Source: Maritimibacter sp.
Lineage (GTDB): Bacteria > Pseudomonadota > Alphaproteobacteria > Rhodobacterales > Rhodobacteraceae
DNA length: 64,000 nt
Reading direction: 5' to 3'
Assembly (NCBI GenBank): GCA_017792445.1
Contig: CP051232.1
Location: forward strand, 4,004,001 to 4,068,000
Shown one piece after another: positions 1 through 64,000 of this stretch. The stretch's first letter is position 1. Every line of letters starts with the position of its first letter. Position numbers and translations under genes: made by a program. The notes beneath the pieces are model-generated. The model saw nothing but the letters and a program-made list of their open reading frames with translations. It did no database searches and was not told the DNA's origin.

Positions 1-239
1 TCGGCGGCCTCGACCACCGGAGCATAGGCCTTAACCGCGCCGTCCCGTCCGCCGAACTTGTGCTCCAGGTACTCGGTCCGGTCCATGCCGCCCGCCGGCA
101 TCTCGGGGTTCAACTGGAACGGGTGCCACTCGATCTCGAACGGATGGTCGCCGATCTTCTCGAGCGCGCGGTCGAGGTTCGTCTTGCCGATATAGCACCA
201 CGGGCAGATCGGGTCAGAGATGATGTCTAGCTTGACCAT
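1..239 (-). CDS. DsbA-family (FrnE-like) thiol oxidoreductase, cut off by the window edge
   Basis: The gene reads leftward from an ATG at 239-237 and runs off the window, so only the first 79 or so residues are seen. The start reads MVKLDIISDPICPWCYIGK, with a CPWC redox motif at residues 12-15 in the first beta-alpha unit of a thioredoxin fold. The following EWHPFQLNPEMP segment is typical of the FrnE/2-hydroxychromene-2-carboxylate isomerase-like branch of the DsbA superfamily. Such proteins act as cytoplasmic thiol-disulfide oxidoreductases or glutathione-dependent isomerases. No signal peptide is present. The substrate cannot be told from this fragment. Confidence 0.85.
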   Translation of the reverse strand, partial: MVKLDIISDPICPWCYIGKTNLDRALEKIGDHPFEIEWHPFQLNPEMPAGGMDRTEYLEHKFGGRDGAVKAYAPVVEAA

Positions 240-300
240 GAGGGTCCTCCGGTCGCGGGGGTCGGGGGGAGGTTGTAGCGGAGGCAGGTGGCCGACGCAA

Positions 301-331
301 ACCCGCCCGGCACGCGAAGCGCCGGGCGGGT
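301..331 (-). terminator. Perfect 11-bp hairpin, likely end of the leftward peptide-binding-protein unit
   Basis: ACCCGCCCGGC at 301-311 and GCCGGGCGGGT at 321-331 are perfectly complementary with a 9-base loop. Read leftward, the stem lies 48 bases after the small lipoprotein stop and is followed by only a short T tract (GGGTTTG). It is therefore a plausible but weak intrinsic terminator. Confidence 0.5.
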
Positions 332-378
332 GCAAAGTCGGTCCGCAAGCCTTTGTCAGCGCGCGGAAATGGCGGATA

Positions 379-453
379 TCACACCAGCGGCACCAAAGGT
401 ACGCCGCAGGCGGTCAGCGCCAGAAGGCCCAACAGAGCGAGAGCGATGCGCAT
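379..453 (-). CDS. 24-residue putative lipoprotein, translationally coupled to the upstream binding protein
   Basis: A tiny frame starts with ATG at 453-451, just after the stop of the binding-protein gene (TGA at 458-456). It encodes 24 residues: MRIALALLGLLALTAC as a classic lipoprotein signal with lipobox LTAC (Cys16), then GVPLVPLV. A GGGAGG ribosome-binding sequence lies about 7 bases upstream, inside the end of the preceding gene, which suggests coupling. After processing only a 9-residue lipidated peptide would remain. It resembles the very small entericidin-like lipoproteins in form only; no function can be assigned. Confidence 0.6.
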   Translation of the reverse strand: MRIALALLGLLALTACGVPLVPLV

Positions 454-455
454 GA

Positions 456-2270
456 TCATTCCTCCCACCACCAGACGAGCGGCTGCCAGTCAAGCCAGTC
501 GCCGTAGATCGGGATGTGCTCGGGGAAGTGCAGTTCCTTCACATGAGCAAGGCGGCTGGTGTTGTACTGGTAGATCGGGATCACGTAGCGCCCGGCGGTC
601 AGGATGCGGTCCAGCGCCTTGGTCGCGGCGACGAATTCCTCGTTCGACCGGGCATTCAGGATCGTGTCGATCATCGCGACGGCGGGCGGGCTGTCCATAC
701 CCATCCAGTTCTTCGTGCCCGGCTCGGTCAGCCCCTCGGGACCCCAGTAGTAATACTGCTCGTTGCCGGGGCTCAGCGACAGGGCCACGCGGTAGAAGGT
801 CATGTCGAAGTCATAGACCTGCGTGCGCTCGTTGTACTGGGCGGTGTCGACCGGGTTGACCGTCGGGAAGATGCCGATCCGCTTGAGGGACTCGACGTAG
901 ATGTCGATGAAGGTTTGCGGCTCGGCGGCGCCGGTCTCCAGCAGGATCTCGAACTCGAAGGGATTGCCGGCCTCGTCGGACAGAACGCCGTCCTTCACGG
1001 TCCATCCCGCCTCGCGGAAGAGGTCCAGCGCCTTCGAGATATTGGCGCGGTTGCGGACCGAGCCGTCCGAGACGGGCAGGGAGTAGCCTTCCAGCGTACC
1101 CGGCAGCAGGTCGTCGGCGTAGGGTTCCAACAGTTCACGCACCAGACCCTCGGCGGGGCCATGGTCCATCGCCAGCAGCGAATTCGAGAAATAGGACGTG
1201 ATCCGAGGGTTTTCGCCGCCGGTCTGCGTCTGGTTGATGAACTCGAAGTTGAACGCGTGGATCAGCGCGTCACGCACCCGCCAGTCCCCGAACTCGGGGT
1301 TGCGGGTGTTCATCACGAAGCCGGTGATGCCCGAGGGACGGCCATGCGGGACGATCGATTTGACCACGTCGCCGTTCTGGACGGCGGGGAAATTATACTG
1401 TTCGTCCCATTTCGCCGCGTTGAACTCGCGGTTCGAGTTCAACTCGCCCGCCTTGAACGCCTCGAACTGGGCGGTGCCGTCGGCGTAGAACTCCATCCGG
1501 ATCTCGTCGAGCCGGGCGTGGCCCGCGGTCACCGGCAGGTCCTTGCCCCAGTAGTCCGGGTTGCGCTTGAGCGAGACGTAGCGGCCCGCCTCGAACCGGT
1601 CGATCACGTAGGGGCCGGTAAGGATCGGAATGTCGTTCAGGCCCGAGTTGGTGAAATCGGTGTCGTCCCACTGTGCCTTCTTCAGGATCGGGCGCAGGCC
1701 CATGATCAGAGGCAACTCGCGGTCGACGGTGTTGAAGGTCAGGCGCACCGTGCGCTCGCCCACCGCCTCGATGCTCTCGATCTTCTCCCACGCGCCAAGA
1801 TAGCGGGGGTGGCCGATGGTGCCGAGGGTCTCGTAGGACCAGATCACATCCTCGACCGTGACGGGGCTGCCGTCAGAGAACGCGGCCTCGGGGCGAAGGG
1901 TGAATTCGACCCATGTGCGGTCTGGGTCGGTTTCGACCGATTCGGCCAAAAGGCCATACAGCGAGAAGGGTTCGTCCCAGTTCCGGGCCATCAGGCTTTC
2001 GGCTGTCAGAAACCGCAGCTGCCACGGCACCGAGCCCTTGCGGATGTACGGGTTCAGGCTGTCGAAGCTACCAACCTCGCCGGTGACGATCCGCCCGCCG
2101 GTGGGCGCGTCCGGATTGGCATAGGGGAAGGCCACAAAATCCGGTGGCAGGGCCGGCTCGCCATACATAGCTATGCCATGTTTCGGCTCTGCCGCCGCCA
2201 GCGAGGCGGAGAGGCAGAGGACCGCGGTCGCGAATGCTGCAACGCGGCTGAGGGGGCGGGGGCGGTTCAT
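456..2270 (-). CDS. YejA-like periplasmic oligopeptide-binding protein (ABC transporter, SBP family 5)
   Basis: This 604-residue protein has a Sec signal (MNRPRPLSRVAAFATAVLC..., probable cleavage after Ala27) and the full length of an SBP_bac_5 peptide-binding protein. The mature start (HGIAMYGEPALPPDFVAFPYAN) and the internal SFDSLNPYI and TWVEFTLRPEAAFSDG segments are characteristic of the YejA group, which binds peptides such as microcin C in Escherichia coli. It should deliver ligand to YejB/E/F-type permeases, which are not in this window. I chose the ATG at 2270 because an AAGGA sequence precedes it and the signal peptide starts there; an ATG 14 codons upstream (2312) is the alternative. 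The small lipoprotein gene follows immediately. Confidence 0.88.
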   Translation of the reverse strand: MNRPRPLSRVAAFATAVLCLSASLAAAEPKHGIAMYGEPALPPDFVAFPYANPDAPTGGRIVTGEVGSFDSLNPYIRKGSVPWQLRFLTAESLMARNWDEPFSLYGLLAESVETDPDRTWVEFTLRPEAAFSDGSPVTVEDVIWSYETLGTIGHPRYLGAWEKIESIEAVGERTVRLTFNTVDRELPLIMGLRPILKKAQWDDTDFTNSGLNDIPILTGPYVIDRFEAGRYVSLKRNPDYWGKDLPVTAGHARLDEIRMEFYADGTAQFEAFKAGELNSNREFNAAKWDEQYNFPAVQNGDVVKSIVPHGRPSGITGFVMNTRNPEFGDWRVRDALIHAFNFEFINQTQTGGENPRITSYFSNSLLAMDHGPAEGLVRELLEPYADDLLPGTLEGYSLPVSDGSVRNRANISKALDLFREAGWTVKDGVLSDEAGNPFEFEILLETGAAEPQTFIDIYVESLKRIGIFPTVNPVDTAQYNERTQVYDFDMTFYRVALSLSPGNEQYYYWGPEGLTEPGTKNWMGMDSPPAVAMIDTILNARSNEEFVAATKALDRILTAGRYVIPIYQYNTSRLAHVKELHFPEHIPIYGDWLDWQPLVWWWEE

Positions 2271-2350
2271 GTGCTCTGTGTTCCTTCTGCTCTCTCGGGA
2301 ATTTTTGAGCAAATCTACCGACGTAACCGAGTCATTTCAAACTTTTACCT

Positions 2351-2378
2351 TTGACCACGCACATTAAGCGGCTATAAA
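2351..2378 (+). promoter_or_regulatory. Sigma-70-type promoter for the orphan small RNA
   Basis: TTGACC (2351-2356) and TATAAA (2373-2378) are separated by 16 bases, which is close to the housekeeping consensus. No rightward protein gene starts soon after. The expected transcription start is near 2385. Confidence 0.65.
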
Positions 2379-2384
2379 GGGGGC

Positions 2385-2460
2385 ACTGCTCGATAGGTTT
2401 CTTGCCTGTATGAAACCTGCCTCAATAACTGAACGCCCGCCTTGTGCGGGCGTTTTTTTT
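2385..2460 (+). ncRNA. Candidate trans-acting small RNA of about 75 nt
   Basis: A strong promoter is followed within about 75 bases by an ideal intrinsic terminator, with no reading frame of note between them. The predicted transcript holds a first hairpin (AGGTTTC at 2395-2401 with GAAACCT at 2412-2418, 10-base loop). A single-stranded CCTCAATAACTGA stretch follows, then the terminator stem and a run of eight T. This 5'-hairpin, accessible-linker, Rho-independent-terminator layout is typical of Hfq-associated small RNAs. It lies between the leftward peptide-binding gene and the rightward hydroxybutyrate dehydrogenase gene. I do not recognise the family. Confidence 0.6.
2433..2460 (+). terminator. 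Intrinsic terminator of the small RNA
   Basis: ACGCCCGC (2433-2440) pairs with GCGGGCGT (2446-2453) around a 5-base loop and is followed by a T8 run at 2453-2460. It is a textbook rightward terminator that no upstream protein gene explains. Confidence 0.85.
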
Positions 2461-2746
2461 CGCCGCCGTGCGGCTTTTCCCCTTATTCGCAAGGCCCCGG
2501 TGCCAGCCGCGCAATCTGTCCCCGTCAGGCGCGAGTCCATCGGGCGTTCGATTCGCAATTTTCCCTTTCGGACGGCACGCTTGCCGGAACCTGCTATCAG
2601 TCCGGATCGGGCCGTCGACCAGTGCCGCAGCGTCAGCGCCGCGGTTCGTGAAGGGTCTTCACGGAACCTGTCCGCGCAATTGCCTCTTATCTTCGCAGAT
2701 GCAGCATGGCAGGGTCCGTGCGAGAAACTTCACAGGAGGAAGAGGC

Positions 2747-3520
2747 ATGTCTCTCAAGGGCAAGACGGCGGTCGTCACAGGGTCCAATTCGGGGATCGGT
2801 CTTGGGGTCGCGAAGGCGCTGGCACAGGCGGGGGCGGACGTCGTACTGAACTCCTTCACCGACCGTGATGAAGATCACCAGCTAGCCGCCGATGTGGCCA
2901 AGGAATTCGGGGTCAACGCCCGCTATATCAAGGCCGACATGTCGAAGGGCGACGAATGCCGCGCGCTGGTCGAAAAGGCCGGGGCCTGCGACATCCTCGT
3001 GAACAACGCGGGCATCCAGCACGTCGCCAATATCGAGGATTTCCCGCCCGAGAAGTGGGACGCGATCATCGCGATCAACCTGAGTTCGGTGTTTCACACC
3101 ACCGCCGCCGCCATCCCGATGATGCGCAAGGCAGGCTGGGGCCGGGTGATCAACATCGCGTCCGCGCATGGACTGCGCGCGAGCCCCTACAAGGTGGCTT
3201 ATGTCGCCGCCAAGCACGGTGTCGTCGGCATGACCAAGGTGGCGGGGCTGGAAACTGCGAAGGATCCGATCACCGTCAACGCGATTTGCCCGGGCTACGT
3301 GCTGACGCCGCTGGTCGAGGCGCAGATCCCCGATACGGCGAAGGAGTACGACATCTCCGAGGACGAGGCGATCGAGAAGGTCATCCTTGCCAAGCAGCCG
3401 TCGAAGGAATTCGTGACGGTGGACCAGCTGGGCGGGCTCGCGGTATTCCTGTGTTCGGATGCGGCGGCGCAGATCACCGCGACGACGTTGTCGGCAGACG
3501 GTGGCTGGACCGCGCAATAG
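2747..3520 (+). CDS. bdhA: 3-hydroxybutyrate dehydrogenase
   Basis: This 257-residue short-chain dehydrogenase oxidises D-3-hydroxybutyrate to acetoacetate with NAD+, a cytoplasmic step in use of polyhydroxybutyrate. The nucleotide-binding TGSNSGIG motif is at residues 11-18, followed by NNAG and the catalytic Ser and YxxxK (INIAS then YVAAK). The C-terminal segment with LAKQPSKEFVTVDQLGGLAVFLCSD and the ending DGGWTAQ matches this enzyme rather than a generic dehydrogenase. The ATG at 2747 is preceded by AGGAGG at a good distance; longer upstream frames lack support. The patatin gene follows 58 bases later and is probably cotranscribed. Confidence 0.92.
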   Translation: MSLKGKTAVVTGSNSGIGLGVAKALAQAGADVVLNSFTDRDEDHQLAADVAKEFGVNARYIKADMSKGDECRALVEKAGACDILVNNAGIQHVANIEDFPPEKWDAIIAINLSSVFHTTAAAIPMMRKAGWGRVINIASAHGLRASPYKVAYVAAKHGVVGMTKVAGLETAKDPITVNAICPGYVLTPLVEAQIPDTAKEYDISEDEAIEKVILAKQPSKEFVTVDQLGGLAVFLCSDAAAQITATTLSADGGWTAQ

Positions 3521-3578
3521 ATCCGGCCAAGGCCCCGCCGCGCCTTCGTGCGGCGGGTGAAACCCCGGAGGCAGGCGC

Positions 3579-4625
3579 ATGAAAAAGCCGGCAAAAAAGC
3601 GGATCAACCTCGCGCTTCAGGGCGGTGGGGCGCATGGCGCGTTCACGTGGGGCGTGCTGGACCGGTTATTGGAAGAGCCGGAGCTTGAGATTGCCGCGAT
3701 CTCCGGCACCTCGGCGGGCGCGATGAACGGCGCGGCGTTGAAATCGGGGTTGGTACGCGGCGGCGCCACGGCGGCGCGCGAAACGCTCGACTGGTTCTGG
3801 GAGCAGATGGGCGCGCTGGACGGCGACCAGTTCCCGGAGTGGGCGCGCGTGTTCTTCCCGGCGCCCGGCACCGTGTCCCGAATGATCGAGATGAGCCCGC
3901 TGTACGCGTGGCGCGACAGTGTCAGCAAGGTGTTCAGCCCCTACAGCTATGGCCCGTTGTACGACAATCCGCTGCGGCGCGTGGTCGAGCATCTGGCGTT
4001 TGAAGAGGTCTGTTCGGACGCGGGGCCCAAGCTGTTCGTCTGCGCCACCAATGTCCGCACCGGCAAGATCCGCGTGTTCTCGGGGCAGGAGATCACAGGC
4101 GACGCGCTTTTGGCCTCGGCCTGCCTGCCCAACATCTTCAAGGCAGTCGAGATCGACGACCCCGAGACGGGCCGGACCGAGGCCTATTGGGACGGCGGCT
4201 ATACCGGCAACCCGGCGCTGTTCCCGATGTACGAACCGGACCTTCCGGCGGATGTGGTGATCGTGAACATCAACCCGCTGTATCGCGACGAGATCCCGGT
4301 GACCGCGCAGGAAATTCAGAACCGCATCAACGAGATAAGCTTCAATTCTTCGCTGTTGCGTGAACTTCGGGCGATCAGTTTCGTGCGCGAACTGATCGCC
4401 GAGGGGCGGCTGCCAGAGGGCAAGATGAAGGCCGTCCGGGTTCACATGATCGCCGACGACGCAACGATGAACGAGCTTTCGCAGGCGACCAAGATCGTGC
4501 CCGCGCCTTCGGTGCTTCTGGAGTTGAAACAAGCGGGACGACGGGCGGCGGACGGCTTTCTGTCGGCCCACGGGGACAAGATCGGGGTCGAGGCGAGCGT
4601 CGATATTCAGGCGATGTTCGGCTAG
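3579..4625 (+). CDS. Patatin-like phospholipase
   Basis: A 348-residue patatin-fold hydrolase. The oxyanion-hole motif GGGAHG is at residues 15-20, the nucleophile Ser45 lies in GTSAG, and the catalytic Asp of DGG is near residue 205, so the Ser-Asp dyad is complete. There is no signal peptide or membrane span. In Rhodobacterales this gene commonly follows the hydroxybutyrate dehydrogenase, which suggests a link to PHB-granule or lipid turnover, but that is inference. Its TAG stop shares bases with the stop of the convergent DUF502 gene (CTAG at 4622-4625). Confidence 0.88.
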   Translation: MKKPAKKRINLALQGGGAHGAFTWGVLDRLLEEPELEIAAISGTSAGAMNGAALKSGLVRGGATAARETLDWFWEQMGALDGDQFPEWARVFFPAPGTVSRMIEMSPLYAWRDSVSKVFSPYSYGPLYDNPLRRVVEHLAFEEVCSDAGPKLFVCATNVRTGKIRVFSGQEITGDALLASACLPNIFKAVEIDDPETGRTEAYWDGGYTGNPALFPMYEPDLPADVVIVNINPLYRDEIPVTAQEIQNRINEISFNSSLLRELRAISFVRELIAEGRLPEGKMKAVRVHMIADDATMNELSQATKIVPAPSVLLELKQAGRRAADGFLSAHGDKIGVEASVDIQAMFG

Positions 4626-5377
4626 GCCGAGATCTTCTCGCGCTCGCGGGTCGGAACCTCTGCCGGTTCGATCTCGGGCACCTTGCCGTTCGGATAGACA
4701 AGGCCCGCCGAGATCACCAGCTTGGCCGCATCCTCGACCGACATATCCAGTTCGATGACCTGACTGCGCGGGACGAACAGCAGGAACCCCGAGGTCGGGT
4801 TCGGCGTGGTCGGCAGGAACACCGACATCAGGTCGTCCTCGTTCGGGATGCGCCGCTTCACCTCGCCCTTGGCGGTGGTCGAGATGAAAGCGATGGCCCA
4901 GATCCCCTCGCGCGGGTATTGCACCAGACACGCGGTGTCGAACGAGGTCTCGGCCTGGCTGAACACGGTTTCCGCGATCTGTTTCAGGCCGTTGTAGATC
5001 GATCTTACCACCGGCATCCGGTCAACGAGGCTTTCGGCGTAGTTAATCAGCGAGCGTCCGATAATCCCCTTTGCCAGCCAGCCGACGAGGATGGTGAAGA
5101 CAAAGAAGACCACCACGCCCAGACCGCGCACGTTGACCGTCACATCGACGCCGAAGATCGTCTTGATGATGTTCTCGGGCTGATAGGCGTTCGGGACGAA
5201 GGGCAGCACAAAGCCGTCGACCCAGCCCATGACGGTCCACAGCAGCCACAGGGTCAGCCCGATGGGGGCGATCACGACGAGGCCGGTCAGGAAAGAAGTC
5301 CGAAGCCCACCAAGCATGGTGCGCTTGTGCCGTTGGGTCGGCGTTTCCCCGGGCGGGGGGAGGGGCGTTTTTGTCAT
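4622..5377 (-). CDS. DUF502 membrane protein
   Basis: The 251-residue product has a hydrophobic segment after LGGLRTSFLTGLVVIAPIGL and a second one around VVVFFVFTILVGWLAKGIIG. The segment VRSIYNGLKQIAETVFS and the later GFLLFVPRSQVIELDMSVEDAAKLVISAG match the DUF502 family. Its function is unknown. The ATG at 5377 is chosen because GAGAGA stands just before it and the conserved N-terminus starts there; an upstream ATG at 5434 would add 19 unlikely residues. The gene converges on the patatin gene and their stop codons overlap. Confidence 0.82.
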   Translation of the reverse strand: MTKTPLPPPGETPTQRHKRTMLGGLRTSFLTGLVVIAPIGLTLWLLWTVMGWVDGFVLPFVPNAYQPENIIKTIFGVDVTVNVRGLGVVVFFVFTILVGWLAKGIIGRSLINYAESLVDRMPVVRSIYNGLKQIAETVFSQAETSFDTACLVQYPREGIWAIAFISTTAKGEVKRRIPNEDDLMSVFLPTTPNPTSGFLLFVPRSQVIELDMSVEDAAKLVISAGLVYPNGKVPEIEPAEVPTREREKISA

Positions 5378-5473
5378 TCTCTCGCAGCCAAGAGCGGTGT
5401 TACAGACGGAATGTAGGTCCGTTGTCCGGCGCAAACAACGGCTTCGGGCCCCTGCTGCTACAATATCTTGCGA

Positions 5474-6388
5474 TCAGGCCTGGCGAGCGGTGATTTCTTT
5501 GGCGATCGCCGCCGCCAGACGCGCATTGTTGCGCACCAGCGCGATATTGGCGACCAGCGACCGGCCCTCGGTGATGTGGAAGATCCGGTCCAGCAGGAAG
5601 GGCGTGACGGCCTTGCCCTTCACACCCTGCGCCTCGGCTTCGCCATTCGCCTGGTCGATGGCCTTCGCCATGACGTCGGCGGGGATCTCGTCGGCTGCGG
5701 GGATCGGATTGGCAATCAGCTGACCACCCGCGAGACCCATCGCGGTGCGGGCGAGTTGCCCGGCGGCGATCTCGGCGGCGCTTTCCAGCCGCAGGGGTGC
5801 GGTCAGGCCAGAGCTGCGCGACCAGAAGGCCGGGATCTCGTCCTGCCCATAGGCGATGACCGGAACGCCATTGGTTTCAAGCACTTCCAGCGTCTTCGGA
5901 ATGTCGAGGATCGCCTTCGGGCCGGCGGCGACCACGGTCACCGGGGTCAGCGCCAGTTCCTGCAGGTCGGCAGAAATGTCGAAGGACAGTTCCGCGCCCT
6001 TGTGTACGCCGCCGATGCCGCCCGTCGCGAAGACATGGATGCCCGCCAGATGCGCAGCGATCATCGTGGCGGCCACGGTGGTCGCGCCGGTGCGGCCCGT
6101 GGCCAGCGCCACCGCGAAATCGGCGCGCGACAGCTTCAGCACGTCCGTTGCCTGCGCCAGCGCATCCAGTTGATCAGAGGTCAGGCCGATGTGCAGCCGC
6201 CCCTCGATCACCGCGATGGTGGCGGGCACGGCACCCTCGGCGCGGATGTCATCCTCGACCTGCCGCGCGGTCTCGACGTTCTGGGGGTAGGGCATCCCGT
6301 GGGTGATGATCGTGCTTTCCAGCGCGACGATGGGTTTGCCGGCGGCTTTCGCCTCGGCGACTTCGGGGGAATAGTGCAGGTCCGTCAT
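5474..6388 (-). CDS. psuG: Pseudouridine-5'-phosphate glycosidase
   Basis: This 304-residue enzyme splits pseudouridine 5'-phosphate into uracil and ribose 5-phosphate, allowing salvage of the modified base from RNA. The diagnostic segments are VALESTIITHGMPYPQN near the N-terminus, RTGATTVAATM, HVFATGGIGGVHKGAE, and GQDEIPAFWSR. Length and motifs fit the family closely. Its ATG overlaps the stop of the upstream kinase gene by four bases (ATGA), so the two are cotranscribed and probably translationally coupled, kinase first. Confidence 0.93.
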   Translation of the reverse strand: MTDLHYSPEVAEAKAAGKPIVALESTIITHGMPYPQNVETARQVEDDIRAEGAVPATIAVIEGRLHIGLTSDQLDALAQATDVLKLSRADFAVALATGRTGATTVAATMIAAHLAGIHVFATGGIGGVHKGAELSFDISADLQELALTPVTVVAAGPKAILDIPKTLEVLETNGVPVIAYGQDEIPAFWSRSSGLTAPLRLESAAEIAAGQLARTAMGLAGGQLIANPIPAADEIPADVMAKAIDQANGEAEAQGVKGKAVTPFLLDRIFHITEGRSLVANIALVRNNARLAAAIAKEITARQA

Positions 6389-7272
6389 CCGGCGGCGCCT
6401 CCTGAAACGTGGGCAGCGGCGGCCTGCAGCGCGCGGTCGAGAGCCGAGGCGCTGTCGGCGCCGTCCAGCTCTGCCGCGATATGGGCCGCCATGAAGGTAT
6501 CGCCCGCGCCGGTGACGCGCGTCACCAGCACCTCGGGCGGCGTGGCCGTCACCAGACCATCGGGTCCGGCGGCGGCGGCGGGGCGGAAGCCGTCGGTCAC
6601 CATCACGCGGGCGGCGCCGCGTTTCTGCATGGCGCGGGCGGCGGTGGCGCTGTCGGGGAACGCCTCGGCGCAGATCAGGCCGGCTTCCTCCAGGTTCACG
6701 TATAGCGTCGCCCGGGGCGCGCGCAGAAGCGGCAGCAGGCGCTCGGCCTTGCCGGGGCTTGCGGGCGCGATACGCAGGTCGGCTGCGGCAAAGGCGGGGC
6801 TTTGCGCGATCTGGCCCAGCAGGTCTTCGGTCAGGTTGCCGTCCAGCGCGATCGGGCCGGGGTAGGGCGCGTCTGCGCTGCCCAGCGTGCCGTCGGTCAG
6901 GGGGCGCAGGATCTTCTCGCCCGCCTCTTCCAGCGAATGCGCGTCGGCGATTGCGGCGATCAGGCCGTTCGCGCCCTCGACCGCCATGTAGACGTCGGTC
7001 GGCAGGTCCTCGGAGCGGTAGACGTGGCCGGTGCCCATCCCCATGCGGGTGCAGGCTGCGATCAGCTCGTCACCCTCGGCGTCGCGGCCGATGGCTGTCA
7101 GCAGCTCGGCCTGAAGCCCGAACCGGCGCAGGGTCATCGCGATGTTCATCGCCACGCCGCCGGGAATGCGCGTGATCCGGCCGGGCACGTCGTTGCCAAG
7201 CTGCATGTGCCGCGGGCTGCGGCCGATCACGTCCCAGAGGACGGCGCCGATGCAAAGGATGGTGTCGCTCAT
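6385..7272 (-). CDS. psuK: PfkB-family kinase, probable pseudouridine kinase
   Basis: A 295-residue PfkB/ribokinase-type sugar kinase. It opens with ILCIGAVLWDVIGR and carries the C-terminal signature VTGAGDTFMAAHIA, in which the GAGD Asp is the catalytic base. The overlap with psuG and the shared direction make pseudouridine the likely substrate, phosphorylated to the 5'-phosphate for PsuG. The start ATG at 7272-7270 is chosen because the family fold begins there; an upstream in-frame extension has a non-homologous, Arg-rich character. The specificity call rests on context, not on substrate residues. Confidence 0.85.
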   Translation of the reverse strand: MSDTILCIGAVLWDVIGRSPRHMQLGNDVPGRITRIPGGVAMNIAMTLRRFGLQAELLTAIGRDAEGDELIAACTRMGMGTGHVYRSEDLPTDVYMAVEGANGLIAAIADAHSLEEAGEKILRPLTDGTLGSADAPYPGPIALDGNLTEDLLGQIAQSPAFAAADLRIAPASPGKAERLLPLLRAPRATLYVNLEEAGLICAEAFPDSATAARAMQKRGAARVMVTDGFRPAAAAGPDGLVTATPPEVLVTRVTGAGDTFMAAHIAAELDGADSASALDRALQAAAAHVSGGAAG

Positions 7273-7350
7273 GCGCCGCTTGTGGCAACCTGCGGGGCAG
7301 GGGGCAAGCCCCTTCCGCCCGCTCCTGACGGCCCATTGGCGCCTTTGGGG

Positions 7351-7379
7351 TTGCGCATCCTGCCGCGATCGCCTATGGG
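7351..7379 (+). promoter_or_regulatory. Candidate rpsB promoter and leader
   Basis: TTGCGC (7351-7356) and TATGGG (7374-7379) are spaced by 17 bases and lie about 115 bases before the rpsB start. The resulting leader contains a short stem GCGGG/CCCGC (7411-7415 with 7423-7427). Many bacteria autoregulate S2 through the rpsB leader; whether this one does is not shown by the sequence alone. Confidence 0.4.
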
Positions 7380-7494
7380 ACGCCCACTTCACAGGCGGGG
7401 CTTGGGCCCTGCGGGGAGAAATCCCGCATGGTCCGCCGGTTGAGCATTTGCTTCAGACAGTCCCGCCGAGGCGCAAACCGGAAAGGAAATGGAC

Positions 7495-8292
7495 ATGGCG
7501 CTGCCTGAATTTTCCCTGCGTCAGCTTCTGGAAGCTGGCGTTCACTTTGGTCACCAGACCCAACGCTGGAACCCCCGTATGGGCGAGTTCATCTATGGCG
7601 AGCGGAACGGTATCCACATCATGGACCTGACGCAGACCGTCCCGATGCTGGACGCTGCTCTGAACGTCATCCGCGAGACCGTCGCCAAGGGCGGCCGCAT
7701 CCTGTTCGTCGGCACGAAGCGTCAGGCTGCTAAGCCGATCGCGGAAGCCGCTGAGCGTTGCGCGCAGTACTACATGAACCACCGCTGGCTGGGCGGCACG
7801 CTCACCAACTGGAAAACCGTGTCGCAGTCGATCGCCCGTCTGAAGGACATCGACGAGCGCATGGCGCAGGGCGCCGAAGGCCTGACCAAGCGCGAGCGTC
7901 TGACCATCGAGCGTGACCGCGAAAAGCTGGAAGCCTCGCTGGGCGGTATCCGCGAGATGGGCGGCGTTCCGGACCTGCTGTTCGTGATCGACGTCAACAA
8001 GGAAGACCTGGCCATCGCCGAAGCCAAGAAGCTTGGCATCCCGGTCGTTGCGGTCGTCGACACCAACTGCTCGCCCGAGGGTGTGGACTATATCATCCCC
8101 GGCAACGATGACGCGGCCCGCGCCATCGCTCTTTACTGCGACCTGGCTTCGCGTGCGGCTCTGGACGGTATGTCGGCCCAGCTCGACGCCGCCGGTGTCG
8201 ACGTCGGCGCTCTGGAAGAGTCGCCGGAAGAGATGCTCGACGAAGAGACCGCCGAGGAAGCTCCGGCCGCGGAAGAGCAGGCCGAAGCCTGA
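7495..8292 (+). CDS. rpsB: 30S ribosomal protein S2
   Basis: 265 residues with the S2 landmarks [24 protein letters not shown] near the start, [24 protein letters not shown], and [20 protein letters not shown]2 is assembled late on the small subunit and is needed for S1 binding. The C-terminal tail is acidic ([15 protein letters not shown]), as in related organisms. The start at 7495 has AAGGA 7 bases upstream; an ATG two codons earlier is too close to that ribosome-binding sequence. It forms the usual rpsB-tsf operon, with a 91-base gap that holds a 7-bp GGGCGGC/GCCGCCC hairpin at 8330-8347. Confidence 0.97.
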
Positions 8293-8383
8293 TCTCCCGG
8301 TCTCCGGACCGTCACCGAAACGTCACCGCGGGCGGCTATGGCCGCCCACGGGACTTGATCCGTTCGATTTGAGGAGAGCCGAT

Positions 8384-9259
8384 ATGGCTATCACCGCTGC
8401 ACAGGTGAAAGAACTGCGCGAACTGTCCGGCGCAGGCATGATGGACGCCAAGAAGGCGCTGGTCGAGAACGACGGCGACATGGAAGCCGCGATCGACTGG
8501 CTGCGCACCAAAGGTCTTGCGAAAGCCGCCAAGAAATCCGGCCGTACCGCCGCCGAGGGCCTTGTGGCCGTCGCCGTTTCGGGTGGCACCGGCGTGGCTG
8601 TCGAAGTGAACTCGGAAACCGACTTCGTTGCGAAGAACGCCGAGTTCCAGACCATGGTCAAAGGCATCGCCGAAGCCGCTCTGACGGTTGATGACGTCGA
8701 CGCGCTGGCCGCTGCCGATCTGGGCGGCAAATCCGTTGCCGACACCCTGACCGACAAGATCGCCACCATCGGTGAGAACATGACCCTGCGCCGCATGGCG
8801 AAGGTTCACGGCGACACCATCTCGACCTACATCCACAACGCCGCTGGCACCGACATGGGCAAGATCGGCGTTCTGGTGGCTCTGAAGGGCGAGAACGAAG
8901 CCTTCGGCAAGCAGGTCGCGATGCACATCGCCGCCGCGAACCCGGCGTCGCTGTCCGAAGCCGATCTCGATCCGTCCGTGGTCGAGAAGGAAAAGCAGGT
9001 CCAGATGGACATCGCGCGTGAATCGGGCAAGCCCGAAGCCGTGATCGAGAAGATGATCGAAGGCCGGATGAAGAAGTTCCTGGCCGAGATCACCCTGCTG
9101 GGCCAGCAGTTCGTGGTGAACCCGGACCTGACCGTCGCCAAGGCTGCTGAAGAAGCCGGCGTCGAGATCACCGGCTTCATCCGCCTGGAAGTCGGCGAAG
9201 GCATCGAGAAGGTCGAAGAAGACTTCGCCGCCGAGGTTGCCAAGGCCGCTCAGGGCTAA
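8384..9259 (+). CDS. tsf: Translation elongation factor Ts
   Basis: 291 residues. EF-Ts exchanges GDP for GTP on EF-Tu. The N-terminal UBA-like domain ([22 protein letters not shown]) and the nucleotide-exchange core with SETDFVAKN are clear, followed by the two subdomains around MHIAAANP and [14 protein letters not shown]. The ATG at 8384 has a GAGGAG sequence just upstream and is the standard start. A strong intrinsic terminator follows. Confidence 0.97.
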
Positions 9260-9280
9260 GTCCTGTCGCACACCGATTGA

Positions 9281-9313
9281 AACGCCCTTCGGAGAGATCC
9301 GGGGGGCGTTTTT
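9281..9313 (+). terminator. Intrinsic terminator of rpsB-tsf
   Basis: AACGCCC (9281-9287) pairs with GGGCGTT (9304-9310); the stem extends through wobble pairs to CGG/CCG around a 6-base loop. A T run follows at 9309-9313. It lies 22 bases after the tsf stop. Confidence 0.88.
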
Positions 9314-9455
9314 CTTTGCCTAACGTTCCAAGCAGCCGCGGACAGGTACGCGAGGGGCAGGGTGGCCGGACCCGCGCTTGTGGACCCAGCGTGTAGGCGT
9401 CGTTGCATGACGCGCGGGCGACACGCCTTTAGGACGTCGGCCCAGACACGAAAAA

Positions 9456-9485
9456 ACGATGCAATCCGGGCGTGGACTGCATCGT
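9456..9485. terminator. Bidirectional intrinsic terminator
   Basis: ACGATGCA (9456-9463) pairs with TGCATCGT (9478-9485) across a 14-base loop. An A tract lies before it (9451-9455) and a T tract after it (9487-9491), so it can stop transcripts from either side. tsf already has its own terminator, so an additional transcript within 9317-9455 or from the right is implied. Confidence 0.65.
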
Positions 9486-9548
9486 CTTTTTCCAGAAGGC
9501 GCCCAGACAAATGGGGATGAGGACAAGACGCCTTATGTAATGTGCCAA

Positions 9549-9575
9549 CCTGTCTGTGGAAAATACACAGACAGG
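9549..9575. repeat. Perfect 10-bp inverted repeat
   Basis: CCTGTCTGTG (9549-9558) and CACAGACAGG (9566-9575) are separated by 7 AT-rich bases. No T run follows on either strand, so it is not a terminator. It could be a regulator-binding dyad or a hairpin within an RNA. Confidence 0.6.
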
Positions 9576-9857
9576 CCGGCGTTCCGGTCTCCCGGTGCCA
9601 ATCGGTAGTCCTTGAAATCCCAAGGCTTTCCCCACCAGCTGTTCCTTGGCTAATGCCACCACTCACGGAACATCTGTAATTTGTCCTTTCGCGTGTCTTA
9701 ATGAAAGTAAGGGATTCCCTACCTTTCCGGCAGCATCCTTGCGCATCCCTTGTTTTGCGAGTGATTCCAATGGTTTTCAGCACGTGCCGGACGACCCGAG
9801 CCAGCTGACATACAGCCTCAGGTTTATCCGGTTCTCGAATTGGAAATAGTGAATCGC

Positions 9858-9884
9858 CGCTTCGTAACGTCACGTCACGAAGCG
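9858..9884 (-). terminator. Hairpin after the LuxR-family gene
   Basis: CGCTTCGT (9858-9865) pairs with ACGAAGCG (9877-9884), with an 11-base loop, 8 bases after the leftward gene stops. The following leftward sequence is only moderately T-rich, so termination may be partial. Confidence 0.5.
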
Positions 9885-9891
9885 TGAGCGG

Positions 9892-10665
9892 TCAGGCCTC
9901 GATGCGGAAGATCTGGTTCTGCATGCTCGCCTTGACGACCGCCTGCGCGGTGGTCTCGACGTCCAGCGCCTCGCGGGCCAGACGCAGGTGCTTTTCGACC
10001 GTCGCGGGCGTCAGGCCCATGATCACACCGATATCCTGCGTTGTCTTGCCTTCGCCGACCCATTCCAGCGCCTCGCGCTGGCGCTTGGTCAGCGCCTTGC
10101 GGGTAAGCGGGAAGGGCAGGTTGAGGATCTTCAGGTGCAGAACCTTGTTCATCGCGATCAGCTCGCGCCCGTGCCGTTCCCAGATCTCGTCGGTCTCGTC
10201 CTGTCCGACGCCGGGTGCCGGGATCAGGCCGACAGCTGCGATATTGCGCGCACCAACTTCGGCAAAACTGATGGAATAACCAGCGGTTAGACCATGTTTT
10301 ACATTGAACGCGACAACTTCCTGTTCCTTGGATGTCAGCGCCTCGGCATGCTCGGCAATCCAACCCCAGGAACACGCGCCGCTGTTCTCGGTGGCCCAGC
10401 GGACCATTGGCGCGTGTTGATACAGACCTTCGTTGATGAAGGTGTCCATATAGCCGGCGCCGATGTTGGTCAGGATCAGGAAATCGTCGCGCGCACCAAG
10501 AGAACTGCGCACCCGAGAGGACGCCATCCCATAGATAAGACGCGTAAAGCCGTAAGAGGCCATCGCGTCACAGTGCATCTGCCAAAGCTCGTCCATCGAC
10601 GTGGACGAGATTACTCGTTCGACGTAGTCCAGCATCGTCATCCCGACTCTAAGCGGGGTCCTCAT
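9892..10665 (-). CDS. LuxR-family regulator with an autoinducer-binding-type domain
   Basis: About 257 residues: an N-terminal autoinducer-binding-like domain (LDYVERVISSTSMDELWQMH..., with the conserved W, Y and the Y-x-x-x-F-I block ending in YQHAPMVRWA) and a C-terminal GerE helix-turn-helix (LTKRQREALEWVGEGKTTQDIGVIMGLTPATVEKHL). It should bind DNA as a dimer and may respond to an acyl-homoserine lactone or act without one, as many Rhodobacterales LuxR solos do. No luxI-type synthase is in the window. The start is uncertain: ATGs occur at 10695, 10680, 10665 and 10641. I use 10665, which has AGGG just upstream. Confidence 0.82.
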   Translation of the reverse strand: MRTPLRVGMTMLDYVERVISSTSMDELWQMHCDAMASYGFTRLIYGMASSRVRSSLGARDDFLILTNIGAGYMDTFINEGLYQHAPMVRWATENSGACSWGWIAEHAEALTSKEQEVVAFNVKHGLTAGYSISFAEVGARNIAAVGLIPAPGVGQDETDEIWERHGRELIAMNKVLHLKILNLPFPLTRKALTKRQREALEWVGEGKTTQDIGVIMGLTPATVEKHLRLAREALDVETTAQAVVKASMQNQIFRIEA

Positions 10666-10995
10666 CCGGCCCTGTATCATTATGACTTTTGCCATCCGGT
10701 CAACCGCTTTCCTGCACGTTCCGGTTTCCCGCAAGGAGGCGCCGGTCGCCCTGTGGACGTCACCGCGGCGGAGTGTCAGACGCAGGCGGCAAGTAGTACA
10801 CGCGTTCAATTACGTGGAGGTAATCAGGTGATCAAGCGGATTTGATGCGGCAAAACGGCAAAGGCGGGAACATGCGCGCCGTCCGGCAAATGCTAACGCC
10901 GTAAGGGATTTTTTCCACCGCTTGCAGTGTGGACAAGACGGCCGGACCTTATAGGCCCGGCATGTCTAATATTTACATAATACCGATTATCGGAC
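10666..10995. other. Gap between the LuxR-family gene and phoB
   Basis: Apart from possible extra codons at the LuxR start, I see no gene in these 330 bases. On the leftward strand TTGATC and TAATTG stand 17 bases apart near 10807-10835 and could be the LuxR promoter, but this is weak. The right part holds the hairpin behind phoB. Confidence 0.4.
10941..10961 (-). terminator. Hairpin after phoB
   Basis: GCCGGACCT (10941-10949) and AGGCCCGGC (10953-10961) form a 9-bp stem with one wobble pair and a 3-base loop, 35 bases past the phoB stop. There is no T run, so it may act as an RNA 3'-end stabiliser or a weak terminator. Confidence 0.5.
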
Positions 10996-11685
10996 TTAGC
11001 CCAGCGCGTAACCAGCGCCACGCACCGTGCGGATCGGATCTTCCCCGCCATGGATGCCAAGCGCTTTGCGCAGCCGTCCGATGTGGACGTCGACCGTGCG
11101 CGTGTCGACATAGATGTCCCGGCCCCACACGCGGTCCAGAAGCTGCTCGCGGCTCCAGACGCGGCCCGGCTTTTCCATGAACGTGGTCAGCAGACGGAAT
11201 TCCGTCGGCCCCAGCTTCAGCTCCTTGCCATCGCGCGAGACCTTGTGGGTTTCGGCGTCCAGCAGGATGTCGGAGAACTCAAGCTGCTGCCCCACCGCCG
11301 CAGGACGCGTCCGGCGAAGCTGAGCCCGCACGCGCGCCATCAGCTCGATCACAGAGAACGGTTTGACCACGTAATCGTCGGCGCCGGTCTCCAGCCCGCG
11401 CACGCGGTCGACTTCCTCGGACCGCGCGGACAGCATGATGACAGGCACCGTGCGGGTCTGAGGCCGGGTCTTCAGACGTCGGCAGATCTCGATGCCCGAG
11501 ACGCCCGGAAGCATCCAGTCCAGCAGGATGATGTCCGGGATGTCTTCCTCGACCAGCAAAAGCGCGTCGTCGCCGGTCCCGGCGCGCGCCACCTCGAAAC
11601 CTTCCGCTTCTAGGTTGTACGCCAGAACCTCGCGTTGCGAGGGCTCGTCCTCGACAACAAGAACCTTGGGTTGCGCTGCGGCCAT
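10996..11685 (-). CDS. phoB: Phosphate regulon response regulator PhoB
   Basis: 229 residues. The receiver domain has the acidic pocket E12-D13 and the phospho-acceptor Asp56 in ILLDWMLPG; the OmpR-type winged-helix domain (LGPTEFRLLTTFMEKPGRVWSREQLLDRVWG...RTVDVHIGRLRKAL) occupies the second half. When phosphorylated by PhoR it activates genes with Pho boxes. The ATG at 11685-11683 overlaps the phoU stop (ATGA), so translation is coupled. It is the last gene of the pst-pho unit. Confidence 0.95.
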   Translation of the reverse strand: MAAAQPKVLVVEDEPSQREVLAYNLEAEGFEVARAGTGDDALLLVEEDIPDIILLDWMLPGVSGIEICRRLKTRPQTRTVPVIMLSARSEEVDRVRGLETGADDYVVKPFSVIELMARVRAQLRRTRPAAVGQQLEFSDILLDAETHKVSRDGKELKLGPTEFRLLTTFMEKPGRVWSREQLLDRVWGRDIYVDTRTVDVHIGRLRKALGIHGGEDPIRTVRGAGYALG

Positions 11686-12401
11686 CAAACGACCCCGTCC
11701 GTGGACATGAAGGGCGTCTCGTCGCTTTTGTTGCGGCGCTCTTCCGGCATCTCGCCGGTGACAAGGTACACGACCTGTTCAGCCACCGCGGTCACATGAT
11801 CGCCCATGCGTTCCATGTTCTTGGCGATGAAATGCAGGTGCATACAGGCCGTGATGTTGCGCGGGTCTTCCATCATGTGCGTCAGCAGTTCGCGGAACAC
11901 GGCGTTGTACAGCTGGTCGACTTCCTCGTCACGCTCGATGACCTGCTGGGCCAGTTCGGCGTCGCGCTGTGCAAAGGCGTCCAGTGAGTCCTTCAGCATG
12001 GCCTGCACGTCGCGCGCCATGCGGCGGATCGCCGGCACGGCCTCGTCGACGGGGGCGAGGGTGGCCAGAACCGTGGTCCGCTTGGCGAGGTTCTTGGTGT
12101 AGTCCCCTACCCGTTCAAGGTTGCCGCTGATCTTCATCACCGACAGGATCGTGCGAAGGTCGGTCGCCATCGGGTTCCGGATCGCGATGATGCGGGCCGA
12201 TTCCTCGTTCACTTCCTCTTCGATCGCGTCGATCTTCTTGTCGTTCTGAAGGATCTGGCCGGCCAGTTCCTGATCGCGGTCAAGGAAGGCCCGGACACCC
12301 TCGAGGATCGAGGCTTCGACCAGACCGCCCATCTTCATGATCAGCGCCTGAAGGCCTTCGAGATCGCGGTCGAAGGCGGTGGAGATGTGTTTGTCCTGCA
12401 T
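11685..12401 (-). CDS. phoU: Phosphate signalling protein PhoU
   Basis: 238 residues with the two tandem three-helix PhoU repeats, including the EEEVNEESARIIAIRNPMATDLRTI and EVDQLYNAVFRELLTHMMEDP segments that form the metal-binding faces. PhoU links the Pst transporter to PhoR and keeps the regulon off when phosphate is plentiful. The ATG at 12401 is preceded by GGATAAGAG; the upstream extension of the frame lies inside pstB and is not credible. The gene begins 5 bases after the pstB stop. Confidence 0.95.
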   Translation of the reverse strand: MQDKHISTAFDRDLEGLQALIMKMGGLVEASILEGVRAFLDRDQELAGQILQNDKKIDAIEEEVNEESARIIAIRNPMATDLRTILSVMKISGNLERVGDYTKNLAKRTTVLATLAPVDEAVPAIRRMARDVQAMLKDSLDAFAQRDAELAQQVIERDEEVDQLYNAVFRELLTHMMEDPRNITACMHLHFIAKNMERMGDHVTAVAEQVVYLVTGEMPEERRNKSDETPFMSTDGVV

Positions 12402-12405
12402 TCTC

Positions 12406-13215
12406 TTATCCAATCCGTCCCGAGATATAGCTTTCAGTCCGCGGGTCCTTGGGGTTGGTGAAGATCTGGTCGGTCTCGCCGTATTCGACAAGGTTGCCGA
12501 GGTGGAAGAACGCCGTCTTCTGGCTGACGCGCGCGGCCTGCTGCATCGAGTGGGTCACGATGACCACCGAGTACTGGTTGCGCAGTTCGTCGATGAGATC
12601 CTCGACCTGATCGGTCGCGATGGGGTCCAGCGCCGAACAGGGTTCGTCCATCAGCAGGACTTCCGGCTCGGTGGCAACGGCGCGGGCGATGCACAGACGC
12701 TGCTGCTGGCCGCCCGACAGGCCGGTGCCCGGTGCCTGAAGGCGGTCTTTCACCTCGTCCCAGATCGCGCCGCGGCGCAGGGATTTCTCGACGATCTCAT
12801 CCAGTTCGGCCTTGTTCTTGGCAAGACCGTGGATCCGGGGGCCGTAGGCGATGTTGTCGTAGATCGACTTGGGGAACGGGTTCGGCTTCTGGAACACCAT
12901 GCCCACCTTGGCGCGAAGCTGCACCGGGTCGACCTTCTTGTCGTAGATGTCCTCTCCGTCCAGCGCGATTGTGCCCTCGACCCGGCAGACGTCGATGGTG
13001 TCGTTCATCCGGTTCAGACAACGCAGGAAGGTGGACTTGCCGCAGCCCGACGGCCCGATGAAGGCGGTCACGGTGCGGTCCTCGATTTCCACGTTCACGT
13101 CCTTGATGGCGTGGTTCTCGCCATAATACACCTGAACGTCGCGGGCGGAGATTTTGGTGTTCTGGGGCATGTTCTTCACGTTCTGGGCCGTCGTCGGCAT
13201 TTCGGTCATGTTCAT
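12406..13215 (-). CDS. pstB: Phosphate ABC transporter ATP-binding protein PstB
   Basis: 269 residues: Walker [10 protein letters not shown], signature [14 protein letters not shown], Walker [13 protein letters not shown], and the H-loop in [15 protein letters not shown]. It powers high-affinity phosphate uptake through PstC/PstA. An 11-base gap separates it from pstA, and GGAG precedes the chosen ATG. The N-terminus has a short extension ([17 protein letters not shown]) before the conserved fold. Confidence 0.96.
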
Positions 13216-13226
13216 TCTTATACTCC

Positions 13227-14585
13227 TTACCAGCGGCGTTCGAACCGTCGGCGCAGAAGGATGGCGATGATGTTCATCGTCATGAGGAAGAGCAGCAGCA
13301 CGATGATGCCGCCCCAGGCACGTTCATAGTAAGCCGGGTCCGCCCGCTTGGCCCATTCGTAGATCTGGGCCGGCATGGCCGAGTTCGGCGACAGGAAGCC
13401 CGCCGTGATGCCATCGGGGTAGTTCGAGGCGATGAAGCCCACCATGCCGATCAGCAGCAGCGGCGCGGTCTCGCCAAGCGCCTGCGCAAGGCCGATGATG
13501 GTGCCGGTCAGGATGCCGGGCATCGCCAGCGGCAGCACGTGGTGGAACACCGCCTGCGTCTTCGAGGCCCCTACCCCAAGCGCCGCATCTCGGATCGACG
13601 GCGGCACCGCCTTCAGCGACGCGCGGGTCGAGATGATGATGGTCGGCAGGGTCATCAGCGTCAGCACAAGGCCACCGACCAGCGGCGCCGACTGCGGCAG
13701 GCCGACAAGCTGGATGAACACGGCAAGGCCAAGGATACCGAACACGATGGACGGCACGGCGGCCAGGTTCGAGATGTTCACCTCGATCAGGTCGGTCCAG
13801 CGGTTCTTGGGCGCGAACTCTTCCAGATAGATCGACGCGGCGACACCGATCGGCAGCGCCAGCAAAAGCACCACCAGCATCATGAACAGCGAGCCCAGCA
13901 TCGAAACGCCGATACCGGCCTGTTCCGGGCGGCTTTCCGAGGCGTCCGAGCCGGTGATGAAGGCCCAGTTGAACGCACGCTCCAGCCCGCCCTCTTCCGA
14001 CAGCACGTCGACGATATTGAGGTGCTCGGCGTCAAGGTTCTTGTCGCGGGCAAGGTCATCGCGGGTGACGCGACCCTTCATGTAGCCGTCCACCCGGCTG
14101 GATGCCAGCACGCGGAAGGTCACTGTCTCGCCAATCAGGTCGGGGTTGGCGAGCACCGTGTTGCGGATCTGCGCGGCGGCGCCCGAGGACACCATCTTGC
14201 GCAGGTCGGCGCCGGACATCTCGGTCTCGATCCCGTGCTCGGCCACCAGACGCTCCAGCGCCTGTTCGATCAGCGGGTTGTACCCGAAGGTCGACACTTT
14301 CGAAATATCGGCGGGGTCGCGGTTGCCGTTCGGGTCCAGCGCTTCCGCTTCCAGGACCACGGGCATATCGAAAGACGTCTGCGTGAAGGCCGGGATGCCG
14401 TTGCGGACGATGGTCACCAGCAGGATCACAAGGAACACCAGCCCGATGCCGACGGCGGTCATGCCGTAGATCTTGAACCGGGTCTCGGCGGCGTTGCGGC
14501 GGCGGGTGCGGGCGTCCAGCGTGTACAAAGAGCTGGTGCGGCGCTCGTTCCCGGCGACGGAGTTCTGCGAGGTCGCGTCGGTCAT
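13227..14585 (-). CDS. pstA: Phosphate ABC transporter permease PstA (long form)
   Basis: 452 residues, about 150 longer than enteric PstA. The extra length is an N-terminal region (about residues 60-210, between the first membrane span and the conserved permease) of the DUF3333 type. The C-terminal permease domain carries the EAA loop ([32 protein letters not shown]) that contacts PstB. The gene's ATG overlaps the pstC stop by four bases. Confidence 0.94.
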
Positions 14586-16045
14586 TCGTACTGCTCCCGG
14601 TATTTGCGCACGATGTAGAGGGCGAGAACGTTCAGGGCGAGGGTGATGACGAACAGCGTCATGCCCAGCGAGAAGGCGACAAGCGCCTCGGGAGACGAAA
14701 AGTCAGCGTCGCCGGTCAGCTGCGACACGATCTTGGCGGTGACGGTGGTCATCGCCTCGAACGGGTTCAGCGAAAGCCGTGCGGCGGCCCCTGCCCCGAG
14801 CACCACGATCATCGTCTCGCCGATGGCACGCGATGCGGCCAGCAGGATGGCGCCCACGATGCCCGGAAGCGCTGCGGGCAGCACGACCTGCTTGACGGTC
14901 TCGGACTTGGTCGCGCCAAGGCCAAGCGCCCCGTCCCGCATCGCCTGCGGCACCGCGTTGATGATGTCATCCGACAGCGAGGACACGAAGGGGATCAGCA
15001 TGATGCCCATCACCAGCCCCGCGGTCATCACCGACGAGGCCGCGCCCATCCATCCGGTGCCGTTCGGCCCGAAGACCTGCAACAGCAGCGGACCGACCGT
15101 CAGAAGCGCGAAGAGACCGTAGACAATGGTCGGGATACCGGCCAGCACCTCGATCAGCGGCTTGGCGAACGACCGCATCTTCGGCGACGCGTATTCCGAC
15201 AGGTAGACGGCAGCGAAAAGACCGATCGGCACGGCCACCGCCAGCGCGATGATCGAGATGTACATCGTGCCCCACAGCAGCGGGATGATCCCAAGCTGAG
15301 AGCCACCGCCGAAGCTGGGCGACCACGTGGTGCCGAAGAAGAAATCCGACGCCGGGTACAGGGTGAAGAAGTCGATCGTGTTGAAGATCAGCGACAGCAC
15401 GATGCCGATCGTCGTCAGGATCGCGATAGAGGCCGCGAGGATCAGCAGGTAGCGGATCGAGGTCTCGACGACGTTGCGGGCGCGGAAATCCTTGTGCGAC
15501 CGCAGGAAGGCAAAGATGAACCCGCCGACCGCGATGGCAAGCACGACGACCGTCATCAGGATGTTGCCGGTCTTGCTTAGGTTCCGGTAGCTCTGGGCCG
15601 CGTCCAGCACCGGCTCGCTGACATCCGAGCCAAGTGCTACGCCGACCGAAGCGAGCAGGCCGCGCAGGTCGGTGTCCTCGGTGCTGATCTCGCTTACCTC
15701 GTTGGCCGGAATGGCTCCGCCGGCGACGGCAAGGTCAAGGCCGTTGGCCACCCGGCGCACATCCGACATCACCAGCCCAAGAGAGCTGGCTTCCGGGATC
15801 GCGGTGTCGGGGATGGTCGATGCGACCGAGTTGTTGATGACGATGGGCTGAATGATGAGCCAGCAGACCAGCACGAGAAGCGAAAACACCACCGTGAAGA
15901 TGGCGACGCTCGACCCGTAGTAGCTTGGCAGGGAATGAAGCTTGCGGCTATCGCCGCCCGCGCTGGCCAGTGCGCGCTGTCGGCCCATGATATAGCCGAC
16001 CACAGCAAGGGCCAGGATGATCAGAACGATCCAGAGGACGGGCAT
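14582..16045 (-). CDS. pstC: Phosphate ABC transporter permease PstC (long form)
   Basis: 487 residues against about 320 in Escherichia coli. A first span (VLWIVLIILALAVVGYIMG) and a long extra N-terminal region precede the standard six-span permease with its EAA loop (AMRDGALGLGATKSETVKQVVLPAALPGIVGA). Paired with the long PstA, it fits the extended Pst permeases of alphaproteobacteria. The ATG at 16045 is preceded by a G-rich ribosome-binding sequence; a TTG 5 codons earlier is less likely. It follows pstS after 93 bases containing a strong hairpin. Confidence 0.94.
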   Translation of the reverse strand: MPVLWIVLIILALAVVGYIMGRQRALASAGGDSRKLHSLPSYYGSSVAIFTVVFSLLVLVCWLIIQPIVINNSVASTIPDTAIPEASSLGLVMSDVRRVANGLDLAVAGGAIPANEVSEISTEDTDLRGLLASVGVALGSDVSEPVLDAAQSYRNLSKTGNILMTVVVLAIAVGGFIFAFLRSHKDFRARNVVETSIRYLLILAASIAILTTIGIVLSLIFNTIDFFTLYPASDFFFGTTWSPSFGGGSQLGIIPLLWGTMYISIIALAVAVPIGLFAAVYLSEYASPKMRSFAKPLIEVLAGIPTIVYGLFALLTVGPLLLQVFGPNGTGWMGAASSVMTAGLVMGIMLIPFVSSLSDDIINAVPQAMRDGALGLGATKSETVKQVVLPAALPGIVGAILLAASRAIGETMIVVLGAGAAARLSLNPFEAMTTVTAKIVSQLTGDADFSSPEALVAFSLGMTLFVITLALNVLALYIVRKYREQYE

Positions 16046-16094
16046 TAACGCAACCCCCAAGGCTTTCCGTCGTTGAATTCAGGTAGACAATGCA

Positions 16095-16117
16095 GAGGCG
16101 GCCACGCGGGCCGCCTC
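16095..16117 (-). promoter_or_regulatory. Intercistronic hairpin between pstS and pstC
   Basis: GAGGCGGCC (16095-16103) and GGCCGCCTC (16109-16117) form a perfect 9-bp stem with a 5-base loop. The leftward sequence after it is not a T run. Such hairpins commonly protect the upstream message or partly stop transcription, giving more binding protein than permease. Confidence 0.6.
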
Positions 16118-16138
16118 CTGACAAGGCCGAGGCCTTGA

Positions 16139-17179
16139 TTACATGGCGCCGCCCATGGTCTTTTCTTCGGCCACGGTGGCCTGGGTGTCGGCCAGTTCCG
16201 GGTCCGACACGAGGCCGTAGTTGGCCAGCGGGCCCGACGGACCGGCGATGTCGTTGGACACGAAGAACTCGGCGTACTCTTTCAGACCGGGGATCACGCC
16301 GATGTGGGCCTTCTTGATGTAGAAGAACAGCGGACGCGAAACCGGGTACTCGCCCGAAGCGATGGTCTCGGTCGACGGCTCGACACCGCCCATGGTGGCG
16401 ACCTTCAGCTTGTCGGTGTTGTTCTCGTAGAACGCCAGGCCGAACACGCCCAGGCCGTTCGGGTTGGTGTCGATACGAGCGAGGGTCTCGGTGTAGTCAC
16501 CGTCGATGTCGACCGACTTGCCGTCGGTGCGGACCGCCATGCAGGCGCCTTCGGCGTCGTCTTCCGACATGCCGGAAGCGATGAAGGCTTCCATGGCGCC
16601 GGTGTCTTCACAGCCCTGCAGCAGGACCTTCTCTTCGAACACTTCACGGGTGCCGTGCTTGGTGCCCGGGATGAAGGCGGCGATTTCAACGGCCGGCAGG
16701 TCGGCGTTGGCGTCGGCCCAGGTCATGTTCGGGTTGGCGACGATCTCGCCGTCGACGGGCAGTTCGGCGGCCAGCGCGTTGAACCAGTCAGCCGGTTCGA
16801 AAGCGGTGAATTCCGGGCCGTTGATCTGGCTGGCGAAGACGATGCCGTCATAGCCGATGCGGACTTCGATGATGTCGGTCACGCCGTTGGCGGCGCAAGC
16901 TTCGATTTCTTTTTCGCGGATGGCGCGCGAGGCGTTCGCGATGTCGATGGTGTTCTCACCAACGCCTTCGCAGAAGCGCTTCAGACCGGCCGACGAACCG
17001 CCCGATTCCACGACCGGCGTCGGGAAGTCGAAGTTCTCGCCGAACGCTTCGGCAACGATCGAGGCGTAGGGCAGAACGGTCGACGAGCCGGCAACCTGAA
17101 CGTTGTCGCGCGCGGCAGCCGCGGTCGCGGAAACGGCAGCGATCGCCAGGGTGGAGGCGGTCAGTTTCGCAAAGGACAT
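16139..17179 (-). CDS. pstS: Periplasmic phosphate-binding protein PstS
   Basis: 346 residues. A Sec signal (MSFAKLTASTLAIAAVSATAAAA) is followed by DNVQVAGSSTVLPYASIVAE, the phosphate-loop signature, and by ESGGSSAGLKRFCEG, which also contacts phosphate. It captures phosphate for PstCAB. There is no lipobox, so it is a soluble periplasmic protein. It heads the pstSCAB-phoU-phoB unit, under the Pho box 95 bases upstream. Confidence 0.95.
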   Translation of the reverse strand: MSFAKLTASTLAIAAVSATAAAARDNVQVAGSSTVLPYASIVAEAFGENFDFPTPVVESGGSSAGLKRFCEGVGENTIDIANASRAIREKEIEACAANGVTDIIEVRIGYDGIVFASQINGPEFTAFEPADWFNALAAELPVDGEIVANPNMTWADANADLPAVEIAAFIPGTKHGTREVFEEKVLLQGCEDTGAMEAFIASGMSEDDAEGACMAVRTDGKSVDIDGDYTETLARIDTNPNGLGVFGLAFYENNTDKLKVATMGGVEPSTETIASGEYPVSRPLFFYIKKAHIGVIPGLKEYAEFFVSNDIAGPSGPLANYGLVSDPELADTQATVAEEKTMGGAM

Positions 17180-17273
17180 TTAAAGCTCCTGATTGAGTTT
17201 TTCCGGGGGGTCCCTTCGGTGGCTTTTGCCCCCCTCGTGCGGCGGTCCCTAGCAACCGCGGCCCGAAGCTTTT

Positions 17274-17302
17274 GTGACACCTGCGTAACGGTTTTATGAC
17301 AG
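17274..17302 (-). promoter_or_regulatory. Pho box with three 11-bp-spaced repeats upstream of pstS
   Basis: Read leftward, CTGTCAT, CCGTTAC and GTGTCAC occur at exact 11-base steps (rightward positions 17296-17302, 17285-17291 and 17274-17280), each followed by a four-base spacer, two of them AAAA. This is the direct-repeat PhoB-binding pattern. It supports phosphate-starvation control of the whole operon, including phoB itself. Confidence 0.75.
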
Positions 17303-17505
17303 TCGGGGCCTCTGCCCCTCGGGACGCCGCGTCACGGGCCGAATGGCGTTCGCAAGCCCTTGTTTTGTTTACTTCATGGCGATCGGGCACTTTTTGCCGA
17401 TTTCCGGCTTCCGTGGCGGAAATCCGGAAGGCTGACACCGGGCGAAAGGCGGATTGCGACAGAATCGTCCGAACGAGTCGCGCGTTGGGGGAGCCTCTCG
17501 CCCTC

Positions 17506-18525
17506 TCAGGCGGGCAGCACCACGATAAAGCGGCTGCCCTGCCCTTTCTGGCTTTCGATTCGGAATCGGCCGCGGTGGCGGTTCACGATGTGCTTCACGA
17601 TGGCGAGGCCCAGACCCGTGCCCCCCATCTCGCGCGAGCGGTGGCTGTCGATGCGGTAGAACCGCTCTGTCAGGCGCGGGATGTGCAAGGCGTCGATCCC
17701 TTCGCCATCGTCGCTGACCTCGATCCGAACCGCCGGGCCGCGCAGCATCGGGTCGCGTTCCTGCGGCACGATCTCTACGGTGACGAGGCCGTCGCCGTAC
17801 TTGATCCCGTTTTCCATCAGGTTGGTGAAAACCTGCAGCAACTGGTCGCTGTCGCCCAGAACCTCCACAGGTTCCTCTGCGCCCACGACCTTCAGCGTCA
17901 CGTCCGCATCGGCCGCCTGCGGCCCAAGCGTCATCGACGCCGAGGTCACAAGGCTGGCCACGTCGACCTTCTGCGTCGGGCGCACCCGTTCCTGGCTTTC
18001 GACGCGGGACAGCGACAGCAGGTCCTCGATCAGACGGCTCATCCGCCCGGCCTCGCGTTCCATGATGCCCAGAAACCGCGCCTGCGCCTCGAAGTCCTTC
18101 TTCGCCGGGCCCTGCAAAGTCTCAATAAAGCCGATCAGCGCGGTCAGCGGCGTGCGCAGTTCGTGGCTGACGTTGGCCACGAAGTCGCGCCGCATCTCGC
18201 CCGCCGCCTGCACGTGGCTGATGTCCTCCAGCGACAGCAGAACCCCCTGCCCCGCGGGCGCGGCGACGACGTTGTAGGTCACGTCCCGTTCGCCGTCGCG
18301 GGTCAGATACCGCGCCTCGCGCCGCTCGCCGGTCTTCAGCGCGGCCTCGACGCAATCCAGCAGCACCGGCTGGCGCAGGATGGTGATATAGTGCCAGCCT
18401 TCGGCGGCGGTGCCGAACAGCTGCGCGGCGGACGGGTTGGCCGATATCACCCGCTCGTCCCGGCCGATCAGCACAAGCGGCATCGGCACGGCGGCGAGGA
18501 TGGGTGAGACCGGCAGTTCGATCAT
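17506..18525 (-). CDS. phoR: Phosphate-regulon sensor histidine kinase PhoR, without membrane spans
   Basis: 339 residues: an N-terminal PAS domain (about 5-100), a HisKA domain with the phospho-acceptor His121 in VANVSHELRTPLTALIGF, and an ATP-binding domain with N box (LMENGIKYG), G1 (DDGEGI) and G2 (GGTGLGLAIVKHIV). Unlike enteric PhoR it has no hydrophobic anchor, so it should be cytoplasmic or attached through partners. It signals to PhoB. Its start overlaps the stop of the upstream trans-sulfuration gene by four bases, and it ends 326 bases before pstS begins. Confidence 0.9.
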   Translation of the reverse strand: MIELPVSPILAAVPMPLVLIGRDERVISANPSAAQLFGTAAEGWHYITILRQPVLLDCVEAALKTGERREARYLTRDGERDVTYNVVAAPAGQGVLLSLEDISHVQAAGEMRRDFVANVSHELRTPLTALIGFIETLQGPAKKDFEAQARFLGIMEREAGRMSRLIEDLLSLSRVESQERVRPTQKVDVASLVTSASMTLGPQAADADVTLKVVGAEEPVEVLGDSDQLLQVFTNLMENGIKYGDGLVTVEIVPQERDPMLRGPAVRIEVSDDGEGIDALHIPRLTERFYRIDSHRSREMGGTGLGLAIVKHIVNRHRGRFRIESQKGQGSRFIVVLPA

Positions 18526-19715
18526 TTCGACGACGCGCCCATCGCGGCCTCGATGGCGGCGCGGAACTCGGCGATCAGCATGGTGACATCCTCGACTCCA
18601 ACCGACACGCGGAAGAAGCCTTCGGACATGCCAAGCGACGCGCGTTCCTCGGCCGTCAGCGCCCGGTGCGAAGAACTCGCCGGGTGGCTGAGCGTGGTGC
18701 CGATGTCGCCCAGCGTCGGCGCGAAGGCGATGTTCGGAGCGGCCTGCACCAGCGCGTCGGTCGCGGCGCGGTCGCCGGCGATCTCGAAGCTGACCATGTT
18801 GCCGCCCCGCTCGCCCAACAGCGCAACCGCGCGGTTGTGGTCGGGATGGTCGGGCCGCGTCGGGTACAGCACGCGCTTGACACCCGGCATCCCGGCCAGC
18901 GCGTCGGCCAGCGCCCGCGCGTTCGCCTCGGCCCGGTCATAGCGCAGCTCGAAACTGTAAAGCCCCCGCTCGGCCAGCCAGCAGTCGAACGGGCTGGGCG
19001 TCAGACCCAGCGTGACGGCGGTGTCGTAGATCCGCTTGCGCTGCACCGGATCCTTGGCCGCGATATAGCCAAGCGTGGCGTCCGAATGGCCCGCCAGCAG
19101 CTTGGTCACCGAGTGGATCACGATGTCGGCGCCGTGGTCATAGGCCACCAGCCCGCGGGGCGTGGTGAAGGTGTTGTCGATGGCCAGCACGATACCGCGA
19201 TCCTTCGCCAGCTTCGCGATGCCGTCCACGTCCGACACCCGCAGCGTCGGGTTGGACACGACCTCTAGCAGGATCAGCTTGGTCTCGGGCGTCAGCGCCG
19301 CCTCGATCGCGCCCACGTCGGTCGGGTCGGCCAGCGTGCTGGTGATGCCCATGCGCGGCAGTTCCTCGCGCATCATCCGCATCGACCGGCCATACAACTG
19401 GTTGCCGCCGACCACGTGGTCGCCCTGTTTCAGCAGCCCGTAGAACAGCGCCGTGACCGCCGCCATGCCGGACCCGACGATCAGTCCGCCCTCTGCCGCT
19501 TCGAGGCTGTCGATCTTCTGCGCCAGCACCTCGGCGTTGGGGTGGCCTTCGCGCGCATAGGTGAAGCCCTTGGCGCGCCCCTCGTACTGGTCGTCCAGCG
19601 CAGACGGGCTGGGCGAGGCATAGACCACAGAGGGTTGCAGCGGCGTCACCACCGCGCGGCTGGAGCTTTCGGGCCACGGGGTGCGGCGCACGATGGATTT
19701 GGGGGTATCGGTCAT
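18522..19715 (-). CDS. PLP-dependent trans-sulfuration enzyme (cystathionine lyase family)
   Basis: 397 residues of the Cys/Met-metabolism PLP fold: the cofactor-phosphate loop region GSGMAAVTALFYGLLKQGDHVV, the AIDNTFTTPRG segment with the PLP-contacting Asp, and the lysine of SVTKLLAGHSD that forms the Schiff base. It could be a cystathionine gamma- or beta-lyase, or a related C-S lyase; motifs alone do not decide. The stop overlaps the phoR start, an unusual pairing that places a sulfur-amino-acid enzyme in front of the phosphate sensor. Confidence 0.85.
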   Translation of the reverse strand: MTDTPKSIVRRTPWPESSSRAVVTPLQPSVVYASPSPSALDDQYEGRAKGFTYAREGHPNAEVLAQKIDSLEAAEGGLIVGSGMAAVTALFYGLLKQGDHVVGGNQLYGRSMRMMREELPRMGITSTLADPTDVGAIEAALTPETKLILLEVVSNPTLRVSDVDGIAKLAKDRGIVLAIDNTFTTPRGLVAYDHGADIVIHSVTKLLAGHSDATLGYIAAKDPVQRKRIYDTAVTLGLTPSPFDCWLAERGLYSFELRYDRAEANARALADALAGMPGVKRVLYPTRPDHPDHNRAVALLGERGGNMVSFEIAGDRAATDALVQAAPNIAFAPTLGDIGTTLSHPASSSHRALTAEERASLGMSEGFFRVSVGVEDVTMLIAEFRAAIEAAMGASSK

Positions 19716-19750
19716 CGGAGTGCTTCTGGCAGGTGTTTGCGAAACTTCGG

Positions 19751-20278
19751 TTACAGAGCCCGAAGTTCCCTTTTGAACTTGCGCATGTTGTCGCGGTAGC
19801 GCTCGGCGGATGCAAGCAGGCCCTCGCGTGCGGCGTCATCCAACGTGCGGACGACCTTACCCGGCGCGCCCATCACCAGCGAGCCCGGCGGGATCTCCTT
19901 GCCCTCGGTGATCAGGGCCCCGGCGCCGATCAGGCAGCCCTCGCCGATCACCGCGCGGTTCAGAACCGTCGCGCCCATGCCGATCAGGGTGCCGTCGCCG
20001 ATGGTGCAGCCGTGCAGCATCGCCTTGTGGCCGATGGTGCAGTTGGCGCCGACCGTCAGCGGGCAGCCGGGGTCGGTGTGCATCACGGTGTTTTCCTGCA
20101 CGTTCGACCCCTCGCCGATCACGATGGGCTCGTTGTCGCCGCGCAGGGTACAGCCGAACCAGACCGACGCGCCGGACCGCAGGACGACCTTGCCGATCAC
20201 GTTCGCATCGGGCGCGACCCAGACATCACCGTCCTCGGGCAACTCGGGCTCGAACCCACCCAACGCGTATAACGTCAC
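19751..20278 (-). CDS. Gamma-class carbonic anhydrase-family protein
   Basis: 175 residues of left-handed beta-helix hexapeptide repeats ([42 protein letters not shown]...) with the metal-ligand histidines in [14 protein letters not shown]. These YrdA/PaaY-like proteins are trimeric; some hydrate CO2, many have unproven activity. Its start overlaps the gmk stop (ATGA). The product is cytoplasmic. Confidence 0.88.
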
Positions 20279-20919
20279 AGCGCGGTCTCCTCGAATTCCA
20301 TCTGCAGCCTGCGCACCACGTCGGTCAGCCCGGGCTGGCGCGGGCGGCGCATGCGCTCGGCGTTGATGATCGTCTGCAACTGGCGCTCGGTGGCGTCGAG
20401 ATCGTCATTCACCAGCACATAATCGTAGCTGTCCCAGTGGCTTATCTCGTCCCAGCTGCGCTTCATCCGGCGCTCGACCGTCTCGGGGTCATCCTGCGCG
20501 CGGCTGATCAGGCGGCGGTGCAGTTCCTTGATCGACGGCGGCAGCAGGAAGATCGACAACACGCTGTCATGCAACGACGAGTTCCGGATCTGCTGCGCGC
20601 CCTGCCAGTCGATGTCGAACAGCACATCGCAGCCTTCGGTGATCGCCTGTTCCACCGGACCCTTGGGCGAGCCGTAGAAATTGCCGAAGACATGTGCGTG
20701 TTCCAGCATGTCGCCGTCCGACACCATGCGCTTGAAGCGCGTCTCGTCGATGAAATGGTATTCCCGCCCGTCCTGCTCGCCGGGACGCGGCGCGCGGGTG
20801 GTGGCCGAGACGGAGAAACGGATCGTCGGATCCCAGTCCCGCAAACGTCCGGCGAGGGTCGATTTGCCCGCGCCCGAGGGCGAGGACAGGATGATGAGAA
20901 GCCCGCGCCGCGCGGTCAT
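20275..20919 (-). CDS. gmk: Guanylate kinase
   Basis: 214 residues. It converts GMP to GDP with ATP. The P-loop [15 protein letters not shown] is at residues 11-25, followed by the GMP-binding [22 protein letters not shown] and the lid with [24 protein letters not shown]. Length and motifs match the family. It sits three bases after yicC, the usual neighbour in proteobacteria. Confidence 0.95.
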
Positions 20920-20922
20920 GGC

Positions 20923-21819
20923 CTACTCCACGTTCTGTACCTGCTCGCGCATCTGATCGATGGTGGCCTTGAGGTCAAGGCCGACGCGGGTCAGCTCGGT
21001 CGACTGGGACTTGGAACACAGGGTGTTGGCCTCGCGGTTGAACTCCTGGCTGAGGAAGTCGAGCTTGCGGCCCACCGGTGCCTCCGAGGCAAGCAGATCG
21101 CGGGCGGCGGCAACGTGGGCGGTCAGGCGGTCGATCTCTTCGGTCACGTCGGTCTTCACCGCGATCACCGCCAGTTCCTGCGCCACCCTCGCGGGGTCCG
21201 CGCCCTCGGTGTTGTCCATCACCCGCGCGAGGTTCTCGCGCAGCTTCTCGGCCATCTGTTCCTTGCGGGCCTCGGCCAGCGTCGCGGCTTCGACGGTCAG
21301 GGACTCGATAAGATCAAGCTGCCCTTCGATCACCGATTGCAGCGCCGCGCCTTCGGTCCGGCGCATCTCGTCGAACGCCTTGGTCAGGTCCGGCAGGTCG
21401 GCGGTGATCGCCTTGGCAAGCTTTCCGATCTCGGTTTCCGACCCCTCGCTGACCAGCACCCCACGCATCGCCAGCACTTCGGCGGTCGTCGGCTTGCCCA
21501 GGTGGACCCCGGCAACGGCTGCGGCGGAACCGACCTCGGCCAGCTGTGCCAGAACACGGTCCAGCGTGGCGCGGTCGATGCGTTCGTCCGAGGCGCCCTC
21601 TTCCCGCGACAGCTTCAGGTTCACGGTGATGTTGCCGCGCGCCGCCACGGCGGAGACAGCCGCGCGCACCGCAGGCTCCAGCCCCTCGACCCAGTCCGGC
21701 ATCCGCATCCGAACATCAAGGCCGCGCGCGTTCACGGACCGCATGTCCCACGTCCAGGTAAACCCTTCGCCCGCGCCCTTTGCTGCGGCGAAACCGGTCA
21801 TCGACTTAGTCATGGCCAT
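20923..21819 (-). CDS. YicC/YloC-family endoribonuclease-like protein
   Basis: 298 residues with the conserved N-terminus (KSMTGFAAAKG..., FTWTWDMRSVNARGLDVRMRMPDWVE) and the C-terminal EFNREANTLCSKSQSTELTRVGLDLKATIDQMREQVQNVE of the YicC family. Members affect RNA turnover and stationary-phase survival. Two ATGs (21819 and 21813) are possible and neither has a strong ribosome-binding sequence. It heads the yicC-gmk-carbonic anhydrase group. Confidence 0.9.
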   Translation of the reverse strand: MAMTKSMTGFAAAKGAGEGFTWTWDMRSVNARGLDVRMRMPDWVEGLEPAVRAAVSAVAARGNITVNLKLSREEGASDERIDRATLDRVLAQLAEVGSAAAVAGVHLGKPTTAEVLAMRGVLVSEGSETEIGKLAKAITADLPDLTKAFDEMRRTEGAALQSVIEGQLDLIESLTVEAATLAEARKEQMAEKLRENLARVMDNTEGADPARVAQELAVIAVKTDVTEEIDRLTAHVAAARDLLASEAPVGRKLDFLSQEFNREANTLCSKSQSTELTRVGLDLKATIDQMREQVQNVE

Positions 21820-21953
21820 TAACCATTTGGAAAGTTCTTGCCTCCATTTCGCCTCAATCTGTGAGAGATTAAGGAAAGAGTAAGGAATCTGAAATAGCAG
21901 TTAACAAAAGGGGTCGCGGGCGACAATGCGCGCGTGGTCCCGGGGGTAGTGTG

Positions 21954-22640
21954 ATGGAGCTTCGGCACCGGGGGTTTGAGAATGTCGTTTCGCTTTTCGG
22001 AAAGGCTGTACCGTTGAAATATCCGGCCATCGCGCAGGTCGACGCCTATTGGGAAGGGCTGCGGCAGGGCCGTCTCATGCCCGACCGGGCCGAGGTCGAT
22101 CCGCGCGGGTTGGGCACGTCTCTGGAATACGCCTTCCTGATGGAACACGTGGCCCCCGGCATCGCGCGGGTGCGGATTTCGGGGATGCACCTGCGCGACC
22201 TCTTGGGAATGGAGGTCCGGGGCATGCCGCTGACCGCTTTCTTCCTGCCCGACGCGCGCGAGCGTATCCAGAAGGCCGTCGAGGCGGTCGTCACCGCGCC
22301 GCAGGTCGCCGACATCGCGCTGTCCGGCCAGCGTGGCATCGGTCGCCCTGCCCTGCCCGCGCGCCTGTTCCTTGCGCCGCTGACCAACACCGAAGGCCGG
22401 GGCACCCCGCGTATCCTTGCCTGCCTTGAAAGCCACGGCGAAATCGGGCGCGCGCCGCGCCGGTTCTCGGTCGATCAGGTCCAGATGCGCCGGATCGTGG
22501 CCACGGCACAGCCGGAACCGGAAGACGCGCGCGAGACCCAGCCTGTGCAGCCCGGCTTTTCCGAACCGGGCGCGACCTTCCGTGGCGGATCGCAGCGGCC
22601 GAACCTGCGGCTGGTGCAAAGCGACGACGACAGAGATTGA
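21954..22640 (+). CDS. PAS-domain protein (PAS_5 type)
   Basis: 228 residues. The N-terminal two-thirds (AIAQVDAYWEGLRQGRLMPDRAEVDPRGLGTSLEYAFLMEHVAPGIARVRISGMHLRDLLGMEVRGMPL) match the alphaproteobacterial PAS_5 family of single-PAS proteins. No output domain follows; the tail is Arg/Pro-rich. It may sense a ligand and work with a partner, but the role is unknown. The ATG at 21954 follows a GGGGG tract; a GTG directly before it is an alternative. The gene is divergent from yicC and ends at a strong terminator. Confidence 0.8.
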   Translation: MELRHRGFENVVSLFGKAVPLKYPAIAQVDAYWEGLRQGRLMPDRAEVDPRGLGTSLEYAFLMEHVAPGIARVRISGMHLRDLLGMEVRGMPLTAFFLPDARERIQKAVEAVVTAPQVADIALSGQRGIGRPALPARLFLAPLTNTEGRGTPRILACLESHGEIGRAPRRFSVDQVQMRRIVATAQPEPEDARETQPVQPGFSEPGATFRGGSQRPNLRLVQSDDDRD

Positions 22641-22684
22641 GGCGGGCGCGGCAACTGCCGGCAAGGCAGGCCCGCGAACGACGG

Positions 22685-22718
22685 AAGGCGCGGTACCGGT
22701 CCGGGTGCCGCGCCTTTT
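22685..22718 (+). terminator. Intrinsic terminator of the PAS gene
   Basis: AAGGCGCGGTACC (22685-22697) pairs with GGTGCCGCGCCTT (22704-22716) with one wobble pair, followed by T4. It lies 44 bases after the stop codon. Confidence 0.85.
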
Positions 22719-22755
22719 CTTACGCCGGCGGATCATGGGCATGCCCCGCACACAC

Positions 22756-22793
22756 AAAAAAACCGCCGCACTCCCGGGACAAGGAGGCGGCGG
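22756..22793 (-). terminator. Intrinsic terminator of the small membrane protein transcript
   Basis: Leftward reading gives a stem from GGAGGCGGCGG (22783-22793) with CCGCCGCACTCC (22763-22774), with one bulged base, followed by T7 (A7 at 22756-22762 on the given strand). No other leftward gene is near, so it marks the end of the 40-codon gene transcript, leaving an approximately 160-base 3' untranslated region. Confidence 0.8.
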
Positions 22794-22950
22794 CAAAAAG
22801 CGTCTGTTCGATCGGGCGCCGGTTGCGGGGGATGTGAGGCTTACCCCGTTGAGGCCAGGATCAGGCGAACTGGCCGACGCGCGAGAGTTTGGGACAGTGC
22901 GCGGGGACCGGCAGGATGACAGAACGCAGGCAGAACTTGGTGAATAGAAC

Positions 22951-23073
22951 CTAAAGAATACCGGGCAGATTGAGACCGACCACCAGCATCAGGACCAAAG
23001 CGGCGGCGCCGGCGGCATCCTGAAGAAGGGTCGAAGAAGAACGGGTCACTACGTTTTTCATTTCATTGATCAT
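22951..23073 (-). CDS. 40-residue single-span membrane protein under a LexA-type box
   Basis: A short frame of 40 residues: a polar N-terminal half (MINEMKNVVTRSSSTLLQD) and a hydrophobic C-terminal half (AAGAAALVLMLVVGLNLPG) long enough for one membrane span. The ATG at 23073 has AGGGAA about 8 bases upstream; an in-frame extension of 27 residues upstream runs through the operator and has no coding character. Its own terminator at 22756-22793 shows it is a separate transcription unit. An exact GTTC-N7-GTTC element lies 55 bases upstream, so SOS control is likely. Function is unknown; the form recalls the small SOS-induced division inhibitor SidA of Caulobacter, without claimed homology. Confidence 0.65.
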   Translation of the reverse strand: MINEMKNVVTRSSSTLLQDAAGAAALVLMLVVGLNLPGIL

Positions 23074-23127
23074 GTCGATGTTCCCTGTTGTTGCTCCTTT
23101 GTTCTCATGCCGCGTTCTTTTTGTAAA

Positions 23128-23142
23128 GAACTTTATGAGAAC
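23128..23142 (-). promoter_or_regulatory. LexA box (GTTC-N7-GTTC)
   Basis: Leftward the sequence is GTTCTCATAAAGTTC, an exact match to the direct-repeat SOS operator of alphaproteobacteria. A further GTTC half site lies 6 bases before it (overlapping 23146-23153). The element sits between the recG stop and the small membrane protein start, in promoter position for the latter. Confidence 0.7.
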
Positions 23143-23169
23143 ATTCGCGAACAAATTGGCAGCGAAGGG

Positions 23170-27614
<4,445 letters not shown>

Positions 27615-28328
27615 TCACGCGCCGATGGCGATCTGGTCGTTCATTTCCGCAGGTTCCGGGTCACGCAATACATAGCCCCGGCCCCAGACCGTCTCGATAA
27701 AATTGTCGCCGCCGGTGGCCTGCGACAGCTTCTTGCGCAGTTTGCAGATGAACACGTCGATGATCTTCAGTTCCGGTTCATCCATGCCGCCGTAAAGGTG
27801 GTTCAGGAACATCTCTTTCGTCAGCGTGGTGCCCTTGCGCAGCGAAAGCAGTTCCAGCATCTGGTATTCCTTGCCCGTCAGGTGGACCGCCTTGCCCGCA
27901 ACCTCGACCGTCTTGGCGTCAAGGTTCACCTCGATCGAGCCGGTGCGGATCACCGATTGCGAATGCCCCTTGGACCGGCGGATGATCGCGTGGATGCGCG
28001 CCACGAGTTCTTCCCGGTGGAAGGGTTTGGTCAGGTAGTCGTCGGCGCCAAAGCCGAAACCCTTCAGCTTGTTTTCGGTGTCGTCCGCGCCGGTAAGGAT
28101 CAGGATCGGCGTGTCAACGCGGGCGATCCGCAATTGCCGCAGCACGTCGTGGCCGTTCATGTCTGGCAGGTTCAAATCAAGAAGTATGAGATCGTAATCA
28201 TAAAGTTTCGCAAGATCGATCCCTTCCTCCCCCAGATCCGTCGCGTAGACATTGAGGTTGGCATGGGACAACATCAGTTCGATGCTCCGCGAGGTGGCTG
28301 GGTCGTCTTCCACAAGAAGGACACGCAT
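27615..28328 (-). CDS. ctrA: Cell-cycle response regulator CtrA
   Basis: 237 residues. The N-terminus [20 protein letters not shown], phospho-acceptor Asp51 (LILLDLNLP), and the OmpR-type DNA-binding domain with [20 protein letters not shown] and [14 protein letters not shown] identify CtrA. In Rhodobacterales it controls motility and gene transfer agents more than viability. The ATG at 28328 starts the conserved protein and GGAGTG precedes it. The sciP gene lies upstream in the same direction across a 252-base AT-rich gap. Confidence 0.96.
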
Positions 28329-28383
28329 GTTCGGCACTCCACTCTCAACCAGTTGCACTGAAACCGTCATAGGTCAGGAAAGG

Positions 28384-28398
28384 TTAACCACAGGTTAC
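28384..28398. promoter_or_regulatory. CtrA-like half-site pair upstream of ctrA
   Basis: TTAACCACAGGTTAC matches the CtrA consensus TTAA-N7-TTAA with one mismatch and lies about 60 bases before the ctrA start. Further TTAA motifs occur at 28447, 28460, 28489 and 28497 in other spacings. Autoregulation of ctrA is known in relatives. Confidence 0.4.
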
Positions 28399-28580
28399 TT
28401 TGGTCCTTTAATATTGCCATTCGGTGGATGATTTACGCAAATTCTCTTAAGGTTTGAGGTTAACGCGGTGCAATTGAACTTCATTCGCTTAAGCAATTAA
28501 GTTCCTAACCTCTATCTTGGAAACGCCTTTCCACTTTGGCGTGTATTTTTGGGTGATTTTTCTTTCTCCGGCCGCGCGGT

Positions 28581-28853
28581 TCAGCGATATCTTTGCAAGG
28601 CGGTCGCCTTCAGCGCGGCCTCGCCATGCTTGTCCACCATCGCGGCCCAGGATTCGAATTCGTCCGCGCTGAGCCCGTACATCTTCAGCGCCTCTTCCCG
28701 CGTAATCAGCCCGAACGACACCCCCCTGACCACCGCGGCCTTGCGGCTTGCGACCCAGCGCCGGGTATTCGCGTCCGGCAGGTCGGCGCGGCTCATCGAG
28801 GTGCCATCGGGCAAGGTGACGGTACGCGGACCGTCGACTTTGCGCAGGTACAT
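28581..28853 (-). CDS. sciP: CtrA inhibitor SciP (DUF1153)
   Basis: 90 residues: a short N-terminal strand region (VDGPRTVTLPDGTSMSRADLP) and the DUF1153 helix-turn-helix core (TRRWVASRKAAVVRGVSFGLITREEALKMYGLSADEFESW). In Caulobacter SciP binds CtrA on DNA and blocks transcription activation. The ATG at 28853 has AGGGGAA 6 bases upstream; an ATG at 28877 would add 8 residues. Placement next to ctrA strengthens the call. Confidence 0.88.
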   Translation of the reverse strand: MYLRKVDGPRTVTLPDGTSMSRADLPDANTRRWVASRKAAVVRGVSFGLITREEALKMYGLSADEFESWAAMVDKHGEAALKATALQRYR

Positions 28854-28973
28854 GTCAGTTCCCCTCAGATTTGACATGCCGAGATTGACCCACCCGCCTT
28901 AATGCCGCGTGAAGCCGGGTCTTGTTAGTCAGTCGCATTTTCCTATATTCCGGCGGACCGAAAGGGATTCCCG

Positions 28974-30113
28974 ATGGCACTTGATGGCAACCTGAACTCG
29001 CTGGGCCTTGCGAAGGCACCGGAAGACACCCGCGTCGTCGTGGCGATGTCGGGCGGCGTGGATTCGTCCGTCGTCGCCGCAGAACTCGCGCGCGAAGGCT
29101 ATGACGTGGTGGGCGTGACGCTGCAGCTGTACGACCACGGCGCGGCGCTGGCGAAGAAGGGCGCGTGCTGCGCGGGTATCGACATCCACGACGCCCGCCG
29201 CGTGGCAGAAGAGATGGGGTTTCCCCATTACGTCCTCGACTACGAGAACATCTTCAAGGACGCGGTGATCGACGAGTTCGCCGACAGCTATCTGGCGGGC
29301 GCCACCCCGGTGCCCTGCATCCGCTGCAACGAGCGGGTGAAGTTCAAGGACCTGCTGGAAACGGCGAAGGATCTTGACGCCGACTGCATGGCGACCGGCC
29401 ACTACATCCAGCGCAAGATGGGCGCCAACGGGCCGGAACTGCATATGGCCGCCGATCCGGCGCGGGATCAAAGCTATTTCCTGTTCTCGACCACGCCGGA
29501 ACAGCTATCGTTCCTGCGCTTCCCGCTGGGCCACCTCGTGTCCAAGGCGGAAACGCGGGCGCTTGCGTCGAAGCACGGGCTGGCGGTGGCGGACAAGCCC
29601 GACAGTCAGGACATCTGCTTCGTGCCAGACGGCAACTATGCCAGCGTGATCGAGAAGCTGCGGCCGGGTGCTGCCGAACCGGGCGAGATCGTCCACGCCG
29701 ATGGCCGCGTTCTGGGAGAGCACCGGGGCGTGATCCACTACACCATCGGCCAGCGCCGGGGGCTGGGGATCGGCGGGCTGGAAGAACCGCTGTACGTGGT
29801 AAAGCTCGATGTCGACGCTCACCGCGTCGTCGTCGGTCCGAAAGAGATGCTTGCCACCCGCACCGTCCCGGTACGCGAGATCAACTGGCTGGGCGACGAA
29901 CCCTTCACCAGCCGTCCGGAATGGCGCCTGTCGGTGAAACTGCGCTCCACCCGCCCCCCGCGCGAGGCGGTGATCCGCCCGCTGTCGGATACGACGGCGG
30001 AAGTGGAACTGATCGCGCCCGAGGAAGGCGTGTCGCCCGGACAGGCCTGCGTCTTCTACGCGAACGAGGGCAGCCGGGTGTTTGGCGGCGGCTGGATCTG
30101 GCGGGGCTACTAA
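28974..30113 (+). CDS. mnmA: tRNA 2-thiouridine(34) synthase MnmA
   Basis: 379 residues. It thiolates U34 of Glu, Gln and Lys tRNAs using ATP and a persulfide. The PP-loop SGGVDSS is at residues 26-32, the catalytic cysteines lie in VPCIRCN and QDICFVPDG, and TGHY and DQSYFLF are family landmarks. It is divergent from sciP. The SufE-family gene converges on its 3' end, a meaningful neighbour because both handle persulfide sulfur. Confidence 0.96.
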
Positions 30114-30122
30114 GCCCCGCTT

Positions 30123-30548
30123 TTACGCGCCCTGCTGCGCCGCGATCAGGCGGATGCGCTCGATCATCGCCCGCAGGCCGTTGGACCGCTGCGCCGACAG
30201 GTGGTCGTTCAGCCCCAACCGGCCCAGTTCGGCGGCGGCGTCGACCTTCATCACCTCGCGCAGCGTCAGCCCGGCATAAAGCGCCTTCAGGATCGCGATC
30301 AGCCCCCGCACGATCATCGCGTCGCTGTCGCCGCGAAAGCGGAACACCGCGTCCGGCCCCTCGCCCTCGACCTCGGGCACGATCCAGACCTGACTGGCGC
30401 AGCCCTCGACCTTGGTGGCGGGCACGCGGAAGGCGTCTTCCAGCGGGTCCATCGCCTTGCCCATGTCGATGACGTGGCGATAGCGGTCTTCCCAGTCGTC
30501 GAGAAAGTCGAAGGTGTCGGCGATGTCCTCGAATTCCGGCGTGGCCAT
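30123..30548 (-). CDS. sufE: SufE-family sulfur acceptor
   Basis: 141 residues. The fold is recognisable from FDFLDDWEDRYRHVIDMGKAM, the sulfur-accepting Cys in VEGCASQVWI, and FRGDSDAMIVRGLIAILKALYAGLT. SufE takes persulfide from a SufS-type cysteine desulfurase for iron-sulfur assembly. No suf operon is nearby. The gene ends 9 bases from the mnmA stop in convergent orientation. Confidence 0.92.
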   Translation of the reverse strand: MATPEFEDIADTFDFLDDWEDRYRHVIDMGKAMDPLEDAFRVPATKVEGCASQVWIVPEVEGEGPDAVFRFRGDSDAMIVRGLIAILKALYAGLTLREVMKVDAAAELGRLGLNDHLSAQRSNGLRAMIERIRLIAAQQGA

Positions 30549-30672
30549 GCGTGAAGTCCTTTCCAGCGTTAGCGCCGAGGTAAGGGTCCATCGTGCAAAG
30601 GTAAAGGTGCTGCAGGCTTTTCAACGGGCCTTGATTGGGATAACCGGGAATGGGGCAGATACAGGGGTCGAC

Positions 30673-31134
30673 ATGCCGGCGAGACTGGTGATTTTCATGG
30701 TTCTGGGACTTTCGGTTGCCGGATGCGGCTCGATGTCTGAATCGCGGCTGAACCCGGCGAACTGGTTCGGCGGCTCGGAAACGGTGGAAGCCGACACCAG
30801 CAACCCCTATCGGGACCCCCGCCCCCTGATCGACGAGGTCACCGAGTTGCGGCTTGAGAAGATCCCCGGCGGCGCCATCGTGCGTGCGACGGGCATCGCC
30901 TCGCGGCAGGGCTATTACGACGGCGAGCTGGTTCTGGGGAACGGCGGCGTCGTGGTCGACGGGGTGCTGGCGTTCCAGTTCCGTGTCAGTCCGCCGGTCA
31001 GCGCCACGCGTGTCTCGACCGAGCGGTCGCGCGAGATCATCGTGGGGCAGTTCCTGTCGGATCAGGACCTGTCACAGGTCCGCACCATTCAGGTGAACGG
31101 CGCCACCAACGCGCTGGTCGTGCGCCGCCGCTAG
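30673..31134 (+). CDS. Putative lipoprotein of unknown function
   Basis: 153 residues. The N-terminus ARLVIFMVLGLSVAGCGSMS is a lipoprotein signal with lipobox VAGC. The mature protein has a central beta-rich segment (EKIPGGAIVRATGIASRQGYYDGEL) and ends INGATNALVVRRR-like, which suggests a compact envelope domain. The ATG at 30673 follows AGGGG at 5 bases, better than frames starting farther upstream inside sufE's promoter. It is likely a conserved outer-membrane or periplasmic lipoprotein; no family name is assigned. Confidence 0.8.
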   Translation: MPARLVIFMVLGLSVAGCGSMSESRLNPANWFGGSETVEADTSNPYRDPRPLIDEVTELRLEKIPGGAIVRATGIASRQGYYDGELVLGNGGVVVDGVLAFQFRVSPPVSATRVSTERSREIIVGQFLSDQDLSQVRTIQVNGATNALVVRRR

Positions 31135-31191
31135 ACTTGCACCTGAGCCAGAAATCCGGCGCCGCCCGCATCCGCAGGCGGCGATCCGGTT

Positions 31192-32349
31192 TTACAGTTC
31201 GATAACGCCGACCTTCTCGCCCTTCACGGCAAGACCGATCTTGCCGTCGCACAGGCGCAGCGCATCCTCGCCGAACACCTTGCGGCGCCAGCCCTTCAGC
31301 GACAGCCCGTCCCGCTGCCCGGCGGCCAGCGCGTCGAGGTCCGAGGCGGTGGCGATCAGCTTCTGCGCCACACCGGCGTCGTCGGCCTTGGCCTTCAGCA
31401 ACACGCGCAGCATGTCCGCCAGCGCCGGGTTCACCTGAAGCGAGTCGCGCCGGGTGTCGGGTTCCGGATGATCGTCGCGGGGGGCTTCCATGCCGGCTTT
31501 GACCGCCGCAAGGATGCCGTCGGCGATGTCGCCCTTCCGCGCCTCGCGCAGCAACAGCCGTGACCGGCTGAGATCCTGCGCCGACTGCGGCTTGGTCGAG
31601 GCCAGTTCCAGCAGCGCATCGTCCTTGTAGACGCGGTTGCGCGGGATGTTGCGGGACTGGGCGTATTCCTCGCGGAACCGGGCCAGCTCGCGCACCACGG
31701 CAAGGAACTTGCCGGATTGGGTGCGGGTCTTGATCCGTTTCCACGCATCCTCGGGATGGACCACGTAGGTCGCGGGATCGGTCAGCACCTGAAGCTCTTC
31801 CTCGACCCATGCCTTGCGGCCGGACTTCTGAAGCTGGGTGTTCAGGTACTCGTAAATCAGACGCAGGTGCGTGACGTCGGCCAGCGCGTATTTCTTCTGC
31901 GCGTCGGTCAGCGGACGGCGCGACCAGTCGGTAAAGCGCGAGGTCTTGTCCAGCGGCTGCTTGGCAATCTTGCGGACCAGCGTCTCGTAGCCGACCTGTT
32001 CGCCGAAGCCGCAGACCATCGCGGCGACCTGTGTGTCGAACAGCGGCTCGGGGATCACCCCGCCGTCGATGTAGAAGATCTCGAGATCCTGCCGCGCGGC
32101 GTGGAACACCTTTACGACGCCCGCGTCTTTCATCAGTTCGTAAAGCGGCGCCAGCGAGAGCCCCTCGACCAGCGGATCGACGAGAACGGCGTCGTCTTCG
32201 TCATCGCCGGGAATGGCCAGCTGGACCAGGCAGAGTTTCGAGTAATAGGTGCGTTCGCGCAGAAATTCCGTGTCTACCGTCACGTAGGGCGCGCGCGCCG
32301 CGCGTTCACAGAATTCCTGAAGCGCCTCGGTCGTGGTCAGTGTTTTCAT
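31192..32349 (-). CDS. rnd: Ribonuclease D
   Basis: 385 residues. The DEDDy exonuclease domain has Exo I VTVDTEFLRERTYYSKLCLVQ, Exo II KVFHAARQDLEIF, and Exo III YALADVTHLRLIYEYL. HRDC-type helical regions follow (LARFREEYAQSRNIPRNRVYKDDALLELA). It trims 3' ends of stable RNA precursors such as tRNA. Length and motifs are full. Confidence 0.94.
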   Translation of the reverse strand: MKTLTTTEALQEFCERAARAPYVTVDTEFLRERTYYSKLCLVQLAIPGDDEDDAVLVDPLVEGLSLAPLYELMKDAGVVKVFHAARQDLEIFYIDGGVIPEPLFDTQVAAMVCGFGEQVGYETLVRKIAKQPLDKTSRFTDWSRRPLTDAQKKYALADVTHLRLIYEYLNTQLQKSGRKAWVEEELQVLTDPATYVVHPEDAWKRIKTRTQSGKFLAVVRELARFREEYAQSRNIPRNRVYKDDALLELASTKPQSAQDLSRSRLLLREARKGDIADGILAAVKAGMEAPRDDHPEPDTRRDSLQVNPALADMLRVLLKAKADDAGVAQKLIATASDLDALAAGQRDGLSLKGWRRKVFGEDALRLCDGKIGLAVKGEKVGVIEL

Positions 32350-32519
32350 GCTCGCAGGCTGTTTTCCCTAGTGTTTTACCATGTTTTCCGCCCAACCTCC
32401 CGCGTGATACGCCTGTCTTGCGGCAATGAAAAGCCTTTGCGGAAACTTGGACCGTTTCGCGCAAGGGCGCGCGACAACGAAGGGCTTCGCGCCCCATCAC
32501 GGGGCGGTTGCGAAACGGA

Positions 32520-33107
32520 TCAGAGGTCCAGACGGCTTCGGTCGCCCGCCGCGAACCGGCGCAGAACCGCCGGATACAGCCGGTGTTCCATGGTCAAGAC
32601 GCGCGCCGCCAGCGTTTCCGGCGTGTCGCCCGGTTCGACCGGCACCCGCGCCTGGCCAAGGATCGGACCGTCGTCCAGTTCCGCCGTCACCTCGTGCACC
32701 GTGCAGCCGTGCCACTGATCGCCCGCCTCCAGCGCGCGTTCGTGGGTGTGAAGTCCCTTGTACTTCGGCAGTAGCGACGGGTGGATGTTCAGCATCCGGC
32801 CCTCGTAGGCCTGAATGAACCCGGCGGTGAGGATGCGCATGAAGCCCGCAAGGCACAGGATGTCGGGCTGGGCGGCGTCGATCTTCTCGCGCAGGGCCGC
32901 CTCGAAAGCCGGGCGGTCGCCCTTGAACGGGCGGTGATCGACGGCAAAGGTCTCGATCCCCATCTCGGCGGCCTTCACCAGACCGCCGGCCTGCGGGTCG
33001 TTCGAGCCCACCAGCACGGCGCGCGCCGGGTGGTCGCCTGTCATGCTTTCGACAAGGCGGACCATGTTGGACCCGCCGCCCGAGACAAGAATGGCGACAC
33101 GTTTCAC
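32520..33107 (-). CDS. purN: Phosphoribosylglycinamide formyltransferase
   Basis: 195 residues. It formylates GAR with 10-formyltetrahydrofolate in purine synthesis. Landmarks: [12 protein letters not shown] at the N-terminus, the catalytic block [33 protein letters not shown] (Asn and His), and the downstream [22 protein letters not shown] with the catalytic Asp. The start is a GTG at 33107 that overlaps the purM stop (GTGA), so translation is coupled. Longer frames upstream are purM shadow. Confidence 0.95.
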
Positions 33108-34144
33108 AGAAGCGCGCCGGTGTAGCGGACCCCCTCGCCCGGCTCGACCGAGCCCAGCACACTGACGGTCTCGCCCGCTTCGGCCAGCAGCGCGGCCAGC
33201 GGCTCTGCCCGGTCGGCGGCGACGACGACGATCATGCCGATCCCGGCGTTGAAGGTCTTCAGCAGTTCGGCCTGCTCCATGCCGCCCGTCTCTGCCAGCC
33301 AGCGGAACACCGGGGGAAGCTGCCACGACGACAGGTCGATGGTCGCGCCCATGCCCTCGGGCAGGACGCGCGGCAGGTTTTCGGTCAGGCCGCCGCCGGT
33401 GATGTGGGCCAGGCCATGCACGCCGCCCGCGCGGATCGCGGCGAGCGCGGGCTTCACGTACAGGCGCGTCGGCGCCAGCAGCGCCTCTCCAAGCGTCCCG
33501 TCCGAGAACGGCGAGGCGGCGTCCCAGCCAAGGCCCGCCAGTTCGACGATCTTGCGCACCAGCGAGTAGCCGTTGGAATGAACCCCGTCCGAGCCGAGGC
33601 CCAGCAGCACGTCGCCCTCGCCCACGCCGGCGGGCAGTTCGGTGCCACGCTCCATCGCGCCCACCGAGAAACCGGCAAGGTCGAAATCGTCCTTGGCGTA
33701 CATGCCCGGCATTTCGGCGGTCTCGCCGCCGATCAGCGCGCAGCCGCTGGCGCGGCAGCCCGCGGCGATGCCCTCGACGATGCGCGCGGCGCTGTCGACG
33801 TCCAGCTTGCCGGTCGCGAAGTAGTCGAGGAAGAACAGCGGCTCGGCGCCCTGGCAGACAAGGTCGTTCACGCACATGGCGACGAGGTCGATGCCGATGG
33901 TGTCGACATTGCCGGTGTCGATGGCGATCCGCAGCTTGGTGCCCACCCCGTCGGTGGCCGCCACCAGCACCGGATCGTCGTACCCGGCCGCCTTCAGGTC
34001 GAACAGCCCGCCAAAGCCGCCCAGCCCCGCCATCACGCCAGCGCGGTCGGTGGATTTCGCGGCCGGTTTGATGCGATCGACGAGAGCGTTGCCCGCGTCG
34101 ATGTCCACGCCTGCCTGGCTGTAGGTGATCCCGTTCTTGGTCAT
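33104..34144 (-). CDS. purM: Phosphoribosylformylglycinamidine cyclo-ligase
   Basis: 346 residues. It closes the imidazole ring of AIR using ATP. Typical segments are [71 protein letters not shown], and [17 protein letters not shown]. It precedes purN in the same unit; purQ lies elsewhere in the window. Confidence 0.97.
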
Positions 34145-34267
34145 GTCTCGGCCCCGTCGCTAGTTGGCGCACGCGATAGACCAGCCGCAAGGGCAAGTCC
34201 ATCCCGGTGCTTGCGTTCGTCGCCTCCGCGCGGCATTCCGAGGGCTGAGGCACCGGAAAGGGCGACG

Positions 34268-35128
34268 ATGATCTACGAGAACGCGCAGGACTGGCAGGCG
34301 GCGGACCACCGGCGGGTGCTGCTGTTCGGGATGTCGGGCCTTGGCAAGACCCACGTGTCCAACCTTCTGCGCGACGCCGGAAGCTGGTTCCACTACTCGA
34401 TCGATTACCGCATCGGCACCCGCTACATGGGCGAGCACATCGCCGACAACGCCAAGCGCCATGCGATGCAGGTGCCGTTTCTGCGCGACCTGCTGATGAC
34501 CGACTCGATCTACATCGGGTCCAACATCACCTTCAACAACCTCGCGCCGCTGTCCGCCTATCTCGGCAAGCCCGGCGATCCGGCGAAAGGCGGCCTGCCC
34601 TTCGACGAATACATGGTGCGGCAGGAACAGCACCGCGTGGCCGAGATCGGCGCGCTGCTGGACACGCCGCGTTTCATCGACCGGTCCATCGACATCTACG
34701 GCTACCCGCATTTCGTCTGCGACAGCGGCGGCTCGATCTGCGAGGTTGTCGATCCGTGGAACCCCGACGACGAGATCCTGAACACGCTGGCGTCGGAAAC
34801 GCTGATGATCTGGATCAAGGGCACCGAGGCGCATACCGAGGAACTGGTGCGCCGCTTCGACCGCGCGCCGAAGCCGATGTATTACCAGCCCGAGTTCCTG
34901 CACGACGCGTGGGAGCAATACGGCCGCGAGACAGGACTTGCGGAAGATGCGGTCGATCCCGACACCTTCGTGCGCTGGGCCTATGCCCGTGCGCTGGCCC
35001 ACCGCCAGCCGCGCTACGAGGCGATGGCGAAGGGCTGGGGCGTGACCGTCAGTGCCGAGGACGTGGCCAATGTGCGCGATGCCGACGGCTTTGTCGCGCT
35101 GATTGCCCGCGCCCTTGAGGCCAGATGA
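34268..35128 (+). CDS. P-loop ATPase of unknown role
   Basis: 286 residues. A Walker A motif GMSGLGKT lies at about residues 21-28, after the N-terminal strand [25 protein letters not shown] segment, a long central region with [12 protein letters not shown], and an Asp/Glu-rich C-terminus follow. The fold resembles a kinase-like or shikimate-kinase-like nucleotide-binding domain. The ATG at 34268 starts the recognisable fold. It stands 49 bases before metA, divergent from purM; a functional link to methionine synthesis is not shown. Confidence 0.75.
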
Positions 35129-35177
35129 ATTCGCCTATATCTGTCGCACCTTTGATACGCATATCCAGGTAGCCGCA

Positions 35178-36098
35178 ATGCCCATCACCCTTCCGTCAGA
35201 CCTGCCCGCCTTCGAGGTTCTGAACCGTGAGGGCGTCATGGTCATGTCCGACATCGCGGCCGCCAAGCAGGATATCCGCCCGCTGCGCATCGGGCTGCTG
35301 AACCTGATGCCCAAGAAGATCCAGACCGAGATCCAGTTCTCGCGGCTGATCGGCTCGACCCCGTTGCAGATCGACCTGCAACTGATCCGCATGACCGAGC
35401 ACCAGACCCGGAACACCGCGGCCGAGCACATGGAGACCTTCTATCGACCTTTCCAAGAGGTGAAGGACGAGAAGTTCGACGGCCTGATCATCACCGGCGC
35501 GCCGATCGAGCACCTGCCCTTCGAGGACGTCACCTATTGGGACGAACTGGTCGAGGTGATGGACTGGACCCAGACCAACGTACACTCCACCTTCGGCGTC
35601 TGCTGGGGCGGAATGGCGCTGTTGTGGCATTTCTGGAAGGTGCGCAAACACATGCTGGACGCCAAGGCGTTCGGCTGCTTCCTGCACCGCAACATCACGC
35701 CCGCCTCGCCCTATCTGCGCGGCTTTTCCGACGCGTTCCTCGTGCCGGTCAGCCGCTGGACCGAGATCCGGCAGGACGAGATCGACGAACACCCCGACTT
35801 GGTGACGCTCTTGGGGTCTGACCAGACCGGGCCCTGTCTGATCCAGGATCAGAAGCACCGCGGGCTCTATATCTTCAACCACCTCGAATACGACAGCGGC
35901 ACGCTGAAGGAAGAGTACGACCGGGACGTCGCGGCGGGCGGCGAGATCACCCTGCCCCTGAACTATTTCCCCGATGACGACCCAAGCCAGAAGCCGACCA
36001 ATCGCTGGCGCAGCCACGCGCATCTGCTGTACGGCAATTGGATCAACGAGATCTACCAGACCACGCCGTTCGACAGTGCGCAGATTGGCCGCCGCTAG
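35178..36098 (+). CDS. metA: Homoserine O-acyltransferase MetA
   Basis: 306 residues. It activates homoserine by acetyl or succinyl transfer, the first committed step of methionine synthesis. Landmarks: [35 protein letters not shown], and the catalytic Cys142 in [11 protein letters not shown]; the His and Glu come in the [13 protein letters not shown] block. Acyl specificity cannot be read with certainty; many alphaproteobacterial members use acetyl-CoA. I looked for the SAM-II riboswitch often found before metA; the 49-base spacer is too short and lacks it. Confidence 0.95.
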
Positions 36099-37074
36099 CA
36101 TTGCCCTGATCGCGGCGCTGGGCCTTGCGGCCTGCGCCGGGATCGACCGGCGCGCCGCCCGCAAGGAGGTGCTGGCCGAAGCGAACTATCCGCCCGAGGG
36201 TCAGTTCGTCGATGTTGCCGGACGGCAGGTCCACGTTGTGATCGACGGCCTGCCGGAAGGCGCCGGCCCCGATCTCGTGCTGATCCACGGCGCCAGCGGC
36301 AACGCGCGCGATTTCACCTTCCGCTTCGTCGATGCCGTGAAGGACCGCTACCGCGTGCTGGTTTTCGACCGCCCCGGCCTTGGCTACACCGACCGCGTGT
36401 CGGACAGCTTTGGCGGCGCCGCGAACACCCGCGCCGAAAGTCCGGCGGAACAGGCCCGGCTTCTGCAGGCCGCCGCTTTGGCGCTGGGCGCCGAAACCCC
36501 CATCGTGCTGGGCCAGTCCTATGGCGGCGCGGTGGCATTGGCCTGGGCGCTGGAGCGGCCCGACAATGTCTCTGGTCTCGTGATCGTGTCCGGCGCGTCC
36601 GAGCCGTGGCCGGGCCAGCTTGCGCCGCAATACCCCATCGTGGCCTCCTCGGTCGGCGGCACCTCGATCCCGCCGGTGCTGGCCGCGTTTTTGCCAAACG
36701 ACCGCGCCGCGCTGTCCCTGTCGGCGATCTTCGCCCCCCAGTCCGCCCCCGATGGCTATGCCGAGCACATCGGCATCGGGCTGGCCTTGCGGCGCGAAAC
36801 GATGCGCGCGAATGTGCGCCAGATCAACAGCTTGAAGCCGCATCTTAAGGTAATGTCCGAAGGGTATGGCGGCATCGACATCCCGGTCGAGATCATCCAC
36901 GGCACCGCCGACACCATCGTCCCGATCGACGTCCATTCCGAGGTGCTGGTCGAACAGCTTCCCGACGCCCTTCTGACGCGCCTGCCCGGTGTCGGCCACA
37001 TGCCGCATCACGTGGCGCAGGACGAGGTCATCTTCGTCCTTGACCGCCTGACCCGGCGCGCCGGATTGCGTTGA
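36076..37074 (+). CDS. Alpha/beta hydrolase with lipoprotein signal
   Basis: About 332 residues. A GTG start at 36076 gives a lipoprotein-type signal ([20 protein letters not shown], lipobox LAAC) that overlaps the metA 3' end by 23 bases. The hydrolase core has the HGASG oxyanion strand, nucleophile Ser in [10 protein letters not shown], Asp in HGTADTIVP, and His in GVGHMPHH, so the catalytic triad is complete. It should be an envelope-anchored serine hydrolase of unknown substrate. A TTG three codons later is an alternative start. Confidence 0.8.
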
Positions 37075-37120
37075 CGCGCGCATTCGCGATACTGCGGGTG
37101 TAGATGTGAACGAGGTGAAC

Positions 37121-37990
37121 ATGTCCCTTCCCTTCGACGGCGCGATCAGCCGCTACTTCGAGAAAGAGGCGCCCAAGGCCGTCCGCGACGAGATCCTCGC
37201 CCACGAGGGAAAGACGGTGCTGGACGACGACTACCCGTATGACAAGCGGTTGGGCCGCGAGGAATACGAGGACACGCTCGAGGCGCTGCAACTGGAACTC
37301 GCCAAGTTTCAGGCCGATGTGAAAGCCACCGGCAAGCGTGTCGTCGTCGTGTTCGAGGGGCGCGACGCCGCCGGCAAGGGCGGCTCGATCAAGCGCTTCC
37401 GCGAGAACCTGAACCCCCGCGTCGCCCGCGTCGTCGCGCTGCCGAAACCCACGGATCGCGAGCGCGGCCAGTGGTACTTTCAGCGCTATGTCGAACAGCT
37501 GCCGACCGATGGCGAGATCGTCCTGTTCGACCGCTCGTGGTACAACCGGGGCGTGGTCGAGAAGGTCTTCGGCTTTTGCACCGACCCCGAACGCGAACGC
37601 TTTTTCCAGCAGCTTCCGGCTTTCGAGGCGATGTTGCAGCAGGAAGGCATCCAACTGGTGAAGCTGTGGCTGAACGTCGGTCGCGCCGAACAGCTGCGCC
37701 GGTTCCTCGACCGCGAGAAAGATCCGCTCAAACAGTGGAAGCTGTCGACCATCGACGTCGAGGGTCTGAAGAAGTGGGACGAATATACCGACGCCATCGG
37801 CGAGACGCTGAAGCGCAGCCATACCGTGCAGGGCCCGTGGACGGTGATCCGCGCCGACGACAAGCGCCGCGCCCGCATCGCCGCGATCCGCGCGGTGCTG
37901 TCCAAGGCTATGTACGCCGGCAAGAAGGAAAAGGTCGCCTGCGACCCCGATCCGGCCATCTGCGGGGGTCCCGAACTCTGGAATGGCTAA
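37121..37990 (+). CDS. ppk2: Polyphosphate kinase 2
   Basis: 289 residues, the single-domain PPK2 length. Walker A lies in [16 protein letters not shown] (about residues 78-93), Walker B in [14 protein letters not shown], and the lid with [15 protein letters not shown]. It transfers phosphate between polyphosphate and nucleotides. ATG at 37121 has AGG upstream; a GTG five codons earlier is an alternative. A TetR-family gene overlaps its 3' end by 8 bases. Presence near a complete Pho regulon in the same window is suggestive but the units are far apart. Confidence 0.93.
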
Positions 37991-38600
37991 GCGCGGCTAT
38001 CACCACGGCGACCTGCGCCGGGCCCTTCTGGATGCGGCGCTGAAGCTGATCGAGGAAAAAGGCCCCAGCGGGTTCACCTTGTCCGAAGCCGCCAAGCAGG
38101 CGGGCGTCACCCCCGCCGCCGTCTACCGCCATTTCGAAGGCCGCGAGGACCTGATCGCCGAGGCCGCGCTACAGGGGTTCGAGATCTTCTCGGACCTGAT
38201 GGACTATGCGTTCGAAAGCGGCCAGCCCTCGGCGCTGGCCTCGTTCGAAGCGACCGGCCGCGCCTATCTCGCCTTCGCGAAGAAGTATCCGGGCCACTAC
38301 ATCGCGATGTTCGAAAGCGGCATCTCGATCAACCGCAGCCCCGAACTCGCCCACGCCGCCAACCGCGCCAATACGGTGCTGGAACGCGCCGCGGCGGTGT
38401 TGTCGGAACATATCCCGCCCGACCGCCGCCCGCCGGCGGCGATGTTCTCGGCGCATATCTGGGCGATGAGCCACGGGGTCGTCGAGCTATACGCGCGGGG
38501 CGCCGCCGGTCGAAGGTCGCCCTTCCCGCCCGAGGAACTGCTGGAAGCGGGCATCGGTATCTACCTACGCGGCCTCGGTCTGGTGCCGCCCGACAGCTAG
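37983..38600 (+). CDS. TetR-family transcriptional regulator
   Basis: 205 residues. The N-terminal TetR helix-turn-helix ([22 protein letters not shown] then [27 protein letters not shown]) is followed by a C-terminal ligand domain of the WHG type ([16 protein letters not shown]). It starts inside the end of ppk2, so the two are cotranscribed. Its target and ligand are unknown; control of the ppk2 unit is possible. Confidence 0.92.
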
Positions 38601-38604
38601 GGCG

Positions 38605-40023
38605 TCAGTCGGGCAGACGCTCGTAGACGATCAGCAAGTCCGTCTCGCGCACCCGCTTCAGCCGGGGGTCCGCGTCCAGCAGCCGCACGAACAGGTCGTG
38701 ACGGTCGCTTTGCCAGATCTGCGAGGACATCGCCAGATCGCCCGGCTGCAACCGCGCGACCTCGTCCGGCAGGTCGTTGACGTCCACGTAGCTTGGCAGC
38801 CGCTGCACCCGCGCCCGGTTCATCAGCGATGGCGTGATCGGGTCGAAGGCAAGGATGCCGGTCTTGCTGTCGGGCCGATAGCGCTGCAACTCGTGCCACA
38901 GCGCCAGCTCTTTCGGGTTCGGGAAGTCCATGATGATCCCGGTGATCGAGCGGTGGCTCAGCATCCCGAGGTTCAGCATCAGGACGGTCATCGCCATCGC
39001 CGGAATCCACGCCCTTGGCAGTTCCGACCGCAACAGCGGCAGCGCCCGGTTCAGCCCGTGGATCACCGCCGCCATAAGGAACACGCCCGACATGTCGTCA
39101 TAGTGGTACCCCATGTTCAACTGGCGGAAATAGTTCACCGACAGGTTCAGTCCGATCAGCGGCAGCACCGGGATCAGCGCGCGCCACGCGAACAGCGGCA
39201 GCCCGGCCGACACCACCAGCAGCAGCCCGAGGTATTCAAGCTTCTTCAGCGGCAGGTCCATCGGGCCGATCCGGTCCAGATGGCCCCAGCTTTCGTCCTG
39301 GAACGCCGGCATCACCACCTTGAACACCACGGCGGCGACAATCGCCGACACACCCGCCACCAGCAGCATCATCCGCCAGCGCCCCAGCACGAAGCCCGCG
39401 TACAGCCCCAGCGACAGCCCCGCCAACGCGCCGTTTTCCTTGCACATGCAAATCGCCGCGAAGCAGCCCCAGAACGTCAGGTCGCGCCGGTCATGCAGCG
39501 CGATCAGCGCCAGCACGATCAACGGCGCTGTCAGGGTCGAGGGGTGGAAGTCGAACATCAGCGCGCTGTTCAACGGCTTGCTGAAGATCCCCAGCAGTAT
39601 CACGAAGGCCAGCACGCCCCGGTTCGCCGCAAGATCCGGCGACAGGATGCGCCGCGCCAGCGGGATCAGCAGCAGGTAGTAGATCCCGACCGCCAGCCCC
39701 TGCACCGCCACCAGCCACAGCGCGGTGGGCTGGATCCAGTACAGCGGCACGAACAGGAACATGACGGGCGAGAAATGCTCGCCCATGTGCATCCGGTTCA
39801 GCACGCTGGAATGGTAGAACTCGCCGAACACCGTGTTCCAGACGAGGTTGGCGTAGATCGTGGTGTCGTAGGTGCCCAGATCGAAGGTGTAGTACTGGAT
39901 CACCTTGGCATTCACGCACAACAGCACCAGCAGCACCGCCAGACCCTGCGCCAGCCGCCGCTCCCGCAGGCTGCCGGGCTCCGGCCAACGCCGCCGCAGG
40001 GCACCGATAATCGCTTTCGTCAT
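38605..40023 (-). CDS. DUF2079 polytopic membrane protein
   Basis: 472 residues with roughly ten hydrophobic spans and the N-terminal signature LGTYDTTIYANLVWNTVFGEFYHSSVLNRMHMGEHFSP of the DUF2079 family, a group with GT-C glycosyltransferase-like topology. The short soluble C-terminus holds conserved DPITPSLMNRARVQRLPSYVD. Function is unknown; transfer of sugars from a lipid carrier is inferred from topology only. ATG at 40023 follows GAGG; a longer frame to 40134 is Arg-rich and unlikely. It converges on the TetR gene. Confidence 0.82.
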   Translation of the reverse strand: MTKAIIGALRRRWPEPGSLRERRLAQGLAVLLVLLCVNAKVIQYYTFDLGTYDTTIYANLVWNTVFGEFYHSSVLNRMHMGEHFSPVMFLFVPLYWIQPTALWLVAVQGLAVGIYYLLLIPLARRILSPDLAANRGVLAFVILLGIFSKPLNSALMFDFHPSTLTAPLIVLALIALHDRRDLTFWGCFAAICMCKENGALAGLSLGLYAGFVLGRWRMMLLVAGVSAIVAAVVFKVVMPAFQDESWGHLDRIGPMDLPLKKLEYLGLLLVVSAGLPLFAWRALIPVLPLIGLNLSVNYFRQLNMGYHYDDMSGVFLMAAVIHGLNRALPLLRSELPRAWIPAMAMTVLMLNLGMLSHRSITGIIMDFPNPKELALWHELQRYRPDSKTGILAFDPITPSLMNRARVQRLPSYVDVNDLPDEVARLQPGDLAMSSQIWQSDRHDLFVRLLDADPRLKRVRETDLLIVYERLPD

Positions 40024-40192
40024 GCACAGCCTCGCCGCCGTCAACCTCCGCGATAGCAACGCCGCCCGAGCCTGTCCAGCGACCCGCGCCAGCCGCGGCG
40101 AACCCGGCGGAAACCCGTCATGCATTTCGGCCATTGACCTTCCCTCACGGTCACGTCAACGTCGTGTGATCCGTTGGAGGAGGACGGAGGCC

Positions 40193-40654
40193 ATGCCCGA
40201 AGCGCCAGTGCTTGAGTACGCCTGTACGCTTAGGGTCGAACTCGCACCGATCCGAGAAATGGGGTCGGGGCGCTTCGGGCAGCGCCGCATCATTCCCATC
40301 ACCGGCGGCACCGTGACCGGTCCGCAGCTGAACGGCCGGATCCTGAACCTCGGGGCCGACTGGCAGACGATACAGGCCGACGGCGCCGCGCATCTCGACA
40401 CCCGATACGCGTTCGAGACCGACGACGGCGCGCTGATCGAGATCGTCAACATCGGCACCCGCCACGGCCCCCCCGACGTGATTGCGAAACTCGCCCGCGG
40501 CGAAGAGGTCGATCCGGCGGATTACTACATGCGCACCATCGCCCGGCTCGAAACCGGCGACCCGCGCCACGCCTGGGTCAACAACACGCTGCTCGTTGGC
40601 ACCGGCAAGCGGCTGGCCGACGCGGTGCAGGTGGATCTCTTCGCCGTCGCCTAG
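40193..40654 (+). CDS. DUF3237 protein
   Basis: 153 residues. The segments LEYACTLRVELAPIREMG, RRIIPITGGTVTGPQLNGRILNLGADWQ and AHLDTRYAFETDDGALIEI match the small beta-barrel DUF3237 family, whose role is unknown. GGAGG precedes the ATG at 40193. The gene stands alone, divergent from the DUF2079 gene. Confidence 0.85.
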   Translation: MPEAPVLEYACTLRVELAPIREMGSGRFGQRRIIPITGGTVTGPQLNGRILNLGADWQTIQADGAAHLDTRYAFETDDGALIEIVNIGTRHGPPDVIAKLARGEEVDPADYYMRTIARLETGDPRHAWVNNTLLVGTGKRLADAVQVDLFAVA

Positions 40655-40681
40655 GCGCGGGCCCTGATTGTCTTCGGTCCA

Positions 40682-40727
40682 AAATATCCTGGGGGGAGCG
40701 CCGCAGGCGCGGGGGGCAAGGCCCCCT
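40682..40727. repeat. Dispersed intergenic palindromic element, copy 1
   Basis: The block AAATATCCT, a G6 tract, a small hairpin with GCGCCGCAGGCGC and a GGGGGGC-AAG-GCCCCCT stem lies between two convergent genes. The same arrangement, with changes that keep the pairing, occurs at 46326-46375. It is therefore a REP-like dispersed repeat. Confidence 0.6.
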
Positions 40728-40764
40728 CTTGCCGCACCCCAACAGCAAAAGGCCCCCAAAGCAA

Positions 40765-40790
40765 AAGGGCCGCCCAACCGGACGGCCCTT
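40765..40790 (-). terminator. Intrinsic terminator of rplM-rpsI
   Basis: Leftward, AAGGGCCG (from 40783-40790) pairs with CGGCCCTT (from 40765-40772) around a 10-base loop and runs into TTTTGC. It lies 22 bases after the rpsI stop. Confidence 0.8.
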
Positions 40791-40811
40791 CGCGAAAATT
40801 CTGCGAAACGC

Positions 40812-41306
40812 TTAACGCTTCGAGAACTGGAAGCTGCGGCGGGCTTTCGCGCGGCCGTATTTCTTCCGCTCGACGACGCGGCTGTCGCGGGTCAGGAAGC
40901 CCGCGGCTTTCAGCGCCGGGCGCAGCGTCGGATCGTACAGTTGCAGCGCTTTCGAGATGCCGTGCTTGACCGCACCGGCCTGACCCGAAAGACCACCGCC
41001 CTTGACGGTCGCCTGCACGTCGAACTGGCCGTCGACGCCCGCAACGGTGAACGGCTGCTTCAGGATCATCTGAAGAACCGGACGCGCGAAGTAGACGTTG
41101 ATCTCTTTGCCGTTGACGGTGACCTTGCCGGAGCCCGGCTTGATCCAGACACGGGCAACCGCGTCCTTCCGCTTGCCGGTGGCATAGGAGCGGCCCAGTT
41201 CGTCACGGACGGGGTCGCGGTTGATGACCTCTTCGGTCTCGACGGCGGGCGCGGTGCCTTCGGCAACCTGGCCCAGCTCTTCCAGCGAGTTGACTTGCTC
41301 GGCCAT
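40812..41306 (-). CDS. rpsI: 30S ribosomal protein S9
   Basis: 164 residues. The conserved S9 core starts at [27 protein letters not shown] and ends in the tRNA-contacting tail [13 protein letters not shown]. An N-terminal extension of about 38 residues ([17 protein letters not shown]...) is usual in this group. The start ATG shares one base with the rplM stop (TAATG). Confidence 0.97.
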
Positions 41307-41770
41307 TACGCGGTCCTCGTGTTCTTCTTGTTCATCGACTTGACGTCCAGAACCTCGGGGTTCTGAGCCTCGTGCGGATGCTCGGCGCCGGCGTAGACAC
41401 GCAGGTTGGTCATCTGCTGGCGCGACAGGCGGTTGCCCGGCAGCATGCGCTTGATCGCGGCGGTCACGACACGCTCGGGGTGCGCACCTTCCAGGATTTC
41501 TTCAGCCGTCCGGGACTTGATGCCGCCGGGGTGGCCGGTGTGACGGTAGTACGTCTTCTCGGCGCGTTTCTTCCCGGTCATCTGCACCTTGTCGGCGTTG
41601 ATGATGATAACGTTGTCGCCCATGTCCATGGACGGGGTGAAGGTCGCCTTGTGCTTGCCGCGCAGGCGCATCGCCACGATCGAAGCAAGACGGCCCAGAA
41701 CCACGCCCTCGGCGTCGATCAGGATCCATTTCTTGTCGATATCCGCAGGCGTCGCGGTATAGGTCTTCAT
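41306..41770 (-). CDS. rplM: 50S ribosomal protein L13
   Basis: 154 residues. Landmarks are [55 protein letters not shown] and the [11 protein letters not shown] block. It is an early-assembly protein of the large subunit and is cotranscribed with rpsI. A clear promoter lies upstream. Confidence 0.97.
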
Positions 41771-41832
41771 ATCGGAACCTCGGTTACGGATGTGGAACGG
41801 GCCATGGCCCGCCCCGGAATTCGGATTGCGCG

Positions 41833-41860
41833 GTTATACACGCACCGATTTCCCAGTCAA
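41833..41860 (-). promoter_or_regulatory. rplM-rpsI promoter
   Basis: Leftward, TTGACT (from 41855-41860) and TATAAC (from 41833-41838) are spaced by 16 bases. The predicted start near 41826 gives a leader of about 55 bases containing a perfect 14-base palindrome, CGGGCCATGGCCCG (41798-41811 region), possibly a control site for L13 or S9. Confidence 0.65.
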
Positions 41861-41928
41861 CGCCAGTTTGCCCGATAAAACCTATGTAAAACAGTGCCTT
41901 GCAATTATGGTATTATTATACCCCACCG

Positions 41929-43299
41929 TCAGACGCTGATCTGCTCCGGCGGATTGTCCAAAAGTTCGCGCAGTTTCTGCATCGCGCCTTCGAAGCGCGC
42001 CAGCCCGTGCCGCGCGTTGACCGAGATCCGCACCGCATGGGGCGCCCGCCCGTCGCGCAGGACGAACTCGTCGGCGGCGCGCACCTGCACCCCCGCGGCT
42101 TCGGCTCTCTGGCAGAACGCGCCCGCGCGCCAGCCGGACGGCAGGCCGAGGTACAGGAACGGCACGTCCTCGCGCCATGTCAGATCGTGACCGCCCAGCA
42201 CGTTGACGGCGGCGCGGACGTAGTCGTTCATGGTCCGCCGCGCCTCGTCGATCAGCCGGTTCAGCTTTGGCGAATGCAGCAGTTCCACCGTCAGATCCGC
42301 CAGCGGCGCAGAGATGCCGAAGAACCCGTGTTCCGCCGCACGGCGCAGCCCGGCCCCTCGGCCAGGAGGCGCGACGGCGAACCCGATCCGCAGCGCCGGC
42401 GTCAGGTGTTTGGACAGCGAGGTGACGTACCACCCCTGCCCCGGCAGCAGCGCCCGATACGGCCGCCCGACCGGTGTCCCAAGGCGATAGCAGTCGTCCT
42501 CGACCAGTTGCAGCCCGGTGCGGCGGGCCACATCGACGATCTCCAGCCGCCGCCATTCCGGCGTACACAGGGTCGTCGGGTTGTGGACCTCGGGCGAGGT
42601 GCACAGCAGTTGCGCCCCATGCCGGCGCACCGCTTCCTCCAGCGCGCCCGGGATAATGCCGTGTTCGTCCATCGGCACCGCGACCGGTTTCGCGCGCAGC
42701 AGGTCGGCGGCCCGGCGGAAGCCGGGATACAGCATCTCTTCCACAAGGATCACCGGTTCGGGCCCGCTGAGGATCGCCTGCATCGTCAGCAGGATCGCGT
42801 GCTGGCCGCCATGCGCCGGCACCACGTCCGGTGCGTCCAGCGGGCCGAGATGGGCCGAAGCAAGCCACCGGATCGCGGCATCCCGCAACGGCGTGGCGAC
42901 GCGGCTGGGATAGTCCAGCATATCCGACACACCGCCCTCTTGCCCGACCTTCACCATCAACTCGCGGATCAAGGCCACCTGCCCCACGTCCGGCAGGCTG
43001 GGACCGTACAGGCGCATCGGGCCGTCCGGCATCGCCTCGGCCGCGGGCTTTCGGCGCTCTGCCACGAAGGTGCCGCGTCCGACGGCGGCCTGCAGAAGAC
43101 CCTCGTCCGTCAATTCGGTATAGGCCCGGGCCACGGTCCCCGGCGTGATCCCCAGCGTCCAGGCCAGTTCGCGGACCGGAGGCAGCTTTTGCCCCGCCGT
43201 CAGCGCGCCCGCATGCACCCCGTCACGGATCGCCTCGGCGACGGCGGCGTACTTCGGACCGGCACGTCCCTCAAGGCTCGGCTGCCAAATTGTATCCAT
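41929..43299 (-). CDS. MocR-type regulator (GntR helix-turn-helix fused to aminotransferase fold)
   Basis: 456 residues. The N-terminal winged helix-turn-helix (YAAVAEAIRDGVHAGALTAGQKLPPVRELAWTLGITPGTVARAYTELTDEGLL) joins a PLP-dependent fold-type I domain (VPAHGGQHAILLTMQAIL, TSPEVHNPTT, LVEDDCYRLG, and the PLP lysine in VTSLSKHLTPALRIG). MocR regulators use the cofactor or a derivative as ligand and usually control the divergent gene. Here that gene encodes a DUF1127 protein. ATG at 43299 has a GAGGGA sequence upstream. The first of three palindromic sites overlaps this start codon. Confidence 0.9.
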   Translation of the reverse strand: MDTIWQPSLEGRAGPKYAAVAEAIRDGVHAGALTAGQKLPPVRELAWTLGITPGTVARAYTELTDEGLLQAAVGRGTFVAERRKPAAEAMPDGPMRLYGPSLPDVGQVALIRELMVKVGQEGGVSDMLDYPSRVATPLRDAAIRWLASAHLGPLDAPDVVPAHGGQHAILLTMQAILSGPEPVILVEEMLYPGFRRAADLLRAKPVAVPMDEHGIIPGALEEAVRRHGAQLLCTSPEVHNPTTLCTPEWRRLEIVDVARRTGLQLVEDDCYRLGTPVGRPYRALLPGQGWYVTSLSKHLTPALRIGFAVAPPGRGAGLRRAAEHGFFGISAPLADLTVELLHSPKLNRLIDEARRTMNDYVRAAVNVLGGHDLTWREDVPFLYLGLPSGWRAGAFCQRAEAAGVQVRAADEFVLRDGRAPHAVRISVNARHGLARFEGAMQKLRELLDNPPEQISV

Positions 43300-43380
43300 T
43301 ACAATCTTTCCCTCGACTTGATACACGCGCGATTGTACTCAATACACAGTGGCAACATCGCCCGATTGTGTCAATACAAT
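43289..43380. promoter_or_regulatory. Operator region with three ATTGT...ACAAT-type sites
   Basis: Three related elements lie between the MocR gene and the divergent DUF1127 gene: ATTGT-N7-ACAAT at 43289-43305, ATTGTACTCAATACA at 43332-43346, and ATTGT-N6-ACAAT at 43365-43380. Repeated half sites ATTGT/ATACA are what a GntR/MocR dimer would bind. One covers the regulator's start codon, and one lies 16 bases before the other gene's start, which fits control of both. Confidence 0.65.
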
Positions 43381-43395
43381 TAGAAAGGACATCCC

Positions 43396-43620
43396 ATGGC
43401 ACAAGCTCACTCGAACGACGCCCTCGGCTATCTCTCCCGCCGTCCCCTGCCGCCGTTTTCGGCCGCGGCCCTGCGCTTCGTGGTGATGCTGGTGAAATGG
43501 GACGAGCGCCGCCGAACCCGCCGCTCACTCGGGACACTCGATCCGCATCTGCTGGATGATATCGGGGTGACCCGTGGCGAGGCCCGGACCGAGGCCGAGC
43601 GCCCCTTCTGGAAGGACTGA
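43396..43620 (+). CDS. DUF1127 protein
   Basis: 74 residues. The C-terminal 45 residues (LVKWDERRRTRRSLGTLDPHLLDDIGVTRGEARTEAERPFW) are the DUF1127 (YjiS-like) domain. Small Arg-rich DUF1127 proteins in alphaproteobacteria affect small-RNA turnover, phosphate or carbon adaptation and can bind RNA. AAAGGA precedes the ATG. The gene is divergent from the MocR regulator and has its own terminator. Confidence 0.88.
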   Translation: MAQAHSNDALGYLSRRPLPPFSAAALRFVVMLVKWDERRRTRRSLGTLDPHLLDDIGVTRGEARTEAERPFWKD

Positions 43621-43684
43621 CGGCCCGCGCCGACGATACGGTGGCCGCCGGCTTTCTACTCTCCCCTGTCTGGTGGCCCCACTT

Positions 43685-43712
43685 GGGGCGGGTCCCGTCC
43701 CGCCCCTTTTTT
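43685..43712 (+). terminator. Intrinsic terminator of the DUF1127 gene
   Basis: GGGGCGGG (43685-43692) pairs with CCCGCCCC (43699-43706) around a 6-base loop, followed by T6 (43707-43712). It lies 64 bases after the stop. Confidence 0.87.
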
Positions 43713-43756
43713 GATGCCCGAACTTCTTGCTGAAGCCGGTGGGCAAAGAGAAAACC

Positions 43757-43778
43757 AAAGCGCTTTCGGTTAGCGCTA
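43757..43778. promoter_or_regulatory. Two AGCGCT-centred palindromes upstream of speD
   Basis: AAAGCGCTTT (43757-43766) and TTAGCGCTA (43770-43778) are adjacent CG-centred dyads about 80 bases before the speD leader. LacI-family operators often have this form. No LacI-type gene is in the window. Confidence 0.35.
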
Positions 43779-43848
43779 TCGTTCGTTACGCAGCGTCACG
43801 CTGACGTCGTAAATTAAACCCCAAAAAATGTCTTGATCGACTCGACGC

Positions 43849-43926
43849 ATGCCCTTAGATGCCCGCCACGAGCGAGGGACCGATCCCAACTTACGGGCAG
43901 CGAAGGCTGCCACGGGGGGGCGCTAA
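43849..43926 (+). CDS. 25-codon upstream reading frame in the speD leader
   Basis: ATG at 43849 opens a 25-residue frame, MPLDARHERGTDPNLRAAKA then ATGGR, ending TAA at 43924-43926, 42 bases before the speD start. It coincides almost exactly with the foldable leader region at 43853-43928, so its translation would disrupt that fold. The peptide is basic, with four Arg and one Lys. It has no strong ribosome-binding sequence. It may be a leader peptide for translational attenuation; this is inference. Confidence 0.4.
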   Translation: MPLDARHERGTDPNLRAAKAATGGR

Positions 43927-43928
43927 GG
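43853..43928 (+). other. Structured leader RNA upstream of speD
   Basis: Stems visible by eye: closing stem CCTTAG (43853-43858) with CTAAGG (43923-43928); inner stem TGCCCG (43860-43865) with CGGGCA (43894-43899), enclosing GGGA/TCCC (43876-43879 with 43884-43887); and GGCAGC (43896-43901) with GCTGCC (43906-43911) over a GAAG loop. The last stem shares bases 43896-43899 with the inner stem, so the two exclude each other. This is the pattern of a switch or attenuator. I do not recognise it as a known riboswitch class. Confidence 0.5.
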
Positions 43929-43968
43929 AACCTCTGGATTCAATCTGCTGGCTAGAAGGGGACGTGCC

Positions 43969-44481
43969 ATGGACGGCGCCAACCTCTTCCAACTGGGGAT
44001 CGGTCTGGAGACAGGCGCCCACGAGGAAGATTCGTGTGTCCGCATTGCGGGCGCAACCGAAACGACCATTGAACGCGACGTGTTCGACGAAGACCGCGAG
44101 GATCACTTCATCCGCCGTGATGGCCGGGTGTTCGCCGGGACCCACCTGATTATCGAGGTGGTCGACGGCACCGGGCTGGACGACGAAGCCCGGATCCAGC
44201 AGGCCTTCCGCGACTGCGTGGACGAATGCGGCGCGACGCTGCTGCACATCCACACTCACAAGTTCTCGCCGCAGGGCGTGAGCGGGGTGGCGGTGCTGGC
44301 CGAAAGCCATATCTCGGTCCACACCTGGCCGGAGATCGGCTATGGCGCGTTCGATGTGTTCATGTGCGGCGATGCCCAGCCCTGGCGGGCGGTCGACGTG
44401 CTGAAACAGGCGTTCGACACGCCCGACGTTCGGGTGAAGGAACTGCTGCGCGGGGACGGGCTGGTCGAAGACGCCGCCTGA
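43969..44481 (+). CDS. speD: S-adenosylmethionine decarboxylase proenzyme
   Basis: 170 residues. It decarboxylates SAM to supply aminopropyl groups for spermidine. The proenzyme self-cleaves before Ser113 in ESHISVHTWPE, making the pyruvoyl cofactor; the upstream GTHLIIEVVDG and later YGAFDVFMCGD segments are also typical. The first 50 residues (ANLFQLGIGLETGAHEEDS...) extend beyond the short class 1b form. An AAGGGGA sequence precedes the ATG at 43969. The partner speE lies 0.9 kb downstream in the same direction, across an opposing Nudix gene. Confidence 0.93.
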   Translation: MDGANLFQLGIGLETGAHEEDSCVRIAGATETTIERDVFDEDREDHFIRRDGRVFAGTHLIIEVVDGTGLDDEARIQQAFRDCVDECGATLLHIHTHKFSPQGVSGVAVLAESHISVHTWPEIGYGAFDVFMCGDAQPWRAVDVLKQAFDTPDVRVKELLRGDGLVEDAA

Positions 44482-44544
44482 GCCGCAAAGCTTCGACGCA
44501 AGACCATTCAGAGACGCTCCTGTCGCACTCACGGGACGGAGCAC

Positions 44545-44828
44545 GGGGTATCTGGGGTTACCCCGATCAGGCCACGCGTTGCGATTTGACGCGTGGCCGC
44601 CGCGGCCCGAGGGCCGCGAAGGGCGGGATGAGCGCTGCTTGCCATCGCGCCATAACGACCAGAGCGCCGGAAAGGCGACGGACAGAGCGCCAGCAAGGCG
44701 CCGACACGGGCGCGCGGGGATGACGCGCCCGACGCAACCTTGAGAGACGGGAAAACCCGCGCAAGGGACAGGCACAGGGTCGCCTGGCCACCGGTTCTGA
44801 CCGGGTGGCCGGGCGGCCCTTTCCTTTT
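44545..44828 (+). other. Hairpin-rich noncoding stretch downstream of speD
   Basis: No credible gene occurs between the speD stop (44481) and the Nudix stop (44829). At least six strong dyads stand in series: GGGGTA/TACCCC (44545-44564), a perfect 9-bp GCCACGCGT/ACGCGTGGC (44571-44597), CGCGGCCC/GGGCCGCG (44601-44618), a GCGCT/AGCGC pair near 44631-44667, CGGGCGCG/CGCGCCCG near 44708-44732, and GGCCACC/GGTGGCC near 44788-44811. An imperfect 23-bp tandem repeat beginning CAGAGCGCC lies near 44659-44705. The right end runs into C/T-rich CTTTCCTTTTTC, terminator-like on the rightward strand. It may be a structured RNA or a long 3' region of speD. Confidence 0.5.
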
Positions 44829-45272
<444 letters not shown>

Positions 45273-45384
45273 TTACCCCGCCGCGCCGCCCTGCGAAATC
45301 GCCGATTCCGCCCCCGACCCGGCCTTGCCGGTTGACTTCCGCGCCGCCCGGCGCAACAGACCCGCAAAACACATGGGAGTTCCT

Positions 45385-46239
45385 ATGACCGACATGACCG
45401 GATGGAGCGTCGAGCGTCTGCACGCCGACCACGCCCAGGCCCTGCGCGAGGAGCAGGTCCTTTACGACAACGAAACCGACCACCAGCGCCTGCGGGTGTT
45501 CGAGAACCCGACCTTCGGCCGCATCCTGACGCTGGACGGCGTGGTGCAGGTCACCGAGGGCGACAATTTCATCTACCACGAGATGATGTCCCACGTGCCG
45601 ATCCTCGCCCACGGCGACGCCCGGCGGGTCCTGATCATTGGCGGCGGCGATGGCGGCATGGCGAAGACGGTGCTGAAGCACAAATCGGTGCAACACCTGA
45701 CCATGGTCGAGATCGACGCGGGCGTGGTGGAGTTCTCGAAGCAATACCTGCCGAACATCTCTGACGGCGCGTTCGACGACCCGCGGCTGGAGCTTGTCAT
45801 CACCGACGGCGCCGACTTCATGCGCGAGACGGAAGGCGGATACGACGTCATCATCATCGACTCGACCGATCCCGTCGGTCCGGGCGAGGTGCTGTTCACC
45901 GACCATTTCTACGGCCACGCCCACCGCGCCCTGAGCCCCGAGGGCATCCTCGTCACCCAGAACGGCGTGCCGTTCCTGCAGGGAGGCGAACTGACCAACA
46001 CGATGCGCGCCTTCAAGGAACTGTTCCGCGACTGGACCTGCTACACCGCGACGGTCCCCACCTATGCCGGCGGTCCGATGGCCTTTGGCTGGGGCACCGA
46101 CGGCAAGGCGCGGCACACCGACATCGACACCCTGCGCGAACGCTTCGAGGCCGCGGAGATCGAGACCGACTATTACACCCCCGACGTCCACCGCGGCGCC
46201 TTCGCGCTGCCGCCCTACATCGCGCGGCTGATGCCCTGA
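45385..46239 (+). CDS. speE: Polyamine aminopropyltransferase (spermidine synthase)
   Basis: 284 residues. It transfers an aminopropyl group from decarboxylated SAM to putrescine. Landmarks are DNFIYHEMMSHVPILAHG, the SAM-fold GGGDGGMAKTVLKH, MVEIDAGVVEFSKQYLP, and the catalytic block VIIIDSTDPVGPGEVLFT. ATG at 45385 follows GGGAGT and begins the conserved protein; an upstream in-frame extension overlaps the Nudix promoter. It completes the SpeD/SpeE pathway. Confidence 0.95.
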   Translation: MTDMTGWSVERLHADHAQALREEQVLYDNETDHQRLRVFENPTFGRILTLDGVVQVTEGDNFIYHEMMSHVPILAHGDARRVLIIGGGDGGMAKTVLKHKSVQHLTMVEIDAGVVEFSKQYLPNISDGAFDDPRLELVITDGADFMRETEGGYDVIIIDSTDPVGPGEVLFTDHFYGHAHRALSPEGILVTQNGVPFLQGGELTNTMRAFKELFRDWTCYTATVPTYAGGPMAFGWGTDGKARHTDIDTLRERFEAAEIETDYYTPDVHRGAFALPPYIARLMP

Positions 46240-46270
46240 CCAAAGGAGCGAGGGGCCAGCCCCTCGCGCT

Positions 46271-46338
46271 CCCCGAGGTACTTTGAAAGAGAAGAAGGCA
46301 TTCGGGCGCTGCTTCTTCTCTTCCGAAATACCTCGGGG
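46271..46338. terminator. 68-base hairpin between convergent speE and P450 genes
   Basis: CCCCGAGGTA (46271-46280) pairs perfectly with TACCTCGGGG (46329-46338), and inside it AAGAGAAGAAG (46287-46297) pairs perfectly with CTTCTTCTCTT (46312-46322), with a TTT/AAA bridge. The loop is 14 bases. Its position suggests a bidirectional terminator. A second hairpin, CGAGGGGC/GCCCCTCG (46249-46266), stands just before it. Confidence 0.65.
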
Positions 46339-46375
46339 GAGTCGCACCGCAGGTGCGGCGGGGGCAGCGCCCCCT
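46326..46375. repeat. Dispersed intergenic palindromic element, copy 2
   Basis: AAATACCTCGGGGGAG, then a GCACCGCAGGTGC hairpin and a GGGGGCAGCGCCCCC stem, follow the same plan as the element at 40682-40727. The right end reaches the P450 stop codon. The left end forms one arm of the large hairpin at 46271-46338. Confidence 0.6.
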
Positions 46376-47729
46376 AGGTGCGGCGCGACAGGGTCAGGCG
46401 GATGCCGTGTCTGGACCGGACCGTCAGGAACGCGACCGGCATCGGATCGTCGCCTTCGATCCGCTCGAACCGGAACGCTTTCACCAGCAGCGCAAGCAGC
46501 AGCGGTCCTTCCGCCATCGCGAAGCCGGCGCCGGTACAGACCCGTTTGCCCGACGAGAACGGGATGAACGCATCGCGCAGGCACTGGCGGCCATTCTCGG
46601 TGCCGTAGCGGTCGGGGTCGAAGCCGTCGGGGTTGTCCCACAGGCGCTCGTGCCGGTGCAGGTGCCAGGGACTGAGGACGATCTGCGAGCCTTGCGGGAT
46701 GTCCCGGTCGCGGAAGTGCTCGGGGCACGTGGTTTCGCGCACCATCATCGGCACCGGCGGGTAGAGGCGCAGAGCCTCGCGGAACACGTCGCGGGTCAGG
46801 CGAAGCTGGGCGATGTCGCTGAAGGAGGGCTCGGGCGGCAGCTCCGCCAGTTCCGCCGCCACGCGGTCCTGCACCTCGGGGTGCTGCGCCAAAAGGTACA
46901 ATGCCCAGCCAAGGGCCGAGGCGCTGGTTTCGTGGCCCGCGAGGAAGAAGATCGCGACCTGATCGACCATCTCGGCGCTGGAGAAGCGTTCGCCGGTCTG
47001 CGGGTCGGCGGTGGTCATGATCTTGGTCGCAAGATCGTCGGGCGCCGTTCCCGCCTTGATCTCGCGCATCCGGTCGTCCGTCAGCCGCGTGATCAGCGCA
47101 CGGATGGCGCGGGCGGCGCGCACCGTACGGCGGCGGTGAAAGCGCGGCAGCCAGCGCGGCAGCGGCACGAAGGCCGCAAGGTTCAGGATCGGTTGGGTGC
47201 GCTGGTAGTCGCGGAAGCGGCGGAACACTTCCGAGGCCAGCTCGTGTTCGATGGGGATCGAGAACAGGGTGCGGAAGATCACGTCGGCGGCGGCGTGGCT
47301 CATCTCTTCCTCGATCTCGACGGAGCCGCCCGCCCGCGCGTCAAGCCGCGCCACCGCCGCGCGCCCCGCGTCCAGCATCGCGGGGAAGGTATCGCGCAGG
47401 CGCCCGCCCTCAAACGCGGGGTCGATGATGCGGCGCTGGCGCAGCCATGTTTCGCCGTTGGTCAGGAACACCGACTGACCGAGCAGCGGGCGCAGCCCCT
47501 CTCCCACCCGGTCGGATTTCGGGAAATCCATCGGCCGTTCGTTCAGCACCTCGCGCACCAGTTCGGGCTGGTTCACAAGGTAGGACCGGAAGAACGGCGT
47601 GCGGAATTCGGCCATCCACGCGCGGTACAGACGCGCGGGCTGGGCCGACAGGATGTCCTGCCGGAACAGACGAAGGTAGCGCCAGAGCGACACGCGCCCG
47701 GGCCGGGACGGCGGTTTCGGCGGGATCAT
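46374..47729 (-). CDS. Cytochrome P450
   Basis: 451 residues. The I-helix oxygen-activation motif is AGHETSASALGW, the K-helix ExxR is EALR, and the heme-binding loop FSSGKRVCTGAGFA places the thiolate ligand at about Cys398. There is no N-terminal membrane anchor. The substrate is unknown; the family resembles bacterial P450s with fatty-acid or terpenoid substrates, but this is not decided. Its start overlaps the stop of the hydrolase gene (ATGA), so both are made together. Confidence 0.93.
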   Translation of the reverse strand: MIPPKPPSRPGRVSLWRYLRLFRQDILSAQPARLYRAWMAEFRTPFFRSYLVNQPELVREVLNERPMDFPKSDRVGEGLRPLLGQSVFLTNGETWLRQRRIIDPAFEGGRLRDTFPAMLDAGRAAVARLDARAGGSVEIEEEMSHAAADVIFRTLFSIPIEHELASEVFRRFRDYQRTQPILNLAAFVPLPRWLPRFHRRRTVRAARAIRALITRLTDDRMREIKAGTAPDDLATKIMTTADPQTGERFSSAEMVDQVAIFFLAGHETSASALGWALYLLAQHPEVQDRVAAELAELPPEPSFSDIAQLRLTRDVFREALRLYPPVPMMVRETTCPEHFRDRDIPQGSQIVLSPWHLHRHERLWDNPDGFDPDRYGTENGRQCLRDAFIPFSSGKRVCTGAGFAMAEGPLLLALLVKAFRFERIEGDDPMPVAFLTVRSRHGIRLTLSRRT

Positions 47730-49021
47730 GCGGCCATGCTGGTGTGCGCGGAAACCGCCACGTCGATCCGCGAGCGCGAGGGCTCGCGGCCGGCATAGCG
47801 CTCGCCCAGCGTCATCGGCCCGGCGGTGATGCGGAAGTAGTCATAGTCGCGCGGACGGTCGAAGGCGCAGAGATACTGGAAATGCAGCCGGAAGAAACGC
47901 CAGCGCAGGGCTTTCCACGTCTCCTCGGACAGGGTCTGGGTGAAGGCGGCCGAGAAGACCAGCGGCCAGCGCTTGCCGCGCTCCGGCGCGACGCCGGACA
48001 CCGCAACCGGGTCGCACAGCGCGAACGCGCAACCGTCGCCGGGCGCCGTCACGTCGATCCACGTCAGTTCCTCGCGCTGGCAGAGATAGTGCAGGTCCGC
48101 CCGCAGCCGGTCGGCTTTCGGCAGGAACGACACCATCGGCACCACCTGCCCCAGTGACAGGAACGACAGCGCGGGGCCGTTGGCGGGCGCCCGGTTCTGG
48201 CGGATCAGGTGGGCGAGGATCGACACGCCAAGGTGCGCGCCCGAGCTGTGGCCGACCACCAGAACCTCGTCCACGTCATCGTTCAGCGCGCGGGCGATGG
48301 TGTCTGTGAATTCGGCAAGGCGGGCTTCGAGGTCGTCGGGATAGGCGCCGTCCAGCTGGCAGGAATGGGCGTAGTCATGCATCAGGTAATAGGCGAACAG
48401 TTTGCCGTCGCGCGCTTTGAACCACCGCAGAACCGCATAGCCCGCGCCCAGCAGGCAGGCCCACCAGATCAGCGACAGGGCCACCGACCAGACCGCGACG
48501 CCCGCCGTGGCCCCGAACAGGCCAAGCGCCAGACCGGCCAGCCAGTCCAGAGCGCGGGTCACCACGGTTCCGGCCAGCGCGCCGATCACGAACGCCAGCA
48601 GCGCCTGTCCCAGCAGCATCGCCACCGGGTAGAGCGCGGCGATCACCGGGCCCTTCCGCATCCACATCAGCCGCCGCAGCGTGCCGCTGCCGATATAGGT
48701 CCATGCGGTTCGCGCCAGTTGCAGGTAGGTCGCGCCGATCCCGTTCGACATCGAGTCGCGCACGAGGTCGGACCAGACCAGCACCTCGACCTGCGCTTGC
48801 ACCGGGTGGCCGTCCATCCGCGCCGCAACGTCCCAGCCATAGCGTTCGCCGCTGCGCGGGCTGATCCCGATCTCGTACCCGCTGATCCCGGCTTGGGCGG
48901 CGGATTCGGTGCGGTACAGTTCGCGGTAGCGGCGGGGGTGAATCGGGTCGTAGCCGGGGATGTAGAACACCCGGCGGCGTTTGACGGAGGCAGGCTGTGG
49001 GCCACTCGGATCATGAGCCAT
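47726..49021 (-). CDS. Membrane-spanning alpha/beta hydrolase cotranscribed with the P450
   Basis: 431 residues. An N-terminal soluble part (RRRVFYIPGYDPIHPRRYRELYRTES) is followed by about three or four hydrophobic spans (residues about 125-205, e.g. GPVIAALYPVAMLLGQALLAF) and a hydrolase segment with nucleophile elbow GHSSGAHLG. The last third has KRWPLVFSAAFTQTLSEETWKALRWRFFRLHFQYLCAFDRP. It is an uncommon joining of a hydrolase with a central membrane module. The substrate is unknown; the coupled P450 suggests joint action on a lipid or hydrophobic compound. Confidence 0.8.
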   Translation of the reverse strand: MAHDPSGPQPASVKRRRVFYIPGYDPIHPRRYRELYRTESAAQAGISGYEIGISPRSGERYGWDVAARMDGHPVQAQVEVLVWSDLVRDSMSNGIGATYLQLARTAWTYIGSGTLRRLMWMRKGPVIAALYPVAMLLGQALLAFVIGALAGTVVTRALDWLAGLALGLFGATAGVAVWSVALSLIWWACLLGAGYAVLRWFKARDGKLFAYYLMHDYAHSCQLDGAYPDDLEARLAEFTDTIARALNDDVDEVLVVGHSSGAHLGVSILAHLIRQNRAPANGPALSFLSLGQVVPMVSFLPKADRLRADLHYLCQREELTWIDVTAPGDGCAFALCDPVAVSGVAPERGKRWPLVFSAAFTQTLSEETWKALRWRFFRLHFQYLCAFDRPRDYDYFRITAGPMTLGERYAGREPSRSRIDVAVSAHTSMAA

Positions 49022-49154
49022 GGAACGGCCTTTCAGGTTCCGGACGAGCCTAGCGCAGAGGCCCGCGAAACATAAGCCGCCGGAAGTTTACCCCCGATGA
49101 ACGAGCAACAAAGTGATGCAATTGCGCCGGATTGTTGCGGTGCAGATCCGGGCT

Positions 49155-49907
49155 TCAACCAATGGTGGCGAGCGCCGGGAACCTCTCGAGCAGCCAGAAC
49201 GAGAAGGCGGTGAACTGGCCGGTCAGCATCATCAGGCCGACGGTCCACAGCAAAAGCCCCATCACCTTCTCGATCCGGTCCATGTGGCGTTTCATCCAGT
49301 TCATCACGCCCTGAAGGCGCGGGAAGAACAGCGCGACCAGCAGGAACGGGATGCCCAGCCCAAGCGCGTAGACGCCCAGAAGCGTCGTGCCGCGCACAAG
49401 GCTGGCTTCCGAGGCGGCCAGTGACAGGATCGCGCCCAGTTGCGGGCCGATGCAGGGGGTCCAGCCGAAGGCGAAGGCAAGGCCCAGCACGTAGGCCCCG
49501 AAAGCGCTGCCGCCCTTGTCGCCGGCCTCTACACGCAACTCGCGGTCCATGAAGCCGATCCGGTAGACCCCGATGAAATGCGCGCCGAAGACCATCACCA
49601 CGATCCCGGCCCCGACCACGAACCATTCCTGGTTTTGCAGGAAGAAGGCTCCGAAGGCCGAGGCGGTGAACCCCAGAAACAGGAACACCGTCGACAGCCC
49701 CAGCACGAAGAACAGCGCCGCCAGCAGGACGCGGCGGCGGTCGCCGATAGAGCCCTGCATCTCTCCCATGCTGATGCCGCCCATATAGGCGAGGTACGGC
49801 GGCACGATCGGCAGGACGCAGGGCGACAGGAACGAGATGAAGCCAGCCGATAGCGCGACGATCATCGCGGGGATGAGGCTGGCGTCGAAGATGTCTATGC
49901 CGAACAT
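49155..49907 (-). CDS. ccdA: CcdA/DsbD-like thiol-reductant transporter for cytochrome c biogenesis
   Basis: 250 residues with six predicted spans. The two redox cysteines are in LSPCVLPIVPPYLAY (span 1) and GWTPCIGPQLGAIL (span 4), the CcdA hallmark. It passes electrons across the membrane to reduce periplasmic thiols for heme attachment. ATG at 49907 starts directly before the first span; an upstream extension is not hydrophobic and is rejected. Confidence 0.92.
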   Translation of the reverse strand: MFGIDIFDASLIPAMIVALSAGFISFLSPCVLPIVPPYLAYMGGISMGEMQGSIGDRRRVLLAALFFVLGLSTVFLFLGFTASAFGAFFLQNQEWFVVGAGIVVMVFGAHFIGVYRIGFMDRELRVEAGDKGGSAFGAYVLGLAFAFGWTPCIGPQLGAILSLAASEASLVRGTTLLGVYALGLGIPFLLVALFFPRLQGVMNWMKRHMDRIEKVMGLLLWTVGLMMLTGQFTAFSFWLLERFPALATIG

Positions 49908-50041
49908 GGCCGTCCCGGTTGCTGCTGCGTGTCCGCGTGTCGCGCCTGCATAGCCCGCGTCCCGCCCGGCGTCACCTGTCCCGAAAGTCACATCCCCGTG
50001 GACTGTTGCCTGCCGGACCGCACGGCCCTATCAGGCGGGCT

Positions 50042-50284
50042 ATGGAGAACGAGATTTCTTTCGACGCCGAACTGGACGCGCGCGGGCTGATCTGCCCCCT
50101 GCCCGTCCTGAAACTGCGCAAGCGTCTTCAGGCGCTGACGCCCGGTCAGGTGATGCGGGTGCTGGCCGACGATCCGGTCGCGGTCGTGGATATCCCGCAC
50201 TTTTGTTCCGAGGCCGGACACACGCTTCTGGAGAGCGCCGTCGACGGGGTGGAACAGGTCTATTTCATTAGGAAAACCGGCTGA
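50042..50284 (+). CDS. TusA-family sulfurtransferase
   Basis: 80 residues. The persulfide-carrying Cys18 lies in DARGLICPLPVLKLRK, the CPxP hallmark; the rest, VMRVLADDPVAVVDIPHFC, matches the family. It moves sulfur between donors and acceptors. The best ATG is at 50042, beginning the conserved domain. It is divergent from ccdA; both act in thiol chemistry, though no direct link is shown. Confidence 0.9.
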   Translation: MENEISFDAELDARGLICPLPVLKLRKRLQALTPGQVMRVLADDPVAVVDIPHFCSEAGHTLLESAVDGVEQVYFIRKTG

Positions 50285-50399
50285 AAAGCGCCGATCCGGC
50301 GATTTGCGTCTCTGGTGCTGCAAGGGCATTATATGGGCCAAGCCGACGCGATTTGGTCAGCGTCATAGCCGATGTCGATCTTTTGGGGGATCGCAATAA

Positions 50400-52610
50400 G
50401 TGACTGGGATTCCATCGGAAAACCGGAAAGCACTGAACGAGATGAGCTGGGAGGCCCGTCTTGAGAAAGCGCGTGCCAAACGCGAGGAAGTGCTGCGGGC
50501 GAAGGCTGCCGGGGAGTCCGCGGTCAAACCCCCTGTGGACAATCCCAAACCACGGCCGTCACTGAAGCCCGATCCTGTGGCTGAAAACGCGCCGCCGGAC
50601 TCTCCTACTGCGCTATTTTCCACGGCTCCGGCCGCCCGGACCACCGCCGATCCAGCCGCGACGCGGCCGCCGGAACGGCCCTCCGAGCCAGCCCCCGAAC
50701 GGGCCTCCAAACGGGGCCCCGAGGGCGCGGGCAAGCCCGCTGCGGCGCAGGCGGCGAAACCCGGCGCGATGGCTGCGCGCGAGTCGGCGCTCAAGCCGCT
50801 GTTGGACCGAAGGCGGGCTGCTGCTGCGGCGGCACCGAAGCCCGCAGCGCCATCGTCCCCGGCATCCGCACCGACGCCGACGCCTGCGGTTCCGCCGACC
50901 GCAGCGCCTGCGGTGGCTTCCACCGCGATGCCGTTCGACCGGAAGAAAGCCGACACGCGCATCCAGAAGCTCGCGCCCGCAGCACATCCGCCGCAAAGAC
51001 CGCCACGGTCGAACCGGCGGCGCATGGTGAACGTGGGTCTGGGATTCTTCGCCGGATTGGGCGTTGGCGCCGTGGCGATGCTGCTGAAGTCGCCTGCCCC
51101 GCAGGGCGATCCCGTCGCCATGGACCAGACCCCGCCGCCCGCTGTCGAGGGCCGGGTTCTCGAGACCGCCGAACCGGACAGCATCTTCACCGAGAACGTC
51201 GTGCCGGACGGCGTAGCGACGGACGAGGTCGCAAGTGCAGGTGTTGTGGCTGAAGACGCCGTCAGCGACAGCGTCGTACCGGACGAGCCCGTCACCGAAG
51301 ACGTTGCCGAGATCGTGCCTTCGTCGGAAAGCGAACCGGACGCGGCGGCGGAAAGCGTGCTGACCAACATCCAGCCGACTTCGGCCCTATCTGAGGCCCT
51401 ATCTGAGGCCCCGTCAGAAGCGCCGGACGCCGATGTACAGCCGGACCTTCCGGGAGAGCCGGTCGTCGGCCTGCCGACCGGCGTGACCGCAGACACGCCG
51501 CCGGAGGACGCCGCGCCAGCCAAGGATCCCGTCGCGGACGTTCCCCCGGTCGACGCGCCGCCGGTCGAGACTGCGACTGTCGAAGGGCTTGCAGAGGAAA
51601 GCGCGACCGAGGAGGCGCCCGTCGCCGAGGCTCCGATCGCGGAAACACCCGTTACGGACAGCCCGGACGCGTTGGCGGAACTCGACGCCGGGCCTGCATC
51701 GCCTGCCCCCGACATTTCGCCCGCGCCCCCGGCTCCGGCCTCGGCGGATGCGCCGCCGCCGCCGCGCCCCACCGATCTTGTCGCTCCGGCGAGCCCCACC
51801 CGCCCGGTCGTCGGCCCCGCGCCGCTGCGGCCCGAGGCGGTGGCTTCGGCCACTTTGCCCACGCCACGGCCAACCGAGGGCGAAATGCCCCTGAGTGCCG
51901 AGCGCGGGCCCTTCACGCCGGACGCCGCCGCAGAGGACCGTCTGCGCGAACTTGGCCGCCCTGACACCCTTGAGACGGCCACCGACACCGGCGCGCTTCC
52001 GGTCCTGGCCGGCCTGACGCCGCCGGCGCAGGTGTTTGCATGGGCGACGCCGCCGGTGCTGGAAACGCCGGGCGCGCGCCCTGCCCCCGTGCTCGCCTCG
52101 GCCCCCGCCGATCCGCCGTTCCGCAGCGCCCTTGTCCTGCTGGGCGCCACCGGGACCAGCGGCCTCGCACCCGTTACCGACACCACCCCGCCCGAGCCGG
52201 TCATCGTCATCCCGAACAGCGGTGACCTGATGGTCTGGATCTTCGCCGAGCCAAGCGTCGACGAGGACATGATCGACACCACCCGGCAGGTCGTTGCCCA
52301 GCTTGGGCTTCCGGTCCGCCGGATCGTCCGTGTCGACTATCAGATCTCGGAAAACCAGGTGCGGTTCTACGACACGTGGGCGGCGGAAGGCGCAGGCGTG
52401 CTGGCGGACGGGCTTCATGCGGCGCCGAGGGATTTCGTCGGCTCGGGCTACAACCCCGACGGCGGTGTGCTGGAGATCTACCTGGCGAACGAGGACGCGG
52501 TACATGCGCCGTTCCGTGGCGCGGGCGGCACCGGCGCGTCGACCGGCATTCCCGAAACCGTCGAGGAAAAGCTGCGCGACAGCCTGCTGTCCAAGCTGCG
52601 CGACGAGTGA
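50400..52610 (+). CDS. Large Pro/Ala-rich single-span protein with a C-terminal folded domain
   Basis: 736 residues from a GTG at 50400 (an ATG at codon 15 is the alternative). Order: a short basic coiled-coil-like stretch (EARLEKARAKREEVLRAKAAG), a Pro/Ala/Thr-rich segment, a single span near residue 210 (MVNVGLGFFAGLGVGAVAML), a very long acidic Pro/Ala/Glu/Asp-rich region (to about 560), and a folded end (LMVWIFAEPSVDEDMIDTTRQVVAQLGLPVRRIVRVDYQ). The end is reminiscent of LytR-C-type envelope domains. The topology places the long region and folded end outside the membrane. Function is unknown. Confidence 0.75.
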   Translation: MTGIPSENRKALNEMSWEARLEKARAKREEVLRAKAAGESAVKPPVDNPKPRPSLKPDPVAENAPPDSPTALFSTAPAARTTADPAATRPPERPSEPAPERASKRGPEGAGKPAAAQAAKPGAMAARESALKPLLDRRRAAAAAAPKPAAPSSPASAPTPTPAVPPTAAPAVASTAMPFDRKKADTRIQKLAPAAHPPQRPPRSNRRRMVNVGLGFFAGLGVGAVAMLLKSPAPQGDPVAMDQTPPPAVEGRVLETAEPDSIFTENVVPDGVATDEVASAGVVAEDAVSDSVVPDEPVTEDVAEIVPSSESEPDAAAESVLTNIQPTSALSEALSEAPSEAPDADVQPDLPGEPVVGLPTGVTADTPPEDAAPAKDPVADVPPVDAPPVETATVEGLAEESATEEAPVAEAPIAETPVTDSPDALAELDAGPASPAPDISPAPPAPASADAPPPPRPTDLVAPASPTRPVVGPAPLRPEAVASATLPTPRPTEGEMPLSAERGPFTPDAAAEDRLRELGRPDTLETATDTGALPVLAGLTPPAQVFAWATPPVLETPGARPAPVLASAPADPPFRSALVLLGATGTSGLAPVTDTTPPEPVIVIPNSGDLMVWIFAEPSVDEDMIDTTRQVVAQLGLPVRRIVRVDYQISENQVRFYDTWAAEGAGVLADGLHAAPRDFVGSGYNPDGGVLEIYLANEDAVHAPFRGAGGTGASTGIPETVEEKLRDSLLSKLRDE

Positions 52611-52628
52611 TCCGGCGGGCTCGCGGCG

Positions 52629-53222
52629 TCAGACGTCTGCGGGGTCGATCAGTTCCAGACCGATCCAGTGCATCAGTTGGCCAAGCTCGGGTGCCGCGCC
52701 CTCCAGCACGATATGCCCCACCTCCTTGCCCGCGCAGCACAGCGCAACGACAAGGTTCTTGGTCATCGCGTCCAGGTCGAACGCGTCGATGTTGGTGCGC
52801 ACAAGGCCGCCAAGCGGGCCGCCGATGTCGTCAAGGCTGATCCACGTCAGCACCTCGCCGCCGTCGATGAAGGTGCGCGGATCGCGCGGCGCGGTGAACC
52901 GGGAGGGCGCAATCAGCAGGTCGCCGCCCGCAAGGTCGCGCCGTTCGGTGTTGTACTTCGAGGGGTGAATCTCGATCCCGAAATGCTCAGAGATCGCGGC
53001 GCAGACCGGGGCGTTGAGTTCCGCGTTGCTCAGCGTGGCCGAGTCCATCGGGTGATCGCGCAGCGCAAGCAGCGCGGCGACGGTACTCAGGCGCGGACAG
53101 GGAAAGCGGTCGACACCCCAGAAGCGCAATTCGCGCAGGAAGGGCACTGTTTCGAACGGCCCCGCGTCGAAGCGTATCGCGTAATACTGACGGTCGCGTG
53201 CGTAGTGGAAGCTAATTTCCAT
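52629..53222 (-). CDS. Protein of unknown function paired with a glycosyltransferase
   Basis: 197 residues with no signal peptide and no recognised domain. It includes FHYARDRQYYAIRFDAGPFETVPFLRELRFWGVDRFPCPRLSTV and a C-terminal LVVALCCAGKEVGHIVLEGA. GGGGGAGC precedes the ATG at 53222, which overlaps the end of the glycosyltransferase gene by 11 bases. The pairing suggests a role in the same surface-sugar process. Confidence 0.7.
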   Translation of the reverse strand: MEISFHYARDRQYYAIRFDAGPFETVPFLRELRFWGVDRFPCPRLSTVAALLALRDHPMDSATLSNAELNAPVCAAISEHFGIEIHPSKYNTERRDLAGGDLLIAPSRFTAPRDPRTFIDGGEVLTWISLDDIGGPLGGLVRTNIDAFDLDAMTKNLVVALCCAGKEVGHIVLEGAAPELGQLMHWIGLELIDPADV

Positions 53223-55275
53223 TGAAGCTCCCCCTTTTGCCACCGTTCGAGACCGGCATGAAATCCCCGGTGGTGCCGCCGTTCGCCATGCTAAGCGCAT
53301 GCTCCAGATCGGTGACCGTCTTGTAGGTGCCCAGCAGCACGTGAACGCCCTCGTCCGGGTGGTTGACCGCGAAAAAGTCGATCCGGCCCAGCCCGAAGCT
53401 GAGCACCGTGCGCGGCAGCGCCGCCAGTGCGGTCTGCATGTCGGGGTAGCGGCGCGAGATGACGCGCCGCCGCCCCTGCTCTACCACCAGCGCGTCAAGG
53501 TCGCGCAGCGCCGGGTGGCTGGCGAGCTCTGCGTCCGAGACGACATCCACCCCGCGCAAGTCGCGGTATTCCGGCAGCCGGGCTATCGCCTCGCCCGCCG
53601 TCATCGACCGGACCGAGCGCAGGACAAGCCGCGTGTCATAGCCATAGCCCCGGTACGCGGGCATGAAGGCCAGGCCGCCGATTTCCTGTTCTGCCGTGCC
53701 GCCACGGGCGCCGAAGACCGGGTCCAGCCCCAGCGACAACGCCGCCTCGACATCAAGGTCGATGCGGAACGCGCCGAAGTCGTCGGGCAGATAGGCCAGC
53801 ATCTCGCGCATGGTCGGGAAACCGGCGGACCACAATTTCTTTTCCTTCCGCGCCCGCACCGCCGCAAGGAAGGACCCGCCCATGAAGTACTTGTAGGCCG
53901 CATTGGTCCGCCCCGACACGTCGCGCTGGATCTCGGGGCCGGTGGCGGACACGCTGGCGCCGTGCAGCCGTCGCAGAACGTGGAATTTGCGGGTGTGCGG
54001 GATGCTGAGCCCGGCCAGCGCCATCCGTGTGTGCAGGTGGTGATCGGAACTGAGAACGAGGCTTTCGTCGTAGCGCATCCGCTCCATCACGTCGCGGCGG
54101 TAGAAGCCGGTGCCATGCAGCGCCACCTTGCCGCGCCTGCGCAGCAGATCGTTGATGTCGCGCGACTGGCCGACGAAGGACTTCAACCCGCCGGTCCCCT
54201 CGTCGAACTCGATCCAGCTGGAATGGCATCCGTGCGCGCCGTCATTGGTCGCAAGACAGTCCAGCTGATCCTCGAACCGCGACGGGAACGAGAAATCGTC
54301 GTCGTCGTGGATCGCGATGTAGAACCCCCGCGCGGCATCGGTGATCCGGTTGCGCGCGGTGGGGATCGACGGCTCGTCCAGCGACAGCAGACGGATATCC
54401 AGCATCGGAAACGCCGCGCGCAGCCTGGCCTCGTCAAGCCGCGCGTCGGGTGGCGTGCCGTTCTCGCAGATCACCACCTCGAAGTCCTGCACGGTCTGCG
54501 CGGCAAGGCCGTTCAGGCAATAGGCAAGGTGATCGCTGCGGTTGGTGCGGTCGATGGTGGCGATGGCGACAGTGATCGCGGGGCCGAAGACATCGGGGTT
54601 TCGATAGTCGGAATAGCGGAACGGTTGGCGGCGGAAGATCGACATATCCGCCAGCAGCGTCTTCTTGTGCTCTTCGGTGAACTGCCCCTGTGCCCGCGCG
54701 TCCGAAAAGGGATGCCGTTCGTGCAGCACCCGGTCCGAGCGGAACACATCCACCCGGCGGCCATAGCGCCGCAACCGCTGGCACAGGTCGTTGTCCTCGC
54801 CGCCGTAGTCGAAGTACCGGGTATCGAAACCACCGATCTCGATCAGCGCCGCGCGGCTGAACAGGTTGCAGCACCCCTCGCCCCAGCTTGGGCGCAGCCG
54901 CATCCGCGCGGGCTTGCCGTCCTCGTACTGAAAATCCGTCGCCTGCAGGTTCACGAATGCCGTCCGGCCGCTGGCCACTGTGCCCGCTAGATCGGCCAAA
55001 GTCTCGTCCGGCAGCAAAAGCTGCACGTCCGCGTCGATCTTCAGGACGACATCGTTGCTGGCCTCGGCGATGCCGATGTTGTTGGCTTCCGACAGGCACC
55101 AGCGGCTTGCCTCCACCCGCACGACGCGACAGCCGTCGACCGGGCCAAGCGGCGCGGCAGAGCCGAAGTCCACAAGAAGGATCTCGGTAATGCTGGGCAG
55201 CGCCTTCAGGCAGTCGATGCAGGTCTGAAGCCGTTCCAGTGACCAGTCGCGAAAAGGAATAAAAGCTGAAATCAT
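53212..55275 (-). CDS. Bifunctional two-domain glycosyltransferase
   Basis: 687 residues with two GT-A-type modules. The first (1-210) has ISAFIPFRDWSLERLQTCIDCL, the metal DxD-like KIDADVQLLL, and the acceptor-side GEDNDLCQRL. The second (about 230-450) has VAIATIDRTNRSDHLAYCLNGL and IAIHDDDDFSFPSRFE. A C-terminal 230-residue region of unknown fold follows. It probably adds two sugars in turn to an extracellular polysaccharide or a glycan; substrates are unknown. Confidence 0.82.
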   Translation of the reverse strand: MISAFIPFRDWSLERLQTCIDCLKALPSITEILLVDFGSAAPLGPVDGCRVVRVEASRWCLSEANNIGIAEASNDVVLKIDADVQLLLPDETLADLAGTVASGRTAFVNLQATDFQYEDGKPARMRLRPSWGEGCCNLFSRAALIEIGGFDTRYFDYGGEDNDLCQRLRRYGRRVDVFRSDRVLHERHPFSDARAQGQFTEEHKKTLLADMSIFRRQPFRYSDYRNPDVFGPAITVAIATIDRTNRSDHLAYCLNGLAAQTVQDFEVVICENGTPPDARLDEARLRAAFPMLDIRLLSLDEPSIPTARNRITDAARGFYIAIHDDDDFSFPSRFEDQLDCLATNDGAHGCHSSWIEFDEGTGGLKSFVGQSRDINDLLRRRGKVALHGTGFYRRDVMERMRYDESLVLSSDHHLHTRMALAGLSIPHTRKFHVLRRLHGASVSATGPEIQRDVSGRTNAAYKYFMGGSFLAAVRARKEKKLWSAGFPTMREMLAYLPDDFGAFRIDLDVEAALSLGLDPVFGARGGTAEQEIGGLAFMPAYRGYGYDTRLVLRSVRSMTAGEAIARLPEYRDLRGVDVVSDAELASHPALRDLDALVVEQGRRRVISRRYPDMQTALAALPRTVLSFGLGRIDFFAVNHPDEGVHVLLGTYKTVTDLEHALSMANGGTTGDFMPVSNGGKRGSFNGN

Positions 55276-55303
55276 AGGCGTCTCGCGGGACGTCGGTTCG
55301 GGC

Positions 55304-55951
55304 CTAGGCCTCGGAACTCAGGTACTGCTCGATGGTCGCGATCTCGGTGGTACAGAACAATTGTCCCGTCGGCAGACCGGCTTCGGTGGCGGCGGTCACC
55401 TCGGTCGCTTCCTCGGCCTCGGCCTCTGCATCGTCGGCTTCGGCCACCTCGTCGGTCTGGTCGCCGGCCTCGTCGGCAGCGTCCTCGTCACCGGCGTCCT
55501 GATCGCCGGAGCCCTCGATCAACGTACCAAGGTCCAATTCGGCCACGTCGTCGGCGGCGGGCGCCGGGGCGGTGACGATGGTGGGCGTTCCAAGACCGCC
55601 GCAGGCGATCACAAGGTTCTCCGCCCCGTCCGAGAACTCGATCGAGTCGGCATTGACCACGCAGGTCAGAAGCGTGGCGCTAGCCACACCGTCCAGCAAC
55701 GCCTGCCGGGCCGAAGCGACGGACAGTTTCCCCTCGACCCCGGTGAAGGCCACGACGCCGCTTGCTTCCAGCAGGTCGAGGAATTCCAGCGTCTTGGCCA
55801 TCAGGCTGTCGGCATCCGGTTCGCCCTCGAACAGATCCGCGCCGCACAGTTCCTGCGCGGTGCCGGTAATCGGCGCGATGGCGGCGGTAAGCGAAACGAG
55901 ACCCAGCCTCGCATACGCAAGCGTTGTATTGAGTTTCCTGAAATCGGACAT
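55304..55951 (-). CDS. Secreted acidic protein of unknown function
   Basis: 215 residues. A hydrophobic N-terminal segment (LAYARLGLVSLTAAIAPITG) fits a signal sequence with cleavage before QELCGAD. Cysteines occur in ELCGADL, TLLTCVVNAD, VIACGG and LFCTTE, so up to two disulfides are possible. The last third is a long Asp/Glu/Ala run (GDQDAGDEDAADEAGDQTDE...). ATG at 55951 follows AGGGG. Its neighbours are envelope and glycan genes. I do not recognise the family. Confidence 0.72.
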   Translation of the reverse strand: MSDFRKLNTTLAYARLGLVSLTAAIAPITGTAQELCGADLFEGEPDADSLMAKTLEFLDLLEASGVVAFTGVEGKLSVASARQALLDGVASATLLTCVVNADSIEFSDGAENLVIACGGLGTPTIVTAPAPAADDVAELDLGTLIEGSGDQDAGDEDAADEAGDQTDEVAEADDAEAEAEEATEVTAATEAGLPTGQLFCTTEIATIEQYLSSEA

Positions 55952-56127
55952 GCAAACACCCCTGACCCTACGTCGATGATTGCGGGATTTTGATCCAATT
56001 ATCAACCGCCTCGCGCGTTTCGTGCAGGTATTGAACGAAGTTAACGCATTGCAGGGACTACCAGCGCGGTTCCGGCGGCAACCATGCGGCGAAAAGCACG
56101 GACGGGTGCGCCCCGGACAAAGAAAAA

Positions 56128-56147
56128 GGGCGGCCCGTTGGCCGCCC
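56128..56147 (-). terminator. Intrinsic terminator of rne
   Basis: Leftward, GGGCGGCC (from 56140-56147) pairs with GGCCGCCC (from 56128-56135) over a 4-base loop and is followed by T5 (A5 at 56123-56127). It lies 24 bases after the rne stop. Confidence 0.87.
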
Positions 56148-56171
56148 CTTCGTTGTTCCGTCATCCGGGCG

Positions 56172-58997
56172 TCAGCGGCCCATCGACCACCAGCCGCGCC
56201 GCTTGGGCTTGGAAGAGTCGTCCGCATCGGCGGCGTCTTCGGCCATTGCAGGCTCGGGTGTCTTTTCCTCGGCCACAGCCGGAGCGCCTTCGTCAGAGCC
56301 CTCGTCGGTCTCTTCAGCGGTTTCTTCTGCAGTTTCTTCCGGGGCCACTTCCGCGACCTCTTCCGCCACCGGCTCCGGCTCGGCTTCCGACACCGGCTCT
56401 TCGGTCACCGCTTCGGGCTCGGCCGGGGCTTCCGCCACGTCCTCCGCCACGGGCTCTTCCGCGACGGGCTCGGCTTCCACGGGCGCCTCGGCGGCTTCCT
56501 CGGTCACCGGCTCGACCACGGGCTCGGCCACGGGCTCGGCGGGCGCTTCCTCGGCCACCGCCTCTGCCGCTTCAGGCTGGGCGTCGGCGTCAGCGGTGCT
56601 TTCCTCGGCGGTTTCCTCGGTCTTCTCGGCAGACTTGCGCGAGCGGGACCGCGAACGGCGGCGCTTCTTGGGCTTCTCCTCGGCGGCTTCGGTCTCTTCG
56701 CCCTCGGGCTTGGCTTCAGCGTCTTCGGCGGCCTCTTCCTTCGCAGGCTTCTCGGCCTCGTCAGAGTCGCCGTTGTCCTGCGAGTCCTGACCGTTGCCAT
56801 TCTCACCGGAGTCGCCGTTCTCGCCATTGCCGCTGCCACGACGGCGGCGGCGACGCCGACGGCGCTTCTTCGGCTTGTCGTCGCCGTTGTCGTCACTGGT
56901 CTCCTCGGTCTGGCTTTCTGCCTGATCCTCGGTGGTGTCCTCTTCCTCGGCCTCGTCGATATCGGCCATAAGGGCGGCGGTTCCCGAGACCACCGGCGCG
57001 GCTTCGGCCACGGGGCGGGTCGCGGTCTTGAACTTCTCGATGCTGAAGTCAGGCGAGATCAGGTGCGGGTCGGCCTCGATCCGGACCGACATGCCATAGC
57101 GGGCCTCGATCTGGGCGACGTGTTCCCGCTTCTGGTTCATCAGGAAGTTGACGATCCCGATGGGCGCCTTCAGCAGCACTTCGCGCGACTTGCGGCGGGT
57201 GCCTTCCTCTTCCAGCTGGCGCAGGATCGACAGCGCAAGGTTGTCGTCCGACCGGATCAGGCCGGTACCGTGACAGTGCGGACAAGGCTGTGTCGTCGCC
57301 TCGAGCATGCCCGGGCTGAGCCGCTGACGCGACATTTCCAGCAGACCAAAGCCCGAGATGCGGCCCACCTGAATGCGGGCGCGGTCGGTCTTGAGCTTGT
57401 CCTTGAACCGCTTCTCGACCGAGGCGTTGTTCTTACGCTCTTCCATGTCGATGAAGTCGATGACGATCAGGCCGGCAAGGTCACGCAGGCGCAGCTGGCG
57501 CGCGATCTCTTCCGCCGCTTCCATGTTGGTCTCGAGCGCGGTTTCCTCGATCGAGCCCTTCTTGGTGGCGCGGCCCGAGTTCACGTCGATGGCGACCAGC
57601 GCCTCGGTCACGCCGATGACGATGTAGCCGCCAGAGCGCAGCTGCACGACCGGGTTAAACATCGAGGACAGGTACGACTCGACCTGATAGCGCGCGAACA
57701 GCGGCATCTGGTCGGCGTAGTTCTTCACGTTCTTGGCGTGGGACGGCATGATCATTTTCATGAAGTCCTTGGCCACGCGGTAGCCGCCCTCGCCCTCGAC
57801 GAGAACTTCGTCGATGTCGCGGTTATACAGGTCGCGGATCGACCGCTTGATGAGGTTGCCTTCCTCGTAGATCTTGGCCGGCGCGATGGATTTCAGCGTC
57901 AGCTCGCGGATCTGTTCCCACATGCGCTGAAGGTATTCGTAGTCGCGCTTGATCTCGGACTTGGTGCGTTTCGCACCGGCGGTCCGGACGATCAGGCCCG
58001 CGCCGTCCGGCACGTCGATCTCGGCGGCGATCTGTTTCAGCTTCTTGCGGTCGGCGGCGTTGGTGATCTTGCGAGAAATGCCGCCGCCACGGGCGGTGTT
58101 CGGCATCAGGACGCAATAGCGGCCAGCCAGCGACAGGTAGGTGGTCAGCGCGGCGCCCTTGTTGCCGCGCTCTTCCTTGACGACCTGCACCAGCAGGATC
58201 TGGCGGACCTTGATGACTTCCTGGATCTTGTACTTCCGGGCTCTCGGCTTGCGCGGGCGGCGAATTTCCTCGGCCACGTCTTCTTCGGCGACGGACTCGA
58301 TTTCGGAATCAAGCTCGGTCGCGTGATCGACCGCGGCATAGGGCTGATCGTCGTCGCCGTTCTGCTCGTGCTCGTCGTCGTCATCGGCGCCGTCGTCCTC
58401 GTCATCAGAGGCCTCTTCGGCTTCCGCGACTGGCGCGTCTTCGGCCGTCGGCTCCTCGGCGGCGACGGTGTCCTCGGCGTCCAAGTCGACCGGGCCGGTC
58501 TCGGCGTCGTCATCCGAGCCGTCGTCAAGATCGACGACGCCCATGCCGGGAATGTCGTCGCTGGAAACGTCGCGGGGTTCCGACACCTCGCCGGTGGCGA
58601 CGGCGTCGTCCGACTTCACGGCCTCGGCCTTTTCGGACTTCGGCTTGCGGCGCGAGCGCGACCGGCGCTTCTTGGGCGCCTCGTCCTCTTCGTCGTCCTC
58701 CTGCGCCGCATAGGCGCGTTCCTCCGCAAGCAGCGCTTCGCGGTCGGCGACGGGGATCTGGTAGTAATCGGGGTGAATTTCGGAGAACGCGAGGAAACCG
58801 TGCCGGTTGCCGCCGTATTCAACGAACGCCGCTTGCAGCGAGGGTTCTACCCTGCTGACCTTGGCCAGGTAGATATTGCCTGCTAGCTGGCGCTTGTTCT
58901 CCGTTTCAAAGTCGAATTCCTCGACCTTGTTTCCGTCGACCACCACGACGCGGGTCTCTTCCGCGTGGGTGGCATCGATGAGCATCTTCTTTGCCAT
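56172..58997 (-). CDS. rne: Ribonuclease E
   Basis: 941 residues. The N-terminal catalytic half has the S1 region (EFDFETENKRQLAGNIYLAKV) interrupted by a roughly 180-residue acidic/basic insert (about 90-270), then the RNase H-like and DNase I-like parts (VAIDVNSGRATKKG, LAGLIVIDFIDMEERKN) and the zinc-link CPHCHGTG. The C-terminal half is low-complexity: an Arg-rich run (KKRRRRRRRRRG) and long Glu/Ala/Pro repeats, typical of the degradosome scaffold. It starts most message decay and tRNA/rRNA processing. ATG at 58997 is preceded by AAGGA. Confidence 0.94.
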   Translation of the reverse strand: MAKKMLIDATHAEETRVVVVDGNKVEEFDFETENKRQLAGNIYLAKVSRVEPSLQAAFVEYGGNRHGFLAFSEIHPDYYQIPVADREALLAEERAYAAQEDDEEDEAPKKRRSRSRRKPKSEKAEAVKSDDAVATGEVSEPRDVSSDDIPGMGVVDLDDGSDDDAETGPVDLDAEDTVAAEEPTAEDAPVAEAEEASDDEDDGADDDDEHEQNGDDDQPYAAVDHATELDSEIESVAEEDVAEEIRRPRKPRARKYKIQEVIKVRQILLVQVVKEERGNKGAALTTYLSLAGRYCVLMPNTARGGGISRKITNAADRKKLKQIAAEIDVPDGAGLIVRTAGAKRTKSEIKRDYEYLQRMWEQIRELTLKSIAPAKIYEEGNLIKRSIRDLYNRDIDEVLVEGEGGYRVAKDFMKMIMPSHAKNVKNYADQMPLFARYQVESYLSSMFNPVVQLRSGGYIVIGVTEALVAIDVNSGRATKKGSIEETALETNMEAAEEIARQLRLRDLAGLIVIDFIDMEERKNNASVEKRFKDKLKTDRARIQVGRISGFGLLEMSRQRLSPGMLEATTQPCPHCHGTGLIRSDDNLALSILRQLEEEGTRRKSREVLLKAPIGIVNFLMNQKREHVAQIEARYGMSVRIEADPHLISPDFSIEKFKTATRPVAEAAPVVSGTAALMADIDEAEEEDTTEDQAESQTEETSDDNGDDKPKKRRRRRRRRRGSGNGENGDSGENGNGQDSQDNGDSDEAEKPAKEEAAEDAEAKPEGEETEAAEEKPKKRRRSRSRSRKSAEKTEETAEESTADADAQPEAAEAVAEEAPAEPVAEPVVEPVTEEAAEAPVEAEPVAEEPVAEDVAEAPAEPEAVTEEPVSEAEPEPVAEEVAEVAPEETAEETAEETDEGSDEGAPAVAEEKTPEPAMAEDAADADDSSKPKRRGWWSMGR

Positions 58998-59574
58998 GTA
59001 GTCCTTGAGCACCGCACACGTGGCCCGTCGCCCGGAGGCGCGGACAGTTTGTGGATCGGTGTTTTCTGGGCGAAATCGGGCACGCGACGCGACTCGATGA
59101 CCGGCCCGTTGGCCAGCTCACCTGTCATGTATCGTCCTGCGCGCCTCATCGCGGTTCTTCTCCGGCGACCGTTATGCTGGCCGCCAACTAGGCCCGGCCG
59201 GTGTCGGCTTTGCGGGCGATTCCCCGGCCCCTGCGGGCCTGGTTTTGATCTCATGAGTTTCCCGGCGGGGGGCCGATGGTTGGAAAAACATGAAAATTCA
59301 ATTCGGTAGGCGAACACGAAACTGTCGTTCGCATCGCTCTAACATGTAACATAAGGGCGAATGTATCGCCATTACAATGACGAATGTGATCCGATCGTCA
59401 TGGTTCGGGAAACACTTGCTGCGGGTGAATGCCGTTCGGAAGATCGCGTCGCCTGACACGTCTTGGTGCGGCGTGGACTTACGCGACACACTTGTTCCGA
59501 ATGCGCGCGGCGCTTTGCGTCGTCAGCCGGTAGGACCCGCGCACCGTTCCGGCGCGCGGATCCAGTTCAATTCG
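58998..59574 (-). other. Long upstream region of rne
   Basis: This 577-base gap between the dctD stop and the rne start has no credible gene. A GGCCCC/GGGGCC-type hairpin lies near 59222-59242 and an AT-rich patch near 59280-59400, likely the rne promoter region. A leader of 200 bases or more is probable; RNase E autoregulates through its long 5' region in Escherichia coli, and a similar arrangement could exist here. Confidence 0.45.
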
Positions 59575-60906
59575 TCAAAGATAGTCGGACCGCTGTAGCC
59601 CGTACTTCGCCATCTTCTCGTTCAGTGTCCGGCGCGGCAGGCACAATTCATCCATCACCGCGACGATCGAGCCCTTGTGGCGCCGCATCGTGTTGTCGAT
59701 CAGCATCCGCTCGAACGCCTCGACATATTCCTTCAGCGGCTTGCCCTCGGTCGTCATCACCGGCTGCTGCTCGTCGCTTTCGGCCATCAGCAACGAGGCG
59801 ATGGTGCCGGTGCCGCGACGGTTTTGCAGCACCGCGCGCTCGGCCACGTTGATCAGTTGGCGAATGTTCCCCGGCCACGGCGCTTGCAGAAGCTGCGCGG
59901 CCTCCTGAGCGGACACCTGCGGCGCGTCGCAGCCGTATTCGTCGGCAAACTGTTCCGAGAAGTGTGTGAACAGCATCAGGATGTCTTCGCCGCGCTGGCG
60001 CAGAGGCGGCAGGGTGATCTTCATCGCGGCAAGGCGGAAGTACAGGTCGGGACGCAGCACGTCCTCGCAGGTCTTGCCCTGCTCTTGCAGGTTCGAGATC
60101 GCGACGATGCGGGTCTCGGCCGGCGTGCCCTGATCGTTCATCCACGACAGCAGCCGCGCCTGAAGCTCCTGCGGCAGCGCTTCGATGTCTTCCAGAACCA
60201 GCGTCCCGCCCCGCGCCTCTTCCAGCGCCGGAAGGCCGCTGCCGTCCTCGACCGGGCCGAACAGCTTGCCGGCCAGCGAGTCCTTGTCGTGCGCGGCGCA
60301 GGACAGCAGGACGAACTTCTTGCCCGCCTTCGCCCCCACCGCATGCAGCGCGTGCGCCACCAGCGTCTTGCCGGTGCCGGTCTCGCCGTCGATCAGCACG
60401 TGACCGTCGGCCTGCCCCAGATCGAGGATATCCTCGCGCAGACGCTCCATCACCGGCGACGCGCCGATCAGCTTCTTCATCAGCGTCGAGCCGTCCGACA
60501 GTTCCTTGCGCAGCGCGCGGCTGTCGAGGATCAGGCGGCGGCGCTGGGTGGCCTTCTTGGCCAGATCGGTCATCTTGTCGGGGTTGAACGGCTTCTCGAG
60601 GAAGTCGAACGCGCCGACGCGCATGGCCTCGACCGCCATCGGCACGTCACCGTGGCCGGTGATCATGATGACGGGAAGCGCGCTGTCCACGCTCATCAGC
60701 TTCTTGAGAAACTGCATCCCGTCCATGCCGGGCATCTTGATGTCGCTCACCACCGCGCCGGGATAGTCCGGTCCGAGGTTCTTCAGCGCGTCCTCGGCGC
60801 TGGCGAAGGTCTCGGTGTCGAAGCCGGACAAAGCCAGCCACTGACTGATCGACTGACGCATATCCTGTTCGTCGTCGATGATGGCGATCTTCATAGCCTG
60901 TGTCAT
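59575..60906 (-). CDS. dctD: C4-dicarboxylate response regulator DctD (AAA+ type, without GAFTGA)
   Basis: 443 residues: receiver domain with phospho-acceptor Asp55 (VVSDIKMPG), AAA+ domain with Walker A GETGTGKT (174-181), arginine-finger region RPDLYFRLAAMKITLPPLRQRGEDI, and a Fis-type helix-turn-helix (MRRHKGSIVAVMDELCLPRRTLNEKMAKYGL). The GAFTGA loop expected between residues 216 and 233 is absent (LFGPVEDGSGLPALEEARGGT), and Walker B reads LVLEDIE rather than FLDEI. The sigma-54 contact loop is therefore lost. It follows dctB by 12 bases. Confidence 0.85.
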   Translation of the reverse strand: MTQAMKIAIIDDEQDMRQSISQWLALSGFDTETFASAEDALKNLGPDYPGAVVSDIKMPGMDGMQFLKKLMSVDSALPVIMITGHGDVPMAVEAMRVGAFDFLEKPFNPDKMTDLAKKATQRRRLILDSRALRKELSDGSTLMKKLIGASPVMERLREDILDLGQADGHVLIDGETGTGKTLVAHALHAVGAKAGKKFVLLSCAAHDKDSLAGKLFGPVEDGSGLPALEEARGGTLVLEDIEALPQELQARLLSWMNDQGTPAETRIVAISNLQEQGKTCEDVLRPDLYFRLAAMKITLPPLRQRGEDILMLFTHFSEQFADEYGCDAPQVSAQEAAQLLQAPWPGNIRQLINVAERAVLQNRRGTGTIASLLMAESDEQQPVMTTEGKPLKEYVEAFERMLIDNTMRRHKGSIVAVMDELCLPRRTLNEKMAKYGLQRSDYL

Positions 60907-60918
60907 TTAGTTCTTACC

Positions 60919-62679
60919 TCATTCGGCAGCCTTGACGTCCGCATCGATCAGCGGAAGTCGCACTTCGAAAACGGCGCCGCCCACCCGTCCGTTCCTTGCA
61001 TATAGTCTTCCGCCGAGGTCCTTCACGATGCCCGACGAAATCGCAAGGCCAAGGCCGACCCCGTCGCCGGGGGCTTTCGTCGTGTAGAAGGGCTCGAACA
61101 GCGACTCGAGATCCTCGATACCGGGGCCGTTGTCGCGGACGGTGATGGTCGCGATCTGGCCTACGGTCAGAAGTATATCAATTGACGGGTCTTCCGTCTC
61201 TTTCGTTGCGTCCAATGCGTTGCGCATCAGGTTGATCAGAACCTGTTCCAGACGCAGCCGGTCGGCGAGGATCATCACGGGCTCGTCCGGCAACGAGCGG
61301 GTGATGCGGACCTTCCGGTTCTTCAGCTGCGGCTCCATCATCGACAAAGCCGAGGAAATACAAGCCCTTGCGTCCAAAGGCTCGACCGCGGTGCCGCCCT
61401 TTCGGGCGAAGCTCTTAAGCTGGCGGGTGATCGCGCCCATCCGTTCCAGCAGATCGTCGACGCGCTGGAAGCTGGTCAGCGCCTCTTCGGGGCGTCGGCG
61501 CTGAAGCAGCAGCTTCGCCCCGGCAAGGTAGGTTTTCATCGCGGCAAGCGGCTGGTTCAGCTCGTGGCTGACGCTTGCCGACATCTCGCCGAGAGCCGCG
61601 AGTTTCGAGCTTTGGGCAAGCGTCTGTTCGGCCACTTCAAGGTTCTTTTCGACCCGCTCGCGTTCGGCAATTTCCCGCTGCAGCGCTTCGTTTAGCTGGC
61701 GAAGTTCCGCCGTTTCCTTCTGGAAAAAGATCGACCGGGCCAGCGCGCGGCGGCTGGACAGGTAGAAGGCCCCGGCCAGCAGGATGGCGAAGAACATGAT
61801 CTCCAGCGCCAGAACCCCGTTCACCCGCTCGCGCACGCTGGAATAGGTGGTGAAGGTGATCATGCGCCAGCCACGGAACGGGATCCGATTTTCCAGCCGC
61901 ATCAGGGCGCTGCCGCGATAGAACGCCTCGGTCGGCAGCGCGGCCCAGTCGGCGGTGGCGCGGATGGCGCGTTCAATGGCCGACGGGGCCGAGCGCAGCT
62001 TCAGCGCCTCTTCCTCGGTTAGCCCGCGCCAGCGCGGTTCGGTCGACAGGATGATCGTGCCCTCGCTGTCGGTCACGATGACGGCGTCCGAAATCGTCGA
62101 CCAGCTTTGCTCGTACTTGCGCAGATCGACCTCGACCACGATCACGCCGATCAGTTCGCCGCCCGCCTCGATCCGGCGCGAATACGAGAACTGCATCGCG
62201 CCACTGTCATTCTGGACCGCGTTGAAGACCGTCTCGTTCGACCGCAAAGCCTCGATAAAATAGGGGGCCTGACGATGCGCGGATCCGATCCGGCCCCGGT
62301 CGGTGGCAGCCACGGTCCGGCCGCTGGCGTCGAGCATCATGATCGAGGCGGCGCCAATCTCGTCCTTCACCGAGATCAGACGCAGCGAGGTCTGACTGAA
62401 GTCCGCCGAGTTCAGCGCGCCGATCAGCACCGGGTCGCGCGACAGCAGCAGCGGCACGATCGAGTTCCGCTGAAGTTCGCTTTGCAGGTTGCCGGCGTAC
62501 AGCGTCTGCCGCACCTCGGCGCGGTTCTTGGTCGAGACGGTGTAGCGTTCGGTCAGGAACTGGTTAGTGAACCAGACCACGGCGACGGCGGCGCCGATGA
62601 AGACGACAAGCAACGCCCGCACCCGCCACGATAGCGCGGTGCGCACGGGGTCGTTGTGCACGTCTTTGGTCTCGGTCAT
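60919..62679 (-). CDS. dctB: C4-dicarboxylate sensor histidine kinase DctB
   Basis: 586 residues. Two membrane spans (near 17-38 and about 290-310) bracket a periplasmic sensor of the DctB type (SVKDEIGAASIMMLDASGRTVAATDRGRIGSAHRQAPYF). The kinase has a coiled-coil linker, phospho-acceptor His372 in ASVSHELNQPLAAMKTYLAG, N box LMRNALDATKE, and G boxes DNGPGIED and GVGLGLAISSGIV. It should sense succinate, fumarate or malate and signal to DctD. The transporter genes dctPQM are not in the window. Confidence 0.93.
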   Translation of the reverse strand: MTETKDVHNDPVRTALSWRVRALLVVFIGAAVAVVWFTNQFLTERYTVSTKNRAEVRQTLYAGNLQSELQRNSIVPLLLSRDPVLIGALNSADFSQTSLRLISVKDEIGAASIMMLDASGRTVAATDRGRIGSAHRQAPYFIEALRSNETVFNAVQNDSGAMQFSYSRRIEAGGELIGVIVVEVDLRKYEQSWSTISDAVIVTDSEGTIILSTEPRWRGLTEEEALKLRSAPSAIERAIRATADWAALPTEAFYRGSALMRLENRIPFRGWRMITFTTYSSVRERVNGVLALEIMFFAILLAGAFYLSSRRALARSIFFQKETAELRQLNEALQREIAERERVEKNLEVAEQTLAQSSKLAALGEMSASVSHELNQPLAAMKTYLAGAKLLLQRRRPEEALTSFQRVDDLLERMGAITRQLKSFARKGGTAVEPLDARACISSALSMMEPQLKNRKVRITRSLPDEPVMILADRLRLEQVLINLMRNALDATKETEDPSIDILLTVGQIATITVRDNGPGIEDLESLFEPFYTTKAPGDGVGLGLAISSGIVKDLGGRLYARNGRVGGAVFEVRLPLIDADVKAAE

Positions 62680-62725
62680 TGCGTCAATCTAGAGCCACGG
62701 CGCACCGCGCTCAAGCGCAGGGCGA

Positions 62726-63394
62726 TCAGGCGGGTTCCACCAGACCGGCGATTGCGCGGAAGACCGCCGCTCCGTCGGTGCCACCATGCGCTTCATCCAC
62801 AGCCCGCTCGGGGTGCGGCATCAGGCCCAGCACCCGGCGATTCTCGGACAGCACGCCCGCTATGTCCGCAACCGAGCCGTTCGGGTTGTCGGCATAGGTG
62901 AATGCGATGCGGTCGTCGCCCTGAAGTTGCTTCAGCGTCTCGGGATCGCAGACATAGTTGCCGTCGTGATGCGCCACCGGCAGGTGGATCACCTGCCCGT
63001 CCGAATACTCGCGCGTGAACACGCTGTCGGTCGTGGCGACACGCAGGCCCACGCTGCGGCAGATGAACTTCAGCCCCGAGTTCCGCATCAGCGCGCCCGG
63101 CAGCAACCCGGTCTCGGTCAGCACCTGAAAACCGTTGCAGATGCCGATGGCGTGGCCGCCGGCATGGACGAAATCGATCAGCGCGCGGGTGATCGGCGAC
63201 TGGGCCGCGATGGCGCCGCAGCGCAGGTAATCGCCGTACGAGAAGCCGCCGGGAACGCCCACGATGTCCAGCCCGGCAGGAAGCGTGGTGTCCTTGTGCC
63301 AGACCATCGTGACCTCGGCGCCAGCGCGCTCGAAGGCCACCGCAAGGTCGCGGTCGCAGTTGGAGCCGGGATAGACGATGACGGCGGCTTTCAT
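62726..63394 (-). CDS. purQ: Phosphoribosylformylglycinamidine synthase, glutaminase subunit
   Basis: 222 residues. It releases ammonia from glutamine for FGAM synthesis with PurL and PurS. The class I glutamine amidotransferase triad is visible: Cys86 in GICNGFQVL, and His-Glu in LMPHPERA. KAAVIVYPGSNCDRD is the typical start. GAGGAG precedes the ATG at 63394. The upstream frame beyond it belongs to the dehydrogenase shadow and is rejected. Confidence 0.96.
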   Translation of the reverse strand: MKAAVIVYPGSNCDRDLAVAFERAGAEVTMVWHKDTTLPAGLDIVGVPGGFSYGDYLRCGAIAAQSPITRALIDFVHAGGHAIGICNGFQVLTETGLLPGALMRNSGLKFICRSVGLRVATTDSVFTREYSDGQVIHLPVAHHDGNYVCDPETLKQLQGDDRIAFTYADNPNGSVADIAGVLSENRRVLGLMPHPERAVDEAHGGTDGAAVFRAIAGLVEPA

Positions 63395-63405
63395 GTGCGG
63401 TCTCC

Positions 63406-64000
63406 TCAGGACGAGAAATCGGTGATGACGGCGACGCCCGGCGGGGCGGGCGCGTCGAAGGCGGCAAGTTCGGTGCTGGCCTCTGACAGGCCGATGCGGC
63501 GGGCGATAAGCGGGGTCAGGTCCACCTGCCCGCCTTCGATCAGCGACAGAAGGCTTGGGTAACGGTGGGCCGGCATGCCGCGTGTACCATAGATCGCAAG
63601 CTGACCGGAATAGACGGCGTCCATCGGCAACGGCATCGTGACATGGCTTCCGGCGGGCATGCCCACCTGCACCATCCGGCCGAGTTTGCGAAGCGAAAGC
63701 AAAGCATTGCGGGTCGTTTCGGTGATGCCGAGCGCCTCGACCGCGACGTGTGCGCCGCCGCCGGTGATCTCGCGCAGGTGCGCCACCGGGTCGCCCTTCG
63801 AGGCGTCGATGGCGGCGTCCGCGCCAAGGTCCTGCGCGTGGTCCAGCTTTTCGCCCACCACGTCCACCACCGCGACCCGCGCGCCAAGGGCGCGGCCCAG
63901 CAGCATCGCGGACAGCCCGACGCCGCCGGTACCCCAGACGGCAAGCCATTCACCCGCCCGCAGCCCGGCGCGGCCGGTCAGAGCGTGCCACGCGGTCGTC
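63406..64000 (-). CDS. Zinc-type alcohol dehydrogenase (partial)
   Basis: The C-terminal part of a medium-chain dehydrogenase; the N-terminus lies beyond the window. The visible 197 residues include HALTGRAGLRAGEWLAVWGTGGVGLSAMLLGRALGARV, the NAD(P)-binding GxGGxG region, and LGRMVQVGMPAGSHVTMPLPMDAVYSGQLAIYGTRGMPAHRYP. The catalytic zinc ligands are outside the window, so the substrate and zinc content cannot be judged. It lies 11 bases before purQ in the same direction. Confidence 0.88.
   Translation of the reverse strand, partial: TTAWHALTGRAGLRAGEWLAVWGTGGVGLSAMLLGRALGARVAVVDVVGEKLDHAQDLGADAAIDASKGDPVAHLREITGGGAHVAVEALGITETTRNALLSLRKLGRMVQVGMPAGSHVTMPLPMDAVYSGQLAIYGTRGMPAHRYPSLLSLIEGGQVDLTPLIARRIGLSEASTELAAFDAPAPPGVAVITDFSS

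Follow-up and report, generated by a model that had tools for sequence, protein, structure and literature searches.

A conserved membrane microprotein gene with a LexA-type operator after recG in Rhodobacterales, and a structured RNA beyond its stop codon

Directly after the DNA-repair gene recG, the genome of a Maritimibacter species carries a frame of only 40 codons preceded by what resembles an SOS operator, raising the question of whether so small a frame is a true gene, whether it would respond to DNA damage and what its product might do in a damaged cell. We examined this locus in a 64,000-nucleotide stretch of contig CP051232.1 (hereafter the window; features are listed in Table 1), and compared it with the corresponding loci of relatives. 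On the minus strand of the window the genes are arranged in the order ctrA-ligA-recG-microprotein gene, a neighbourhood of repair and cell-cycle functions in which recG is the immediate same-strand neighbour and ligA (an NCBIfam equivalog match) and then ctrA lie farther out. The unit is bounded by the recG stop (23170) and by a PAS-domain gene on the opposite strand (21951-22640), and the microprotein gene is present as a single copy in the source genome. A first-pass annotation, made from the sequence alone, had described an exact GTTC-N7-GTTC box ahead of a tiny gene beside recG and ligA, with a good ribosome-binding site, one membrane span and its own terminator. The box and the neighbours are as it stated, with 54 nt between box and ATG; the ribosome-binding site is present and only fair, and the terminator exists and starts about 156 nt past the stop codon, outside the interval that had been annotated. 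As a whole the observation was confirmed, and comparison makes the case much stronger than a single window could.

Table 1. Positions of features at the microprotein locus, in window coordinates.
Feature	Position	Strand	Basis
recG, upstream neighbour	23170..25641	-	listed frame with extended start; NCBIfam equivalog NF008164, 1110 bits
ctrA, cell-cycle regulator, past ligA	27618-28328	-	NF045991, 430 bits
Third GTTC half-site, 10 nt ahead of the operator	23149..23152	-	GTTC at that offset in 99/110 genomes
LexA-type operator GTTCTCATAAAGTTC	23128..23142	-	exact GTTC-N7-GTTC; conserved in relatives; same box type at own lexA and recA
TTTACA, likely -35 element, abutting the operator	23122..23127	-	consensus of 110 promoters; putative role
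GAGAACAAAGGAGCAAC, conserved element containing GAAC-N7-CAAC	23090..23106	-	fixed-offset conservation in relatives
Ribosome-binding site AGGGAA, 7 nt before the ATG	23081..23086	-	sequence
Gene for a 40-aa single-span membrane protein, MINEMKNVVTRSSSTLLQDAAGAAALVLMLVVGLNLPGIL	22951..23073, stop codon included	-	ATG at 23073; profile searches, length, pN/pS, predicted structure
Conserved structured RNA, closing helix around hairpins with C-rich loops	22794..22933	-	match to model R1; covariation in relatives
Intrinsic terminator, 13-pair stem + T7	22756..22794	-	sequence; terminator scans of relatives

Searched with the single protein sequence, 247 of the family's 295 genomes gave a match at E <= 1 (246/294 genera). 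A profile of the 30 best matches (A1), applied to 292 high-quality genomes of the order with a threshold of E <= 0.1, found the protein in 259 of them and in 107 of 112 genera. For the analysis of individual loci we used a set of 116 (110 distinct genomes), made up of the 30 best matches, 26 loci from later searches (6 of them from repeat genomes) and half of another 120 places, taken alternately from the list, a sample that leaves out the weakest protein matches. With the start taken as the ATG nearest to the profile start, the protein is 40 aa long in 93 of these loci and 38-42 aa long in all 116, and pN was lower than pS in 100/100 pairs that were at least 75% identical (means of 0.14 and 0.60, uncorrected and from non-independent pairs). 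Because the length is near-constant and pN lies below pS, we regard the gene as coding, and the microprotein, judged by these sequence measures, is under purifying selection. It is not a member of a described family in the collections searched: the protein had no match in Pfam, NCBIfam or PHROGs, 30 members scanned singly against Pfam touched three families with one member each and only at E 0.13-0.22, and no relative of solved structure was found at E <= 1.

Among 385 genomes of the class, 36 matched the profile at E <= 0.1, and matches were strong (E <= 1e-14) only in 5 genomes of the own family; none of the 380 genomes of other families gave a match better than E 0.004. We rejected a wider spread within the class, reading the 31 matches in other families (E 0.004-0.1, mostly within long frames) as chance. 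The promoter pattern described below matched 7 of the same 385 genomes, namely the same 5 own-family genomes and 2 others, of which one match is GC-rich and one lies ahead of a small single-span frame. A mobile origin was rejected as well, since no relative was found in IMG/VR (one peptide pattern; 22 stretches, 0 confirmed) or in phage records, and no similar DNA in plasmid records.

The case for regulation by DNA damage begins with the box. Taken alone the window is unremarkable, with 5 box matches against 2.28 expected and 6 of 100 shuffles reaching 5; the box is noteworthy because it is conserved. An exact GTTC-N7-GTTC lies within 220 nt upstream of the gene in 116/116 loci, and elsewhere on the same strand of these loci only 2 exact boxes occur in 330,995 nt. 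In a named GTDB set (Ruegeria, Phaeobacter, Sulfitobacter, Tritonibacter, Loktanella and others), whose 53 members partly overlap the 110 genomes, the box was exact in 51 and had N6 spacing in 2. Two Zongyanglinia genomes (L258, L259) carry GTTC-N6-GTTC-N6-GTTC upstream of the gene, which would provide a natural spacing variant for the study of LexA binding.

The conservation extends well beyond the box itself. Across the 110 distinct genomes the promoter consensus reads GTTC.CaaATGTTCTcAaAAAGTTCTTTACa, 14 nt and TGAGAACAAAg.ggCAACA, and is some 60 nt long. GAGAACA stands at one fixed offset from the box in 101/110 genomes, while GAACN7CAAC is found between box and gene in 99/110 (96 at one offset) and GAACN7GAAC in 7/110; the GAGAACAAAGGAGCAAC element of the window is perhaps a degenerate inverted operator lying over the -10 region. 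A generic consensus promoter scan found no promoter here. Two further candidates were set aside: a leader peptide MRTK encoded by ATGAGAACAAAG was rejected, its first base being poorly conserved (0.8 bit) and its frame relative to the gene variable, and a second exact GTTC-N7-GTTC (22922-22936, minus strand, inside the 3' RNA motif) was taken as probably a chance match because aligned relatives read differently at that place.

The same type of box marks known SOS genes of the source genome, where lexA is preceded by two overlapping boxes (GAAC-N7-GAAC-N7-GAAC) and recA by one exact box; imuA- and uvrD-like genes, named from our own reading of the sequence, have a box as well. Across the lexA loci compared, an exact box was found upstream of the gene in 26/26 parsed loci (the start was recognised by motif, and 4 of 30 loci were unparsed). 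A census of the own genome placed GTTCTYN5GTTC at 23 sites, only a few of them intergenic, against 12 for the pattern read backwards, and many of the own-genome matches are therefore chance. A GTTC-type LexA motif has been used for D. shibae (PMC6473078), and recG of some alphaproteobacteria appears to be LexA-regulated (PMC3323433); PMC6473078 makes no mention of recG. Because the operator is present at the gene and the same operator at lexA and recA, we strongly infer that the microprotein gene is under LexA (SOS) control. LexA bound at GTTC-N7-GTTC, which overlaps or abuts the -35 region, would shut the promoter, DNA damage would lead to LexA cleavage and release of the promoter, and the gene would then behave as a monocistronic SOS gene.

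Genomes in which the protein search fails offer a separate view of this arrangement. The promoter pattern was used to search, without reference to the protein, 43 genomes with no or only weak single-sequence or profile matches (the listed non-matching genomes and five weak ones, 41 other non-matching genomes lying outside the sample) together with 3 positives. It matched 25 of these 46 genomes, once in each, with 0 matches for the backward control, and all 25 matches were followed 15-51 nt downstream by a single-span frame of 31-45 aa. A relaxed pattern applied to the remaining 21 genomes matched 7, with a small single-span frame following in 6; the background rate of such a frame was 48 in 5000 random places. 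The frames after the 25 matches usually have D-x-x-G and a final L-P, as in MTREFLSDLLGVTALSVITGVMLWLPAILQA, and forms lacking D-x-x-G were seen at L169, L170 and L192. Promoter and diverged frame are thus kept in 28 of the 43 genomes, the two not having been recovered in the other 15. The first-pass annotation had said that relatives with the box and no frame would refute its reading, and this check came out in its favour, a small single-span frame following all 25 matches and 6 of the 7 relaxed ones. The gene also keeps its place, with recG as same-strand upstream neighbour in 106/110 loci. Box, promoter, gene and post-recG position being conserved together, the view that this locus encodes a damage-inducible membrane protein of the Rhodobacterales is strongly supported on comparative grounds. 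The original interpretation is thereby supported in part, its proposal of a division block resting on analogy with SidA and YneA.

What might such a protein do? Hydropathy indicates one span (best 17-residue mean of 2.32) and AlphaFold a single helix over residues 2-39 (mean pLDDT 85.8, pTM 0.45), in line with the one span of the first-pass annotation and with a membrane location that is predicted. D-x-x-G and L34 are each present in 110/110 sequences and P37 in 107/110; the invariance of the D and the G is partly by construction, because rows were anchored on D-x-x-G, the motif nonetheless being found in all 110. The strongly conserved residues T15, D19, G22, L26, L30 and L34 lie on one helix face and are followed by L36-P37, and the periodicity of conservation over residues 15-36 was highest at 100 degrees among the angles tried (permutation p 0.006). 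A face conserved in this way points to a specific partner in the membrane. The N-terminus would probably lie inside, followed by a short basic stretch and then by one membrane helix, the conserved face of which would dock on another membrane helix. The partner would most likely belong to the late divisome (FtsW, FtsI or FtsN), and septum synthesis would pause during repair, as with SidA in Caulobacter.

By analogy, then, we favour, at somewhat better than even chances, a reading in which the microprotein inhibits the late divisome in a SidA-like division block. SOS proteins of this kind, small and with a single span, form an established class with targets at FtsW or FtsN: SidA acts on both, and YneA on FtsW, where it docks by its membrane helix (PMC4211646, PMC13396833). 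SidA of Caulobacter crescentus is likewise alphaproteobacterial, SOS-controlled and a tiny inner-membrane protein, of 29 aa (PMC4211646), and cells of Caulobacter deleted for lexA are described as filamenting, those deleted for both lexA and sidA as not doing so. The parallel lies in control, size and predicted span; the microprotein differs from SidA in having 40 aa, in standing after recG and in often being accompanied by a conserved 3' RNA. The division inhibitors YneA, SosA and ChiZ of Gram-positive bacteria are also small SOS membrane proteins. YneA and ChiZ, however, have a LysM domain outside the cell, and in SosA the helix is extended (PMC13396833), whereas the microprotein has almost nothing outside its span, and this near-absence of a periplasmic part counts against the division-inhibitor reading. 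Literature searches limited to open-licence papers brought up no description of this protein and no SOS division inhibitor of Rhodobacterales. Should the microprotein pause cell division during DNA repair, as it may, the gene would be a directly testable checkpoint candidate with a conserved helix face open to mutation. Tractable marine and phototrophic species are among its hosts, in an order that is ecologically large in sea and soil.

TisB and DinQ of E. coli are SOS-induced single-span peptides as well, and are antisense-regulated toxins of narrow distribution. A peptide of this type would insert in the inner membrane, lower the proton-motive force and induce dormancy with no specific block of division, a role that the SOS-type operator, the small size and the single hydrophobic span would suit; we nevertheless think it unlikely here, because the microprotein gene is widespread and single-copy after recG rather than patchy, and because the protein has one conserved helix face. 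A scan for sigma-70-like sites, and with them an antisense promoter, found none on either strand between 22500 and 23700, but it is a weak test that missed the gene's own promoter and whose consensus may not fit the organism. Marginally less probable again is a small accessory component of a membrane complex belonging to the envelope or linked to repair, for instance one that tunes a transporter, a respiratory enzyme or the gene-transfer-agent machinery at the time of the SOS response. The conserved helix face also fits this role, and LexA is described as required for the R. capsulatus gene transfer agent (PMC9638019), yet recG upstream was the only adjacent partner gene seen. Downstream, the first frame with 110 codons or more lies on the opposite strand in 80/109 loci (by a crude frame choice).

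The division-block reading concerns the protein, and the locus does not end with it. Some 140 nt shortly past the stop codon make up what is, judged from the comparison of relatives, a conserved RNA structure, a new element absent from the first-pass annotation. Three short patterns are shared after the stop codon in relatives, CTGCCTGC in 70/109 loci, CCTGTCCC in 67/109 and TGCCTGTC in 53/109, and these three of the nine patterns tried were absent (0) from an equal-length control within recG about 800 nt upstream; others were common in that control, GCGCGCG being commoner there (32 vs 7). Terminator scans found a strong terminator in 93/109 loci when loops of up to 25 were allowed, a setting run without a control, and in 16/109 with loops of up to 10 (1 after shuffling).

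Evidence for pairing comes from alignments of differing breadth. On the broad alignment A4 (65 sequences) RNAalifold returned the terminator only; on A5 it returned a 13-pair long-range helix with double changes in 11 pairs, a result biased because the 22 sequences of A5 were chosen for visible pairing. A 30-pair structure named on A5 was paired in 83.7% of cells (76.7 in shuffles), with 18 pairs changed on both sides (9.1 in shuffles); on four of the five measures 0/500 shuffles reached the observed value, and on the fifth (pair types) 9/500 did. The closing helix was 95.8% paired on A5, with compensatory double changes in 9 of its 10 pairs, against 25-46% for slid versions. The inner hairpins were weaker, at 59.5-86.7% paired, the last of them with many gaps. 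In a looser test the helix formed in 55 of 61 sequences with their own partners; with partners swapped it formed in 35 of 61 on average and in 45 at most, and a second such test gave a similar outcome; folding energy without the terminator had a mean z of -1.8 (25 sequences, mononucleotide shuffles). When sequences were folded singly, the loops CTGTCCC and CTGCCTG were for the most part unpaired (0.75 and 0.77, respectively, vs 0.43 overall).

The resulting motif can be recognised outside the sequences modelled. Model R1 matched the window, which is not part of the model, with 30.0 bits (E 0.00088 in 375,154 bases). At E <= 0.01 (96 sources) it matched 38 of 56 loci of the gene not used in the model, always just after the gene; these 56 are part of 88 such loci and include L001, the window's own locus. 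There were 0 matches at the same threshold in the 16 diverged loci searched (of 28), in 22 lexA loci and in a 19.9-kb stretch of division genes. The modelled part of the family thus has a conserved structure and a terminator downstream of the coding region, and the 16 diverged loci do not show this. A shorter fold, with CTGCCTGT, was seen by eye in some of the diverged loci. Across 20 loci no match to an Rfam family attained the gathering score, the best match of the window piece having E 0.31, and no description of this RNA came up in the searches of open-licence papers.

The RNA would either tune or stabilise the message or be released as a regulatory RNA, and the unit may thus be bifunctional, giving protein and RNA. 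Precedents by description are DinR of Klebsiella, which derives from the 3' end of an mRNA that encodes a small protein under LexA control (PMC10907235), and UdsC of Rhodobacter sphaeroides, from the same order and likewise derived from the 3' end of a hypothetical-protein message. UdsC differs in its reported length of 67 nt and its RpoHII-dependent promoter, and the words recG and LexA are absent from the main text of both papers on it (PMC9779115, PMC8625941). Through a covarying RNA with no Rfam match, control at the RNA level could be tied to the SOS response. A more ambitious scheme, which we put forward tentatively and hold to be rather improbable, is a bifunctional SOS checkpoint in which one LexA-controlled transcript would yield both a divisome-jamming microprotein and a 3' RNA whose CUGUCCC/CUGCCUG loops silence G-rich messages; if this were true, division would be stopped at the protein and the RNA level simultaneously. 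That the RNA is the main product, the gene serving mainly as the 5' portion of a 3'-derived regulatory RNA under LexA control like DinR, which is processed from the 3' part of the dinI mRNA and represses ftsZ (PMC10907235), suits the covarying closing helix, the conserved C-rich loops and the terminator, but is the least probable alternative, the protein being under purifying selection and present in diverged loci where R1 is not. In crude tests the loops showed no preferential pairing with division-gene starts, as called by a simple gene finder that frequently picked antisense frames, and no pairing signal with the gene's own ribosome site. The likelihoods given to the toxin, accessory-subunit and RNA-first alternatives are not mutually exclusive.

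Other families of the class may have SOS membrane microproteins too. Outside the own family, a filter applied to 26 loci picked out 2, L224/L290 (G409) and L291 (G600), in which a LexA-type box directly adjoining TTGACA stands before a small single-span frame that differs in sequence, with frames of 34 and 35-37 aa in two genera of family f116; a third case (L298; G345, family f52) was seen by eye before a dnaE-like gene, again named from our own reading. Genomes of family f37 carry many copies of GTTC-N7-GTTCTTGACA, at 13 places in G330 and 7 places in G554, which by their sequence are a repeated LexA-like promoter. Among the copies at L285, L304, L307, L308, L310 and L311, several are followed by similar sequence, CTAGGAATTTGATACTA...TGTGCACAC, with no obvious long gene.
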